Below, piece after piece: positions 1-64,000 of a stretch of 64,000 nucleotides of DNA; positions within the stretch are counted from its first letter, which is position 1, and each line of letters begins with the position of its first letter. A model generated the notes under the pieces. That model saw nothing but the letters and a program-made list of their open reading frames with translations. It was not told the origin of the DNA and did no database searches. Made by a program: the position numbers and the translations under genes. Origin of the DNA: Alloascoidea africana (taxonomy: Eukaryota; Ascomycota; Alloascoideomycetes; Alloascoideales; Alloascoideaceae); NCBI GenBank assembly GCA_030581615.1, contig JAKTTT010000054.1, positions 62,001 to 126,000 of the forward strand, given 5' to 3'.

Positions 1-779
1 TTAGACTTATCGGTCTAAACAATCTACTTTCTTGCTTTATAATGATTTCACTTGCTTTCTTGGTTTATCCTACTTGCAAGCTCCTTAAAGTCCACAGATA
101 TACGTACACATAGGCTGTGACAAAGGGTTCGTTCCTGTACTTGAGTGAAGCACATCTGACTTGAAGAGGGTTTTCATTAGTTCATCATCCACTTAAATTT
201 GCAACTATCCTGACACCAAGAAAATTTTCAAATACCACAACTCAGTGTCATTGTTATACAAATGATACAGTCTTAATCAAAAATCAAATATAAGAGTAAA
301 TCATTCATAGAGTTTATGAGCTCTGTTCTGAACCGTCGAGTCGTTGGTCATGAATCTCCTTCACGCAACTTGAAGACAAGAGCTACTCAGATACGATGGA
401 TAGTTCAAATGCACCTACGATACTATTTACTTCCAAAATAAAGAGTAAAAATAAGCATTGCTACCAATTTTGAAGGAATTGCGTCAGAGCACTAATGACG
501 CTGAGATCTAAGGAGTACGCAGTCAAAAGACGTAGAACAATAAGGACAGAATGAATTATCAAGTGATTCTTATTCACATGTAGAAGCGTGAGCCCTTTCC
601 CTTTTTAACTTATTTTCCTGTTATCTTTTGAATACGTTGTGTCTGGCTACTCTCATAAAGAGCGGCGCCAGGATTTGAGGCAAGAGACCACGGACAGAGA
701 AAATCAAAGATAATAAAGAAGACGATATGTATGCAACAGAATGTGCTTAAAAACTCAAAGATGTATCCTGTTCTGATCC
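1..779. other. Intergenic, no gene recognised
   Basis: AT-rich sequence with no convincing open frame on either strand. A 13-base word at 321-333 (ctctgttctgaac) recurs at 1841-1853, on the other side of the pol fossil, and the following 40 bases look weakly alike. This may be what is left of flanking repeats of that element, but it is too diverged to be sure. Confidence 0.5.
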
Positions 780-1495
780 TCAGCTGCACTTACTGTTTGT
801 AACGTTGTTTATCGGGATTGTGAGCAAGCTTTGGAACAAATATTTGGTAGTAACTGATGTGGCCAAGGAAGGGTTTTGTGTGTCTAGGCGATTTGATATT
901 TGCCAATCTTTCTTCTGATATGTTTGCTGGATCCAGAAAAGGGCTGTTACTGTCGATTTGAAAGCTCCTGAATGGGATCGAGGAGACCCCCTGAACATGC
1001 ACTTAGACTCTTTGACAAGAGTCTTATGGGTTTCAAAGCTTCCCAGGCGACTTACAAAAGCGCTTCTTGCATTTATCTATCATAGAAGTGAACCAAAGAG
1101 TCATCAAGGTAAATTACCAAAACTTGCCTATTATATCAACAAAAAGAGAGTTCATTGCTGAAAGGTTTCTGGTGCCCCGACAGTCCAAAGGGAGCACATT
1201 AAACCCACTAAAACTTCCCAGTTGGCGTTGCAAATGCCGCTTTTAATATATCTTCCTCCCTTACTCCCAATCGGTGGCAGCCAAATATGGGATCTAACCT
1301 AGAGAAGACTTTAGCGTTTCCTAGCTGGTTGAGTAAGTTGTCAATAAGCGACAATAGGAAATGGTGGCAGATCGACATTTCATTGAAGAATTGGTAATTG
1401 AAACACAATGAGGCGGAAATGTCCGACTTCTTAAAAAAATGGTGTAGGCCTAAGAATGGACATATCAATTTTTTGATAAAGCCCCTTTTCAAGAG
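780..1495 (-). mobile_element. Ty3/Gypsy-type pol fossil (reverse transcriptase region)
   Basis: The minus strand encodes stretches typical of a Ty3/Gypsy reverse transcriptase, including the conserved block around VREEDI and a YLDD-type catalytic block nearer the left end. The piece covers only part of pol; gag, integrase and clear LTRs were not found. It is broken, with several breaks, and looks old. The family call rests on motif recognition and not on a database search. Confidence 0.7.
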
Positions 1496-2386
1496 ATATT
1501 TAAACTGCTTTCCTGGTTCTGGGGTCCAAAATGATCATACCACAAAAGAACGGAATGGGTTACTGCGGACAGAAAATTAAGGGCAGGGTTTCGGATAAAA
1601 ACAAAAACTGCCAAATGTCAGAGTATCGAGGACATAGAGGCCTGGAAGGGTAAAGACTTCAATAAGAATCAGAAAGAACAAGCTAATGATTGATTGGTTT
1701 TTTTTAAAAAATGCCCCATTGAAGTTGTTAAAGCAAACTAAAACTAGAAAGGTTGGCTAAGAGCAAGTGTAAAAACAAGAAGCTTGATTTTCCTATTCTG
1801 AACTTATAGAGAATGAATTCTTTTTTCAATGTGAGAGAACCTCTGTTCTGAACTCTCAAGTTTATGGCTCAAAAGATTGACATGAAGTAACTTAAAGAAG
1901 AAGAAAACCAGAAACACAAACAAAGTTCCATTTATACTCTTTGGCTTCAGTCTCATTATTACACACATTCTTTATACTGAGCCTTTTGTTAATAACCATC
2001 GCAATTCTTCCAGATATTATCACGGAAGTGATTTTGAAGAAAAGTTTGTTAATTCCTTTATTAAAAAGTGGCGAAAAGACGCCCTTATATAGACTTCAAC
2101 GAGAAATAAAGATCATATATGATCAATAATAAAGGTAAACGTTTCAATAACAGATTATTGCTAGCAAGAAAAGAATATAGCTTGATAGCAATTAAGAAAG
2201 AAAAGATAATCAATAACAATAAAGAGTAATCACAGCAAGATTGCAATAAAGTAAATAAAAAGAAGCATAACGTTAATAAGAACAAAAGATAAAGTATAAC
2301 ATTAAGAAGAGAAAAAAGGATATAGTTTGTAAAAGAAGGTAAAGTATAGAGATGTCAGAGCAATAATCGTCACAGATATCAGCAAA
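1496..2386. other. Intergenic, no gene recognised
   Basis: AT-rich, with purine-rich stretches (2100-2340). It holds the second copy of the 13-base word at 1841-1853. No gene is supported here. The only definite feature nearby is the tRNA that follows. Confidence 0.5.
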
Positions 2387-2459
2387 GCCCGCGTAGCCTA
2401 ATGGTTAGGGCGTCAGACTTCTAATCTGAAGATTGTGGGTTCGAATCCCACCGTGGGTG
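2387..2459 (+). tRNA. tRNA-Arg (anticodon TCT)
   Basis: A 73-nt cloverleaf without an intron. The acceptor stem pairs GCCCGCG with CGTGGGT (two G-U pairs). The anticodon stem TCAGA/TCTGA encloses the loop CTTCTAA, giving anticodon TCT, which reads AGA. The T arm GTGGG/CCCAC encloses TTCGAAT, and the discriminator base is G at 2459. It sits between the pol fossil and the LINE, a common setting for transposon accumulation in yeasts. Confidence 0.95.
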
Positions 2460-2986
2460 CTTTCTTTTTCCAATTTTCAATTGACCATTTATGCTCTTCA
2501 GGACGAAATCTAAACCCCGAAGGCTTGATCTCACAGAGCTGTTTGTTGGTAAACCTTTGAATCTTTTTCGTCTCACAATAGTATAAACACCAGGAAGTAG
2601 AGAGGGTTCTGCCACCAAGCTCATCATGAAATTTAACAAACTTTGAGTCCTCTACCTGCAAACATGTACACTGAATTTCAAAGCGAAAGAAGAGACTGAT
2701 GATGCTTTCATCTACTATCGAACGATGTTAGACAGATACATTTTTCAGCTCAGCTCCTTCTTTTTTCTTTTTTATCGTTTGTATTACAGCGCCTAGGCTA
2801 TTTATGCTAAACAACCGTACTCGTCCAAAAAGGGCCGCTCTGAAACTTTGGGGAGCCTGAGCTTTCTTCGCTTTATATCTGTTTTTCTGGCTTCGTCTGG
2901 GGGAAGAAGAAAGAAGTAACCTACAAAACGGCCCGCGCCCGACCTTTGCGTCGCAACTAATCCACTAATGAGTTAGCTCACATTAG
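2460..2986. other. Intergenic between tRNA-Arg and LINE
   Basis: No gene recognised. The short minus-strand open frames here overlap the tRNA and have no recognisable features. Confidence 0.4.
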
Positions 2987-3027
2987 CAGGTAAGGTATTT
3001 GGGTTACCCACTCCATACCTTCACCTG
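2987..3027. repeat. Hairpin at the presumed 3' end of the LINE
   Basis: CAGGTAAGGTAT (2987-2998) pairs with ATACCTTCACCTG (3015-3027) with one bulged base and a 16-nt loop. It lies at the downstream end of the LINE coding remnant on the minus strand, where many LINEs carry a 3' stem-loop used by their reverse transcriptase. That role is inferred. Confidence 0.6.
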
Positions 3028-4781
3028 CAGAAATTTACAAGCGTGGGTAGGTTCTCCTGGTTGAGCATTTCTGGTGTGGACTGGATAAGATCCAACCCGC
3101 TTTCTTTCCTCTCTTCTGCCCACAAAGGGCATTCCATGACCTCGTGGTCATAGCTGGGAGCCTGGTGCCCCCACGAGCACGCTCCGTCCTCTTGGAAGAG
3201 AAACTTCTTGAGTTTGCAGTCGATTATGCTCGTGCCACTCAACAACTGAGTCAAGGCCGAGATAATGGGTTTCGGTTCGGTGAAATACTTCTGTAAGGTG
3301 ACGTCGCTTTTTGCCTGCGGGATCTGGATGGTGTTCTGGACGTAAGTCGGGTTTAGCGCCTTGGATTATAACTCTTTTTCCCATAGTTCTTTGGCGTATC
3401 TTTGGCATGCCTTTTTCCTCGTGTGTTTTATTTGTTTAACTGATGGGTCTTCATCTATGTTTAGTTCTGCTTTCGTGAGGTCTACTAGTGCTTGTTTGAT
3501 CCCTCTCCGGCTGGTTCTTGCGAGCATCTCTTCAAGATGGCACTCTCGAGGTTTCTGGTTTAGTTCCTGTTGTATCGCTATAGTTGCTGGATTTCCTGGG
3601 GAAATGCTCAGGATGAATCGTCCCTTTTTGATCAAATTGACTTCGATTAACTTTATGTGGGAAGGAAGGCAGCCTCTTTCGATTGTTAAAAGTGTTGTGA
3701 ATGTTGGTTTAAGGAGACCTAACACTCTTCTTAGGCATTCATTCTGGAGGATGTCTATCTTTTTGTCACTTAGGACGTATCTTTTGGTGTTGTACACCTC
3801 TGATCCATAAAACAGTTGTGGTTCTACGCACGCTTGGTACATTTGCAACGTGGCTTTGGCGTTCAATCCTTTGCTTACTTTGGTAATATTCTTCGGTCTA
3901 GTTATTGTGCCCTTTACTTTTCCTGTTATTTGAGTGAAGTGGTTTTGGAAAGATAGTTTCTTATCGAGCCACAAGGCTAATATTTTGACTGCGTCGTCTT
4001 CTTGTTTGATTGTACCATTCGGCAGGGTTAATGTTATTGTGTCCGACTTTTTCTTTTCATGCATGGTTATCATTTGGCATTTTTTGCCGTAGTCAAAATG
4101 TTTCTGGCCCTATTTTCACAAACTTCTAATTCTACGGTGAGTCTTTGTGTTCGGTAGGTCGGAGGGCCTGATACCCTTAGAGTTATGTCGTCTACAAACC
4201 CCCAAATTTCCCGGTCTTCCTAAAGATCCCCGCTATATATAAAGAAGAGGAGTGGCGATAGTGGTGAACCCTGAGGGACACCGTTGTTTGGTTCGAAAGT
4301 TTTGTCGCAGATCTGATTGTTGATCTTGAAAGTTACCTTGCGTTTATAGAGGAAGCTAGCGCACCAATTGACTATGTGAGACTCCACCTTGAGCTCCAGT
4401 AGTTTGTTGCACAATTTGCGGTGTACTATGTTGTTGAACGCTCCTACCACGTCAATCATGACGAAACTTGTTTCATTTTTGTTGATTCCGCTTGTTAAGC
4501 AATACAGTGCGTCGCTGGTGCTGAATCCTTTCCTTCCGCCGAATTGGTCAGATCAGGGCCTGGTAATCTAGAGTTTTGATTATTTTTGTGATGTCTTCTT
4601 CTTGAAATGTTTCTTCTGCCTCTGCTAGCGTTTCTGTTCGGAACTGGTCGGTTGGGCACCTGGGAGAAAACTCCTGGGCACTCCTCTCCGCGAGATCTTC
4701 TAGGTCTCCTGCCATTGTAACTCTACGAGGAGGTTCTGTTAGTCGTGGAGCCTCCCTCAGCTCCTTTGCCATCAGTCTCAA
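2987..4781 (-). mobile_element. Decayed LINE (Tad/I/Jockey-type reverse transcriptase)
   Basis: The minus strand reads in order: a linker ending EEDITKIIKTLD (about 4600), RT palm motif DVVGAFNNIVH (about 4450), GVPQGSPLSPLLF (about 4270), catalytic FVDDI (about 4190), the thumb with ILALWLDKKLSF (about 3970), and a C-terminal zinc-knuckle block with Cys, His and the CPLW motif (about 3120-3180). The QGSPLSPLLF form is typical of the Tad/I/Jockey group and not of L1-like Zorro elements. The endonuclease and ORF1 are absent, so the copy is 5'-truncated. The RT fingers also seem shortened, and the frame changes several times (near 3210, 3365, 4080, 4220 and 4550), so it is dead. No target-site duplication was identified. 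Confidence 0.85.
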
Positions 4782-4885
4782 ACAAAACGATACTGGTCCG
4801 GGTAACTGTTCCCAAGCCTCCAGTAGTTAACAAAATTTTGACCCTAGTTCCTTGATTGGGACAGATTTTGTTAAAATCAAAAAAT

Positions 4886-6424
4886 ATGGGCAAAAGAAGA
4901 CGAGGAAAGAGTGGTGGAAGAGCTTTAAGTCTTGAGACATCGTTCAATGTTTTCCCTCCATTGGCAGAAATCAGCTTTAAAAGGCCCTTGTTTTCTCTAG
5001 CGTTTCACCCCGAGGCACCAGTTTTCGCAACAGGCCTTTCTTCTGGTCATATTTATGTAAACCGCTATGACGATGAGCTATTGGAAAACCTTCAGAGGTT
5101 AAAGTTGACAAGCACAAATGGAAGCACTGATGATAAAGATGATGAGAACGAGAACGATAAATCGAAAACTATCAAAGATGGAAAGTCAAGTAAACCAAAG
5201 AAATCTTGGTTCTTGTATGATCTAGAAGACGACGAGAATTCGAAGGAATCGCCAATTGTCACATCTTGGAAGACAAAGCGGCATAAAGGGAGTTGCAGGT
5301 CGGTTATATTTGATGCTACCGGGAAGACACTTTACTCTGTAGGGCTCGATAAAGTTATCAAAAAGGCAGATTCAGAAACAGGAAAGGTTATAGCAAAACT
5401 GCAAAAGGCGAGCAAATCGGATTTTACCAAACTGGTAACATCAATAACACATCCGCTTTTGGTTGGAGGCACGGAATCTTCCTCAGTAAAAGTGTTTGAC
5501 ACAAGGACTATGAAACAAACACACTCATATTCCAAGGTTCACGATGAGATGATTAGCTCGATTATCGCAATGCCGCATCTAAATCAATACCACTATCTCT
5601 CTTGTGGATCAACGACGCTCGCCCATTTGGACATTCGTAAAGGAGTTGTCGCAAAGAGTGACCATCAGGATGATGAACTACTATCGTTATGTTTCCCTGA
5701 TCCTGTAGATGGGAAAATGGGGGTTGCCGGGATGGCAAGTGGGATTCTCACAACCTGGGTTCCGGCAAAAAATAACTGGGAGGACCAGATATCGCGGATA
5801 TCTTTGAGTGAGGAGAGCATTGATTGCATTGTGTCCAGTTTAGATATCGATGAAGACAATGACAATATTGTTTTCGCAGGAGGCGCCGATGGAATTGTTC
5901 GCAAGGTTGATGTCAAGATGGGCAGAGTACTAGAACAACGTATACACAGCAAACACGATGAGGTATCGTTCTTGGATCTGGATTATAAATTTAGACTGGT
6001 AACTGCAGGCATGGATGGCATTAAAATATGGAATATGAAAGATATAAATGAGAAAAACGGATCAAGCGCGACAGAGAATGATGGCAGTGACGATAGTGAA
6101 AGCGAATCTGGAGAAGATGAGAGTGATTTGGAGATTAGTGCAAGCAGTGATGACGATGATGATGACAGTGATCAAGACAGTAGTCCAATTCCCGAGATTG
6201 AACTTCCTTCCTGTACTAACAAAGACAACAAGGCGAAGAAGACTAACAAACCTGAGCGTACATCTGAATCCGAATCCGATTCTGAGATTGAAGAACCGAG
6301 AAAAAAGAAGCCCAAACAGAAGGCAAATCCAAAGAAAAGTTTCAGAGAAACGTCTATCAGTACAAAGCAGATTCGATCTGAAAAAAAACATATTCATGGA
6401 ATTTCAAGATTCGATGATCTATAG
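4886..6424 (+). CDS. JIP5: WD-repeat protein Jip5 (WDR55 family)
   Basis: 512-residue WD40 protein of 60S ribosomal subunit biogenesis in the nucleolus. The N-terminus (about residues 22-40) carries the family's block PLFSLAFHPEAPVFATG, followed by an acidic Lys-rich insert at about 70-110. Further blades include CRSVIFDATGKTLYSVGLDK at about 140. The C-terminal tail (about 400 on) is a long acidic Asp/Ser/Glu stretch followed by Lys-rich segments, as in yeast Jip5 (about 490 residues). I chose the ATG at 4886 (MGKRRRGKSGG), because the frame opens upstream only with non-ATG codons. The gene has no intron. Its promoter lies directly against the truncated LINE, whose coding remnant ends about 105 bp upstream. 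Confidence 0.93.
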   Translation: MGKRRRGKSGGRALSLETSFNVFPPLAEISFKRPLFSLAFHPEAPVFATGLSSGHIYVNRYDDELLENLQRLKLTSTNGSTDDKDDENENDKSKTIKDGKSSKPKKSWFLYDLEDDENSKESPIVTSWKTKRHKGSCRSVIFDATGKTLYSVGLDKVIKKADSETGKVIAKLQKASKSDFTKLVTSITHPLLVGGTESSSVKVFDTRTMKQTHSYSKVHDEMISSIIAMPHLNQYHYLSCGSTTLAHLDIRKGVVAKSDHQDDELLSLCFPDPVDGKMGVAGMASGILTTWVPAKNNWEDQISRISLSEESIDCIVSSLDIDEDNDNIVFAGGADGIVRKVDVKMGRVLEQRIHSKHDEVSFLDLDYKFRLVTAGMDGIKIWNMKDINEKNGSSATENDGSDDSESESGEDESDLEISASSDDDDDDSDQDSSPIPEIELPSCTNKDNKAKKTNKPERTSESESDSEIEEPRKKKPKQKANPKKSFRETSISTKQIRSEKKHIHGISRFDDL

Positions 6425-7711
6425 TAAACTCATATATAAGCAATGCATTAATTATCCTAATTTCTTACCCACTCTGACAGGCAAGAGTAGCTTTAACATT
6501 AGCATTAGAATTCTATTCTATCCTTCTATATTCGGGTTCCCTGAAGCAAATGCATGTGTGCACACCAATTAGGGAAAAAAAGATCTCTTATGCTCTTTAT
6601 TATATCGTAGTGCCAGTACCTAACACATGGGAATGATGCTAGAACGGAACGTATTAGAATACTAATCTTCAAAAAAGAAAAATCAAAGCAGTTGAGTTTT
6701 AACAGTCTTTCTTCATAGTTTTGAAATAATCAAAATTATAAAATGGTGAACAGGGAAGCAAAGAGAAGCTTCAATTTTTATTTTTATTTTTGTCGGGTTC
6801 TAGCTGTGGCGGAAACCAAGATGGCAAAATTTTCAAACACCTTTGAACTTTGAGCAAAAACCAGCAACCATACAGACCTATGAATATCAGACTCAATGAT
6901 TAACAACGATTTTCGCAGTTTGTTCCTTGGCGGGGTTTTGCAACTAAAAGATGTTCGCTATTTATTAATTCTGTTCCTTCTTCGGTTGGAAAGCCAAGCA
7001 TGGGTTGATCTAATTGGGAAGGACTAGGAACTTGCAGCCTTACCATCTACGCATTGCCTTTTGTCCTCCTGTTTTTTTTTTGTTATTCCGAACTTTAAGC
7101 TTAGTAAAACGGGCCACGATTGAAACAATAGTGGAACACTAGACTAGACTATATAGAACTTGAGCACCGGCCAGCTTAGAGCAACAGTGTAGAAGTCGCC
7201 AGACCATATCTAATACTGTACAGACACAAGAGTCGGCCCGCAGCAGAACACAAAAGCACCACCAACAGAAGCTTTTGACGCCCCAGATCAAACAGCTCCT
7301 TCACAAACAGACACCGTACTACCATCACAGCGGTTACCAAGCACGAACTGTCCGATCCCTCTGATAATCTGAAAACTGGTCTGCTGGTCTGCGAAAAGTT
7401 TTTGGTGTGCTCCTGTTTCATGCACAGTGCTGTGTGTGTATTTTAATTCTAAACCCTCTCTTGCCCTCGCACTTTCACTTTTTGTCCTAATCCACACCCA
7501 AGCGAAAGCCTGCTTTTACCCGTGTATTCTCCCTTCTCCATCGAACATATCCCAGAACCTGAACCCATATCATCAAGATTCATCTCGTCTATCAGAGCCT
7601 GTCTGTTTATCGTTTTGTGGGAAATTATAGCTTTACCACATTTTTGCTACATTTTGTACCCTCTCTCCTCCCTCTTTTTCTCTTCCAGCTACTACTTCTT
7701 TGCCAAACAAA
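6425..7711. other. Intergenic between JIP5 and the next gene
   Basis: About 1.3 kb with no recognisable gene. The right part (7430-7700) is pyrimidine-rich, which fits a promoter and 5' UTR for the gene starting at 7712. Confidence 0.5.
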
Positions 7712-8326
7712 ATGGGCTACAATACTCGTTCAGCTGCAAGAACTATGAAACATGCAAAACCCTCAAAACACATAACTCTACGATATAGCCCCAGTAAATA
7801 TAGGGCTTTGTCAAAGCATTCACCTTCTTCATCCCCTGTCCGCACCAGTAGTACGAATAACAACTCCGAGGACAACTCGGGCACTGACCGAACAACACCT
7901 CCATCTGTGAAACTGCGCCTGAAGAAAAGAAAGAAAAACGAGTCAAAACCATTCTCGGCTTCATCTTCATCGTCAAGGACAACGTCGACATCAGTATCAG
8001 CGTCCATATCTACATCAACGCCAGCGCCAATCACATCAGCCTCACAGAAAGACTTTGTAATAATGAATAGTGAATATCCTTACTCCTCTACATATCCAGC
8101 TTCAACAACCGATCCTTTGGAGCCATCAAATCTGTTACATAAGCTACGAGGATACACGCTGGAACAGGAAGTGGACTGGAAGGAGACCGCCGACGTTATT
8201 GCAGATTATCTAATTGAATGGAAGAGACGATGGACAAAACTAGAGGCGCGGAGGAAAGAATTACAAAGTTTACAAAGGAAAGCAGAACGGCAACAGAAAA
8301 AGATACTAAACGAAGAAGCAAAGTAG
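7712..8326 (+). CDS. Unknown Ser/Thr-rich protein with C-terminal coiled coil
   Basis: 204-residue open frame starting at the first ATG (MGYNTRSAAR); nothing upstream in frame has an ATG. The first 130 residues are basic and very rich in Ser and Thr, with a lysine cluster (KLRLKKRKK) at about 70. From about residue 140 a more ordered part begins (DPLEPSNLLHKLRGYTLEQE) and passes into a charged, Arg/Lys/Glu/Gln-rich helix at about 160-204 likely to form a coiled coil. I do not recognise the family. The layout of a disordered basic tail plus a short C-terminal helical domain is common in chromatin, kinetochore and trafficking subunits, but that is only analogy. It has no visible intron. Confidence 0.65.
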   Translation: MGYNTRSAARTMKHAKPSKHITLRYSPSKYRALSKHSPSSSPVRTSSTNNNSEDNSGTDRTTPPSVKLRLKKRKKNESKPFSASSSSSRTTSTSVSASISTSTPAPITSASQKDFVIMNSEYPYSSTYPASTTDPLEPSNLLHKLRGYTLEQEVDWKETADVIADYLIEWKRRWTKLEARRKELQSLQRKAERQQKKILNEEAK

Positions 8327-9306
8327 CTTTAAAAGGAATGTTAATAATAATGATGAGATAGCTTTTTATTGCACTTGGTTGCACTGGGATATGCTAGACC
8401 AGAAGGCAGAAGGCCCTGGTTGACGCCTAATCATCTATCAACGACGAAGAGGGTAGGCTAGATCGCTCTTGGTGCCGGTACCGAGAGTGTATTTCCGTGA
8501 ACTGAACCACCTCAGTAGAGTCGCTCGAACCATAGGAACAGCACTACTACACCGTTTAGATAGAAAGCTCTCTCTTTAGCATAGCGTGCTCATGGGCTAC
8601 GACAATGTCTTAAGTAGTTGAAGAAACGACAGACCCTTGATTTATTTATCTGGCACTTTCATGTACTCCCAAAATGGCTTTTAACGCTGACTTGGTGTTT
8701 GTCTTGGGTGAACTTTGGAAGCCCCTTTGCTCATGGTATAGCCTGAAATAGCTGTAGGTGCCAAGAAAAGGGTTGACGATATTCTAAACAACGAGACCGG
8801 CGAGCAGTGCATGCTAAGACTATTGTTTATATATCAGCGATACCTGTATATATGTAGCTTTATGTGTATTTTAATCTGATAACTATTGCTCTGTTGGATA
8901 TTGATCGAAAAGTGCCACTGCCTATTATGCGCTTGCCTGTTGCAAACATTAGGTCCGCCGTATATATTCCGGTGGACTAATCCATCCACGGCATGGCCAG
9001 CAGCAAAACTGGACAGTATTGTAAGCGGGACCAAGTGGATCTATTGGCCAATTCTCTGTTTTTACTGATGCCGTAGTATCGAGTTGGGTCTGTTTTTGAT
9101 ACCTACAATAAAAATGAAAAAAAACACACCACTATCATTAACCGATCTCCGTGCGGTGTTAGTTATGTGGTCTATTTCATAGAAGCTTATATCCTTCCTC
9201 GCTTCTGCGTGCTGCCTCTCTCTCTCTTGTTCCTTTCTCTTCTACCTCATCCGCTCTAGCTCCTTATTTAATCCCGATTTATTCCATTTCGTGAACCAAC
9301 CGAGAA
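8327..9306. other. Intergenic upstream of AFG1
   Basis: About 1 kb with no gene recognised. The last 120 bases are rich in CT (tctctctctcttg), as expected for a yeast 5' leader. Confidence 0.5.
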
Positions 9307-11757
9307 ATGTTGCTACGAAAGCAAAAACGGAGGCACCACCAACACACCATGATCTACAGAGGTCTTCTTCGTAACCTCCGAGGTCCTACAGGGATTGGAA
9401 TACCGACTTATCGATCGCATAGCACAAAAGGCGCTTTGATCCACCGAGCAGTACCAAAATACTATAGTGCAAGCCGATATAGCTCTTTCAACGGATACCC
9501 TTCTTTACGCATAGATTCTTACTCGACTCAGGCATCCTTATCGCCGACGATCACCGATCCGCTTGAGCTGTACAAGAGCTATCTAGCAAGGGGGATTTTA
9601 GAACATGATGATTCTCAGTATCGAGCAGCGCTTCAGTAAGCGCATTTACACTTTGATACCGTTGTTCTCAACGCTTCTAACACTGACACCTAGATTCCAG
9701 AAACTGTACTATCGAGTGAAGGACTATACCCCTCCTGTGGATTTCAAGAGGAAGGTTGATGCGCTAAAAGATGCTGTAGAGGTAAGCCCAGCTAACTGGT
9801 TTTAGCTTGGAATTGGTTGATGACTTTAAAAGTAACAATTGAACAGGACAGCAAAATACAAAATGAAAGACAACAAAAGTGGGCATGGTTATCGCAACCC
9901 AAAGAAAGCTTGGAATTGGTGAAAGTTCTTACTGATGAAGAAGAGCTGAAGGAGTTCCCATCCCCTCAAGGTCTAATGGTAAGAATCTCCAAGATTTGTA
10001 ACTGAAAATTAACACACTAACAACTACATACAGATACATGGTGAAGTGTGAGTCAAGCCCTGTCAATCCAACCTTGTGGTACTTGCAACTAACAAAGGAT
10101 GGAGGAAACAACGGAAAGTGGATGCGGAAAATCATTATTGATGGACATATTTGCAGAGTCCTTACCGAATCCTTTGAAGAAGCGATGGCACTACAATAAC
10201 TTTATGTTGTTTGTCTATAGTCAAATCTTCAAGCTCACAAACAAGAGAAAAGCACAGATAAGCAACTCTAGATCATGGAGGCTTGAGCAGGAATTTATCC
10301 TACTTGAGCTTGCGCATGAGCTTATGGATAGGAGCGCAATTCTCATCCTCGACGAGTTTATGCTTCCTGACATGTGAGTTTCTCATCTCTCGTTAATAAT
10401 TTTCAATCGGGCCTAACTTATGGTGACCAGATCTTCTGCAAATATCATCAAAATCTTGTTCACCTACTTCTTTAAACTTGGAGGAGTGCTGGTATCAACT
10501 TCAAACAGACTACCAGAAGGTAATCCGTCTTTTCAAAATATTAGCTCGTATTTTTGACACTAACATCATTGTGCAGAACTGTACGCAACCGATTTCAGGA
10601 AGGAACACTTTAGATCTTTTTATGATATTCTTCTATCCAGATGTGAATCTTATGACATGAGGAGCACGAAGGACTATCGAATAATACTTAGTGATGTTGA
10701 TTATAGCGTTAGTGCTGAAAATTGCAAGAATGGGAAAAAATACAACTCATTCCCATACTTGGTCACCGTGAAAGATGACCAGGACATGGAAACAACAAGC
10801 AGAGATTGGTACACCAAATTGGGAGATATTGTGGAGAGCCCGAATGATGGCGTTCCAGAGTCCATCAACGTTTATGGTCGATCTGTAAAAGTGCCGTGGG
10901 CGCTCGATGGTGTTGCCGCTTTCACATTTGAGCAACTTTGCCAAAGACCACTGGCATCGGCAGATTATATAACTTTGGCTTCAAAGTACCACACTCTAAT
11001 ACTCGATGATGTTCCTATTTTGAAAACTTCGATGAAGTCTGAAGCTAGGAGGTTCATCACATTGTTAGACGCCCTCTACGAGTCGAAATGTCGTCTTGCA
11101 TTAAGAACTCACGCCAACCCTGATAATTTGTTCTTTCCCGATCTTCGCGATAAAGAGGTTAACGGAGAGAAAGAGACAGATGATGACATTAACGCACAAA
11201 CCCAAGAGACCTTTGCAAGAGCCCACATTGATGCATCAAATCCGTATCGGCCAAACGTTGCCTCGTACGACACAGGCAACATGGGTGATTACGCTACTGA
11301 ACAGTATGCTCTAGATAGAGAAGGTTTCTTAAACCAGAGTCCAAAAAGCCTAGATTTTACAAAAGCTTCTGCATTCACAGGCGAGGATGAAAAGTTTGCT
11401 TTCAAAAGAGCAGTATCTCGTATCAAAGAGATGACGGGGTCTAAAACATGGTGGACAAATGAAAGGTGGAGTCCAATTGACCCATCAATGAGAACCTGGG
11501 AAGAAGTCGATTCTGCAAGCAATGCAGAAGAGATTAATCTGAGAAAAAAATTGGCAAATGCGGCCATGGCGCCTCAACTGCCTCCCAATCTCACGGTCTC
11601 GAAATTGTTGAAAGACCTGAAAACTAACGAGAAGGACTTGCCTCCTGCCTTGGGCGATTCTCATTTCTGGTCAATGGGATTATGGGGCCCTGGCAAGAAA
11701 AGAAAAGACGAAATCGCCAAAAAATGGGTACAGGGAGCTACTGTTTATGAAACTTGA
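9307..11757 (+). CDS. AFG1: Mitochondrial AAA-type ATPase Afg1 (LACE1 family), seven exons
   Basis: Inner-membrane-associated ATPase linked to turnover of mitochondrially encoded cytochrome oxidase subunits. Exons: 9307-9635, 9694-9781, 9847-9978, 10034-10047, 10119-10373, 10431-10519, 10577-11757. They sum to 2088 nt, giving 695 residues. The N-terminus is rich in Arg/Lys and suits mitochondrial import. Walker A (HGEVGCGKS, about 185-193) is built across a 14-nt micro-exon. Walker B is ILILDEF (about 262-268), and the family block VLVSTSNRLPE follows. LILDDVPIL and SEARRFITLLDALYE lie further on. Introns are 55-71 nt with CTAAC-type branch sites. The protein is longer than the roughly 510-residue yeast form because of a C-terminal extension containing a Trp-rich end. 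A second in-frame acceptor at 10097 is discussed in the findings. Confidence 0.9.
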
Positions 11758-13685
11758 GGGGATCGATAATGAACACTACATAGATTCTGAAAACTTGCAG
11801 GCCTGCCTTTATTATCATAACGCTAATTGCATACACATCCTCTTTGTCTAGATTGTCTTTTGATTGAGAGGAATGAGTGATTTCTTGAACGTAATGGATT
11901 GTGGATAACTGTGTCTGAGTCTAGAAAGTCAATCACAATTGGTATGTAAGAGATGTAGCATCAAAACAAAAGCAAGGCACGGATTTGTACTTTCTCTGAG
12001 TAATTTTCAAATACTCAAAACAGATTTCGAGTGTATTAATATTTGGAATGGTTGATTAGGAACAAGATTTTAAAACGTTTTTCTAGTTTTAACTCCACTA
12101 TTGGAATCCTCATGTTACCGCCACTCACCGTCCCACCCTAAAGAGCAAGAATTCCAGAATTTAAGAAAACCATTGTTCCAAAAGATAGTCTACACAATAG
12201 CTTCTCTGTTTAAACATACTTAATGGAGAAATCAGATGCCCCAACTTTCGTTTGATTATGCTTCTTCCTGCAAAAAATAGAATGCAGGTTCGAAACATTT
12301 TCTAACTTTCCAGAAAGTCTGTAATGAGGTTTATTTCAATTCCTATTTTCTCCTATTATATGCCATCTCCATATTTCTTAACACACAACCTACCAATTCC
12401 GCCCCTGGGGTGTGCGTTGGTGAGTTTCAACAGGCAATTTATTTTCCGTTAAAATATTATGAACGCATCCTATAACCTTGGATTTCTTATTTATTCTCGC
12501 TTTTCTTCACGTAATTTGAGTTAGAAGATTTCAAGCCATTCCTAGCAATTGGACCAACCCGCAATCAGAAATAGACTGGGAATCATAAGATTCCTTTCTT
12601 TACGGCGTTGTTCACTCTTCTCTCACAGCAAACTATATTAGACCCTATAAAGTTTGTTCCAGATTCCAAATGTTTTGTAAGATCTTGGTACCTTAATATG
12701 CCCCTTTTCCCTTTACCATCTAGCCTCTAAAATTTTAACGCTCTCTCCGTACTTTTAGACGACTTGGGGAACACTGCTGGAATGTTAAGTAGGAAATTGA
12801 CCAAGCTTTGTTGACAACAACAGTAAAAAGAGATCATGACTTGTAAGACATACTGCTGTTAAATAATAAATAGACATAAAACGTTAATCAGAGATGAAAA
12901 AGGGCCTCAGGTCCAAAAACGGATTCGTGCGTTTCCCATACAGATGCCATGGAAACTTCAAAGATGATCCAGCATTATCAACTTCCACGTTTCTCTGTAT
13001 TATTACACAGTTAATATTAGCTTCAAATTTATGTTTTGTACAGGAACATTACAAATGAATAAAAGCTCAACATCAGGAAGACGAGTAAAAATAATAGTTG
13101 AATGCAATGGGTGTGGTGAAACTAGCATAAATGAAGCCTTTTGCCCCTGGATTTTAAAAGCAATTTTGACATTTAGAAAATCCGCGACTGTTCAATCATT
13201 TCCAAGCTTGGAGAGGTGAGGTTTGGATCGTTATTTTGTGTGACAAACAACATTCAACTTTAAATATGCAACCCCCCTTCTTTAGATTTCAGGCAACAAG
13301 GAGTTGCTGCTTGATCTGTGCTTTTAGTTTGACCAAGAGAGAGTTAATAAGAAAAATTGATATCAGGCCATTGATACCTTGAAGAGAGTTGTGGTAAAGT
13401 ATTGTGAACCATTCCCAACAGTCTTCGATGCATAAACCTTCTGTACGGTACACCCCATAAAGAGAATTTAGGAAAAACTGAATTCAATGTTGCAATTTCG
13501 ATATCGTGTAACTGGACATTTCTCAGACAGTATTCTTCTTAACCAATTTATTACAACATTGAAAGATACTAAAGCATTGTATAAATACAAGGAGTAATGA
13601 CTTTTGGACCGGCCGTTTAAGCATATCCCAGAGCTTCAGAATCGTCTTTTGAGTGTAGGGTCCATCTAATATTTTCTCTTTAATC
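11758..13685. other. Long intergenic region before the aspartic protease
   Basis: About 1.9 kb, AT-rich, with no recognisable gene. A 62-codon open frame at 13031-13219 starts with ATG but has no family resemblance. The long upstream region suits a regulated secreted protease gene. Confidence 0.5.
13580..13587 (+). promoter_or_regulatory. TATA box of the aspartic protease gene
   Basis: TATAAATA lies 99 bp upstream of the ATG at 13686, a normal yeast spacing. The call rests on sequence and position only. Confidence 0.55.
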
Positions 13686-14867
13686 ATGAAAGCAAATTAT
13701 GCACTAGGTCTTTTGGCTGGTTTGACATCAGTTTCCGCTCTTGAAGGAGTTGTACGCCTTCCCTTTAATAGGAATTCAGTTGACGAAGCGAGCGATTCTA
13801 TTGTTCATAAAAGATCCGATACCCATGAAGTTGAGGTGGTAAACAGGAAAGTTTACTACGGTATTGAAACGAAGGTTGGGACACCACCACAAAAGGTCGA
13901 GGTTGTGATAGATACTGGATCTTCAGATTTCTGGGTCTTTTCTGACTCAAATCCTTCCTGTACAGAAGAATGCAAAGACCTCGGAACATTTGATTCTTCC
14001 AAATCCTCGACTTACAACTTCAATAACTCTGACTTCTTTATTGCATATAAGGATCTTTCTGGCGCCAGAGGCGACTGGGGTACTGATGTGGTCACCATTG
14101 GAGATGCGACACTCCAGGACTTTTCCTTTGCAATTGGCAAAAGCGGTGGCCGTGGCCATAGCGTTTTGGGAATAGGTTTTGATACCGATGAGGCACTTTC
14201 AACTCATAAGCATTATGAAAACTTGCCCAGAGCTCTAGTTACTTCAGGCGCAATTAAATCCAGAATTTACTCGTTGTACTTGAATTCGCTCGAAGCTGAA
14301 ACTGGCAATGTTCTTTTTGGTGGCGTCGACAAATCAAAATATAAGGGTACCTTAAAAACTGTTCCAGTGACTAGCGACACCAGACTTAGCGTCACTCTTG
14401 ATGAGATCAACTTTGATGGCGATACCTATAATGCTGGCGACGAGTACGTAGTAGACTCGGGTTCTACTTTGACAAGCATTGATAGCGATGTCTACAGAGC
14501 ACTTGGTCGCAAACTGGGTGGCTCATACAACTTCCTCTCTGGATTTTACACTCTAAGCTGTGATTACAAAACCGACGAAACAATTGAGTTTGTTTTCGGC
14601 AAGGAGAAAATCGCTGTTCCACTTCAAAATTTTATTGGTCCAGTTGGCAGAACTGTAATTGGATCAGAAGATGTCTGTGGAGTTTTGGCTATCGATAGCC
14701 AAAGACTCGGCGGTACTAAAATTCTTGGAGATTCTTTCCTAAGAGGTGTTTATGCCGTTTTTGACTTGGATAACAAGGAGATATCTTTTGCATCAGCCAG
14801 TTATACTGGTGGTTCAGAGAACATTATTGCTCTTGGACCTGAAGGTGTTGCCGCTCTTGGACATTAA
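13686..14867 (+). CDS. Secreted aspartic protease (pepsin family A1)
   Basis: 393-residue preproprotease. A signal peptide covers about residues 1-19 (MKANYALGLLAGLTSVSALEG), cut near VSA/LEG. A short propeptide ends at the dibasic HKR (about 43), a Kex2-type site. The mature enzyme starts near YYGIETKVGTPPQ and carries both catalytic aspartates, in DTGSS (about 77-81) and DSGST (about 258-262), plus four cysteines in two likely disulfide pairs. There is no GPI-anchor signal: the C-terminus (AALGH) is not hydrophobic. So it resembles a candidapepsin-type secreted enzyme more than a cell-wall yapsin. It has no intron and sits alone between long spacers. Confidence 0.9.
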   Translation: MKANYALGLLAGLTSVSALEGVVRLPFNRNSVDEASDSIVHKRSDTHEVEVVNRKVYYGIETKVGTPPQKVEVVIDTGSSDFWVFSDSNPSCTEECKDLGTFDSSKSSTYNFNNSDFFIAYKDLSGARGDWGTDVVTIGDATLQDFSFAIGKSGGRGHSVLGIGFDTDEALSTHKHYENLPRALVTSGAIKSRIYSLYLNSLEAETGNVLFGGVDKSKYKGTLKTVPVTSDTRLSVTLDEINFDGDTYNAGDEYVVDSGSTLTSIDSDVYRALGRKLGGSYNFLSGFYTLSCDYKTDETIEFVFGKEKIAVPLQNFIGPVGRTVIGSEDVCGVLAIDSQRLGGTKILGDSFLRGVYAVFDLDNKEISFASASYTGGSENIIALGPEGVAALGH

Positions 14868-15730
14868 ACCTCATTTTACTCACACTCACATTCACATCCA
14901 CATTCTTAATTCTGAGCATCTCCTAACCATAAGGACAAAACCAAATAGTAATATCTAATTCTTCCTAATTAACCCTTCACTGAAATACCTACAGGATAGG
15001 CGGTGTTGGTTTTGTCTCTTGTCTTCTAAATTATATAGGTCCAGCAATTTGCTGGCCTTGTCTCTAATAGTAATTGTATTTTTCCCTTCTACTGAATTGA
15101 TGTGTTATTTGTGGCTAAATAGTTTGTACTTATCAATAATCTAATTCTCTGGGAAATTCTGATCTTGGATAACTGTCGAAATTGATGCTCTAAATGAAAT
15201 AATACTAAACTCCAAATTAATCTGCGTTCTTCAGACTCATCTACTATTTTCAGCATGGTTATTGAAAAAGCAGTCTTTTTGTAAGCTAGTCAAGCCTGTT
15301 TAATCACTAAAGAGATATAATCTGTGAGTTGGGAAGCTTGCGAAAATGTTAGGGAATTGATTGACATAAAGACAGTTGCAAACGATGAAGACTGAAGGTT
15401 GGCAGAGTTTCAATGCTTAGCTGTCTGAAGTAATAGAGTAATTTTGTTTTACTTGGATCTTTGTTAAGGATCCAGCAAAAATTCGAGAAGTATCAAGAAG
15501 ATTGGATTAGAAAGAAAACGCATTATAATTGAATCTTCATCGTTTCTTTCTCTTCCACTTGGGAACGTCAGCGTATTGAAATTGCAACAATATAGCCACT
15601 GTGTAATCGGAAATTAGAATTGTAGTAAACAAGTAAAACTGTCAAGCTGTCAGCTAAAAAGATTAGATATTCAAAGGGAATTCTTTACAAAAAATGCTCA
15701 GCATTGTTCTTTTATGAATAGCAAAAATAA
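14868..15730. other. Intergenic between the protease and tRNA-Leu
   Basis: About 860 bases, AT-rich, with no gene recognised. Confidence 0.5.
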
Positions 15731-15814
15731 TGAAGGATGCGAGGTTCGAACTCGCGCGAACTTACGTTCAGCAGATCTTAAGTCTGCCGCCTTAGACCAC
15801 TCGGCCAACCCTCC
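15731..15814 (-). tRNA. tRNA-Leu (anticodon TAA)
   Basis: 84-nt type II tRNA on the minus strand, very close to the standard yeast tRNA-Leu. It begins GGAGGGTTGGCCGAGTGGTC, has anticodon stem GCAGA/TCTGC with loop CTTAAGA (anticodon TAA), a long variable arm, T loop TTCGAAC, and ends with discriminator A. There is no intron. It reads TTA codons. An LTR-element fossil begins 150 bp upstream of its 5' end. Confidence 0.95.
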
Positions 15815-15963
15815 AAATTTTAGCCTTTTTTGATGCCTAGTTGTAGTTCTTGAGATCTTATACTTTGTCTTGGCCCTCTTAGTTTATAAAGTCTTCAATT
15901 TTGTCCGGTATCCCTAGAATCTTCTGCCTCGAAATAAGAGAGTTCTAACTTTTTAACACAAAG

Positions 15964-16500
15964 TGTTAGGATACGGATGTCCCTGCCTCACGGTATCCCG
16001 GTTTTAGCCGAGTCATTCCTCTATATAAGTAGCCTAGTTTCTACATAGCAATGGATCATCATCAAGGAAGTGTGTGAACTGTGAACGTATAGATCCCCAA
16101 ACCCTTACACATAGCATTAATACTCCTATATAACTCTTTGTTGGAGGTTCTCAACCATACATTCTTAATTCGATATAGTTGAACCTATAGTTGGAAATAA
16201 TGTAATTTTGGATTCAATGGTTTAAGTGCGGATGTTGTCAGTGTCGTGCTAGTCCAGGATGATGGAGGGGGAATGCGCCCCGTGGTGTATCCAAAAAGTT
16301 CTCCGGGTCACAAAGAAACTGGGCCCCGGTCGAGAAAGAAGTGTTCGCTGTTAAATGGGCCCTGGAAAATTAAAATTCTTCATTCGGGGCAAGACCTCCC
16401 ATGTAAGGGTTCGAGAAGGCGGGATTCGTTGATTCCTCTCCATAAGGGGACAGAAGGGCTACTTATACAGACCTGTCTAAGCCTCACTACTAGAGAGTGA
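15964..16500 (+). mobile_element. LTR-retrotransposon fossil (Ty3/Gypsy type): LTR-like start plus RNase H-region piece
   Basis: The left part begins TGTTAGGATACGG, a typical LTR opening, with a TATA-like ctatataa about 57 bp in. From about 16230 to 16440 the plus strand encodes a stretch resembling the reverse transcriptase/RNase H junction of Ty3/Gypsy pol (including EKEVFAVKWAL). The rest of the element is missing. It is broken, with a few breaks, and looks old. Its position 150 bp upstream of a tRNA gene matches the insertion habit of Ty3-like elements. The LTR call is less certain than the pol call. Confidence 0.6.
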
Positions 16501-17887
16501 AGGGATCATCCATCCGAGGCTAACAATTTGTAAACATAGAACCTCTCTCGGCTACTTGGGGGTCGTGCCTTGGGTCTTTAAGTTTTCGATCTATATTCTA
16601 TCCATTTTTCCATTGCGTATCTGGCTGATAACATATAAACGTTTCAATCCAAAACTACTCAAATCCCCCAAAATAACCGCATCCAAGACGAGTGAGCATA
16701 ACCTTGGAAGACTTCTACATCTCCCTGTACAAAACCACGCTTGACGCCTTTATCCACGACTTCTGTCCCCACAAGAATGTGTTGTTCTCATCACTGATAC
16801 ACTCTCATACACAGACGAAAGAAAAGATGAAAGACCTTTCTCCGACCGTTAAGGAGTAACAACACCATTCACAAGTTGCTGGAACTCTTCGTTTGTCGCG
16901 CCTGTGCAATTGTGGAGGACCAAAAAAGCTGCTAGGACAGTTCATATGCCTGTAGTAGATTTTTCCATGATGCCATAATTTTTATCCGCGAGACAATTGA
17001 TGGTATGCCTGAAGGTATCGTCCAAAGTGAGAAAGCAGACCAGGGCATTTTTAGGACCTAATCCCACGTTTCTCTAGTTTACCATCGGTAGGATATAACG
17101 ATATGCATTCTGACTTCTGTCTTTTTTCACCGTTGTATGCCGTAATTGATCCTTACTGTAACCTTAAACGAGATCGATACAAGATGAAAGATACTTTCTG
17201 GGTTGCTTATAGAGATTCAGGTTTCTTTCTCCCAACTATAAGGAAAGCTAAACAAGATCTTCCACAACTAGGCATTATTACCCAAAGGACCAAATTCAGG
17301 AATAATTGGATGGCCTATTTATTCCCAAACGAACTCTGAGATCTTAACAATCTGTTTTGTAATAAACTAAACACACAAAGTCAGAAAGCCCAGACTTGGG
17401 CTGCAGTTGACTTATCCAAATCATTGGCTAGATTCTTTTCAATTCAAATTGAGATTAACACTACTATCCAAATTAGCAGTGTACAGTAGTTATCGCTGAT
17501 GAAAAGTGAAAACTCTAGACATAATCTATTTCTTGAAGAGCAGAACAAAATAGTGCCATAGAGAGAGAAATTGGAGGAGCCCAAAGCGCCTCGTTGTTTC
17601 AATTGGGGTGCGTTGGAGATTAGCTGAGGTTTAAATTTCTTTGACGCAGTTTAAACAACAACTTAGATAGAAGTGTGTGTATTTGTCCGGCTTCACAGAG
17701 AAACGCAATTTGAACAATCTGCATCGTTGGCGGGAAATGGCTTTTATAAATGCCTGAGTCAGAATTAGGTAAGGATTAGTCATGCTCTCTGCAATATCGG
17801 ACAATATGGCAGCGGGCACCACCAATCTTTTCTTCAACTCTTTTCTCTTAACTCGGAATATCATCAGTTGCTTCTTCACTCATCGAA
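16501..17887. other. Intergenic before RIB4
   Basis: About 1.4 kb. A 78-codon frame at 17103-17339 starts with ATG but shows no recognisable family. It may be more transposon debris, given the neighbouring fossil. Otherwise nothing is supported. Confidence 0.4.
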
Positions 17888-18608
<721 letters not shown>

Positions 18609-19089
18609 GTAATCTAGGAAGAGAGGATTTCTTTTGAAGTAGAAATCCTTTAGATATGATAAAATAAGAATTAAGATACCGCTTTGGCCAAACATAATCA
18701 CAGTAAATCCAGTCCTAAAGTAAGAAACCACTATTATTCTAAATATGCATATCTATTGTAATCTTGTATTCCTAATCTTTGACATATTCTGAGATGTCCT
18801 GGTGTGGGTCGAGTATTAAATCTAAAAGCATAAACGCTTGACACCTCATCTACCAACCAATTGCTGTTTATAATCCGAATCCTTTATTAGTTGACACTTG
18901 ATTTGATAAGAAAACATAAACACCTGTATGTGCCCCTGTTGGAGATTGATAATTAGTTGATTTTTCAACCATATATACTATTCGCTGGACCAGATCCAGG
19001 ACCCATGGCCAAAAAAAAGTGATGTGAATTACCCGGTTTTCAGCCAACTTCAAAATTATCTGCGAAATTTCACAGAAAAAAGTACAAAC
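18609..19089. other. Intergenic and leader of NOP8
   Basis: 480 bases with no other gene. The part just before NOP8 carries two tiny upstream frames, listed separately. Confidence 0.5.
19005..19027 (+). promoter_or_regulatory. Two overlapping micro-uORFs upstream of NOP8
   Basis: ATG GCC AAA AAA AAG TGA (19005-19022) overlaps a start-stop pair ATGTGA (19022-19027) through TGATG. Both lie 62-85 bp before the NOP8 ATG. Whether the transcript includes them is unknown. If it does, they would be expected to reduce NOP8 translation. Confidence 0.35.
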
Positions 19090-20514
19090 ATGTCTGAAAC
19101 AGACTCAAAGGTATCCGAGCGGCGGATACATATAGGATCGATCTCACCAGCTTTGGCAGAGTCTCCAAAAGATTTTGAATCCCGGATAGAAAAGTTTGGC
19201 AAAATAATCAAACCATTAGAGCTGAGGAGGAAGCCAACGTTAGATAACTACTATGGGTTTATAACTGTGCTACTGGACCTGAAGGCCTTTCAGCGGCTAA
19301 AGAGCTCCCTCAATGGTGTCAAATTCAAAGGATCCACTCTTTCAGTGGACCTTGCGAGGCAGGACTTTCAAGATGCTTGGAAAAAAGATAACGAAAGAAA
19401 AGACAACTCTCGGTTGGTTCTACAGAGAAAACAGCGGATACGTAAGGCTATTAGGGATCAGAATGCTTCATCCAATGTATTGCGTGGAAGGCTACGGACC
19501 TCTAAGAGAGATCACAAAACTGTTACTTATAGGGTCTTTTTGAAACATGTTTTGAAGACACTACGAAACAACAAGACGAAACTATGGGGCATGAAAAAGA
19601 ACAAAAATTTGAAAGACTTGACCCACCGATATTTCAATGGAGCATGGAAAGATGGCAGCGATCATATAATTGAGAGAATTGACAAATCCATTCTGCGGTA
19701 CGCAAAAGTTCAAAGTCATATAGCCAAAACTGGCACTGACACTTCGGAGCCTCAGTTCGAGCAGAAGGAAGATGATGAGATGGCTTTGGATCATTCCAAG
19801 ACTCAGAAAGTTCTAGATAATGTTTTAAAGAATTTTGATTTTGACCAGAAAATGAGTATACCAGTGTCAAATGGGGATAAAGAAGAAGGAGCTGGAGTTG
19901 ATTACGAACTACGACCACAGACCGATTCTGAGAATGAAGAGGAAGGATCAACCATTCCAACAATAGAGCACAACCTTAGAACAGAAAAACAGCATAAAAC
20001 GGTTTCTTTTATGGATCCTAGTAGTGATGAAAATGACGAGAGCGAGGCGGAGAGAGAAACAGTACCTTTAGAGAGGTCTTCTGCCATCGAGCCACCCACC
20101 AACAGCACTTCGGTATTACGTGGTCTACTTAATCCAACAGAAAAGGAAAAGGGGTTCACGCTTGCACTAGATGATGACTCGGATATCGATATGGAAAATG
20201 ATATAGAGGAGGAGGAGGAGCAGCATAAGAGAAACCGTACGTTAGCTTTGACTAGGTCAGAACCAGAGCCTTCGACGACTTTACAAGTAACCACTGTCCA
20301 AAGGGGTCTTTTCTTTCCTCATTTTGAATCCCCTTTTTTACGATCCCAGGCGCATATTTTAAAGCTGAATCAGTATAACCATTTAACACCAAAAAGATGG
20401 GAAGCTGAGTTTGAGGATAGGAGGAAAGAGTGGATTGATGGTGCCAGAAAGAGAAGAAAAGATGTCTTGCGGCAAATTAAGAAGATTAGAGATAAACCAA
20501 GTGCCATTTTATAG
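19090..20514 (+). CDS. NOP8: Ribosome biogenesis RNA-binding protein Nop8
   Basis: 474-residue nucleolar protein needed for 60S assembly. An RRM-like fold occupies about residues 11-85 (RRIHIGSISPAL; then YYGFITVLLDLKAFQRLKSSLNG). A Lys/Arg-rich section follows at about 95-185. The middle (about 235-400) is acidic and probably disordered. The C-terminus has the diagnostic family block FFPHFESPFLRSQAHILKL near 418-436, then a basic helix with KRRKDVLRQIKKI. The yeast protein has 484 residues. I chose the ATG at 19090 because the frame further upstream begins only at a GTG. There is no intron. Two micro-uORFs precede it. Confidence 0.88.
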   Translation: MSETDSKVSERRIHIGSISPALAESPKDFESRIEKFGKIIKPLELRRKPTLDNYYGFITVLLDLKAFQRLKSSLNGVKFKGSTLSVDLARQDFQDAWKKDNERKDNSRLVLQRKQRIRKAIRDQNASSNVLRGRLRTSKRDHKTVTYRVFLKHVLKTLRNNKTKLWGMKKNKNLKDLTHRYFNGAWKDGSDHIIERIDKSILRYAKVQSHIAKTGTDTSEPQFEQKEDDEMALDHSKTQKVLDNVLKNFDFDQKMSIPVSNGDKEEGAGVDYELRPQTDSENEEEGSTIPTIEHNLRTEKQHKTVSFMDPSSDENDESEAERETVPLERSSAIEPPTNSTSVLRGLLNPTEKEKGFTLALDDDSDIDMENDIEEEEEQHKRNRTLALTRSEPEPSTTLQVTTVQRGLFFPHFESPFLRSQAHILKLNQYNHLTPKRWEAEFEDRRKEWIDGARKRRKDVLRQIKKIRDKPSAIL

Positions 20515-20896
20515 TCGATATAGGCCATCGGATCACATCAATTTTAATTAAAAGTATAAGCAAGTGCAATTTTCTATCACACATATTTTGCTTTCGAATG
20601 GAACTGCGTGAACTAGTCTTGTGGACATGTAGACTTTGAAAGAAGGGCAGAACACCCATCTTGATGAGAACTTGTAGATCGGCCAAAACTTGGGAATACA
20701 TAAAGGAGCGTCGAGCACAAAAAAATAGAAAAGGAATGGATAGCCATCATCTTCAAGGTCAGCAGGTGCAGAAGATTATTCTAGCCAGTTTTCCATTCCA
20801 TGGTACTTTGCCACGAATTTATATGTCAGGCAGGCTTCTTGACCCCTTTTCTCCTCTTTTGTAGAATCCAAAATCTTCCATTTTGCCAGAATCAAC
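20515..20896. other. Intergenic, promoter of the PEX11-family gene
   Basis: 382 bases with no gene recognised. Confidence 0.5.
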
Positions 20897-21965
20897 ATGG
20901 AACCAACACAAGTAAACAACAGCGTTCTGAAGGTCGAGCAGCAGGTTTCTAGAGTGGAGAAAGACGCCCCAGTCCACCTACAAGTTTTGGATTATCTTGG
21001 AGAAACGGGATTTTTAACATCTACACAGCTACAAGTACTGAAAAATGCAATAAATATTGCAATGATGACCCTATCTATAATGAAAAAGATCAAGATCAGC
21101 ATGATACTGCCAATAGTCGAGACAGGCAGGGACACGCTGTTAACGGTGATTAGATATTTATCACAGTTTATCGCTTATTATTCGTTTAGAAGGAAACAGT
21201 TGCAACCACAACCAAAAGGAGTATGGAATAACTGGAGAACAAAGATATTACCAAAGCGTTACCAGCAACGTCACCGAAATGAGTTCACATTTGTGGATGA
21301 TCCTGAACAATTTCTTCGGGAGGCGTCTAAAACTGGGGACAAGGACGATGATGTGGTGCTTCGAGTAGCTAAAATCTTACGATATCTGATCCGTTTTTGC
21401 TATCTCATACTTGACAGCCTATACTGGGTAAGATTAAAATGACAGGTTGGCGAGAAAAATAAGGGAACTAACGTTGTTGCTGGGCGTAAAGATGATGAAA
21501 TTGGAAACGGAAGAGGGAAAAGGGGAATTTAAAAAGGAGCTTGAATTGGCCAGTCCAAAAGCCCAAAATGACACCAAAGAAGATTTTTCGCATCAATTGC
21601 GACATTTTCTATCCAGAATGAAAAGGGGTTCACGGCAGGCTCCAAAGAAAGAAACCCAGACCACTACTGATAGCAATCCAGAACCTAATAACCAGCTTCA
21701 ACTGATAGAATTGCCTAAATCAAACCCGTGAGTTGTTCAATTAGCCTGGGAAAATAACAAGCAATACTGACACAACTGCATATCTAGTGAAACCAATCCC
21801 GCTTCTAACACCCTGGTACATGACTCTCTAGAGTTTGTCATATCAAAAAACAATCTCGAGTACCTCAATAGTGAAGACGGTATAGCAGGATTTCTTGGTC
21901 TCTTGGCTTCCCTCGCTGGGGGAGGAGGAGTCTGGATTTCGCTAAAGTCTATGAACGAAACGTAA
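20897..21965 (+). CDS. PEX11-family peroxin, three exons
   Basis: Peroxisome membrane protein that elongates and divides peroxisomes. Exons: 20897-21427, 21492-21727, 21788-21965 (945 nt, 314 residues). The first intron (64 nt) has GTAAGA, ACTAAC and an AAAG acceptor; the second (60 nt) starts GTGAGT. The block VETGRDTLLTVIRYLSQFIAYY (about 75-96) matches the amphipathic Pex11 helix region. The C-terminus (FVISKNNLEYLNSEDGIAGF, then a Gly-rich membrane segment) matches the end of yeast Pex11. A hydrophilic insert (about 180-245) and about 60 extra N-terminal residues make it longer than the 236-residue yeast Pex11, so it could also be a Pex25/Pex27-like member. No symbol is assigned for that reason. 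Confidence 0.8.
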
Positions 21966-22472
21966 AACGTCCCCCCGAGCTTCAGTTATTTTTAATCTTC
22001 GAGGCCAAATGAGAGCCTGTCAAAATAAGTCGGGGAGATACCAATTTTCATAAATATTTCACTCTCTTTTAGATATACCGTAGTGTTCCACAGAAGAAAG
22101 AATAGTACGTTTAGTATCAGGGGGGTAGTTGGGGTATGCTGCCATCCCCTGTCAAATGATCTATGCCGTATTTGTCCATTTCACATCTAGCGAGATTGTT
22201 AATACCAGCTGCTTGCCATTGGGGTGGAAATTTGGGACTTGACCAGAAGAACTAGATCAAAGATTCCCAGTGTCCGGGTAATAATTTATCTCCAAATTGG
22301 TTTGTTAGGTACTCACCAGCAGCAAGTAGAGCAAAACGAGGATAGAAGGCCATCATTTGCATCACGCTTGAAAACATTGACATTCTAGTTAAATTTGTAA
22401 GGATCGGACGATTTGGCCATTTTTAAACTGTTTTGCTAGGTTTTATGGCGTAATAGTAAAAACGAAGAGGTA
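21966..22472. other. Intergenic, promoter of SPT20
   Basis: 507 bases with no gene recognised. Confidence 0.5.
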
Positions 22473-24431
22473 ATGATGTACTCTCAACAAATGAACGGAA
22501 CAGGTACAGGGCCCACAGGCATTACAACGAGGTTTTCAGAGAGAAAGCGAGTTGTTAGGGATGACGATGACGATGAAGATGACTATAACAACAATACGAG
22601 CGTGAATGGAAGACCTCATAAGATAAGCATCAAGTTGCGACATCCAGAAAATGGTAGTACTACCACCACTGTTACGACCGCGGCCATGGGCTCAACATCA
22701 GCTATGAATATGAATGGAAAAGCCAAGGATAAGAGAAGAAATGGCAACTCAAGTAGCAATGATCACAAGCTTGCTAGCACTAAAAGGAAACTGTTTGAAT
22801 ATGGTATGGCTGATGAAGACAGAGCGTGAATGTTTAAACAGCGTGAACATGGATATTGACCGACATTTGTCTTTTTCCTCTTTTATTCTTTTTCTCTAGC
22901 TGAAACTGCTCAAGAAATATTGGCAAAGTTTGCGGATCAACCTGCCAGTATCGAATTTCACATTCATCCAACATATTTTCGTTTTGGGAATCAAGTAAGT
23001 CCAAGATTTTTCTTTTACCTTTTTGGGTTTAATCAGCATCATAGCTAACTGAATATGTTTAGGATGGTGTTATCCCAAGAAACAGTCCCCTTATCAAAGT
23101 AGGTTTTGCGAGGTCTTGATGATTTCAATATAATGCGAAAAAAAAGCATTCATGGATTGTGCTAACAATATTACCAGACTTTTATCGAGTATATGCTAAG
23201 ACAAGAGCTGCCTGTCGAAGCAGCGGAAGTTTTAAGAGAAGCGAATATTCGATTCTACGATGGATGCATAATAGTAAATGTTGTGGATCATCGGCACTTA
23301 CAGCAAGGAAATACGAATGGTAAGGATGTCCATTCAGACAATGGGCCAAAAAGTACACAAGAAGATCAAAAGAAAAACGAAGAAAATAGCAAAACAGCAG
23401 AAGGAGAAGGGGTTTCTGTAAAAGAAGAAAAAGATAAGGAAGCCCCGGGAAGCTCCTCAAAAAAAGGCAAGACGTACAGAACTATTTTACGACCTACTAA
23501 TATGACCATATGGAGCGATTTGTTATGTATGACTGATTCCAACCCGTTTAAATTAACGGAACCGTTGGCAACCAGCATGGAATCTGAGATTATAAACTTT
23601 ACTTACCGCAATGTTGACCTTTCAGTCCCACTTAATCCTTACTTATACCCAGAGTTGCCGCTGAAAACGGTATACCCTTCAATAGAGGAGCTGAGGAAGA
23701 CTGGCAAGAAGATTGATAATTCTTCAATCCATGTTCACAGAGAGGAAGGAAGCAAAGAGCCGAGACAATTACACGAAGACCTGCCCCACCACAGCAGTGA
23801 ATATGAAGAGCTCATGCTGGTTATGGATGAACATCGGTCTGCAAACGCGACGACAGCAGACTCGTCGTTTGGCCAATTCTTACGTCTTGGCTTTGTTGAG
23901 CAATGGCGGAGGAAAAGACGGGAACGGCAAGCCATGGCTGTGAACATGCACAACAGACAACTCACGGCTCAACAACAGCAGCGATTGATTCATATCCAAC
24001 AGCAACAGCAGCAGCAACAACAACGACAGCAAATGATGATGCAACAGCAACAGCAGCAGCAGCAGCAGCAGCGACAGGCAAACCTCCCTAGTGTTGGTCA
24101 GGGCTCGCCAGATCAGGGTTTCCGGGGACCAAATGACCAAGGTTCTCCAACTAGCGCAAACGGTACTTATTCTAGAAGCTCTACGCCAGGTAGCATGAAG
24201 GATAACTCTCAAGCAAACAAACGGCGTTACAACAAGGCCAAGAAGGAAAAGGAAAGAAACAGCATTGGCGGGAAAACGCTTCCTGGACATGCTACACTAT
24301 CTTCGCCTCCAGCTCAAACGGCAGGGAAAACCCTCCCTGGGCAGTATGCGGATAAAATGATTCCAGGCTCTGGAGCTGGAGCAGCCCGAGCTTCAGCAAA
24401 AAGGAAGCCTGCGAAAAAGGGCAAGAAATGA
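22473..24431 (+). CDS. SPT20: SAGA subunit Spt20, four exons
   Basis: Structural subunit of the SAGA transcription co-activator. Exons: 22473-22803, 22900-22994, 23063-23098, 23178-24431 (1716 nt, 571 residues). The conserved Spt20 domain runs across the short exons: ETAQEILAKF, then IEFHIHPTYFRFGNQDG (about 126-142), FIEYM, and ANIRFYDGCIIVNVVDHR (about 177-194), followed by TILRPTNMTIWSDL. The N-terminus is disordered with an acidic run. The C-terminal third has two glutamine tracts (about 423-445, CAG/CAA) and a Lys-rich end. The first intron's donor must be GTATGG at 22804, because the better-looking GTGAAT at 22827 puts a stop in frame. Exon 3 is 36 nt. Confidence 0.9.
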
Positions 24432-24548
24432 GCATTGAGAAGAAATGCTTTAAGAACCTAATCCCGAATCCGTGTGGCAATATCATTATTATTAATGTGT
24501 GTTTAAGTATACCTATATACCTAATGTAAGTTATCGATAAGTTGTGGT

Positions 24549-25106
24549 TTAGAAATTTGCAATTGATTCATTGCTTAAACAATATTCAACGAGATCAGCA
24601 AGAGGCTTTCTATCCTTTTCCTCGAATATCCAAAGACCAAACGTTTTGCCCTCACTATTCCGGACCATTAAAATGTCGCCCAGCAGCTCTGCCTCCATCT
24701 CATCTATTTTCCTCGCATGCGATATCGTTCGTGGGATAACACCAATAGAGAAGTTTTGGGGTGAGAGTCTGTTCATGACGATGATGCCGTATGCGTAGCT
24801 ATCAGGCACCGTGGATGATGGAGTTCCTCCTCCAGTTGTACCGTCAAGAGGATCGTAATTCCTGGAATACACGAGAAGGACGCCCTGGAACTCGGACTTT
24901 TCCCACTCTTCTGTCTCGAGAGAATACTCATAGACAACACAGTGCGAGGATGTATATAATAGCTGTTTGATCTTAGGGTCGTAGCGAGCCACCACGTTGT
25001 AGTTTAGCGTTTGCCTGTGTAATGTCATTGTTGCGTCTTCAGGAGACATGTTTGGTGGCGGCTGGGGGCCATGTGCCGTTGGTGCCTGTGTTTTGGTCTC
25101 TGTCAT
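24549..25106 (-). CDS. DCP1: mRNA decapping enzyme subunit Dcp1
   Basis: 185-residue EVH1-fold activator of the decapping enzyme Dcp2 in cytoplasmic P-bodies. Residues 1-25 form a Pro-rich lead. The domain begins LHRQTLNYNVVARYDPKI (about 29-46), with SSHCVVYEYS (about 53-62), the Trp in EEWEKSEFQGVLLVYSR, and the end block FGLWIFEEKDRKPLADLVEY (about 156-175). The insert common in yeast Dcp1 is short here (PLDGTTGGGTPSS). No intron was seen. It converges on SPT20 (117-bp gap between stops) and shares the minus strand with PFA4, which ends 150 bp upstream of its ATG. Confidence 0.93.
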   Translation of the reverse strand: MTETKTQAPTAHGPQPPPNMSPEDATMTLHRQTLNYNVVARYDPKIKQLLYTSSHCVVYEYSLETEEWEKSEFQGVLLVYSRNYDPLDGTTGGGTPSSTVPDSYAYGIIVMNRLSPQNFSIGVIPRTISHARKIDEMEAELLGDILMVRNSEGKTFGLWIFEEKDRKPLADLVEYCLSNESIANF

Positions 25107-25255
25107 GTCTACAACTCTGGTTGAGTGTGTGGTTGGCGATATGGAGAGTCTGAGCGTGGAGGTGAGAGCTGGAAGAAAAACACAACTACCTCAATATGCC
25201 TACCCTAAACATGGAAAATAACAAAAACCGCCTATGCTTAATTCTATACAAACTG

Positions 25256-26499
25256 TCAAACCTGAACATCAAAATCCGCCAACTTTTCGCCTTCCCAGTT
25301 TTCCCACGTATCGGGCTGGTAGTAATCGTCATCCTTCTTGCGGCGCCGGCGAGACCACGAGGCATCGTCTGTGCCTAAACTAGAACTGGAAATAGAGCTG
25401 GGACTATCAGACCGGCGGCCTAAACTGGCATAGTCAGACCTATCTGGCTTATGGAACAGTCTATCAAAGAGACTACGGCCTTTGCACTCGTCACCAAACT
25501 GGGGTTCAAGCTCATGCACGGGCCGAGTTTGATCTTCGTGATCTGGAGGCCAGGGCAGTCCAAATCCAATTTCGGGCTCCAGCCATTCGTTCTTGCGAAA
25601 CCTGAGTCCGTCACCTTGGGGTGCACCCCATGGTAAGAGCCACGTGTAGAAGGGCCCTAGGGCATCGGTTACGTTGTCCCAGGCAGAGATGTCATAGGGA
25701 AACAGTAGGTCGTCCATCGACTCTATTCGCTGAGGTTCTGTCCCAGAATCTGCGAAATATCTGTCCAGCGCAGGCTGGATCTTGCGTTGAAGAACCCCGT
25801 ATCTGAGCTGGGCAGCGATTCTGTCTTCTTCCCAGGACTCAATCTGCGTTTTCCCTCCCACTATGTTTGAGATGCATCGTAGAAAAAGCATAAAGACCGA
25901 GAGCAGGACGAAAAGGTCGAACGGGATGAGAAGGATTGAAAACACGATTTCGGACTTGGGGATGAGATACGCAGGCAGGTCCGCATCCAGATAGAAATGG
26001 TAGCACCGGCGTGCGAGACAGACGAGAACGTATCCCGTAGTGATTTCGACCCAGACCAGAAACCTGATAAAGTGAGGCAGGTTTGCAAATCCTACTGCGT
26101 TTGCAGTCCAGGGACAATAGTGGTCCATACGAAGAACACATCGCCCCATCATTCTACTATGATGAGCCCGTTCAGGTTTGTAAGCATGGCAATATTTGCA
26201 CCATCGTCGCCATTCTCCTGGTCCCGGCTCAAATCCAGCAGGAACGTAGCCCGGGTTTTTCAAAATGGCACAAAAATAGGAGACCCAAATCATGGATAGG
26301 CTAAACTCAAACCAGACCTGCTGGCCCGTACTAAGGAACCGGCGGAACACGAACCAATGGGCACAGTATCCTATGAACGAGATGAGAAACGAGGGGATCT
26401 ATCCAAAAGTAGCAATAGTTAGCAAAAATAGTAAGCGTTTGCTCAAACCCCAAGTTTTCTTACAATTATACCCAGGATGGGCCATTTTAAATCGATCAT
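25256..26499 (-). CDS. PFA4: Palmitoyltransferase Pfa4 with degenerate second zinc site
   Basis: ER-membrane protein S-acyltransferase; in yeast it modifies chitin synthase Chs3. Exons (minus): 26499-26464 and 26398-25256, giving 392 residues. The 36-nt first exon encodes MIDLKWPILGII, matching the Pfa4 N-terminus, and the 65-nt intron has GTAAGA and GCTAAC. Two N-terminal and two later membrane segments flank the Cys-rich domain. C79, C82, H92 and C99 (first zinc site) are present, as are catalytic D104, H105 and C107 in DHYC. The usual second-site ligands are replaced: S93, M96, Y106 and A113. QIESWEEDR, the Pfa4 C-terminal PWPPD and the final DFDVQV confirm orthology. Zinc-site numbering is inferred from alignment to the known DHHC20 fold. 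Confidence 0.9.
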
Positions 26500-27526
26500 G
26501 TTCAGGTTCAAGACTGGAAACAGCGGTGCAAAAGATGATTAGGACAAGATGCTGTGGTCATGTGACGAGCACTACCATGCACAGAAACCATCCCCAACTA
26601 GTGAAATTTCACTCTTACGTTTTACCTTTCTTATAATTGAGATATGCTATATTAGTTATTAGCTGTAGAAGTTTAGAATACTGGACTTCTCGGTATTTAT
26701 TTTTGATCAACTTTATTCTTGGGAGAAGAAACAAAAAAAAAAAAAGAAGGACAATAAGTAGTTGTTGAGATTCGGGTTTCTAGATAAAAGTATGTTTGTG
26801 GCATTTTGGGGGCCAGGATTTTTTTTGAGAATCCAGTCCCGATGATGTTTTGAAAAAAGAAGTTAAATGAATGAGATGAATAATTAACATGATTTGCCCA
26901 TAAATAAAAAGATATATAGAGGGGAGAATGAAAAAAAAACAAAAAGTAGAGAAATATCAAACGAGATATATGAGATTATAGAAGACATTAGCAAAAGTTT
27001 GAAAAATCTGAACGTTAAAGTCAAACAAAAAAAATGAATGAATGAGTGAAAACAACGACAAAAATGGATAATATGAAAGAAAGAAAAGCAAAAGGGATCC
27101 AGGAGAAAAAGCAGTTTGAACCCTGTTCTATTTTTCCCTTTTCATTTCGTTTCTTGTTTTCTTTTCTTATCCCTTTCTTTCAGTTCTTTATTCAAATGTG
27201 AAAAAAAAAAGCAATTAGTGGAAAATTTATATGTGCTCTTGAATATGATTAAGGAATGAGTTATTGGGTACAATGCAATAAAAACAAGCGCAAACAAAAT
27301 GTGAGGGAGGGGGACAACAAAAATCTCTCTCTCTCTCTTTCTCTCCCTCTTAGCTTCATTTTTTTTTCTTCGTCCAAAACATGGAATGGCCCAAAAATCC
27401 AAGGGAGCGTGTATAGCAATGTTGTAGCGCGCACAAACAAACAAAGCAAAAATAAAGAAAAGAAAAGAAAAGCTTTCAAAATAATCTTGCAACCGAAATC
27501 AAAGATAGGGGGAAAATGTGATGGAT
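26500..27526. other. Intergenic between PFA4 and the large low-complexity gene
   Basis: About 1 kb, very AT-rich with purine runs, including a (ct)n tract at 27325-27350. No gene recognised. Confidence 0.5.
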
Positions 27527-30500
27527 TTAAATCAACACGCTCTTTCTTGCCTCCCATTTCTTTTTCAACTCCATCTTCTTCTTCGCAACTTGTGACAGCT
27601 CATCCATTTCACTGATCGGTGGAGTTGAAGAATGCATAATCGACATGTTGTTCATCATTCCAGCTCCGTACCCAATGGAGCCAGAATGAGAAGGAGTTTG
27701 CCGCCTGTAAATATCTTCACCTCTCGAGTGTTGTTGCTGTTGTGGCGAGACCATGTTCATCCCAGCGGTAGAACCCCGTGGTCGAATAACCGTTTGGGGA
27801 CTCTGGATCCGGGGTGGCATGTGTCTTTGTTGTTGCTGCTGCTGCTGCTGCTGCGGTTGGTGTTGTGGTGGTTGTTGACTATAGATCGATCTCCCATCAA
27901 ATGAAGCCTGGGAGTATCTGTTTGGATTATTCTCGGGTTGGGCATAGATGCTGTGATGGCTAGGCTGGATAAAAGATTGAGGTCTGCCATGGGGGGTCAG
28001 ATACTGATGTTGCTGTTGGGAATAATGAGGGTAGTACTGTTGCTGATGGGGCATCGGCTGGCGACTATATCTTCTGGAAGCTCTTGACATTGTAGATCTT
28101 TCCGAAGGGGCAATTGAAGGAGCATAATCATTAGAAGGGAATACATTGACGTTTGGAGATGCAGAATTGTTGTAACCCATTGGGGACATGGGTGGGTATT
28201 TTGGCTGCACGGAAACAGGAACAGGAACCGGAGTCTGAGCTTGAGGTTGGGGCAGAGGCTGAGGCAGAGGCTGAGGCTGCATTTGATTCTGCTGCTGAGA
28301 TTGAACTTCAACTGGCGGAGAAGGCTGTTGAGGACCTCCTTGGATTCCAGTGGGTGTAATGGGTGGGACCGGAGTGGCAGCGACCACTGGAGGAGGAGGA
28401 GCAGAAACCATATTTTCTGTAGCAATGACGGGTGGAGCAATAGGAGTAGGTGCAATTACAGTTGTAGGGGGAGCGGCTGACATTGTCATTGCGTCCATAC
28501 CAGGCGAAACAGGCATCATGGCAGGAGAGCCTACAGCTCCAGGCATATTCATCATGGAAGGTTGAGCAACCATTGGCATTCCCATAGGCATTTGCTGTTG
28601 TTGGGCCAAAGAATTTTGGATCTGGTGGTTTGTCAACTGTTGGATCTGGAGCATTTGCAATTGCATTTGCATTTGGATTAAAGCCTGCATCTGGTTATTC
28701 GTTTCAGATCCTCCCGAGGTGGCTGGTTGGGGCTGCGGCTGCGGCTGCGGCTGAAGCTGAGGCTGAGGTTGAGGCTGAGGTTGGGCCATTGTCTGAACCT
28801 GTGGCTGGTACTGCTGCTGCTGCTGCTGGCCCATCGACGAAAGAGCATGTGGAGAGGATACAGAGTTGATCAACCCATTGCTGCTGTTGCCAGCACCAGT
28901 TGAAGGGTTAAAACCAAGGGACGGTGCGGATTGGGAAATAGGAATCCCAGCAGCCGCTTTCCGATTTGCAATTTTGATCATGGAACTTCTCAACTTTGCC
29001 TTTTCTTCCTTCTCCTTTGCAACGACACTCATTAGACCACGGCTTGGTGGTTCCAACTTTACCAATGGAGATGCCGATCTACTTATAAGTGGCTCTGTCA
29101 ATTCCACTGGACTTGGTCCCTTGTTAGCCGTTCCTGTAATTGTACCTGTAATGGTGCCTGCAATGGTTCCTGGAGTGCGACGGCCAGCAGTCAGCGCCTC
29201 CGAATTTGAAATCAGCTCCGAAGAAACATCTCTGCTATGATTTCGTGAGTGATAATCTCTATGGATCTGACCAGGAGATCCACCAGATTCGTTGAAATTG
29301 CGGTTCATATCAGTTGAGCTTGGGGGTTGAAGGATACGAGAATCTGTATCCCTCATTGTATACAAATCAAGCTTGGAACCAACAGATGATCGCCTGGCCT
29401 GGTAACTGAGTCTGTTGTTCTCTTGCTGTTTCTGTTGTTGACCTTCAGGGAATCCATGCGCTTGCAATATAGCCAATGGGATATCATCGTTTTCATCATT
29501 TGCAGGGGGTTGGCCTAAAGAAGAGGTGTTGATATAGGACTGTCTCGCAACAATTGCGCCAAGAGAAGGTTTTGAATATTCGCCAGTTTCGGAATCTCCA
29601 GTGATTTTGATCATGGACTGTCGGTAGGAAGCAAGATGGGCCTGCTGTTTACGACGCATGGTAATGGCTTCCTCTTTGTCCTTCTTGAGGTCATCACCCT
29701 CATCTTCAATAAGAGGGTCAAGTTCCACGGAATGGGAGGACAAAGTCTCAATATCGTTGCCATTTGGATTGCCCTTTGCGTTTGCATCTCCTTCCGCAAT
29801 ATGTGCATCTTTGTCTGGGTTGGGGCCAGAAGCATCTGAAACTGGGGAGTCAGTGGTCCTCATGTAACTTGCGTTATTGTAGATGCCATTACCGTTACCA
29901 CCACGACGGCTTCGCATTAGCTCGAGAGTAGAAACTGTATTTGACTGGGAGGGAGGCGATATGGCTCTGCCTCTTCCACGTGGTCCATTACCAGTTGGAA
30001 TGTTTCGATTCTTTGGGTACTGGGGTTTTGGAGCGTCGGACCTATGCTTGATGAATTGCCTTGGCGCAGCAGCACCAGTAGGGGGGGAAGCTTGGGAATC
30101 CACCTCTTGTTGTTTCTTGGCCTGGAAAAACTCGTCGGGCTTGTCGTGATCTATATCAAAGTCAAAGATGATGGGGGAGGCAATTGCTGGCGACGAGTGG
30201 GAGTCGTTCGGGGAGATTGGCCCGCTGGACGCGGCCCGAGAGGCAGCAGGAAGGGGTTGTGAGGACTCGTTTGCGCTGCTGTTGGGCTCGGGCTGGGAGC
30301 TGGAGGATGAGACAGAGCTGAGGCCAGGACCAAGACCTAGGCCAAGGCCAAGGCCCACGGGGCCCACTGCTGAAGAGCTCGAGGTCAGTGCACCGGAGGT
30401 AGGGCCACTGACATTGACACCGACACTAGAGGAGATTGGTCCTGAAGGGGAGTCTGTGCCCGAGTCGCCGGGGGACTGCATGGTTTGGAGACGAGCGGGC

Positions 30501-32260
30501 GGAATTGCGCTGGGGTGGTTTGCACCGGTGTTCGTATTCAGCTTGGGCAAAGTTGGCCGTTGCTTAGCAACCAAGATTGGGCTGTGGGACTGGGACTGGG
30601 ACTCGGACGGGGACAGGGCAAGAGGCTCCGACTCGGGCCTGTATCTGGTCGTGTTGAAGGCCAGCGAGAGCGACTCTGAGGAGTTGGACTTTAGCGAGAG
30701 GGCGTCTGCGTGCGGATTGCCGCGGCCGAGGCGACCGCCAGCACCAGCAGAGGCTGGAGCACCGGCTGGAGCACCGGCTAGGGCTACGGCTGGGGGCGAG
30801 GACGAGAAAAACGAGCGCAAGTCGGTATTGTTGGAGGTCGGCGGCGAGACGGACTCTGGCTGGGAGCGCGAGGTCTCGTTGGACAGGCCCGAGTCGCCAG
30901 AGCCGGCCACGCTGTTGACAGACGTGTTTGCGGCCGCTGGAGCACCTGCTGGAGTTGGAGCTGGAGCTGGAGCTGGCGTCTTTGTGGGGGCAACGTCTGC
31001 TGTTGAACCTAACTTTGTAATGTAGGCGTAGACCGGGTCGTCGGCCTCGAGAATTGCCTTCTCCTGGTCCTTCTTGCCGTTCGTGCCGGGCTCGTTGACT
31101 CTGGTGGAAGACGACGAGGGCGAGGACGAGGACGTGGCGGACCCCGAGGCCGAGGCGGAAACCGAAACGGGCTCTTCCTCCTGGATTGGCGTGGGCTGTC
31201 TCGTCTGGAGTTTGGCAGCAGGCTCGGGCTGCAGTTGGTCGTGAAGCGTGTGGAGAGACGACACTATGGGATTGGGGCGACGGGACGGGGCCTCAGCGTC
31301 CAGCAACGAGCCCGTCCGGCCCAGGCCATGGCCCAGGCCGCCTGGAGGAGCAGGAGCCGCTGCTCCTTTCAGACAGGACTTGGCCGGGGCCGCGCTGTGC
31401 GGTGGAGGAGCAGCAAAGCGGTCCGAGTTGGAGTAGCGTTCGTAGACAAACCCCAGTGGAATGTCGTCCGAGGACTCGTTCTGACGCTTCCCGGCGAGGC
31501 CACCAGCGAGGCCACCAGCGTAGCCAGCAGCGTAGCCTGGGAAGCCCGGCGTGGTGGCGAGCGTGGGCGAGGGCATGATGGAGCCATTATCCTCCGAGTC
31601 TGAGTTGTAGAAGCTGCTGTCGGTCTCGAGGGCCGAGGGGTTTCGCACAAGCTCTCGCTCGCTCTGGTTGCCGGCAAACAGGCCCTGCAAGCGGTCCTTC
31701 GCGGGCAACAGACACGACTCGTCGAAGTTCAAGGGCGAGCCCTGGCCCTGGGCTCTTCCAAGAGCTGGCACTGCTGCTGGTGCTGCTGCCGTGGAATTGC
31801 TGGAGTCGTAGAGCGGCATGGACGATCGTCTCTGGAAGTACTGGAGCTGCTCCTGTCTCTCGTCACGCTCGTCCTCTGCGATTGTCGAGGAGCTGTTGCC
31901 AAAGGCCTGGCCCAGCGAGACGTCGGAGCGTCGTTTCCGGGAGCGCAACAGGAAGCTGTGGTGTTTTTTGCCAGAGTCGTCTGCGGCGACGTCTCTGGAG
32001 CGGTTCTGTTCCGCGAGATCGTAGGAGCTGAACGTAGCGAAAAGCGAGTGGCGTTTTGTCTGCGGCAGGATGGAGCTGCTTCGCGAGCGGGCGCCATTGT
32101 CGTAGAACGACGAGGCCTTGGGCAGCGAGTCGAACGAGCCCAGAGTGGGTTCGGACCACGACTTGTTGTTCTTCTTGTGGGCCTTCGCGGAGGGAGAGTC
32201 TGCTCCTCCTGCACCCGATCCAGAGCCACCCTTCTTTCTGCTGAAGAGTTTCAAGGGCAT
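27527..32260 (-). CDS. Unknown 1577-residue low-complexity protein
   Basis: A single long open frame from the ATG at 32260 (MPLKLFSRKKGG). The N-terminus is basic; then come long Ser-, Ala-, Pro- and Gly-rich stretches (about 100-700), and later Gln/Pro runs (QPQPQPQPQ at about 1150) and Gln tracts (about 1490). Short ordered islands stand out: DDIPLGFVYERYS (about 270), LLPKDRL-like segments, and DDIPLAILQAHGFPEG (about 930), which looks like a conserved linear motif and is present in two related forms. The C-terminus is a charged helix (ELSQVAKKKMELKKKWEARKS). No catalytic domain or membrane segment is visible. It may be a scaffold or signalling substrate, but I do not recognise an orthologue. 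GC content falls from high at the 5' end to low at the 3' end. Confidence 0.85.
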   Translation of the reverse strand: MPLKLFSRKKGGSGSGAGGADSPSAKAHKKNNKSWSEPTLGSFDSLPKASSFYDNGARSRSSSILPQTKRHSLFATFSSYDLAEQNRSRDVAADDSGKKHHSFLLRSRKRRSDVSLGQAFGNSSSTIAEDERDERQEQLQYFQRRSSMPLYDSSNSTAAAPAAVPALGRAQGQGSPLNFDESCLLPAKDRLQGLFAGNQSERELVRNPSALETDSSFYNSDSEDNGSIMPSPTLATTPGFPGYAAGYAGGLAGGLAGKRQNESSDDIPLGFVYERYSNSDRFAAPPPHSAAPAKSCLKGAAAPAPPGGLGHGLGRTGSLLDAEAPSRRPNPIVSSLHTLHDQLQPEPAAKLQTRQPTPIQEEEPVSVSASASGSATSSSSPSSSSTRVNEPGTNGKKDQEKAILEADDPVYAYITKLGSTADVAPTKTPAPAPAPTPAGAPAAANTSVNSVAGSGDSGLSNETSRSQPESVSPPTSNNTDLRSFFSSSPPAVALAGAPAGAPASAGAGGRLGRGNPHADALSLKSNSSESLSLAFNTTRYRPESEPLALSPSESQSQSHSPILVAKQRPTLPKLNTNTGANHPSAIPPARLQTMQSPGDSGTDSPSGPISSSVGVNVSGPTSGALTSSSSAVGPVGLGLGLGLGPGLSSVSSSSSQPEPNSSANESSQPLPAASRAASSGPISPNDSHSSPAIASPIIFDFDIDHDKPDEFFQAKKQQEVDSQASPPTGAAAPRQFIKHRSDAPKPQYPKNRNIPTGNGPRGRGRAISPPSQSNTVSTLELMRSRRGGNGNGIYNNASYMRTTDSPVSDASGPNPDKDAHIAEGDANAKGNPNGNDIETLSSHSVELDPLIEDEGDDLKKDKEEAITMRRKQQAHLASYRQSMIKITGDSETGEYSKPSLGAIVARQSYINTSSLGQPPANDENDDIPLAILQAHGFPEGQQQKQQENNRLSYQARRSSVGSKLDLYTMRDTDSRILQPPSSTDMNRNFNESGGSPGQIHRDYHSRNHSRDVSSELISNSEALTAGRRTPGTIAGTITGTITGTANKGPSPVELTEPLISRSASPLVKLEPPSRGLMSVVAKEKEEKAKLRSSMIKIANRKAAAGIPISQSAPSLGFNPSTGAGNSSNGLINSVSSPHALSSMGQQQQQQYQPQVQTMAQPQPQPQPQLQPQPQPQPQPATSGGSETNNQMQALIQMQMQLQMLQIQQLTNHQIQNSLAQQQQMPMGMPMVAQPSMMNMPGAVGSPAMMPVSPGMDAMTMSAAPPTTVIAPTPIAPPVIATENMVSAPPPPVVAATPVPPITPTGIQGGPQQPSPPVEVQSQQQNQMQPQPLPQPLPQPQAQTPVPVPVSVQPKYPPMSPMGYNNSASPNVNVFPSNDYAPSIAPSERSTMSRASRRYSRQPMPHQQQYYPHYSQQQHQYLTPHGRPQSFIQPSHHSIYAQPENNPNRYSQASFDGRSIYSQQPPQHQPQQQQQQQQQRHMPPRIQSPQTVIRPRGSTAGMNMVSPQQQQHSRGEDIYRRQTPSHSGSIGYGAGMMNNMSIMHSSTPPISEMDELSQVAKKKMELKKKWEARKSVLI

Positions 32261-32463
32261 TTAGCTGGGGCGATGGTGGTACACGGTGGCAACGAGAGAA
32301 CACGGCAGGGAGTGACCACAGCGAGGGAGACGGGAACGAGAAGAAGAGAAGAGAGAAGAGAAGAGTGAGAAGGAGAAAGAAAGAGAAAAGGAAAGGGAAA
32401 AGGAAAAGGAAAAGGAAAAGGGGCAAAATCTCAACAAGAAAGGACGCGAAAATGCGCAGCGTG

Positions 32464-32511
32464 CTATTTATATCCCCGCAAATGTGCGCGCATCTCGCGC
32501 ACATCTCGCGC
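32464..32511 (-). promoter_or_regulatory. TATA box and duplicated CGCG element of the large low-complexity gene
   Basis: On the minus strand TATAAATA (32465-32472) lies about 205 bp before the ATG at 32260. Just upstream of it the word CATCTCGCGC occurs twice (32491-32500 and 32502-32511, written on +). CGCG cores of this kind are bound by RSC-type zinc cluster factors in yeast. Binding here is an inference. Confidence 0.45.
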
Positions 32512-33575
32512 GCTTTTGCGCCTGGGGCTGTCTCGAGCAGCTCTCGAGCTCTTTGAAGCTCTTTAAAAACATTACAGGCCAGGGGACTCCGGAGACAGTT
32601 GTCTAAGGGCCAAACGACAGACGGGCAGAGAACAGGCCGCCGGACCGCAGCACGTTGCGAAAAGTGTCCTCTTGATGGAGGAAAGGAATGTGTAGAGGCC
32701 ATTTTGCATTCCTTGGGCCAACCGGCACTGGAAATGAAAAAAAGAAAGCCCTGGAATAGCCGTTTTGGAGCATCACCAAGGTGGATCTCCCCCATCCAAA
32801 TTCACCTTTTGCATTTCGTTTGGAGCTGTTCGGATATGTAAGACGTGGAGTAAGCTTATTTGGAAATATCATATCGAAAGAATGGGAAACAAGGTTGGAT
32901 GCTAACAATACGAGTCCTTTGGGTCCAGCCAGATCGCTAGATTGCGATATCGTGTCCCTCGCTTGCCCATCTTTGCGATTCATGAGCAGACTATCAATTA
33001 AAAATTATGAAGAAGGAATACATAGCAATGGCAAGTTTCTTTTGGAAATGGAAATGACCGTTGAGCTGCTTTTTTATCCTCCTCATGTGTCTCAAATCTT
33101 GGCAAAACTCTGCTTCTGGGCTACACCATATATACTCTTCACTTTTTTCCCCCAATCTCGCAAAATCAATTCGTACTTTGTCTGAGGCGGTAATGGCCAC
33201 TTTTTTATTCTGGTTTATTTTTGCTTGCTTGCCATGATTGAGAAACACGGTTTCAGAAAGTTGTAAAACAGAAACCACACACATTATTACCACTGGTGAG
33301 TCTCAGAGTCTCAGAGTCTCATCACACTCCCGTTTTGTTTTTGTTTTTGTTTGTTATTTTCATTTGGCTCAGTTCTCCATTCCAACATCGCCAACTATCA
33401 CCGCCTATTCGAAAGATGTGCTTTCTGTAATAGACATACCAATGTTTCTTGTTTCTTTATTCTACTTCACCAGAATCACTATTCTAGTTTGGTTAAAGTT
33501 CCACCACCCAAAGTGAAAAACCAAAACCCACTTGCAAAATTAAAACAAAACCACACAACAACAACAACCAAAAAA

Positions 33576-33676
33576 ATGGATGCGTGCCTGCATGAAATGT
33601 AAGTATTAAGGAGAATGAAACTTGACAAGTGTGTTTTTTTTAACACAATAGTTTCCACAAATTAAGAAATCTATAA
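33576..33676 (+). other. Possible spliced micro-ORF (15 codons)
   Basis: A yeast-like start context (CCAAAAAAATGG) after a CA-rich leader opens an 8-codon frame. A consensus donor GTAAGT at 33599 and acceptor ATAG at 33651 would define a 53-nt intron and give a 15-residue peptide, MDACLHEIFHKLRNL. No CTAAC branch site is present. It could equally be an untranslated leader or chance. Confidence 0.2.
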
Positions 33677-35614
33677 AAAATGAGATGTAAATACAAATAC
33701 AAATACAAATACAAAAATTTGAGCAATTTCTATTAAAACTGCTACTCATTTTTTGGTTCTCAAATTCTCATATTCTCATTTCTAGTATTCTGAACCAAGA
33801 AGAACGGATTAATTGATTAAAACACAGTTCAGATCTCTCTTGACAAGGTTTGAATTGATATGATTTCGGTTGCCTTTAAAATGACCACGAATTCAATTCA
33901 AATTCAAATTCAAATTCAACTTCAAAATTGTTCACGCATAACCTAAATCGATGAACAACTGAATCTCCTCCTCAAAATCGAAAAACAAGCCCAAAAACGA
34001 AATAAACTTTGGTTTGGATTTTTGGTGATGAGAGAAACTCAAATCCTAGAGTATGTATGTGTATTTGTACAGTACTTGTCTCTGAATGGCTTGGCTGGTG
34101 AAAATAGCCTTTTTTTCATCGGGTGAACAATAGAGAATTTGGGGGAACGCAGGACAAAATCGGTAAAACGGCAACGGAAATGGGAAATGGGGAAAACGGT
34201 CATCGTCAGTAGCAAACATTTTTACCAACAACAGTAATCATGATTCCTTTTTTGCTTTTCTTTCTTTCTTTCTTTCCCAATCTATCAGACATGTGGATGT
34301 AAAATTTACTCAAACTGACATCTGCAATCAATTAACACCTGCCTAACCAAAAATGGGGATTACTGTACACTTGGAAGAAATGGTAGGTGTCTTCTATTTT
34401 CAATTTCATGTTTGAGATCACTTGTAAGTGTGACATTTTACACTGACAAGTATAACCAGAATGAATCAGAGCTTTCTTTCATCTCACAATAATGTCTAAA
34501 AACCAATGTCTTGTTGTTTGACAAACTTTGAGACAGAAAAGACAGATGCAACATGGAATGGTTTCTTCTTTTTTTTTTTTTATTGAATTATTTGCCCCCT
34601 GCCCATGAACTTTGTTTGGAATAATGAATGTTACTGGGAGTTCCATCACAAATATCCATCTTTGCCTCACGTTTCAGTATCACAAGGACTAATGACTTGA
34701 ATGACCATCACTTTGTATATCATTTTCTCAAATCACAAGTCTCAAGTCACACAAGCCATGTTTAATTCTTTGCGCTATACTTGGGTCCTTTATCAATGCA
34801 AATTGCGTATTCATCTCATCTGCTAAATCTCCGGGCTACCCGATTCCCACTTGCTTGTGTATTTGTTTGTTTCCTTTCTCTCTTTCTCTCTTTCTTTCTT
34901 TCTCTCTCAGTTAAGGCGATTTTCATTTAATTCCATTTATGGAGAATCGGTCCCATGTGCAAGACAATTTGCGAAACTTGTTTAGATAATTTTTGCAAAA
35001 TGAGTGAATCAGCGAATAATATCACGAGATTACAACGTGTGTTTTATAAACACCAGCTTAACACTCTTGGACAATCGCATTCTCTTTGGTTTGGCTAATA
35101 GTTCAGAATCCGAGACTTTGAATTGCATATACAGACAGCTAATAGATACCGATGTTAATGGCTTTACTAGCTCCTAATTCCCGGTTTCAAGCCAAAGCCA
35201 GAGCAAGAGTCAGAGTCAGAGCCAGAGAATCACGTAATTCTAAAGTCTACTTTAGAAATTATATTCTACGCTTTTTTTTTTTCGTTCCCACAGTACCCGG
35301 GATATATCTGTTGCAATCTTTGAATTGTAAGTTTTTGAATCTATTATGTTTCTGCTCCAACCAAATCAGAACACCAAAAATAAAAATAAACAGCTCTATA
35401 CTGGAAAATAACGAAAACAAAAAGAAGTTCTATGTCTAGTATTCACTGATTTTCCTTTCCTCTATAAAACATTTATTCGCATAGAGTTCTAATTCGAAAG
35501 AGTTGGCTTTATGTTGAGTAGTGTGTTGTTGAGACTTTAGATGAATTTGCAATTTTCAATTTGCAATTTGCAATTTTGAATCAGATACATGTTCACAGAA
35601 TGGAAAAAAAAAAC

Positions 35615-35929
35615 TCAATCTCTCTTTGGATCCTTGATTCCCAAAACGGCTCTACCGAGGTAGTAAAAAGAAGCACCTCCAGATAACGCAAAGATGGCCC
35701 AGAAGGGATACACGTAAAGCTTTGCCCTTGGTCCCTATACATGAACTTTGTTAGTACCTGTAGCAAGCAATGATTCATCCATCAACCTCCATTTCTCTTT
35801 TGCTTTTGCTTTTGCTTTTGCTTTTTTGTGTATCTCTCTCAGTTTTAGAAGGTCACGTACTCTCAAATAGATAGGCTTGCTCGTTTGAGTCTGGTAATGC
35901 TTTTGCATTTCAATGATTCGGTTGGCCAT
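35615..35929 (-). CDS. COX7: Cytochrome c oxidase subunit VIIa (Cox7), two exons
   Basis: 62-residue single-span subunit of mitochondrial complex IV. Exons (minus): 35929-35861 (23 codons) and 35734-35615. The N-terminus MANRIIEMQKHYQTQT closely resembles yeast Cox7 (MANKVIQLQKIFQ). After the splice, GPRAKLYVYPFWAIFAL enters the membrane span, and the end GIKDPKRD matches the family's charged tail. The 126-nt intron has donor GTACGT, branch ACTAAC and acceptor ATAG, and contains five TTTTGC repeats (35797-35827). Each exon alone is too short to be noticed as a gene. A CCAAT box upstream fits Hap-complex control of a respiratory gene. Confidence 0.88.
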
Positions 35930-36879
35930 CTAAAGTGGATCATTCAATCGTTAGCCAACTCTCTGTTGCTCGTGCTCCACAAATCGACCGGGAACCGGGA
36001 ATCGCATATTCTAAAATTCTAGAGATTACAATCACCGGTTTCCTGGGATCTGGTGCTCATACCTTGGATATATATTTGAAAACTTTCTGTGCAAACAAAC
36101 AGTGAAAAGAGAAGAGAGGACGAAAATATTGGGGGGAGGAAAAGACTAAACTCCCACCAAAACTGGCCAATCAGAGAGCGCTTTTTTTCGTCCTCGCGGA
36201 TTACCACAGTACATCCAGAGGTGGTGCTCATAACCTGTTGTGACACCGATCACCAAATTTTGTCTCATGATTGATCCCAATCATTGAATCATTAATCCAA
36301 ATCTGTAGATTGTCACCGCATTATCCATTGTTTGTTTTCCCGTATAATTTTATATAAATGGAACCTTCGCCTCTTGAACAGGCGGTCTTGGCCTATAACA
36401 CCCAAAATCCTAAAATATCTATCTGGACAGCAGCAGCAGCGCCTAAATTTGGAGTACCTTTCTCTATCACCTAGGGACGGCTCCACGGGAGTACAGGTGC
36501 CCAGGAGGTAAACGAAAGAAAACAAAACTCTTTCAATCTATTAGTAATTACTCTTAGAGTCGTACATTATTTATTTAGCTCAAAAAAATTCTAGGCGCTA
36601 AGTTTGTCGGTCGTGAACGGCCATTGCCATTGTCACATAACTGGCAGTCAGCTTTCGTCAAGCGATCAAAGTATTCGTGGTATTAAAGCATGTTCCCATG
36701 TTGATATTCCCCGGGCTCGTGAGAATGGAGCCAATCTGATTGAATTTTTGAGTTCTACAAGTACTATATTGGCAAATTTAAGGGGGAAAAAATGATAACG
36801 TTTGGAAGTAGGCTTTAAACTTGGTCAATCAACAACAAAGGCGAAACATGTAAGCCCTGTAAAGACTATTCACGTCCTT
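35930..36879. other. COX7 promoter and intergenic region
   Basis: Holds the CCAAT box at 36167-36171. The part from about 36600 may belong to the transposase relic that follows, but I could not recognise it as such. Nothing else is supported. Confidence 0.4.
36167..36171 (+). promoter_or_regulatory. CCAAT box upstream of COX7
   Basis: GGCCAATCAG is 238 bp upstream of the COX7 ATG. CCAAT is the core bound by the Hap2/3/4/5 complex, which activates respiratory genes in yeasts. The site is seen; its use is inferred. Confidence 0.5.
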
Positions 36880-37165
36880 TTCTTCTGATTCCTCTGAATC
36901 AGTAACAGTTGTAGAAGTGATTTCGCTTAATGGAAAGGTTGGGGTGCTTCTTTTCTTCTTTACAAAGGTTTAGTGCATGTGGTGGAAGCTTGGTTTCCAA
37001 GCGTTAGTCCAGCAACCGATTTCGACGTTGCAACCTCTGATAGTGTATTAATTATATTCAAGGCTTGGATAGATATTCATTTTCCTTCACCTGATAATGA
37101 TGAATGGAGCCATTTGTTGCTAGATGGACATCTGTCGCATACCGTCAAACGCTGTGATTGAAAAC
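36880..37165 (+). mobile_element. Relic of a pogo/Fot1-type DNA transposase
   Basis: Translated blocks follow the order of the DDE domain of pogo/Fot1 transposases: SESVTVVEVISLNGKV (36897-36944), then VVEAWFPSV, DFDVATSD, a Trp-containing helix (IFKAWIDIHF) and LLLDGHLSHT (about 37115-37143), where the Asp is the second catalytic residue. A stop and a frame change separate the first block from the rest (near 36970), and the frame ends soon after DGHLSHT. The helix-turn-helix N-terminus, the last catalytic Asp region and terminal repeats were not found, so this is a dead internal fragment. Confidence 0.6.
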
Positions 37166-38216
37166 TTGCTTTCGAAAAGGGTTACGTCGTTGTTTTTTGA
37201 GGAGATTCGGACTCTCTCATGCTCTGTTTTTCTCCTGTGGACCTGTCGGCCTTTCCCTTTTTTGATCTGGACTCGAGCAGCAGGAGAGGGTGATGGTTTC
37301 TCGATGGCCAGGGCAAGCGCAGCCTCGGCTTGTGAGGAGGATGGTTTAGCGGGATTTGTTTCTAATATGTCTAATGTTGTTGTCTCTGACTCAAATAATA
37401 ATGGGTCTCAGTTGGCTCACATTTTATATGTGAACAGCCTTCCAATTGTTTGACACAGCAATAAGATGACAATTCAATTTTCTTACAATTAAACCTTTAC
37501 ATACTAAAGTTTTTAAATAAACCAGTAAAAATCCAATTTTCCTATAAGTCATGATTAAAAATCTTTGAAATTGTTATACTTGCTAGATGACAGAATCTAG
37601 TTTGTTCGGAGTTTTCTCCGGAAAAGAAGTCTGTATAAATAGAAATTAGAGAAAGGTTCTTCTTATAAGGACAGAACAACGTATTTAATGATTAGGGTGG
37701 TTGGCAAGATACTGGCGTGTATACCAAACGTAGGAGACAGTCTTTGTGTGTGATTAGCCATCTCATTATAACAATTTCATGGAAATCACTTTTCAAAAAA
37801 ATGATCAAATCTTGTTTTAAAAATTTGGGTGATTTGAGAAGGTGGCTCTGAATATCCACAAAGTTTAGCCATCATTCAGAATAGGATTGGATTTATAACC
37901 TGGAAACTGAAAACGGGTCTGTTAATTTGAATCATTCTTGTATGTTTTTCTTAGTGCTATTGAGGTTGTTGTCGTTTTCCCATTTTTTTTCCATTAGAAA
38001 ACCTGGTACAGAATATTAAAGAAGCTTTATTTTTTAAAAGAATGTAATGGAGACAAAGTCTTTCACATAGTACAAGGCTCCCAGATCATGATTGAATCAC
38101 CATATCCAAAATTCTAATTCACTACAATCGAACACTTTTTTTTTTCATATTCTTACCTATTATCGCTTCTTCTCATTTAAAACCAATTTGATATTTGTCT
38201 ATTCATAAAACTATAC
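37166..38216. other. Intergenic, no gene recognised
   Basis: About 1 kb of AT-rich sequence, possibly including further decayed transposon sequence at its left end. Nothing else is supported. Confidence 0.45.
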
Positions 38217-38349
38217 TGTTAGGACTCGGGTGATATCCATTACGGGTAAGCTTGGTCTATAGCTATATACATAGTTAGATCCCTATTCTATAGCAATTCA
38301 GCAGTTATATGTGCGATGAATTGACCCCTAGCTTCCTCCGGACCTAACA
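38217..38349. repeat. Possible solo LTR or small inverted-repeat element (133 bp)
   Basis: The segment starts TGTTAGG and ends CCTAACA, perfect 7-bp inverted termini beginning TG and ending CA. Its opening (TGTTAGGACTCGGGTGA) resembles the LTR-like opening at 15964 (TGTTAGGATACGGATG). No target-site duplication is visible in the flanks. It has no coding capacity. Confidence 0.45.
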
Positions 38350-39598
38350 ATTTTTATTTCTCGTCATTGAGGTTTATCCATAATATTAAAAAGGTAATTA
38401 TTGTTCTATTTTGCATGGATAGATGGTTCCTTCCGTTTCCTTGATGAGATTAATCATCAGTTTATTACATCTCTAAACAGGAAACGATATTTGAGTGTTT
38501 AATTGATTAATTGACGCCACTTGAAACAAAATTCTCTCTCACTCTCTCTTCATGTCGTATGCTGTTATACTTGCTAGACTTTGTCGATTCTCTCCATAGA
38601 CATTGTCTCCTATTCCTTTTGGGATACGAGTTTTTGGTTCAAGTAAACCACAACTGGGAATATACTCATCATTTCGTGCAATTGAAACCATAAGCATTTT
38701 TTTGGGGGGGTTCTTCTGCCAATGTCTTTAAATCCAATGAAACCCTGCAGGAAGCTTTGGTTAAAACCCACACATAATGGCAACAATTGTTATCGTTTTC
38801 CGACGGTATTTCGACGACTCTTTACCTGGTTTTGAAATTTGGGTTTCCACATAGCGCAGCTAAGCTTGACGATTCACCTTCAAAAATATCAAAACACCAG
38901 AATTGTTATGGCATGGGGTGAGATCCCTTGCCTATTGAACATGGTCAAGGATGATGAAGAAAGAATTGGGAACGCTATAAAAGCTTCTCTGGACAGCCAA
39001 GTATCAGAATTGAAAAAAAAAGGAATCAAACAGGCACCAAGAGGAACACAATTTTTGTGATGAGTGAAACATAGACGTTGGAGGAAGCCATGACAGCACT
39101 AACCGCGTCAAGATTATCAAGTATTTTGACAAAGACAGGGAAGGTATCAAATGGGTCAACAGAATGCCCACAACAACATATCCATCAGATCTGTCTGTCT
39201 TGGTTTGGCATATTTAGCGGAAACGGTAAAGCTATTCATATCAGACTTGGCTCAGCCTTTCTCAATTGTTGGTTCTCATTAATTTTTGTATAAACCCTAA
39301 AAAACACATCATGCTAATCGTTACAATCCTCACTTTCAGATGCATCACAATGAACCCATTCAGCAAAATCAATTATCAATTGAATAAACGCCCATCTTAT
39401 TCTCAACCAACGCAACCCTTATCAAGACAGTCTTACAAGTTCAATTACTATCAGAGATCAAGCTTTAGAGCCGTTTTATCCTTTTCCGGGATAAAACTCC
39501 AAAACAAAACTAGATTCTGTCAACCCTTACAACTCTAGAAATATGAATAACAACAACCAAAAGATCAGTTTAGAAAAAAAAAAAGGTGTACTCTTTTA
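38350..39598. other. Intergenic downstream of the MATE gene, with a possible coding relic
   Basis: 1.25 kb. The stretch 38880-39290 has coding-like texture in more than one frame (see next entry). A 55-codon ATG frame ending at 39538 (MNPFSKINYQ) has no recognisable family. The MATE 3' end is close by on the other strand. Confidence 0.4.
39092..39280 (+). pseudogene. Possible RhoGAP-like coding relic
   Basis: One frame reads DSTNRVKIIKYFDKDREGIK and then YPSDLSVLVWHI. After a stop and a change of frame come AETVKLFISDLAQPFSI. The spacing and the STNRV...FDKD...VKLF...L.QP pattern recall the middle of a RhoGAP domain. The resemblance is weak, no complete gene can be drawn, and no splice sites rescue it. 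Confidence 0.2.
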
Positions 39599-41218
39599 TT
39601 ATTGTTGAGTCGTCGTGTCTTCGGACTCCAATCTTGTTGCAGTTGTCTGGGTAATCATCTGCCAATCTGATTTTATCAAGAAATAGAATTCACCAACGGT
39701 AACGGATAAGATTCCTGCTGAGATTCCTAACCATAGACCACGAACCCCTAGATCAGCTTTAAAAGCGAGCCAAAACGCAATTGGCAATCCCACAGCATAG
39801 TAAGCCACGAGGTTAAGAATCCCGCCGATCTTCTGGCGGCCCTGGCCACGAAGAATGCCCGCCATGACGATGTTGGGGCAGTCGAAGGACTGGTTAAGAG
39901 CGGTGATGGGGAGCACGGAGATGAGGATGAAGGTGACCTGGGGGTCTGTGGTGAAGGCAGCAGCGATCTGCCTTTTCAGCAGAAACACGGTCGAGGCGAG
40001 CAGCAGCGAGAGCAGCAGCGAGAGTCGCAAGGCTGCTCGACAAGTCGCGATGGCGCGTTTCGGGCTCGCGCGGCCCAGATACTGGGCGATTCGCGTGGAG
40101 GCTGCGATGCTGGAGGCCAGGGGCACCTGGAAGATGAGGCCCGAGAGGCTTGAGATGACGGCCTGGGCTGCCAGGGCAGAGGTTCCGAAGCGGGCGGCCG
40201 CGATCGTGAGCACCTCGAAGGCCAGGTTCTCTGCCTCGACCATCACGATGCCCGGGACCGCGAGCTCGAGCAGCGGGCCCCAGCGGCGGAGGGCCGCGGC
40301 GACGTCCAGGCCCGTCCAGCACTGGTGGCCGTCCACGAACACGGTGTAGGCCAGCAGCAGCGCGGCCATCAGCCAGTGGACCGCGACGGTGCTGACGGCC
40401 GCGCCCGTGTAGCCCACGGCGAAGCGAGGGCTCCACACGAGCAGGTAGGTCAGGGCGACGTTGATCGGCGCGGCCACGGCGAGCACCCAGGTCCCGGCGG
40501 CGAAGATGCCCTGGGCCTGGAGAAAGCGCTTGGCCGTGTCGAACGCGATGAAGCCCGGGGCCGCGAAGGAGAGAATCCGCAGGTAGCGAACCGTCAGGTC
40601 CACGAGCTGGGGGTCCTCCAGCCCAGGGTCCTCCAGGACCACGAGCGAGAGCAGCGGGCCCGCGTTCCACCAGAGCACGGCCAGCGGAACGAACAGAGCC
40701 AGCAGCATCGCGAAGCCGCGCTGGACGAAAACACAGACCAGTCGCCGGTCGCCGGCCCCGAAGGCTTGCGGGCACACCGTGTCGAGACAGGTGCCCATGC
40801 CCATGAACAGCGACGAGCCCGTGAGGTTGAACGTCAGCGAGGCCAGCGACACGGCCCCCACGTACTGCTCGCCCAGCCGGCTCACGGAGAAGATGGCCGT
40901 GAAGGATAGGGAGTACTGGAGCAAGAAGCTCGCGATCAGCGGCACCGCGGTTTTGGAAAGGAATACAAACTCGTTGACCTCGTTGACCTCGAGCGACAGC
41001 TCGGGGTCGAGAGCCTCGGGGTCGTCCATGCTGGAGCTCCAGCTGGTCTGTTCGTTCTCGTTCTCATTCTCATCACTGGAGGTGGACCCAATTGTCTTGG
41101 ACTGGGAGATCGCCTGGAGCAGCCGTGTGCTCTCGCCTGGATCCACACCCTCGTCCATGGACTTCATCGCCGTGTTCACCTTCGCCTTCATCTTAGTCCG
41201 TCTGTCAGAGAACAGCAT
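39599..41218 (-). CDS. MATE-family multidrug/metabolite efflux transporter (Erc1-like)
   Basis: 539-residue integral membrane protein of the MATE superfamily, which exports cationic compounds by H+ or Na+ antiport. After an acidic, Ser/Glu-rich cytosolic N-terminus (about 1-85) come 12 predicted membrane segments. Typical MATE signatures are present: the first-repeat block GMGTCLDTVCPQAFGAG (about 139-155), and in the second half the block SSLSGLIFQVPLASSIAASTRIAQYLG (about 350-376; quoted here only to locate it, key residues PLASS and RIAQ). Yeast relatives are Erc1 and Ydr338c. The start is the first ATG; a second Met is ten codons in. The middle of the gene is extremely GC-rich while both ends are AT-rich. 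Confidence 0.9.
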   Translation of the reverse strand: MLFSDRRTKMKAKVNTAMKSMDEGVDPGESTRLLQAISQSKTIGSTSSDENENENEQTSWSSSMDDPEALDPELSLEVNEVNEFVFLSKTAVPLIASFLLQYSLSFTAIFSVSRLGEQYVGAVSLASLTFNLTGSSLFMGMGTCLDTVCPQAFGAGDRRLVCVFVQRGFAMLLALFVPLAVLWWNAGPLLSLVVLEDPGLEDPQLVDLTVRYLRILSFAAPGFIAFDTAKRFLQAQGIFAAGTWVLAVAAPINVALTYLLVWSPRFAVGYTGAAVSTVAVHWLMAALLLAYTVFVDGHQCWTGLDVAAALRRWGPLLELAVPGIVMVEAENLAFEVLTIAAARFGTSALAAQAVISSLSGLIFQVPLASSIAASTRIAQYLGRASPKRAIATCRAALRLSLLLSLLLASTVFLLKRQIAAAFTTDPQVTFILISVLPITALNQSFDCPNIVMAGILRGQGRQKIGGILNLVAYYAVGLPIAFWLAFKADLGVRGLWLGISAGILSVTVGEFYFLIKSDWQMITQTTATRLESEDTTTQQ

Positions 41219-41402
41219 CCCTTGGAGACCCCATAGAGCAGATATCTACAATATATACAATCCAATAGTGCAAAAAATACAGAAAACGCGGAATTTTTGC
41301 CCAATCTGAAAAGGGGTTACCCGGACACAGAAACCTCTTGCTTGATTAATACATCCATCTTTTGTATTCTATTCTCTTTCCTCCATCATATCATCATCAT
41401 CA

Positions 41403-42647
41403 TCAGGCCAACCGCATCGACGGCCAGCTGCCCGGCGGCGGACGCGACGAATGCCGTCTGTCCAGAATCCCATACATCTCCATCAACTGGTAGTCCGATT
41501 CCAGCTCCGTCTCCGTGTCCGTGTCCCTATCCGTGTCGGTCTCACTTTCTTGGCTCCGCCGTACTATAACATGTCCTCTACTGCCTCGTTGACCCCCCGA
41601 TACTGATACCTCTGCCTCTTCAATCTCTTCATTAATCTCTGACCGTCCCCGTTCATCCCCATCACCATAAGAAACCCGCATCGACGCTTCAAACTGCCGA
41701 TGCAAGTTTTCCAACTCGGGGTCCTGGTCAAAATCTTCCAATTCCTCCTCCTGACCCATTACTACCAACGACCCCGACCCCGATTCTGGCTCCGGCTCTT
41801 GCTCTGATTCTAACGAACCTTGACTACTTGCAAAATACATCGATGTATTGCGTTGTCGACATTTATTGCCCCCAATCTTGGTCTTAAAACAAACTCCTTT
41901 GAAAACCGTACCATGTGTAGAATGTACCCGATACAACTGTTCAGCATCTTTCCTTTCCCTCTTGATCTGTTCAACCTTGTGTTGATCTGTTTCAAACTCA
42001 AGTGCGATTTCTAAACATGCATCCACAATTTGCTTCACCTTTAAAAAAAATAAAAAAAAGTTCATGATTTCCCCAGATTATTATAAATCTTGTTCGTTTT
42101 ATTATCTTAGTGGGTAAGAAAGAAAAGAAAAAAAAAGGAATATGGGCCCAAAATAAATCTTGAAAAAAGGGTAGATCCTGGGAATATACCTATACATACT
42201 TTTATATTGTAAACAGGTTGTAATTCAAGTTCTGTTCTACACAGAGGACACGCCTTGGCTTTTTTCATCCATAACCAAATACACTAATAAAAAAAGGTTA
42301 AAAACTTCTTGTTTTTGTTTTTGTTTTTGTTTTGTTAAAAAGATGCCAAATTTATACCTCATAACAGAAAGTGTGGCCACAGGCGGTGATAAAAGGGGTA
42401 TACAGCGGAGCAATACAGATGGGACAAACTATCGAATCCTGTGCCAGTTTCAGAACAAACTGTTTCTGCAATTTGGGAGCCTATGAATGAAAAGAGTTAG
42501 AAAGGACAACCCAAAGATCTCAAGTATAACAACTGAGAATAAAGAGTTATCTATAACACAAACCTTGGACAGAACCAGCGAGGACACCATGGCACTCTCA
42601 CAGGCAATACGGTCTATGGCCGGATCGTCTCCATTTTTATCTTCCAT
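41403..42647 (-). CDS. RING-finger E3 ubiquitin ligase, Psh1-like, four exons
   Basis: 308 residues. Exons (minus): 42647-42564, 42480-42358, 42283-42200, 42038-41403. The C3HC4 RING is complete only after splicing: C47, C50, C62, H64, C67, C70, C81, C84, from VCPICIAPLYTPFITACGHT through CIWLWMKKAKACPLCRTEL. The RING is followed by a helix (VKQIVDACLEIALEFETDQ) and an acidic, low-complexity tail (about 170-300). A RING near the N-terminus after a short lead, a following helix and an acidic tail resemble Psh1, the ligase that destroys mislocalised centromeric histone H3, so that is the best guess, but tail similarity was not established. Introns are 83, 74 and 161 nt. It is divergent from the NIPA gene, with 174 bp between the starts. 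Confidence 0.8.
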
Positions 42648-42821
42648 TTGTTCGTCGCAAAAAAACGTATTTGCGGTGAAAATGGACCGGAAAGAAAGTT
42701 GAGAGGAAGAGGAAAGAAACAACACACGCTTTTGTGCAAGTGGTCTCCAACATCCTCCAGCCAGATCCTCCTCGTACTTCGTACCTTCGTACCTTCGTTC
42801 CTCGCACACTCGCACCAACAA
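42648..42821. promoter_or_regulatory. Shared promoter between the RING ligase and NIPA genes
   Basis: Two divergent ATGs (42647 minus, 42822 plus) leave 174 bp, so the genes must share control sequence. The right part contains a short tandem GTACCTTCGT repeat (42780-42800). Confidence 0.5.
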
Positions 42822-44051
42822 ATGCTCGAGGACAAATACATAGGGCTGGCCCTGGCCATGAGCAGCTCGCTCGCCATTGGCACCAGCTTCATCATCACGA
42901 AAAAGGGCCTGCTGGATGCCTCCAACAGACAGGGCTTTGAAGGAGAAGGCTTCGAGTATCTTAAAAACCCCATCTGGTGGGCTGGAATCATCACCATGGC
43001 CCTGGGCGAGGTCGCCAACTTCGCCGCCTACACGTTCGCCCCGGCCATCCTCGTCACGCCGCTGGGCGCCCTCAGCGTCATCATCGGCGCCGTGCTGGCC
43101 TCGGTGTTTCTCAAAGAGCAGCTGGGCACCTTGGGGAAGATGGGCTGTGCCATCTGCCTCATGGGCTCCGTCATCATCGTGCTCCACGCTCCCCCGGACA
43201 AGGACATCCAGACCGTCGACGAGATCCTGGACTACGCGGTGAGCCCGGGCTTTCTGGCCTATGTGCTGCTCGTGGGAGTGTTTTCCATCGTCATGATATA
43301 CAAGTTGGCGCCCCAGTACGGCCAACTCAACCCACTGGTCTACATCTCCATCTGCTCCACCGTGGGCTCCGTGTCCGTCATGTCCATAAAGGCCTTTGGC
43401 ATCGCCTTGAAGCTGACAATCGGCGGGAACAACCAGTTTACCCATCCTTCAACCTATGTCTTTATGATTGTCGTCGTTGTGTGCATCCTGACCCAGATGA
43501 ACTACTTCAACAAGGCCCTCGACCAGTTCGATACATCCATCGTGAACCCACTGTACTATGTCACCTTCACCACCTTCACCCTAATCGCCTCGTTCATCCT
43601 GTTCAGAGGCTTCAACACCTCCAGTGCAGTCGACATCATCTCGTTATTGCTCGGGTTTGTCATAATTTTCTCCGGAGTCTATCTCCTCAACATTTCCAGA
43701 CATGATGACCGCGATGGTAGGTCTATATTACCTAACAAGGACATTGGGTCAATCCCTCTTGATAACGGCGTCGGTGGTGGGGTCCAAATGAGAAGAAGTC
43801 TATCGTTATCAATACGGAGCGATAGTTCAAGAGACGATTATTCTCGTGAAGGTTTGTTTGATTATGATGAACTGGACGAACAACAACATAATGATGATTC
43901 TTATCAACAACAACCCATTCGAATGACGAGAGTACGACCGGGCCAATCTTCTCGAATAAGTGAGGAATCATCTCATCAACATCAACATCAACAACAACAA
44001 CAACTTCTTAGAAAATCTTTTAGTCGAACCCATCAATCAAGAGTTGCATAG
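42822..44051 (+). CDS. NIPA-type magnesium transporter
   Basis: 409-residue membrane protein of the NIPA family (DMT superfamily), implicated in Mg2+ transport. It begins MLEDKYIGLALAMSSSLAIG; the frame extends upstream only with a non-ATG codon. Nine membrane segments are predicted in the first 300 residues. Family blocks include GTSFIITKKGLL (about 20-31), WWAGIITMALGEVANFAAY (about 49-67), TPLGALSVIIGAVLA (about 76-90) and FNKALDQFDTSIVNPLYYV (about 227-245). The C-terminal 110 residues are cytosolic, rich in Ser, Arg and Gln/His, and probably regulatory. No intron. The 5' two thirds are GC-rich and the tail AT-rich. Confidence 0.9.
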   Translation: MLEDKYIGLALAMSSSLAIGTSFIITKKGLLDASNRQGFEGEGFEYLKNPIWWAGIITMALGEVANFAAYTFAPAILVTPLGALSVIIGAVLASVFLKEQLGTLGKMGCAICLMGSVIIVLHAPPDKDIQTVDEILDYAVSPGFLAYVLLVGVFSIVMIYKLAPQYGQLNPLVYISICSTVGSVSVMSIKAFGIALKLTIGGNNQFTHPSTYVFMIVVVVCILTQMNYFNKALDQFDTSIVNPLYYVTFTTFTLIASFILFRGFNTSSAVDIISLLLGFVIIFSGVYLLNISRHDDRDGRSILPNKDIGSIPLDNGVGGGVQMRRSLSLSIRSDSSRDDYSREGLFDYDELDEQQHNDDSYQQQPIRMTRVRPGQSSRISEESSHQHQHQQQQQLLRKSFSRTHQSRVA

Positions 44052-44864
44052 CTCAACTCCATCTTTTACAACAGAAAAATATATACATATATATTTGGAA
44101 ATTAAAGACTCAATGGGATAAATCTGAGTCATTTCTAGATCGCAATCAATCGTCATATTCAGGTTATATTGTCGTTTTATATAAAGGGTTATATAGTATT
44201 GTTATCTTCCTCATCATCTTCTTCATCTTATATATAACATATAAATAAGTTTGTCTTTATTATATCACGAATTTCTTCTTTTGGATATTTTTGTTTTTCA
44301 TCCTTAAAGTACTCTCTTTTCACAACCACCAAAAAAATGACCATAAACCATCAAATGTCAAATTCTCCTTTTTTGTTTTGTTTTTGTTTTTGTTTGTTTT
44401 CAATATTAATAAAGATCAATGTTCTATTTCTGGTATAAAAAGCATGACTTGGTAGTAATTTTTCACAATTGCTCTTTCGGTGCGTTTTTGAGTCCAAAAA
44501 GGGAGTATCTATACTCGAAATTGAAAGAACCCATTCTGCGATTTTTTAAAAAAAATTGGTATATATTTGTAAGGGTGTATGTATCATGATAGTCTCTACC
44601 ACAACTCTTTTTTTCTTCTTCCAGTAAAAACAAATGGGACAATATACGTTTCCGTATATGCCACACCTTCTCAAAGAAGACCGTTTGGTAAAAACCGTGT
44701 TACCTTGTCGTTGAGGGTTTGGTTAATCGAATATCTAGGCACATACCATTCCCGCTGGATTGTGTAGAAACAAAAAACTGTACAAAAAAATGTGTGGGAT
44801 ATAAGATCTCTTGGTAGATGATGCTCAGACTCTCACATCCTCCACCCACGGTCGGGCTCCGTGC
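44052..44864. other. Convergent intergenic region
   Basis: About 800 bases between convergent stops, with AT-rich repeats such as (tttttg)n at 44374-44395. No gene recognised. Confidence 0.5.
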
Positions 44865-46208
44865 TCATAACCTGTCCGGGTTTGCAAGGCCCTGTTTCTC
44901 CGTTCCTCGTCTGTCTCCACGGGCAAAGACCCGTTGGTAAACCTCCTCGTTGACGGGAAACCAAGTGCCATCCTCGTTTTTAGCGGCACGCCGGGGGATG
45001 GGGAGAAGCCACTCGGCCCAGGTCTTACCCATGACCAGCTCCCAGTTCTGGCGGTATCCAAGGTCAAACACATTCCCCACAGACTTTGACGTTGTGGGTT
45101 GTGAGAACTGGGAGCTGTTCTGTAGTATTTCCGCCTTGTACCTGACGTCCTCCATGCTTTCCAGCGTAGTCAGGTTTTGTAGCAATAGCCATGTTGAATG
45201 CGATGCGTAGAGTAAAAAACCTAAGAAGATTCCAATCGAGAGGACAAAATTGCATAAGATCGCAATAAAGATGACCAACTTTTCTTTATGCTTTCCACTT
45301 TTGACAAAGCCTATAATAGTCACAAGGAATGAGATGGAGCATAGGAGAGCGTATACCACCACATACCATAGAAACTGGATGAAGAACTTTTTGTTGTGGA
45401 AGCCTATACAATTTCCGAACAAGTGATTGTGATGATCCATTTGTAGCACACAGTGGCCACAGCTCGAACAGTGATGTGTTCTGTCGGGCTTCCAGCACTT
45501 GCACTCTGTACAGTAGCGAAATCGGCCATTATCCTTTGAAGTGATTCCAGTTTTTATTTGTCTTGGGACTGGTGGTAGAACCCAGGTTTCGTGGCCATCA
45601 TTGTTACCAGTATCGTTCTCCTCATACTCACGCTCAAATATGCCAGCAAAGCCTTCTAGATCTAGAGGACTTCCCGGATCCTGGCATACAGTTAGATAGA
45701 AGATGATGCTCAGTAGTGCAAATCCTATTCCTGCGGGTGCTAGAATGGAGCCTGTCAAGCCATCAAAATGTCCAACACAGACATGGAAAATGAGCATGGT
45801 GCATGTGTTAAAGTTTATCATTATGCAATTAAACCTTAAAATCAGCAAGCGCATAAACCTCTTTGGTCTTCGAGATATCTTGGACTCTTTGTGTTCGCGT
45901 GCTTTCACTCTTATTCGTACCAGTCTACTACGGCCACCGCTGGGGGCCAAAGCCCATGCGTTTCGCTGGAGGGCCTGATGAAGGGACCCTAGCTGGCTTG
46001 TGTTGGAGTCTCCAGACTCGATCTCGGAATGTGTCACAAGAGGAGCGGTGGTGGCTGTTATGGTCTGCTGGGGGGACGAACGCAGAGCTACTCTGGGATC
46101 CAGGGTGACGTAGCCAGCCCGTAGAAGCTGACTGTGGGCCTGTGCCTCCAGGTCCATATCCATATCCATATCCGTATCTAGACTGGGATTGCTCGTGTGG
46201 GTGGCCAT
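44865..46208 (-). CDS. PFA3-like DHHC-family protein with the catalytic Cys replaced (DHHN)
   Basis: 447 residues from the ATG at 46208. Four membrane segments (about 116-133, 150-172, 285-308, 318-342) flank a complete Cys-rich domain: YCTECKCWKPDRTHHCSSCG (about 232-251), then CVLQMDHH and NHLFGNCIGFHNKKFFIQFL. All cysteines and histidines of both zinc sites are kept, including the late Cys in NC. The catalytic residue is Asn261: the canonical DHHCPW reads DHHNHL. Spacing to the NC motif is unchanged, so this is substitution and not loss of a codon. The best relative is Pfa3 (vacuolar, Vac8 palmitoylation), judged from the KKFFIQFL block and topology. The C-terminal block GYRQNWELVMGKTWAEWLLP (about 381-400) is also typical. 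As read, the protein should not form the acyl-enzyme. Confidence 0.85.
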   Translation of the reverse strand: MATHTSNPSLDTDMDMDMDLEAQAHSQLLRAGYVTLDPRVALRSSPQQTITATTAPLVTHSEIESGDSNTSQLGSLHQALQRNAWALAPSGGRSRLVRIRVKAREHKESKISRRPKRFMRLLILRFNCIMINFNTCTMLIFHVCVGHFDGLTGSILAPAGIGFALLSIIFYLTVCQDPGSPLDLEGFAGIFEREYEENDTGNNDGHETWVLPPVPRQIKTGITSKDNGRFRYCTECKCWKPDRTHHCSSCGHCVLQMDHHNHLFGNCIGFHNKKFFIQFLWYVVVYALLCSISFLVTIIGFVKSGKHKEKLVIFIAILCNFVLSIGIFLGFLLYASHSTWLLLQNLTTLESMEDVRYKAEILQNSSQFSQPTTSKSVGNVFDLGYRQNWELVMGKTWAEWLLPIPRRAAKNEDGTWFPVNEEVYQRVFARGDRRGTEKQGLANPDRL

Positions 46209-46588
46209 GCTGAGAGTGTACTACGATGCTAAATAGAGCTAACTGGAGAAGCAAAGTGGAAGGGCTCAGTCTCAGTGGGGCGGTCTTGTGATAAAAGGTG
46301 GAAAGTGGCGATGCACAGCGGTGGACACGTCGAACTAGGGAAGGCTATCACGAACGTGGTTGGACTAATGAACACGAAAGGAATAAGGGGTCAAAAGCAG
46401 GTACAGAGGAAGAACAACAGACTATATATAGTCCTACATATAGTAAATCTCAGCACGAAGAAGAAAAGAGCATGATCTCTTTCTAACACAAGCAAACAAA
46501 ATCGATTTGCTTAGGTAGGGTAACCACACAACACCACAGAACACACCTTGGTTTCAACCTTCTTTATATCTAAAACCACAAGTGATAA
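46209..46588. other. Divergent promoter region of the PFA3-like gene and CTK3
   Basis: 380 bases between divergent starts. No other feature recognised. Confidence 0.5.
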
Positions 46589-47991
46589 ATGGCAAGAGAG
46601 GAGAGACGAGTTCATCCTATGGATCCATTCGAAGCACGAATGCAGTTTACTCAACTGTTATACAAGTTATCTGCAATTACCCAATCCGATGAAAAAGTTG
46701 TGACGTTTGCACTTAAAAATTGTGATTTGGAAGAGGATTTGTTTTCATGTATATTGGAAGTTTTGGATAAGGTGAGAGAGAAACATAATTAAAAAAATGT
46801 TATTGTTGTTTTTTTTTTATTTCAACAATCTAATTCTAATTTTTTTTTTTTTGTAGTCGACTCTAAATGCAAGATTAAACATTTTTTACTTTGTTGAGAC
46901 TCTTGTTCAATCATTAAAACATATTACAAGTTCAAAATCATTTTCTAATGCTGTAATAAATTCTTTAAATATTACGACAAGTTCAAATTCAAATTCAAAT
47001 TCAAATTCAAGTTCAAGTTCAACATCAACATCTTCAAATCTGGCGGAGAAAAAAGAAAAAGTCCCGTATTTGGAAAGTATTCTACGTGGGATGCCATTAA
47101 TTGTATCAAAAGTTGTACCTCGTGGTAGACACAGTCTTGTAAATTTGAAAAATACAGCTGATATTTTGGAAAAATTGGAGCAAATGCTTGATGTTGATAG
47201 TAAAGATTCACAAGACGAGTTTGAATATGTTTCAAATATTTTAGATACTGGTAAGAAGATTCCAGAGGAAGGTCAACCAGATGAGGATGAGGATGAGGAT
47301 GAGGATAAGCATCGAAGGAAACATCGAAAGACAGATCAAGATGTTGTAGAGGAATCAACAGAAACGACACAAGAAGTAAATAAAGATGAACATCAAAAAA
47401 AACATCAAAAGACGGATCATGATAGTTCAATTGGAGAGAAAGAACAAACAGATACAATACAAGATTTACCCAAAAAAGAAGATGATTTACCCCCACTCCC
47501 TGTCATGATAGACCTTGCAAAACTAAAGGGATTCGAAGGAGCTTGGAAAGTTTTAACAACAAGAAAACTTGAGGCTCATGAAGTATACCGGTCGAAACTT
47601 GTACATTTGAATGAAGATACAGGTGTAAATGATGGGGGTCGTGCCTCTGTTGGCAATTCAGATTCGAGTTCTGCAAATGTTGAATTGGTCCATACACTCA
47701 CAAAGGAACAAATTTTGAGACGCATGGAAGAGGATCGTGAAAGGGTATGCTTTTTCATGTTTACTGTTTACTCTTTTACAAATTCTAACATTTTTTTGTG
47801 TTTTTTTTTTTTAGAATAAACTATTGAAGCAAAGCATGTGGATAACAGAAAGTCCACAAACTGAGTTTGACAGATTATGGAAACAGATCAGTTCACCTTT
47901 AAATGATGCAGATTATATCCAATTTCGAGAATTATCAGAAACTGCTTCGTTAAGTTATCGAATACCAGATCATTATTACAACAAAGTGTAA
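46589..47991 (+). CDS. CTK3: CTD kinase I gamma subunit Ctk3, three exons
   Basis: Subunit of CTDK-I, which phosphorylates Ser2 of the RNA polymerase II C-terminal domain. Exons: 46589-46771, 46857-47744, 47815-47991 (1248 nt, 415 residues). The N-terminal CID-like domain starts MDPFEARMQFTQLLYKLSA (about 11-29) and continues after the first intron (STLNARLNIFYFVETLVQS). The middle has a Ser/Asn repeat from a (TTCAAA)n run (46981-47020), then acidic and His/Lys-rich repeats. The C-terminal block LTKEQILRRMEEDRER joins exon 3 (NKLLKQSMWI), the signature of the second Ctk3 domain. Introns (85 and 70 nt) have long T tracts before the acceptor. Confidence 0.87.
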
Positions 47992-49360
47992 TACAAATGA
48001 ATAGAATTAGAACGTCATCAAAACAAGGAATAGCTATTTTGATAATGGGGAACTATCACTTCCTCCTAAAAAACACACATCTTTGGCTCCACCACACTCT
48101 CGAATCGGGCTTATATATCAATTGGGAATCGTTTATGGGTACTTCTTATTTTCCACCAATTTGTTTGTCATCATGGAATAGAAGTAACAAGCCCATCGAG
48201 GAATACATAACCAATTTGCAAAAATAGCACCTTTTTTTTTAATATTACCGACCGGTTCAACTATACCGTATCGCCGATCGGAAACTTTGCATTCATTAGA
48301 TAAAACAAGTGAAATAGGTTCATGTTTGGGCATAAAGCCGGAAAAAAAGTGATATCCGGTTAGTTCTGTTTTAACTAAACTGGTTTTGTTGGTTTGGGCG
48401 TTTCATTATGCAGTTTGAGGATCTATAATTGATAGCGCCTTTCATTCAATTATGAAGAATCCTGTTTCTTGGCAATTGCTGTTCATTTTTTTTTTAGTGA
48501 CGCTTACGCTTATACAATCTCAAGTTTTGTACCCAACTCAAAACAAAAAAAAAATGAAAAAGGTAATGTGAATTGCTAATAATTGGACATGTTGTTCTTG
48601 CAAAGATAACTCTTCATGAGGGTCTTCTTATTTTCCAACAATGTCGGCAAGTTTAAATTCCGGCTACTAATAATCCCTACAGCTACTCATCTTCAGATGC
48701 GGCTCAAAAAGTAACCATTTTCAATATGAATAAAAAAACAAAAAGTTTAAATGCCTTGTTAACAAAATTGCCATTTTATAGAGCTGATCTCGGCGTCTAA
48801 GAACACAGATTAATACAATTACGTATCTATTCTAATAGAACTTCTCCTTGTTTATTCATATCATAATCCTCTTTTAATGATTACTTTTGGTTCTGTAACA
48901 CAATTGACAGGACAAGGTATGAGACACTTTCTGCGGATGATGAGACAAAATTAGGTTTCCCTGCGATGTCATTCCCCCCTACCCTGCCTGTCTTGGTTTT
49001 TCCATCATATATTCCGGAACTTGGAAACTTAGGAGCAATTGAGGTGTCCACAAATCTTTTTTGAGCCAAGTAAAGAACGCGAAGGAGAGCCTTGGACAAC
49101 GTGGCTGTGCTCTATACCTCGGCACTCGCTCGTCACGAAATATATTTGTCATTACGTGAATTATTAGGAAAGATGAAATACTTTAGCCATTACTATTATA
49201 GCTTTACACCCTTTTTTTTTGTTCAATGCTAAATAAATACATTTTTATCTTTTAGATTCTTTTTTTGGTCCTATTTTATCGTCACTTTCGTTCCATTTAG
49301 AAAACTGTTTTTGCCCTTTCTATATGGATTCCCCTCGTCTATAAATCCGTACCTATTAGT
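47992..49360. other. Convergent intergenic region
   Basis: About 1.4 kb, AT-rich. The only notable item is a minus-strand open frame at 48881-49117, listed next. Confidence 0.5.
48881..49117 (-). CDS. Possible small protein or second exon, unknown
   Basis: An open stretch of about 78 codons (SKALLRVLYLAQKRF near the start, VSYLVLSIVLQNQK at the end) with no in-frame ATG. Upstream an ATAG acceptor at about 49112 and an ATG GCT AAA at about 49182 could supply a start if a non-consensus donor GTATTT is used. No family is recognised, and the gap between two convergent genes is a likely place for chance frames. It may be a relic. Confidence 0.2.
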
Positions 49361-50926
49361 CTAATCCCACGATTCAATTCTCATAGTTCCCTTCTCTGCA
49401 AGGTTTGCATGCAATTTGAAAGCATCTTTGAGAATGTGTGGCTCATGGAGACACTTCTTCTTCTCAGCGTAGAAAGTAGCCCTTTCAACGTATTCTCTCA
49501 AAATTGGCTTGTAAACTGGGTGAACAATCTTATCGATGATTTCCTTGGAACGCTCCTTTGGAGACAATCCACGTAAGTCTGCAAGGCCTTGCTCAGTAAC
49601 AATAACGTCCAAATCGTGTTCGGTTTGATCAACATGTGTAGCGAATGGAACAACACATGAAAGACCTTGAGGGTCAGTCTTGGTGGGTCTGGAAGATGGA
49701 GTGTGCATGATAGACAGTTTTGCATTTCGGAGGAAATCCGCAGAACCTCCTAAACCGTTAAGCATTCTGGACCCGTTAACGTTTGTGGAATTGGCATGGG
49801 CGTAAATATCAACCTCAACTGGAGTGTTCATGGCAATAACACCAAGTCTTCGGATAATTTCAGGAGAGTTGGAAACGACCTGGGATCGGAGCAAAAGCTT
49901 ATCCTTGTATTGATCCCAGTTCTTGTAGAATCTCTGAAATCCCTCATCTGTCAATCGGATAGAGGTTGTTGTTGCAAAGTCCAACTTGCCAGAGTCCAAA
50001 AAGTCCAAGAAGGAATCCTGGAGAACCTCGGTCCAAACGTTCAAGTTCTTAAAGTTGGCGCCGGCAAGCCCTTCAATTACAGCATTGGCAATGTTGCCAA
50101 TGCCCGATTGCAACGGGTGAAGGTTTTCGGGCAATCTTCCTTGTTTGACCTCGTTCTCAAAGAACTCGATCAGGTGGCCCGCAATAGCCTGGGAAACGGC
50201 ATCGGAAGGCGTATTTGGTCCAACCACATCCGGCTTAGTGGTCTCAACAATTGCCAAAACCTTTGATGGGTCCACTGGGATGGCTGGTGTTCCAATACGT
50301 TGGTCAACCTGGGTGATCTGGTATGGCTTTCTGAAAGGTGGGAGCTCAGGCATGTTGATATCGTGCAAGCCTTCAAAGCTTGGGGTATGTGTATTGACCT
50401 CGATGATGACACCATCGGCGTAATCAATCTGCTCAGGTGAGCCACCCACAGCTGGACCGGGGACAATCGAACCATCTTCAGTGATTGCAGTGGCCTCGAT
50501 GATTGTGATATCCAATTTCTTGGAACCGACCTTGTCCTTTGTGTAGAATCCGTAGGTAAGATCCTGGGGCCACATGGATAAATGCTTGTCAAAGAACTGG
50601 GTTCTGCCCTCGTTGATGGCCTTTGCGATGGGCTTTCCTACCTGATGGGGGGATCTCCTCAGAATCATATCAAGGTCTGCCCAGACCGATTCCTCGGGGC
50701 CCGCAGAGGCGCCAATGAACAGGTTGAAGGCCAGCTTTCCTTGAAGGTTGTTCTTCTTGACGTGCTCAGAAAGAGCCTTGGGGACGGCCTTTGGAGCGCC
50801 CACACCGGTGAAACCAGACCATCCCAAGTACTGGCCATGCTTGAAAAATGGGATGGTTTCCTCCGCAGTCATCAGCTTCTGGAGGTAAGGGGCATATCGC
50901 ACACGAGACTTGAGAAGAGAGCTCAT
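49361..50926 (-). CDS. ACH1: Acetyl-CoA hydrolase / CoA transferase Ach1
   Basis: 521-residue mitochondrial enzyme moving CoA between succinyl-CoA or acetyl-CoA and acetate, important for acetate handling. The length matches yeast Ach1 (526). Motifs include [18 protein letters not shown] (about 36-53), [12 protein letters not shown] (about 68-79), the catalytic Glu region [20 protein letters not shown] (about 253-272) with [10 protein letters not shown], and AYVF-type C-terminal block [17 protein letters not shown] (about 441-457). The first ATG in frame is at 50926 ([18 protein letters not shown]); upstream codons are non-ATG. No intron. Its promoter is GC-rich, with a TATA box 107 bp upstream and an 11-bp tandem repeat. 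Confidence 0.95.
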
Positions 50927-51032
50927 CTTGGAAACGTCGAGGAGGGGTAGTGGGGGTGACTGGGCAAAGAGGGCAAAGGAGGGGGAATCGGGGGGACTGA
51001 AGTAGGAAAGTGGGACCCAGGCCAAGCAGGTC

Positions 51033-51040
51033 TTTTTATA
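51033..51040 (-). promoter_or_regulatory. TATA box of ACH1
   Basis: On the minus strand TATAAAAA, preceded by CCGG, 107 bp upstream of the ATG. Position and sequence suit a TATA box. Confidence 0.6.
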
Positions 51041-51238
51041 CCGGGAACTGGCCGCCAGGAGCCGCTCCGCAAAAGTCCAACAAGTCGCTTTTTGCAGCCG
51101 TCACCCGGCAGTTGCCTATTCGGGCAGGCCCCCACCATCCGCCAAGCGAGCGCACTACCCCGCCTTTGCCGTTTGCGTCGACCTGCAGCCCGCGGCCGTT
51201 GGCGCTTTTGGTCTCTTTGCCATTGGTCTCCGGACAAA

Positions 51239-51282
51239 TGGCATGCCACTGGCATGCCAGTGGCTTGCGACTGGCTTGCGAC
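51239..51282. repeat. Four tandem 11-bp repeats in the ACH1 upstream region
   Basis: TGGCATGCCAC, TGGCATGCCAG, TGGCTTGCGAC, TGGCTTGCGAC in direct succession. The first two contain the palindrome GGCATGCC. They lie about 313 bp upstream of the ACH1 ATG. They could be a multimerised activator site or a chance minisatellite. Confidence 0.7.
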
Positions 51283-52944
51283 TCGGACGCCAGGGACCTG
51301 GGCTTGAGTCCGAGCCCGACGTTCTGCTCCGGGCTGCGGTTGGGGAGGTGCCGGAGCCGCCGAGCTGTCACCTTTTAGAGGCTATCTCCTGACTCAAGGA
51401 GAATGCTCTGGAAATGACTGGCAAAATAACGCGGCGATTGCTCCCCCAATGTCCCCTATTTCACGTGTTTTGGAGTTTGGAGTCTACCGGGCGAAAGCAA
51501 AATTACAACCTGTGTGGGATCTTTGTCCTTGTTGTCAGGAGCCGTCAAGTGAGATATCAGAATGACCCTTCGGAGTAGCGGTTCTTCTAAATCAAGCGAA
51601 AAGCCAAGCCAAAGAAGTGCTAACAAACTTGTGATTTTCAAATCTGGAGGTGACCAGAGTCCCAAAAGCAGACTCGGCGAACTCGTTTTGTTTTCGGTAT
51701 CGTGCTGTGTCAGCATTGTTCACATATCATATACTAGTAGATTACGACATGACAGATAGCCGTTGTCACCCATTCCATTCCTGGAGTGTCCATCTTCAAA
51801 CAATCTTTAAAATCTTTAAATGAAAGAAACTCTTGCTTTCATCTAGGCAGAGATGCAGTTTGTTCGTCTGGTCCATTTCAGCAAGATCTCATCTTTCATG
51901 AAAAATGCGTTCGCGTCATGAATATGAATAATTTCATTACCATCCTTCCCTTGCATTCGCAGACAGAACCTATAGGCGATGGCCTATATCAAATTTTTGA
52001 AAGAAAAAGATGCTTCGCTTTCTCCTTGCATAAAGGGGAACAAGCGTTAGACACAAAACTCTAAATTTGCTCGCTTTCAACAATAACACCAAAAAATTGC
52101 TGTTTACTATTGTTTTAAAAAAAATACTTGAGGTTGTTCTTTTACACGTACAAAAGTGACGAGGTCAAAATGATACTATTTGAGGTCAAAGATTATTTGC
52201 TTTCCTAGACATACGTTGACATTTTATTGATACAGAACCAGATACATATGCCAAACTTCGGACTTCAAAGACCTAGTGTCCTGACAGTATAACAGGAAAA
52301 AAAAACTGTAGTTGGATACAATTCTTTGCCAACTTTCACCACCCTGAAACAAGCAGAAGCACACGCAAAGCTCTGCTCAGAAATCACCTTGAACACAATA
52401 TCACCACGCGAAAATTTATAGTGAGTAATCTCTAGTGCTCAAATGCTCGAATCTAATCCCTACGGCTATGCCCGTTTTATTCAAGGCTAACATAGAGTTT
52501 AACTCTTACATCTGACAGGCGTGATGAGATCTGCTCGCGACATCATCATAGTAAATAGAGACCTGCGCAAAGATCAGATATTGAAGAGTCACCCCATTTT
52601 TCTCTGGCTAACCAAGCCTGTTCACAATCAGAGCTGAGGCTATCGCCAAATCGCTTACTTAATTCCCCAGCAAAACCGAAAGACGGAAAGAAACCTTGTT
52701 AAATTGACCAAAAATCCCAGAAACCACAACCGCAACACCCGTTCTACCCATCCCTCCCATACAAACAGATCGTCAGGGTAACCCCAGAGGACTTCCAATC
52801 CATCACTTGCACGTGATTTAGAAATATAAGAAGTCGCGGGGATTTTTCGAAATGGCGATGGAATTGGGCATTGTTTCACTACAAGAATTGAAGACATCTT
52901 TTGGACTTCACACCGTCGTGTAAACATATCTGCTTGGTTTCACA

Positions 52945-55929
52945 ATGGGCGTGCTCATTGCTTCTCTGTTTCTGCCGTACACAGTCAACTTTGAAATTGA
53001 AAATGTCAATAACCACATCTCATCGTCCTCTAGACAGGTTTCGATTGGGGAAAATGTAGGTGCTTTGACTGTCCCCCCAAGTACTGGCGAAGATGATCCA
53101 CGGCCTTCTTTAAAATGGAGTGGTGCTTCATCAACCATGGCCATTCCAACTCTTAGCTCGATTCTGAAGCCGGTGGCAATGTCTCAATCTGCTGGCTCTT
53201 CCCCTATTTCAACACCGATGGGGAGGGAATTTGATCATCACACATTTCAAAAAGAGATCAACGAGAAGTTGCTAGAAGCATTGGAAAAGGCAGAGAAAGA
53301 CCCATTGACTCTGAAAACCCCCTCTGAAGGCGGGTTTTTCAAGGCTGGTCATCCCATTCACCAACCGCGCTCAAAGACTCCTTACCTTGGTCCATCGAAA
53401 AGCATTGTAGATGAGCGAAGTCAGCCATCCAGTCCTTACTTGGCATCATTCAAATTCAAAACCTCTTTTGAAAAGGCAAATGGGAATGGGAAAATTTTGC
53501 CAGCTCGTGTCTCTCCTTTCCCCTCTCGCAAGCCATCTATCGATGATGAAGTCTTCTCCAAAGCACCTTGGTCAATTGTCCCGTTCCACAAGGGAAATGG
53601 CGGTCTGAGAAATGCAGTTGCGAGGTCGGTTAAAGACCATACGATTGAAAATAGAACTTGGATTGGTACCGTCGGCATGCCCACAGACTCCCTCTCAGGC
53701 GACCTAAAGTCTGCAATTGTCTCGAAACTGCAGAAAGAGTACGATTGTGAGGCCGTACTACCATCTGATTCTACGTTTCAAGGCCATTATCTACAGTACT
53801 GTAAACAAATTTTATGGCCTACACTACACTATCAAATATCCGATAATCCAAAGTCAAAGGTATATGAAGATCATTCTTGGGAGCACTATCGACTCTTGAA
53901 CCAGCTCTTTGCAGACAAGATTGTCGAGGTATACAAGCCTGGTGATATTATTTGGATAAATGATTACCATTTGCTGTTGGCACCGCAGATGATTCGAGAA
54001 AAGCTTCCGAATGCAAAGATTGGCTTTTTCTTACATGTTTCTTTCCCCTCCAGCGAAGTGTTTCGCTGTTTTGCACTCAGGACAAAATTGCTACAGGGCA
54101 TGCTTGGCGCAAATTGTATAGGCTTTCAAACAGAGGAGTATACCACGCATTTTCTACAAACATGCAACCGTTTACTCGCTGTTGACATTTCCGAAGACGG
54201 CATCATATCAGATGGCAAGTTTATTAGTGTTGTGAACTTTGGAGTTGGTATTGATCCTGGTAGTGTTGCTGTTCAAATGCTGGACGACCAAGTTACCCAG
54301 TTTAGACAACTTATTCGCGCTAGATGGCCAGATAAAACTTTGATCGTTGGAAGAGACAAATTGGATTCGATAAGAGGTGTGAAAAACAAGTTGCTTGCTT
54401 ATGAGGAGTTCTTGCACAAATATCCAGAGTGGATCAACAAGGCTGTTCTGGTGCAGGTCTGCTACAAGGGTAACCAAGATTTAGAATTGCAAAGCGATGT
54501 GATGCAAATTGTGGACCGCATAAATTCGTTAGACACAAATCTTGCAATTAGCCAACCTGTTGTGTTCTACCATCAGGATATCGATTTTGCCCAGTATTTG
54601 GGTTTAATGTGCGAAGCTGACGCATTTGCAGTGACGTCTTTACGCGAAGGCATGAATCTGACGTGTCACGAATACGTTATTTGTGCAAGCGAAAGGAAAG
54701 GGGTTTTAATTTTGTCCGAGTTTACGGGATCGGCGTCTGTTATGGGCAACTCCGCTTTGCTTATCAACCCATGGGACAAGCGCCAGGTCTCTGAAGCCTT
54801 CCATATTGCGCTGACAATGTCGGTACATGAAAGATATCGCAGATGGAGAAATTTGTTTGGATATGTTTCGACTCACACGGGTTCCCACTGGTGTAAAGAG
54901 TTTCTCGAAAGCGTAGACAGTGCCTGGAATGAGCAGCAACAACGAAAAGCAAGCAACATCCCCAGACTTAGTCCAGCTGATGTGAAGGACAAATATCTTG
55001 AAGCAGGACTAAGAGCAATCAACTCCAGGCAACCCATTAAACGTTTGTTTTTCTTGAATCTTGAATCAAGTCCTGGTATTGTTGTCAAGGGAAGTCTTCG
55101 TTCCTCTAAAACTGTGCCTATTTCGCCCCAGAGGAAAATTGCCCTTATATCAGATTTAGTTGCGGATCCGAACAATATTGTTTACATTATGAGCTATTCC
55201 AGTAGGTTTGCGCTCGAACGAATCTACCGTCGCATCCCCAACGTTGGTCTGATTGCGGAAAACGGGGGATATCTCAAACCTGCTGGGCGTGACTACTGGA
55301 TCTCCATTGTGAATGAACAAGAATTGGATTGGAAAAAATCAATTAAGAAAACAGTAGGCTCAATGGCAGAAAGGTTGCCGGGGTCAATTGTCGAGGAACT
55401 CGATTGCTCCATTCGGTACTACGTTGGCACAGCTGAAGACAAAGAGCGAGCCAGAGCGACCACCGGAGAGTGTATTAGCCATGTGAATGATCTCTATAAA
55501 AATAGAAAAGTGCACGCGACTCTTGTTAACGGGGTGGTTGTGATTCAGCCAACAGCAGATCTTTCTCTTGAAGCTGTTGAGTGTGCCATCATGATGCTGA
55601 CACAGGGCAAGCTATCTTCGAATCCTCTTACTGGATCGGGATCTCAATATAACATCTTGCCCACATCCTCACAAACTTCCCCAATTAACCAACCCAAAGA
55701 GGAACTCTACTACTTTCCTCAAAAGCCTGCTCAGATCGGAATGATTTTTGTTGCCGGCGGTAACAACCCAGGTGATGAGCCAGTTTTTGACTACATCAAC
55801 TCCAAATTTATCCCCACTGGAGTGCCCACATTCACTGTGTCTGTAGCGAAAAAAGCTGCAACGTCTGCCAAAGTCACGGTTGATGGACTCAATCTGTTGC
55901 TTTCTTATATCAACAACTGGATCTCTTAA
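52945..55929 (+). CDS. Regulatory subunit of the trehalose synthase complex (Tsl1/Tps3 type)
   Basis: 994 residues. The N-terminus MGVLIASLFLPYTVNFE matches the Tsl1/Tps3 start. A disordered Ser/Pro-rich part follows. A Tps1-like GT20 domain covers about 215-690 (IIWINDYHLLLAPQMIREKL, GFFLHVSFPSSEVFRCF, GFQTEEYTTHFLQ, SLREGMNLTCHEYV). A phosphatase-like domain covers about 695-985; its catalytic DxDGT motif is replaced by LFFLNLESSPG, though GLIAENGGYLKPAG is kept. So it is a non-catalytic scaffold that links Tps1 and Tps2 rather than Tps2 itself. Tsl1 and Tps3 (1098 and 1054 residues in S. cerevisiae) are paralogues, and I cannot say which name applies. No intron. Confidence 0.9.
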   Translation: MGVLIASLFLPYTVNFEIENVNNHISSSSRQVSIGENVGALTVPPSTGEDDPRPSLKWSGASSTMAIPTLSSILKPVAMSQSAGSSPISTPMGREFDHHTFQKEINEKLLEALEKAEKDPLTLKTPSEGGFFKAGHPIHQPRSKTPYLGPSKSIVDERSQPSSPYLASFKFKTSFEKANGNGKILPARVSPFPSRKPSIDDEVFSKAPWSIVPFHKGNGGLRNAVARSVKDHTIENRTWIGTVGMPTDSLSGDLKSAIVSKLQKEYDCEAVLPSDSTFQGHYLQYCKQILWPTLHYQISDNPKSKVYEDHSWEHYRLLNQLFADKIVEVYKPGDIIWINDYHLLLAPQMIREKLPNAKIGFFLHVSFPSSEVFRCFALRTKLLQGMLGANCIGFQTEEYTTHFLQTCNRLLAVDISEDGIISDGKFISVVNFGVGIDPGSVAVQMLDDQVTQFRQLIRARWPDKTLIVGRDKLDSIRGVKNKLLAYEEFLHKYPEWINKAVLVQVCYKGNQDLELQSDVMQIVDRINSLDTNLAISQPVVFYHQDIDFAQYLGLMCEADAFAVTSLREGMNLTCHEYVICASERKGVLILSEFTGSASVMGNSALLINPWDKRQVSEAFHIALTMSVHERYRRWRNLFGYVSTHTGSHWCKEFLESVDSAWNEQQQRKASNIPRLSPADVKDKYLEAGLRAINSRQPIKRLFFLNLESSPGIVVKGSLRSSKTVPISPQRKIALISDLVADPNNIVYIMSYSSRFALERIYRRIPNVGLIAENGGYLKPAGRDYWISIVNEQELDWKKSIKKTVGSMAERLPGSIVEELDCSIRYYVGTAEDKERARATTGECISHVNDLYKNRKVHATLVNGVVVIQPTADLSLEAVECAIMMLTQGKLSSNPLTGSGSQYNILPTSSQTSPINQPKEELYYFPQKPAQIGMIFVAGGNNPGDEPVFDYINSKFIPTGVPTFTVSVAKKAATSAKVTVDGLNLLLSYINNWIS

Positions 55930-57342
55930 AACAAAAGTCTCTGGAGAAGGAAGGAAAATGAAATAAATCTGTAAAAATCGCACATATATGGTCTTGTCTT
56001 TGGAAACACTACTCGGAGTTTAGAAATTGACAGTTTTTCTCAAGCCCCGGATCCTTATTTTGCATTAGCTTTGGTTCCGGAAATATGGACTGTCTGGTAT
56101 TTATATTGGTCTCTATCTTTTATTTTTGTCATCGTTATGTACTTGTAATCAGTGAATATGCCATTTTTTTTTGGGTAAATCCATATACATATATTTTAGC
56201 CTAATCACAAGATATAAAAAAATCATGGATGAGGATTGATGGAGAATTCAATCTTCTAGTAGCTTGGTGGTTTCACCAATTAGTATCCACATTTTAGATA
56301 CTCTGTGCCGATCTGGCGTTAATATCAATTCATTTTAACAATTCAAGGATTCTTAGGCTAACACAAGATTATCCCACCCTTTCCTATACATGTCTTCTTT
56401 ATGTGCATCCATTCACATACGAACAGGAATAGTGGAAACATTATGACCTTGAGCAGCAAAATCTTTATTTCACAAATAGTTCTACTTCGTCACTGTCTCT
56501 AAACAGAACTGTTATCTGGATTTTGATTTTGTAATTTGCACTTCACACACATTATAAAGATTTATGCTTCTGAAAATTTGGGCTGGTACAGACTACAAGA
56601 AAATCTCAATCTAGAGAAGGCTGATTTCTAGGACAAGTTTAACAAATGATACTAATGATATGCCTAAATCTGCCCAACTGGCCATTTTTGTCTATGCATC
56701 AAGTTGCCTTTCTGAATGGCCAACTACTGCCGGTCGTATTTATTACGACGAGAGCTTTCTTTCCTTATCCTGCTTCAACGTGAGAGTATAAAGACAATCT
56801 TGCTGGTACTTCTTGATTTGGTCTCAGTCATACTCAGCGTCATGTCTAAATGTGTTCTGAACTGTTCAGTTTGCCTTTATAGCTAGAATATTGATATTCA
56901 ACGGATAAATCTCCCCAAAGTTCCAAAACCGAGCACGCAACTGTGCTAAGAAAAATCTAAAAGTGCACAACATTTTCGCTTTGTGATCGGTTTTGTCTGG
57001 GCGCTTAAGTGCAGCGCAGCTGAAGAATTAATATATTATGTGTTCAGTCTTCTCCAGAAGATATTGGCGGAACTAGGTAGCAGAGAATGATCTTAGGACC
57101 GATAAACTATTCCTTTGTAAATCTAAGAATGAAGGTTTGCTTGATCAAAAAGCTTTAGACCGTGAACTGCCGTTGCACATGCTATTTGGACATACACCAA
57201 AAGGTCAAAATCTTTGATTGGCAAGTAGGGCTCTCTTCGATGATTAGTTTTTACTGTGGTTTCTTAATTCTTTACTCCTAAACCTCTCCCTTTTTCATTT
57301 TCCAGGCAAAATATCAATCTTCACTAGTATAACCTTCTAAGT
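55930..57342. other. Intergenic upstream of the HMG-box gene
   Basis: 1.4 kb, AT-rich, with no gene recognised. A 10-base word at 56854-56863 (tgttctgaac) matches part of the repeated word near the left Ty3/Gypsy fossil, which may be chance. Confidence 0.45.
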
Positions 57343-58887
57343 ATGGGCAAACAGAAAAAAAGGACCCGTTATTATGATCCAGTTAAGGAATCTGAATCTT
57401 CAAGGGAAACTGAACCTTCAATATTGGTACATTCAAGGGAAACTGAACCTTCAATATTGGTACATTCAAGGGAAACTGAACCTTCAATATTTGTACATCC
57501 AAGGGAAACTGAACCTTTAAAATGTTTACATCCAAGGGAAACTGAACCTTCAAGATTTGTACATTCAATAACTGATCCAGCGCTGTATGCCTTAAACAAC
57601 TCGGGAAATAGTCAGGGACAGCACCTGAACAATTATGCGTTCTCAGGAAACAACCCCATACTGCCACCTTTGCAACAGCCTGTGCCTTTGGCCAACAATC
57701 CTGTCAGTCAAAATGCTTATGCGCCTGTTTTGCACCACAATACACAGACAGAAAGGGAAAGAAACAACAGCTTTGCTTTTCCTTCAGTTCTTCCCGAACA
57801 GTCTCTTGTAAACAGCGGTTATTATGTGAACCCTGAAAGACAACAATTAGAGTGTTTCAACAGAGGTTTCTGTCAAGAAACCAGCCAGAGCTCAGTTTAT
57901 ACAGATGCTATACCCCGGGAGTCTTTACCAATGATGGAGAATTACGATGGCATCGCTAGCACTTCAAAACTGCCATCACAAACACAATTGCCAATAATGG
58001 CACCTCTCCAACCAGAAATACAATGCACACCATCTCAAACACAAACACAACTCTCCAACTCCACAGGTTCTTCCCTACAAGAGTATAATCCTTTGACCAC
58101 AAATCCAAGTACATCAGTTCAAGACGAGATAAGAAATATGTTCCAAAATTCATATAAGTGGGTTCGTATCTCAACCCTAACTGAAGAAAGGATAGCAAAG
58201 ATGAGACTTCTTGCCGAGCAAATGAAGATCAATATCCAGCTACTAGAACCTATTCTGCAACTTTTTTCTCCAGAAGTATCTGAGAGTGTCTGCAAAAAAA
58301 ATGATATCGATGCTTGCCTTAAATTGGAGAATGGAGAAACTTACCTTAAGTTGTGCTCATCTTATTTCAACACGGAAGTGCCTTGCTTAAAGACCAGGCT
58401 CCTTGATGCACAGTTGGGAAAAGGGCCTCGCTATCAGGCTGAAATGGAGTACCAAGACGCTACAGAACAAAATAGAAAGGGCAGTCCGTGTCATATTAAA
58501 AGACCGCTCAATTCCTTCAAGCTCTACAAAAAGATGCAAATAAAAGCAGCCAAAAACTATGGGCTAGCCCTTGCAATAGAAGACGGCACTCTTGACGCAT
58601 GGAAACGCAAGGTGACCGACGTCTATCCTGAGAGAAATACTTTATTTCGGCCTGGTGATTCCCAAAGAATTTTGATAGCAGCGGTTAAAGCTAAAACAAA
58701 TGCTTCCTCTGTCTCGGAACATGGTCCGACCATTGATGCTACCAACAAAGTCAGTATTCGGGATGTCTCCACAGTTATTGGATTGATGTGGAAAACAGAG
58801 GAGGACCAATCGAAAAGAAACTTTAAGATATTCTCAGACAGAGAATATTTAATCTATGAAGTTCTTGTTGAATGGCAGTTCAGATAA
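57343..58887 (+). CDS. HMG-box protein with an interrupted box and N-terminal tandem repeat
   Basis: 514 residues. The N-terminus is basic (MGKQKKRTRYYDP), then five 11-residue repeats ([SP]RETEPSxxVH, about 20-74). A Gln/Asn/Pro-rich middle follows. At 386 the segment KRPLNSFKLYKKMQIKAA looks like helix 1 of an HMG box, and from 470 VSIRDVSTVIGLMWKTEEDQ then KIFSDREYLIYE look like helices 2 and 3. Roughly 60 residues lie between, where a normal box has about ten. The box resembles fungal MATA/MAT1-2-type HMG domains more than Nhp6. It is therefore probably a sequence-specific DNA-binding regulator, possibly mating-type related, but orthology is not established. No splice pair that cleanly removes the insert was found. 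Confidence 0.75.
   Translation: MGKQKKRTRYYDPVKESESSRETEPSILVHSRETEPSILVHSRETEPSIFVHPRETEPLKCLHPRETEPSRFVHSITDPALYALNNSGNSQGQHLNNYAFSGNNPILPPLQQPVPLANNPVSQNAYAPVLHHNTQTERERNNSFAFPSVLPEQSLVNSGYYVNPERQQLECFNRGFCQETSQSSVYTDAIPRESLPMMENYDGIASTSKLPSQTQLPIMAPLQPEIQCTPSQTQTQLSNSTGSSLQEYNPLTTNPSTSVQDEIRNMFQNSYKWVRISTLTEERIAKMRLLAEQMKINIQLLEPILQLFSPEVSESVCKKNDIDACLKLENGETYLKLCSSYFNTEVPCLKTRLLDAQLGKGPRYQAEMEYQDATEQNRKGSPCHIKRPLNSFKLYKKMQIKAAKNYGLALAIEDGTLDAWKRKVTDVYPERNTLFRPGDSQRILIAAVKAKTNASSVSEHGPTIDATNKVSIRDVSTVIGLMWKTEEDQSKRNFKIFSDREYLIYEVLVEWQFR
57400..57564 (+). repeat. Coding minisatellite, five 33-bp units
   Basis: Five consecutive 33-bp copies of tcaagggaaactgaacctt... starting at 57400, 57433, 57466, 57499 and 57532, in frame with the HMG-box protein. 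The first two are nearly identical and the last three have diverged, so the array has grown recently at its 5' end. Confidence 0.9.
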
Positions 58888-60290
58888 GCTGATCCCGTGA
58901 CCTCTAGCACATGAGGGCAGGGTAACAGAGAGTACTGTTAAGCATAAATAGTGCATGAGACAGTCTCTAGTTCTAGTTCTGAAACCGATAACATCATCTC
59001 CAATCTAACTGTTCTGTATTCGGACTACAAATGCCGTCCTAAAAAAACAAAAGGAAGAGCGAGGTTCCATCATCTTTCTTAGCTGTTCTGCGTCTACGTT
59101 TTGGCGGTTTGTGGAGCCTGTTGGGAATCTGATTTGTTAGGCTAGATATTACTGATGCAATTCGTTCGAATACTAAAGAATTTTGAAAATTTTGCTACTT
59201 TGTAAGAAGCCATAAATGCTATATTATTATACTTTTTATTTGTTTTAACCTAGAAATATGGATAGAAAACGATATCAGATTTATTTCCTTGATTTAGACG
59301 ACATTTTAAAAAACCAAGTGAGAAAAGGTAATACAGAGACACAGCCTTAAACTTTCAAGAACTTTAACACATTCCTCTGACCGATATGATGACAGAAACG
59401 AACCCGCCTTGGCGGGAAGGGAGAGAATGTGTCTCTGTATAATAACCCCCATTTTATTGGAAGCATGAAGGGAAGTCTCGCTTATGGTAAAGCAAGGGTC
59501 CACACTAAGCGGAACCTGACGGAGTTGTTCAGTATATTTTACTCGTTTCTTCTGAAACGTTATTTAACACAAGAAGATGTGTTGCCTCTCCATTCGTGTC
59601 AATAATTTCCTTCTAGAACATTATTTCCTATGGTTTGAAACCAGAGAAACATTCTCCCCCCTTTTTCCCCAGAGAGCATATCTAGTGTTTGGTTTTAATG
59701 ATACGCTATAGGAACCTAGCATGTTTGAGGAGACATGGGAACAGAAGATGGCTGATTACAATCCCCGGAAATATTTCTAATCAATTCACAGAACCGGGTA
59801 AAAAAACTAATACTTTGGCCACATTTCTAGTTCTAATCTGGTTCAAAGGCAAAAATGATCTCAAAGTTGATTGACACGGGTAGTTATACCAACCTGACTA
59901 GATCACTTATGAAGGTTCTAACTCCTGGGACTAGTAGAAAACTTGGCAACAAAACCCCAGGCTTTGAAAAATAGCCGGCAACGTATTGCACCTCTAGTAG
60001 TCAAAATAGCTGTAACGGGGAAGTAGAGCATTTGCCATGACTGAAGGTGATTTAGAATACCTATAAATTGCATACAATCCTTAGGAGTCTGCCCAATTTC
60101 TTTCAAGAATTAACGTGTAAATACAAGCGATTGTTTTATTTTTCAGTTTCATTATTCTCCAGGAGTCTCAAAAATCTATATCTAAAAATACAACACCAAA
60201 TATTGGAATCATGGAGCTATTTTAATCCATCACAAAATAATATAAACAATAAAAAAACACCGGAACAATTGTATACACACAAATAAAATA
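58888..60290. other. Convergent intergenic region
   Basis: 1.4 kb between the HMG-box gene and BCK1, AT-rich, no gene recognised. Confidence 0.5.
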
Positions 60291-63200
60291 TTATACGTTG
60301 AAATGGCATTGCTTTTTGTTTGCCTCGATCATTTTTGCAAGTTTTGTCTCTTCAAATCGAAATTCAGGTACTTTCTGACAGAACTTGTGATGAAGTAATT
60401 GTTCTGCAGTGGGTCGGTTCTCAGGGTTGCTATTTCCGTTGTTAGTAAGTTACAAAGAAACAGGAAAAACAAAAAAGACCACTTACACTTGGAAGCATTG
60501 TTCTATAAAATCTTTGCCTTCTTCTGACACGAAGGGTAGAGTATCCTCTGGTATTGGAGGAGCCAACTTGGTCTTACCAATCTGTTAAACATGAAAAAAA
60601 GTGGTTAGCTAAAGTCTCAAGATCATAAAAACACTAGTTTCTCATCATACCTTGTAAATTGCCCCAACAGCTTCTAAATTTGACCATGGACGACATCCTG
60701 CAAACATCTCCAAGACCACACAACCCAGGGACCAAATATCTACTTTTGCACTGTAGCCTTGCTTTTCACTATGAACGACATTATCGATAACCTCTGGCGC
60801 CATCCAAAAGATTGTACCCTGCATTGACATGTCTGCGTCGTTATCATAAATGTTTTGACTTCTCTTGGATATTCCAAAGTCAGATATTTTACAAACACCA
60901 TTGAGATCCAACAAGAGATTATCGGCTTTCAAATCTCGATGCAAAATACCACAGGAATGGAGGTATGCAAGACCTTGGAGCACTTGCAGAGTGATAAAGC
61001 GGATCAGAGGCTCTTCAAACCTGCCGTGAAGCCGAATGCAGGATCCAACAGATCCCCCTGGAACATATTCAAGAAATAGGCTACAGAGCTCTTTTGTTTC
61101 TTCAAATCCAAGATATTGGACGATATTCAGATGATCCAGGTCTTTCAAAGTGTCAACTTCCGAATGTAAAGCCTCTATAACTTCTCGAGCCTGTGGAGAA
61201 CCATTCGTTATGCCAACCTGTTTCACGGAAATCATTTCTCCAGTGGTTACATTCAGAGCCAAATACACTTTACCAAACGTTCCTTTGCCAATAAGTTCAC
61301 CTTTTACCCATGCGAATTGGATTTTATCACCTTTCTGTTTGCGCAAAGTGCTTACTTTCCCGGTTCTGATCTCTCCAGATGTGACCTCAATCACGTTTTG
61401 CCCCCACATTTTTGTACTCATTCGTCTTCCTAGGCGATTTTCATTGCTTGATGTGGTTGAATAGTGCTTGTGGGCTTCGCTAGCTTCACGAGCAACAGCT
61501 CGAATTGTTTTCATGCGTCGCACCCCGCGACTGCTCTTCTTGATCGTTTCAGCATTGTTGTTACTTTCACCTAGATGCTCTCCTTGTTTTGTGTTTGGGG
61601 AGACTGGGAAATCGCTTGTTGAACAGTTGGCCAAATTTGAACCCCCAACTTTAGGTTTCGCCGCAAGTGAACTTTCAACAAACGGTGATATTGGTGAGTT
61701 CCCAGGTGAAAAGGTGTCATCGAGAATGGGTTTATCGAGGTCAGTATTGGGGAAAAACTTTTCCAGGTTATCGTAGACCAATTCTGCTGGAGGTCTCACG
61801 GTCCAAGAGTCGGATCTTGTAGGCATATGTACTTGTGACCTTGAATCTGTGGGACTTGAACTTGTGAAAAATTTCTCTTCCACTATTGGGGTTTTATTCA
61901 CACCGGGAGGCTTTTTTGCCCAAAGGCCGTCATCTGAGTCGTCGTCATCTTCTGTATCACTTTCATCCAATGCTGGGACTCCTTCAAAAGAGATAACATT
62001 CTCTTTGAATTTATCATGTTGCTTTGCAGTAGCCATGACGGTTTTTGTTTCGCTCTGATCCAACTTTCTGCTGTTTGGATCCTTCCCAGAAAAATCTGTT
62101 TTTTGATCGTGCCCGACAGAAGAATGAAAGCTTGCAAGACTGTTTTGTCTTGGAATTGGTGGAGGAGGAACTGTTCTCTTGGCTACCAAGTTTTTCCGAT
62201 CATAAGGAGATTCTCGTCTTTGATCAAAGTTGATTTCTTTTCTACTGTTTCTTATTATACGGAATGAGTCAGGAGGTTCTGAAGCTTTACCCCTGTTTTT
62301 GATAGAGTGAGCATTGAGTCTAGCAGTAGGAGTTGATGTGGTTGCAGAAGAAGAAAAAGACGAGGATGAGTTAGGACCGGTTCTGACCGTTTTGCTTCTT
62401 GATAAGGAAGAACCCACCTGTCTTGGGCGTTTCAAAGCTGATGCATTTTTATTAGTAAGTTGAGGTTTTACGGAATTGGCCTTGAAGTTGAGATAGTCCA
62501 CTTCTGAATCCTTAGCGGAAGAAGTATAGAGATACTGGGGAGTAGCTGGATACTTGTGAGCTTTGGTGAAGCCTCCCCGAGACACTAGATCAATTGAAGA
62601 GTTATCAGAAGAGCGAATTGGGTCAGCTATTAACTTCACATAGATTTTGGCCATTCCAGAATCAGTGATAAACAAAGAGCTGATTAAAGCATGAAACACG
62701 GCATCACTAATGGCTTCTCCTTCCTGACAGCAAAAATCCGTTAAATGATAGGATACGTCGTGGAATTCATCGTAGTTAATGGCTTCCGCTAACAGAGACT
62801 TTACACTTTGAACGGACTGAGATACACAGTCTTTAATAGAAACCGGAACGAATGATTTGTTGTCCTTTGTAACCAACACGGTAGTCTGATTACCTGTGGT
62901 AGGAGAAATAGCTTTTGGCCTATATTTCAAATCTGGGGAGTAGTAAGTTGGCACAGAGCTTTCAGACATCATGGGGCTTAAAAAGCCTCCACTGCTGGAC
63001 AAGGGGGAGCTCAAGGGTTTTGCAGACAGAGATTGGGGTGAAACTTTGTCAATTTTTGTTTCAATTTTGATTGTTGGACGAATTGGTGGTTCCTTAAAAA
63101 GTTAGTAGAGAGAATACAGCCTAGGTTGCAAAGAAGACATACAATTGGACTTTTCTTTGACGCTTCTTTCCTCTTGAATTTATTGTTCTTCCGCAACTTT

Positions 63201-63349
63201 GTAAACAGCCCGTTCTTTTTCAATTGAAATGTGGACTCCAAAGGAGAAGTATAGCTTTTCATGGGCTTTTCAGCAATGCTCTGGGAAGTACCCGCTGAAG
63301 ATGAGGTTGTCGACACTGAGGCCGATGTTGAAGTAGAAGTTGATGGTGA

Positions 63350-63386
<37 letters not shown>

Positions 63387-64000
63387 AATTGAGAACTGGC
63401 GGTCAACATAATTGGACTATTATTGCTTTTTGCAAGTCTTGAAGGGTCCGAAACAACTCCACTCTGGCACTAATAGTTAGTATCGTCGTCAATGGATATA
63501 GAACTCCTCGAAGAATCTTACCATGTTCTCCTGTACCTGTACCTGAGCCTGTGCAGGAGTTGTCGCTGTTGGTTGAGTCAAAAGAGGCACGGAGGCGTTT
63601 TTGGACAAAAACATTTTCACATCTTGAATTCTTCTCGAATGGTCAGATCCCGTGGACGGGATTGCGTTTGGAATCGGGCTTGGATTTGAATAAGTGGCCG
63701 TTTTTTGAAGAACGGGCAGACTTGTTAACGCGGTCAAAACGTTGGGGGCCGAAATGGTTGGAGTCAGTTTTTGTGTTAAATCCAGTGCGCTTGGATCAGA
63801 CACAGATCTCAAATGACTGGGATTCGAGCCCGATACGGCATTTGGACCAGATTTACCACTCTCGTTCTGGACGGCGAGGAAGGACGAGCGTAGAGAGTTG
63901 GCCATTGAATCCGAGGATGCAGATAAGGAACTATCCAAAGTCTTTCGCAGAAGGTGGATAAAGCGAGAATGATTTGTATTATTGTTTGAGCCCGAAGAAA
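60291..64000 (-). CDS. BCK1: MAP kinase kinase kinase Bck1 (cell wall integrity pathway), 5' end outside the window
   Basis: Kinase between Pkc1 and Mkk1/2 in the cell wall integrity cascade. Exons (minus): >64000-63522, 63463-63143, 63092-60651, 60581-60487, 60429-60291. The visible part has about 1155 codons. The N-terminal region is Ser/Asn/Thr-rich with a Gln tract (63358-63386). The kinase domain occupies the end: GKGTFGKVYLAL, ISVKQV (ATP-binding Lys), HRDLKADNLLL, DFGIS, the activation loop to APEV, then across two introns GKTKLAPPIP and NPENRPTAEQLL. The C-terminus is KKQCHFNV. Introns are 58, 50, 69 and 57 nt; one branch site is TACTAAC. The frame stays open to the window edge (ending TNHSRFIHLLRKTL upstream), so the start codon is not seen. 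Confidence 0.93.

What the first reader, a model, noticed from the sequence alone, without database searches (positions are those of the whole stretch)
44865..46208. A DHHC-family protein with Asn in place of the catalytic cysteine: likely pseudo-palmitoyltransferase
Seen: the motif reads DHHNHLFGNC where the family has DHHCPW..NC. Three adjacent residues differ (Cys to Asn, Pro to His, Trp to Leu) while all zinc ligands, the four membrane segments and the C-terminal block are kept in an open 447-codon frame. A single sequencing error cannot explain it. Known: the Cys carries the acyl intermediate. Inferred: the protein is enzymatically dead but maintained, perhaps as a partner or substrate trap for an active transferase.
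Basis: partly seen in the sequence, partly recalled or inferred. Interest (0 to 1): 0.75.

Follow-up and report, generated by a model that had tools for sequence, protein, structure and literature searches.

The report
Yeast palmitoyltransferase missing its catalytic cysteine
A fungal gene for a fat-attaching enzyme (Pfa3 type) reads as an intact protein but has lost the cysteine that does the chemistry, so it is probably a non-catalytic relative, kept for another job or recently silenced; at least one such protein is already known in flies.

Summary
Confirmed: an intact 447-codon minus-strand frame (44865-46208) encodes a DHHC-family protein (PF01529, E 8e-30) whose motif reads DHHNHLFGNC. 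It meets 18 of 21 fixed positions of the published consensus; misses are N261 (Cys), L263 (Trp), F264 (V/I). All eight zinc ligands, Asp-His, DPG, TTxE, the C-terminal block and four hydrophobic regions remain. It is nearest Pfa3, but only against a sequence typed from recall. Most likely it forms no acyl-enzyme and acts, if at all, as a non-catalytic client-binding membrane protein; Drosophila GABPI (DHHS) is a precedent. Rivals: recent gene death, or direct transfer without the Cys, as proposed for yeast Swf1 and Pfa4 mutants. Upkeep could not be tested: no genome is held, no fungal orthologue was found, and its codon scores are the lowest of 13 genes scored. New variant of a known kind.

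The parts
44865..46208 (-). Pfa3-like DHHC-family protein, 447 aa, intact frame, DHHN at the active site
   Evidence: subfamily from a recalled reference only
45381..45512 (-). Cysteine-rich domain, residues 233-276; all eight zinc-ligand positions present (C233, C236, H246, C253; C247, C250, H260, C267)
   Evidence: grouping into two sites recalled from the DHHC20 structure
45420..45428 (-). The altered triplet N261-H262-L263 (AAT CAC TTG) in place of Cys-Pro-Trp
45672..45680 (-). DPG motif (D177-P178-G179) after the second hydrophobic segment
   Evidence: sequence; motif described in PMC4192757
45159..45170 (-). TTxE motif (T347-T-L-E350)
44997..45074 (-). C-terminal conserved block NVFDLG...NW..VMG..W.EWLLPI (taken to contain the PaCCT region; its limits are recalled)
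   Evidence: alignment to DHHC20
25256..26499 (-). Second DHHC gene, Pfa4-like, two predicted exons (26499-26464 and 26398-25256); presumed zinc-site-2 ligands all replaced (S65, M68, Y78, A85 in the numbering of ORF 26350-25256), catalytic Cys kept in DHYC
   Evidence: subfamily from a recalled reference only
26399..26463 (-). Predicted 65-base intron of the Pfa4-like gene (GTAAGA ... TGCTAAC ... TAG)
   Evidence: no transcript data

Best explanation
The gene is a fungal Pfa3-type DHHC protein that has lost covalent acyl-enzyme catalysis. Shown: the Cys that carries the acyl group is Asn, and the adjoining Pro and Trp are His and Leu, while the zinc-ligand positions, Asp-His, hydrophobic segments, TTxE and C-terminal block are kept. 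Inferred: the protein folds and sits in the membrane but cannot form the thioester; what remains is client binding (in S. cerevisiae a Pfa3 client is Vac8) and perhaps acyl-CoA binding, so it would work as a non-catalytic presenter or scaffold, as suggested for Drosophila GABPI, with another transferase doing the chemistry.
For: Motif and frame; family match; within the consensus the departures are confined to the active-site stretch, 18 of 21 positions met with misses only at 261, 263, 264; no intron or templated copy found that would account for it. Precedent: GABPI has DHHS, is judged likely to lack activity in vivo (PMC4192757 section 6), is called 'non-enzymatic' and its broad interactors 'may be indicating' a substrate-presenter role (PMC9374236 passages). 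Cys-to-Ala or Ser abolished activity of three Arabidopsis PATs (PMC5364179 passage). Vac8 acylation is only partly reduced in yeast pfa3 knock-outs, so other PATs can cover (same paper). 7khm is titled 'hDHHS20 bound to palmitoyl CoA' and reads Ser for that Cys in the alignment, so the Cys is not needed to bind acyl-CoA in DHHC20.
Against: Upkeep under selection is not shown: no orthologues or population data. The gene has the lowest in-frame codon score (-0.032) and the lowest synonymous-only score (-0.023) of the 13 genes scored, though its own frame is still the best of its six; 11 of the 13 genes trained the table, this one did not. The Trp of the motif is thought (recalled) to line the acyl pocket, so acyl binding may be lost as well. 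Other domain cysteines can be autoacylated in DHHC3 (PMC5364179 passage), so loss of this one Cys need not remove every acyl site. The AlphaFold2 models are poor (mean pLDDT 48.4 and 47.4) and do not test the fold.
Confidence: 0.48

Rival explanations
1. The gene is recently dead or dying: one event or a few substitutions destroyed the active site in this strain or species, other PATs cover its clients, and the rest has not yet decayed.
For: Consensus positions outside the active-site stretch are all met; an intact frame would survive about 17 random substitutions half the time (164 of 4023 single substitutions make a stop, and arithmetic); yeast PATs overlap in clients (PMC5364179 passages); lowest codon scores of the 13 genes scored.
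Against: Three adjacent codons with at least four substitutions, yet no stop or frameshift anywhere in 447 codons.
Confidence: 0.25
2. The protein is still an S-acyltransferase that works without the Cys: the client thiol attacks palmitoyl-CoA directly, with Asp-His and the zinc-built pocket positioning it.
For: [quoted passage not shown] the paper itself is not held). Asp258, His259 and all zinc-ligand positions are kept.
Against: The adjoining Pro and Trp are also gone, which a merely Cys-free enzyme would not need. I saw no account of a natural Cys-free PAT with activity in the listings or the passages read; that is a weak absence (open-access word searches).
Confidence: 0.2
3. Artefact: sequencing or assembly error at the motif.
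For: No read data are available and no second copy to compare. Two compensating one-base indels plus two substitutions would also give the observed nine bases.
Against: At least four changes in nine bases with the frame kept, and no run longer than two there; isolated indels are the commoner error (general knowledge). The second DHHC gene in the window diverges in a pattern that makes structural sense (all four presumed ligands of one zinc site), which random error would not give.
Confidence: 0.07

Closest known systems
Pfa3 (yeast vacuolar PAT for Vac8)
   Same: Nearer of two recalled yeast references (36 percent over 269 residues, 161 bits, against 29 percent over 251, 73.9 bits, to Pfa4, references typed from recall); TTxE and C-terminal block kept
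   Different: DHHN-H-L in place of DHHC-P-W; an N-terminal extension of roughly 110 residues (against the recalled sequence)
GABPI, Drosophila (DHHS)
   Same: Natural DHHC-family protein whose catalytic Cys is replaced; called non-enzymatic (PMC4192757 section 6; PMC9374236 passages)
   Different: Animal protein; Ser rather than Asn; whether its Pro and Trp are kept was not checked
Akr1, Akr2, Pfa5 (DHYC) and human ZDHHC13 (DQHC)
   Same: Natural departures within the DHHC motif (PMC8107437, PMC4192757)
   Different: They keep the catalytic Cys and are described as active in PMC4192757 (PMC5364179 says there is no direct evidence for Akr2); the window's second gene (DHYC) resembles these, the DHHN gene does not
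Swf1 and Pfa4 Cys-to-Arg mutants
   Same: Cys-free active site with partial function (as told in PMC8107437)
   Different: Laboratory mutants; in that account only the Cys was changed

Membership tests
DHHC (PF01529) protein family | Profile match above the curated cut-off | tested here: met
   104 bits against 28.7
DHHC (PF01529) protein family | Cys/His zinc-ligand positions of the cysteine-rich domain | tested here: met
   all eight present in sequence; zinc binding itself not testable here
DHHC (PF01529) protein family | Four membrane segments with the domain between TM2 and TM3 | tested here: met
   hydropathy only, first segment only just above the cut-off
Active DHHC S-acyltransferase | Cys of the DHHC motif that carries the acyl group | tested here: not met
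   Asn261
Active DHHC S-acyltransferase | Trp two residues after the Cys (DHHCxW) | tested here: not met
   Leu263
Active DHHC S-acyltransferase | Autoacylation and transfer to a client | not testable with these tools
   needs an assay
Pfa3 subfamily | Closer to Pfa3 than to other yeast DHHC proteins | tested here: inconclusive
   161 bits to Pfa3 against 73.9 to Pfa4, but both references were typed from recall, and only two of the seven yeast DHHC proteins were compared; yeast Erf2 appears among the solved structures at 48.6 bits
Pfa3 subfamily | Vacuolar location and Vac8 as client | not testable with these tools
   needs experiment
Maintained pseudoenzyme | Same substitution conserved among species under purifying selection | not tested
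   no orthologue found:

The most novel reading that the evidence does not exclude
This yeast lineage has rewired S-acylation: Pfa3 survives as a Cys-free protein that either presents clients to another transferase or transfers acyl groups directly without an acyl-enzyme, while Pfa4, about 18 kb away, has shed its whole second zinc site, as Akr1 and Pfa5 are recalled to have done. The two would be natural test cases for which parts of the DHHC machine are dispensable.
Probability: 0.2. Interest if true: 0.65.

Novelty: new variant of a known kind. Interest (0 to 1): 0.42.

Why it matters
Whether DHHC proteins always need their Cys is open, since Cys-to-Arg Swf1 and Pfa4 are reported to keep partial function. 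A natural Cys-free Pfa3 with the rest of the machine in place would let that be tested without an engineered mutant, and would add a fungal case to GABPI of flies. Family surveys can miss such proteins: one removed domain hits that lacked the DHHC motif (PMC5359973, passage seen). If this is only a recently dead gene, the interest is small.

Tried and rejected
Frame slip: the neighbouring frames, read by eye, give no Cys-Pro-Trp, and both flanks stay in frame at family spacing; but a one-base insertion and a one-base deletion inside the nine bases plus two substitutions would also give them, and this is not excluded. Splicing: donor-like motifs in the gene lie at offsets 288, 519, 577, 581, 842 and 1180 and the only branch-like site at 513, upstream of the altered codons at 780-788, so no good intron spans them (two crude motif searches only). 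Local template copying: no copy of the 9-base segment elsewhere in the gene on either strand; one other match in the window, at 568 on the minus strand, without flank identity; a short internal repeat ATCAC-A-ATCAC is visible, of unknown meaning. A second Pfa3 in the window: the Pfa4-like gene was the only other match with E below 1; the whole genome is not held.

Relatives: none by single protein in viral contigs (27 pattern matches, 0 confirmed), phages (21) or plasmids; none by alignment in viral contigs (28, 18 pattern matches, 0 confirmed); one of 49 in genome contigs, L001, a eukaryote-like DHHC stretch inside a Verrucomicrobiaceae MAG with an ordinary motif, useless as a sister. A motif pattern in viral contigs gave 0 (30, wrongly spaced by me; 34, corrected). 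Structure: both models are of low confidence; for the DHHN protein Foldseek ranks DHHC structures in the first 11 of 33 rows (10 counted by the tool at E <= 0.001) with TM-scores of 0.41 or less, so I draw nothing from it beyond family; no fold search was made for the Pfa4-like model.

Papers: the search for 'DHHN' with 'palmitoyl' gave four papers, all on hedgehog proteins by title; the terms gave 0 papers each. These are word searches of an open-access library only.

Full report
The observation. The minus-strand frame 44865-46208 is an intact 447-codon reading frame and a DHHC-family protein (PF01529, E 8.1e-30; best solved relative human DHHC20, E 2.3e-29). The active-site stretch is GAT CAT CAC AAT CAC TTG TTC GGA AAT TGT, D-H-H-N-H-L-F-G-N-C. 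The zinc frame with the catalytic position left open matches once in the window and in 0 of 100 shuffles. Against the 21 fixed positions of the published consensus (PMC4192757, section 6) the protein meets 18; the misses are N261, L263 and F264. F at 264 is usual for Pfa3 by recall, so the real departures are Cys to Asn, Trp to Leu, and the usual Pro to His.

What is kept. All eight zinc-ligand positions are present: C233, C236, H246, C253, and C247, C250, H260, C267 (that zDHHC20 binds two zinc ions, each by three Cys and one His, is in PMC8059564, passage; the grouping into sites is recalled). D258 and H259, which form the triad with the Cys (recalled), are kept. So are DPG, TTxE, the C-terminal block and four hydrophobic regions, the first only just above the cut-off. 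[quoted passage not shown]

Identity. Compared with two yeast proteins typed from recall, the DHHN protein is nearer Pfa3 (161 bits) than Pfa4 (73.9 bits), and the second DHHC protein of the window is nearer Pfa4 (275 bits) than Pfa3 (75.1 bits). This is a lead, not a test, since the references are unverified and only two of seven yeast DHHC proteins were compared.

How it could have arisen. From any Cys-Pro-Trp codons at least four substitutions in nine bases are needed (genetic code); two compensating one-base indels plus two substitutions would also do. I found no intron or templated copy that explains it. The codon statistics place the gene in its own frame (-0.032 against -0.173 or less in the other five), but it has the lowest in-frame score and the lowest synonymous-only score (-0.023) of the 13 genes scored, and windows of 50 codons starting at codons 76 to 151 and 201 to 326 score below zero. 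Eleven of the 13 genes trained the table, so the comparison is tilted against this gene and the Pfa4-like one (0.008). An intact frame by itself is weak proof of upkeep: 164 of 4023 single substitutions create a stop, so half of such genes would survive about 17 random substitutions (and arithmetic).

What it most likely does. The Cys carries the acyl intermediate, and replacing it with Ala or Ser abolished activity in three Arabidopsis PATs (PMC5364179, passage). The safest reading is that this protein makes no ordinary acyl-enzyme. A retained membrane protein that binds clients without acylating them has a precedent in Drosophila GABPI, which has DHHS, is called non-enzymatic, and may be a substrate-presenter (PMC4192757 section 6; PMC9374236 passages). 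Against this stands the report that Swf1 and Pfa4 lose only part of their activity with Arg in place of Cys, perhaps by direct attack of the client on palmitoyl-CoA (Gonzalez Montoro 2015, as told in PMC8107437; the paper is not held). I rate the presenter or scaffold reading at 0.48, recent death 0.25, direct transfer 0.2, artefact 0.07.

The second DHHC gene. At 26499-25256, minus strand, with one predicted 65-base intron, lies another DHHC gene (PF01529, E 1.2e-29 on frame 25259-26350). It reads CKYC...KPERAHHSRMMGRC...DHYCPWTANAVGF. It meets 16 of 21 consensus positions; the misses are S65, M68, Y78, T82 and A85. Four of these five are the four ligands of zinc site 2 by the recalled DHHC20 grouping, while all four ligands of site 1 and the catalytic Cys79 are kept. 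DHYC is known in Akr1, Akr2 and Pfa5 (PMC8107437; PMC4192757), and PMC4192757 notes that many of the domain's cysteines are missing from some enzymes; that Akr1 and Pfa5 lack the same ligands is recalled. Loss of a whole site argues that this is real sequence evolution, and it makes a pair of aberrant DHHC genes about 18 kb apart in one fungus. Whether the two are connected is unknown.

Limits. No genome is held for the window; the collections I could search hold, by their descriptions, phages, plasmids, viral contigs and prokaryote genomes, so the lack of orthologues says nothing about their rarity. The single relative found (L001) is a eukaryote-like stretch in a bacterial MAG with an ordinary motif (21 of 21). 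Among solved structures one fungal DHHC protein matched, yeast Erf2, which is not an orthologue by its modest score. The two structure models, built on three-sequence alignments, are of low confidence (pLDDT 48.4 and 47.4); Foldseek puts DHHC structures first for the DHHN protein but at TM-scores of 0.41 or less. The organism was not identified. Of 26 frames of 180 aa or more I scanned nine, plus one shorter frame, and the DHHN protein; neighbours with matches (Dcp1, Spt20, CTK3, NIPA, acetyl-CoA hydrolase) and the splice signals fit a yeast-like fungus (inference).

Noticed in passing
window 25256-26499, minus: Second DHHC gene, Pfa4-like by a recalled reference, with all four presumed zinc-site-2 ligands replaced and DHYC at the active site; catalytic Cys kept.
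   Followed up: partly
window 3366-4073, minus: A 235-aa frame that looks by eye like a fragment of a non-LTR retrotransposon reverse transcriptase; not scanned.
   Followed up: no
L001 3001-3378: Eukaryote-like DHHC domain with an ordinary motif inside a contig filed as a Verrucomicrobiaceae MAG, with a stop in the matched stretch; probably eukaryotic contamination.
   Followed up: partly
window 39599-41218, minus: MATE-type transporter with GC3 of 0.815, above the other 12 genes scored (next 0.637).
   Followed up: no
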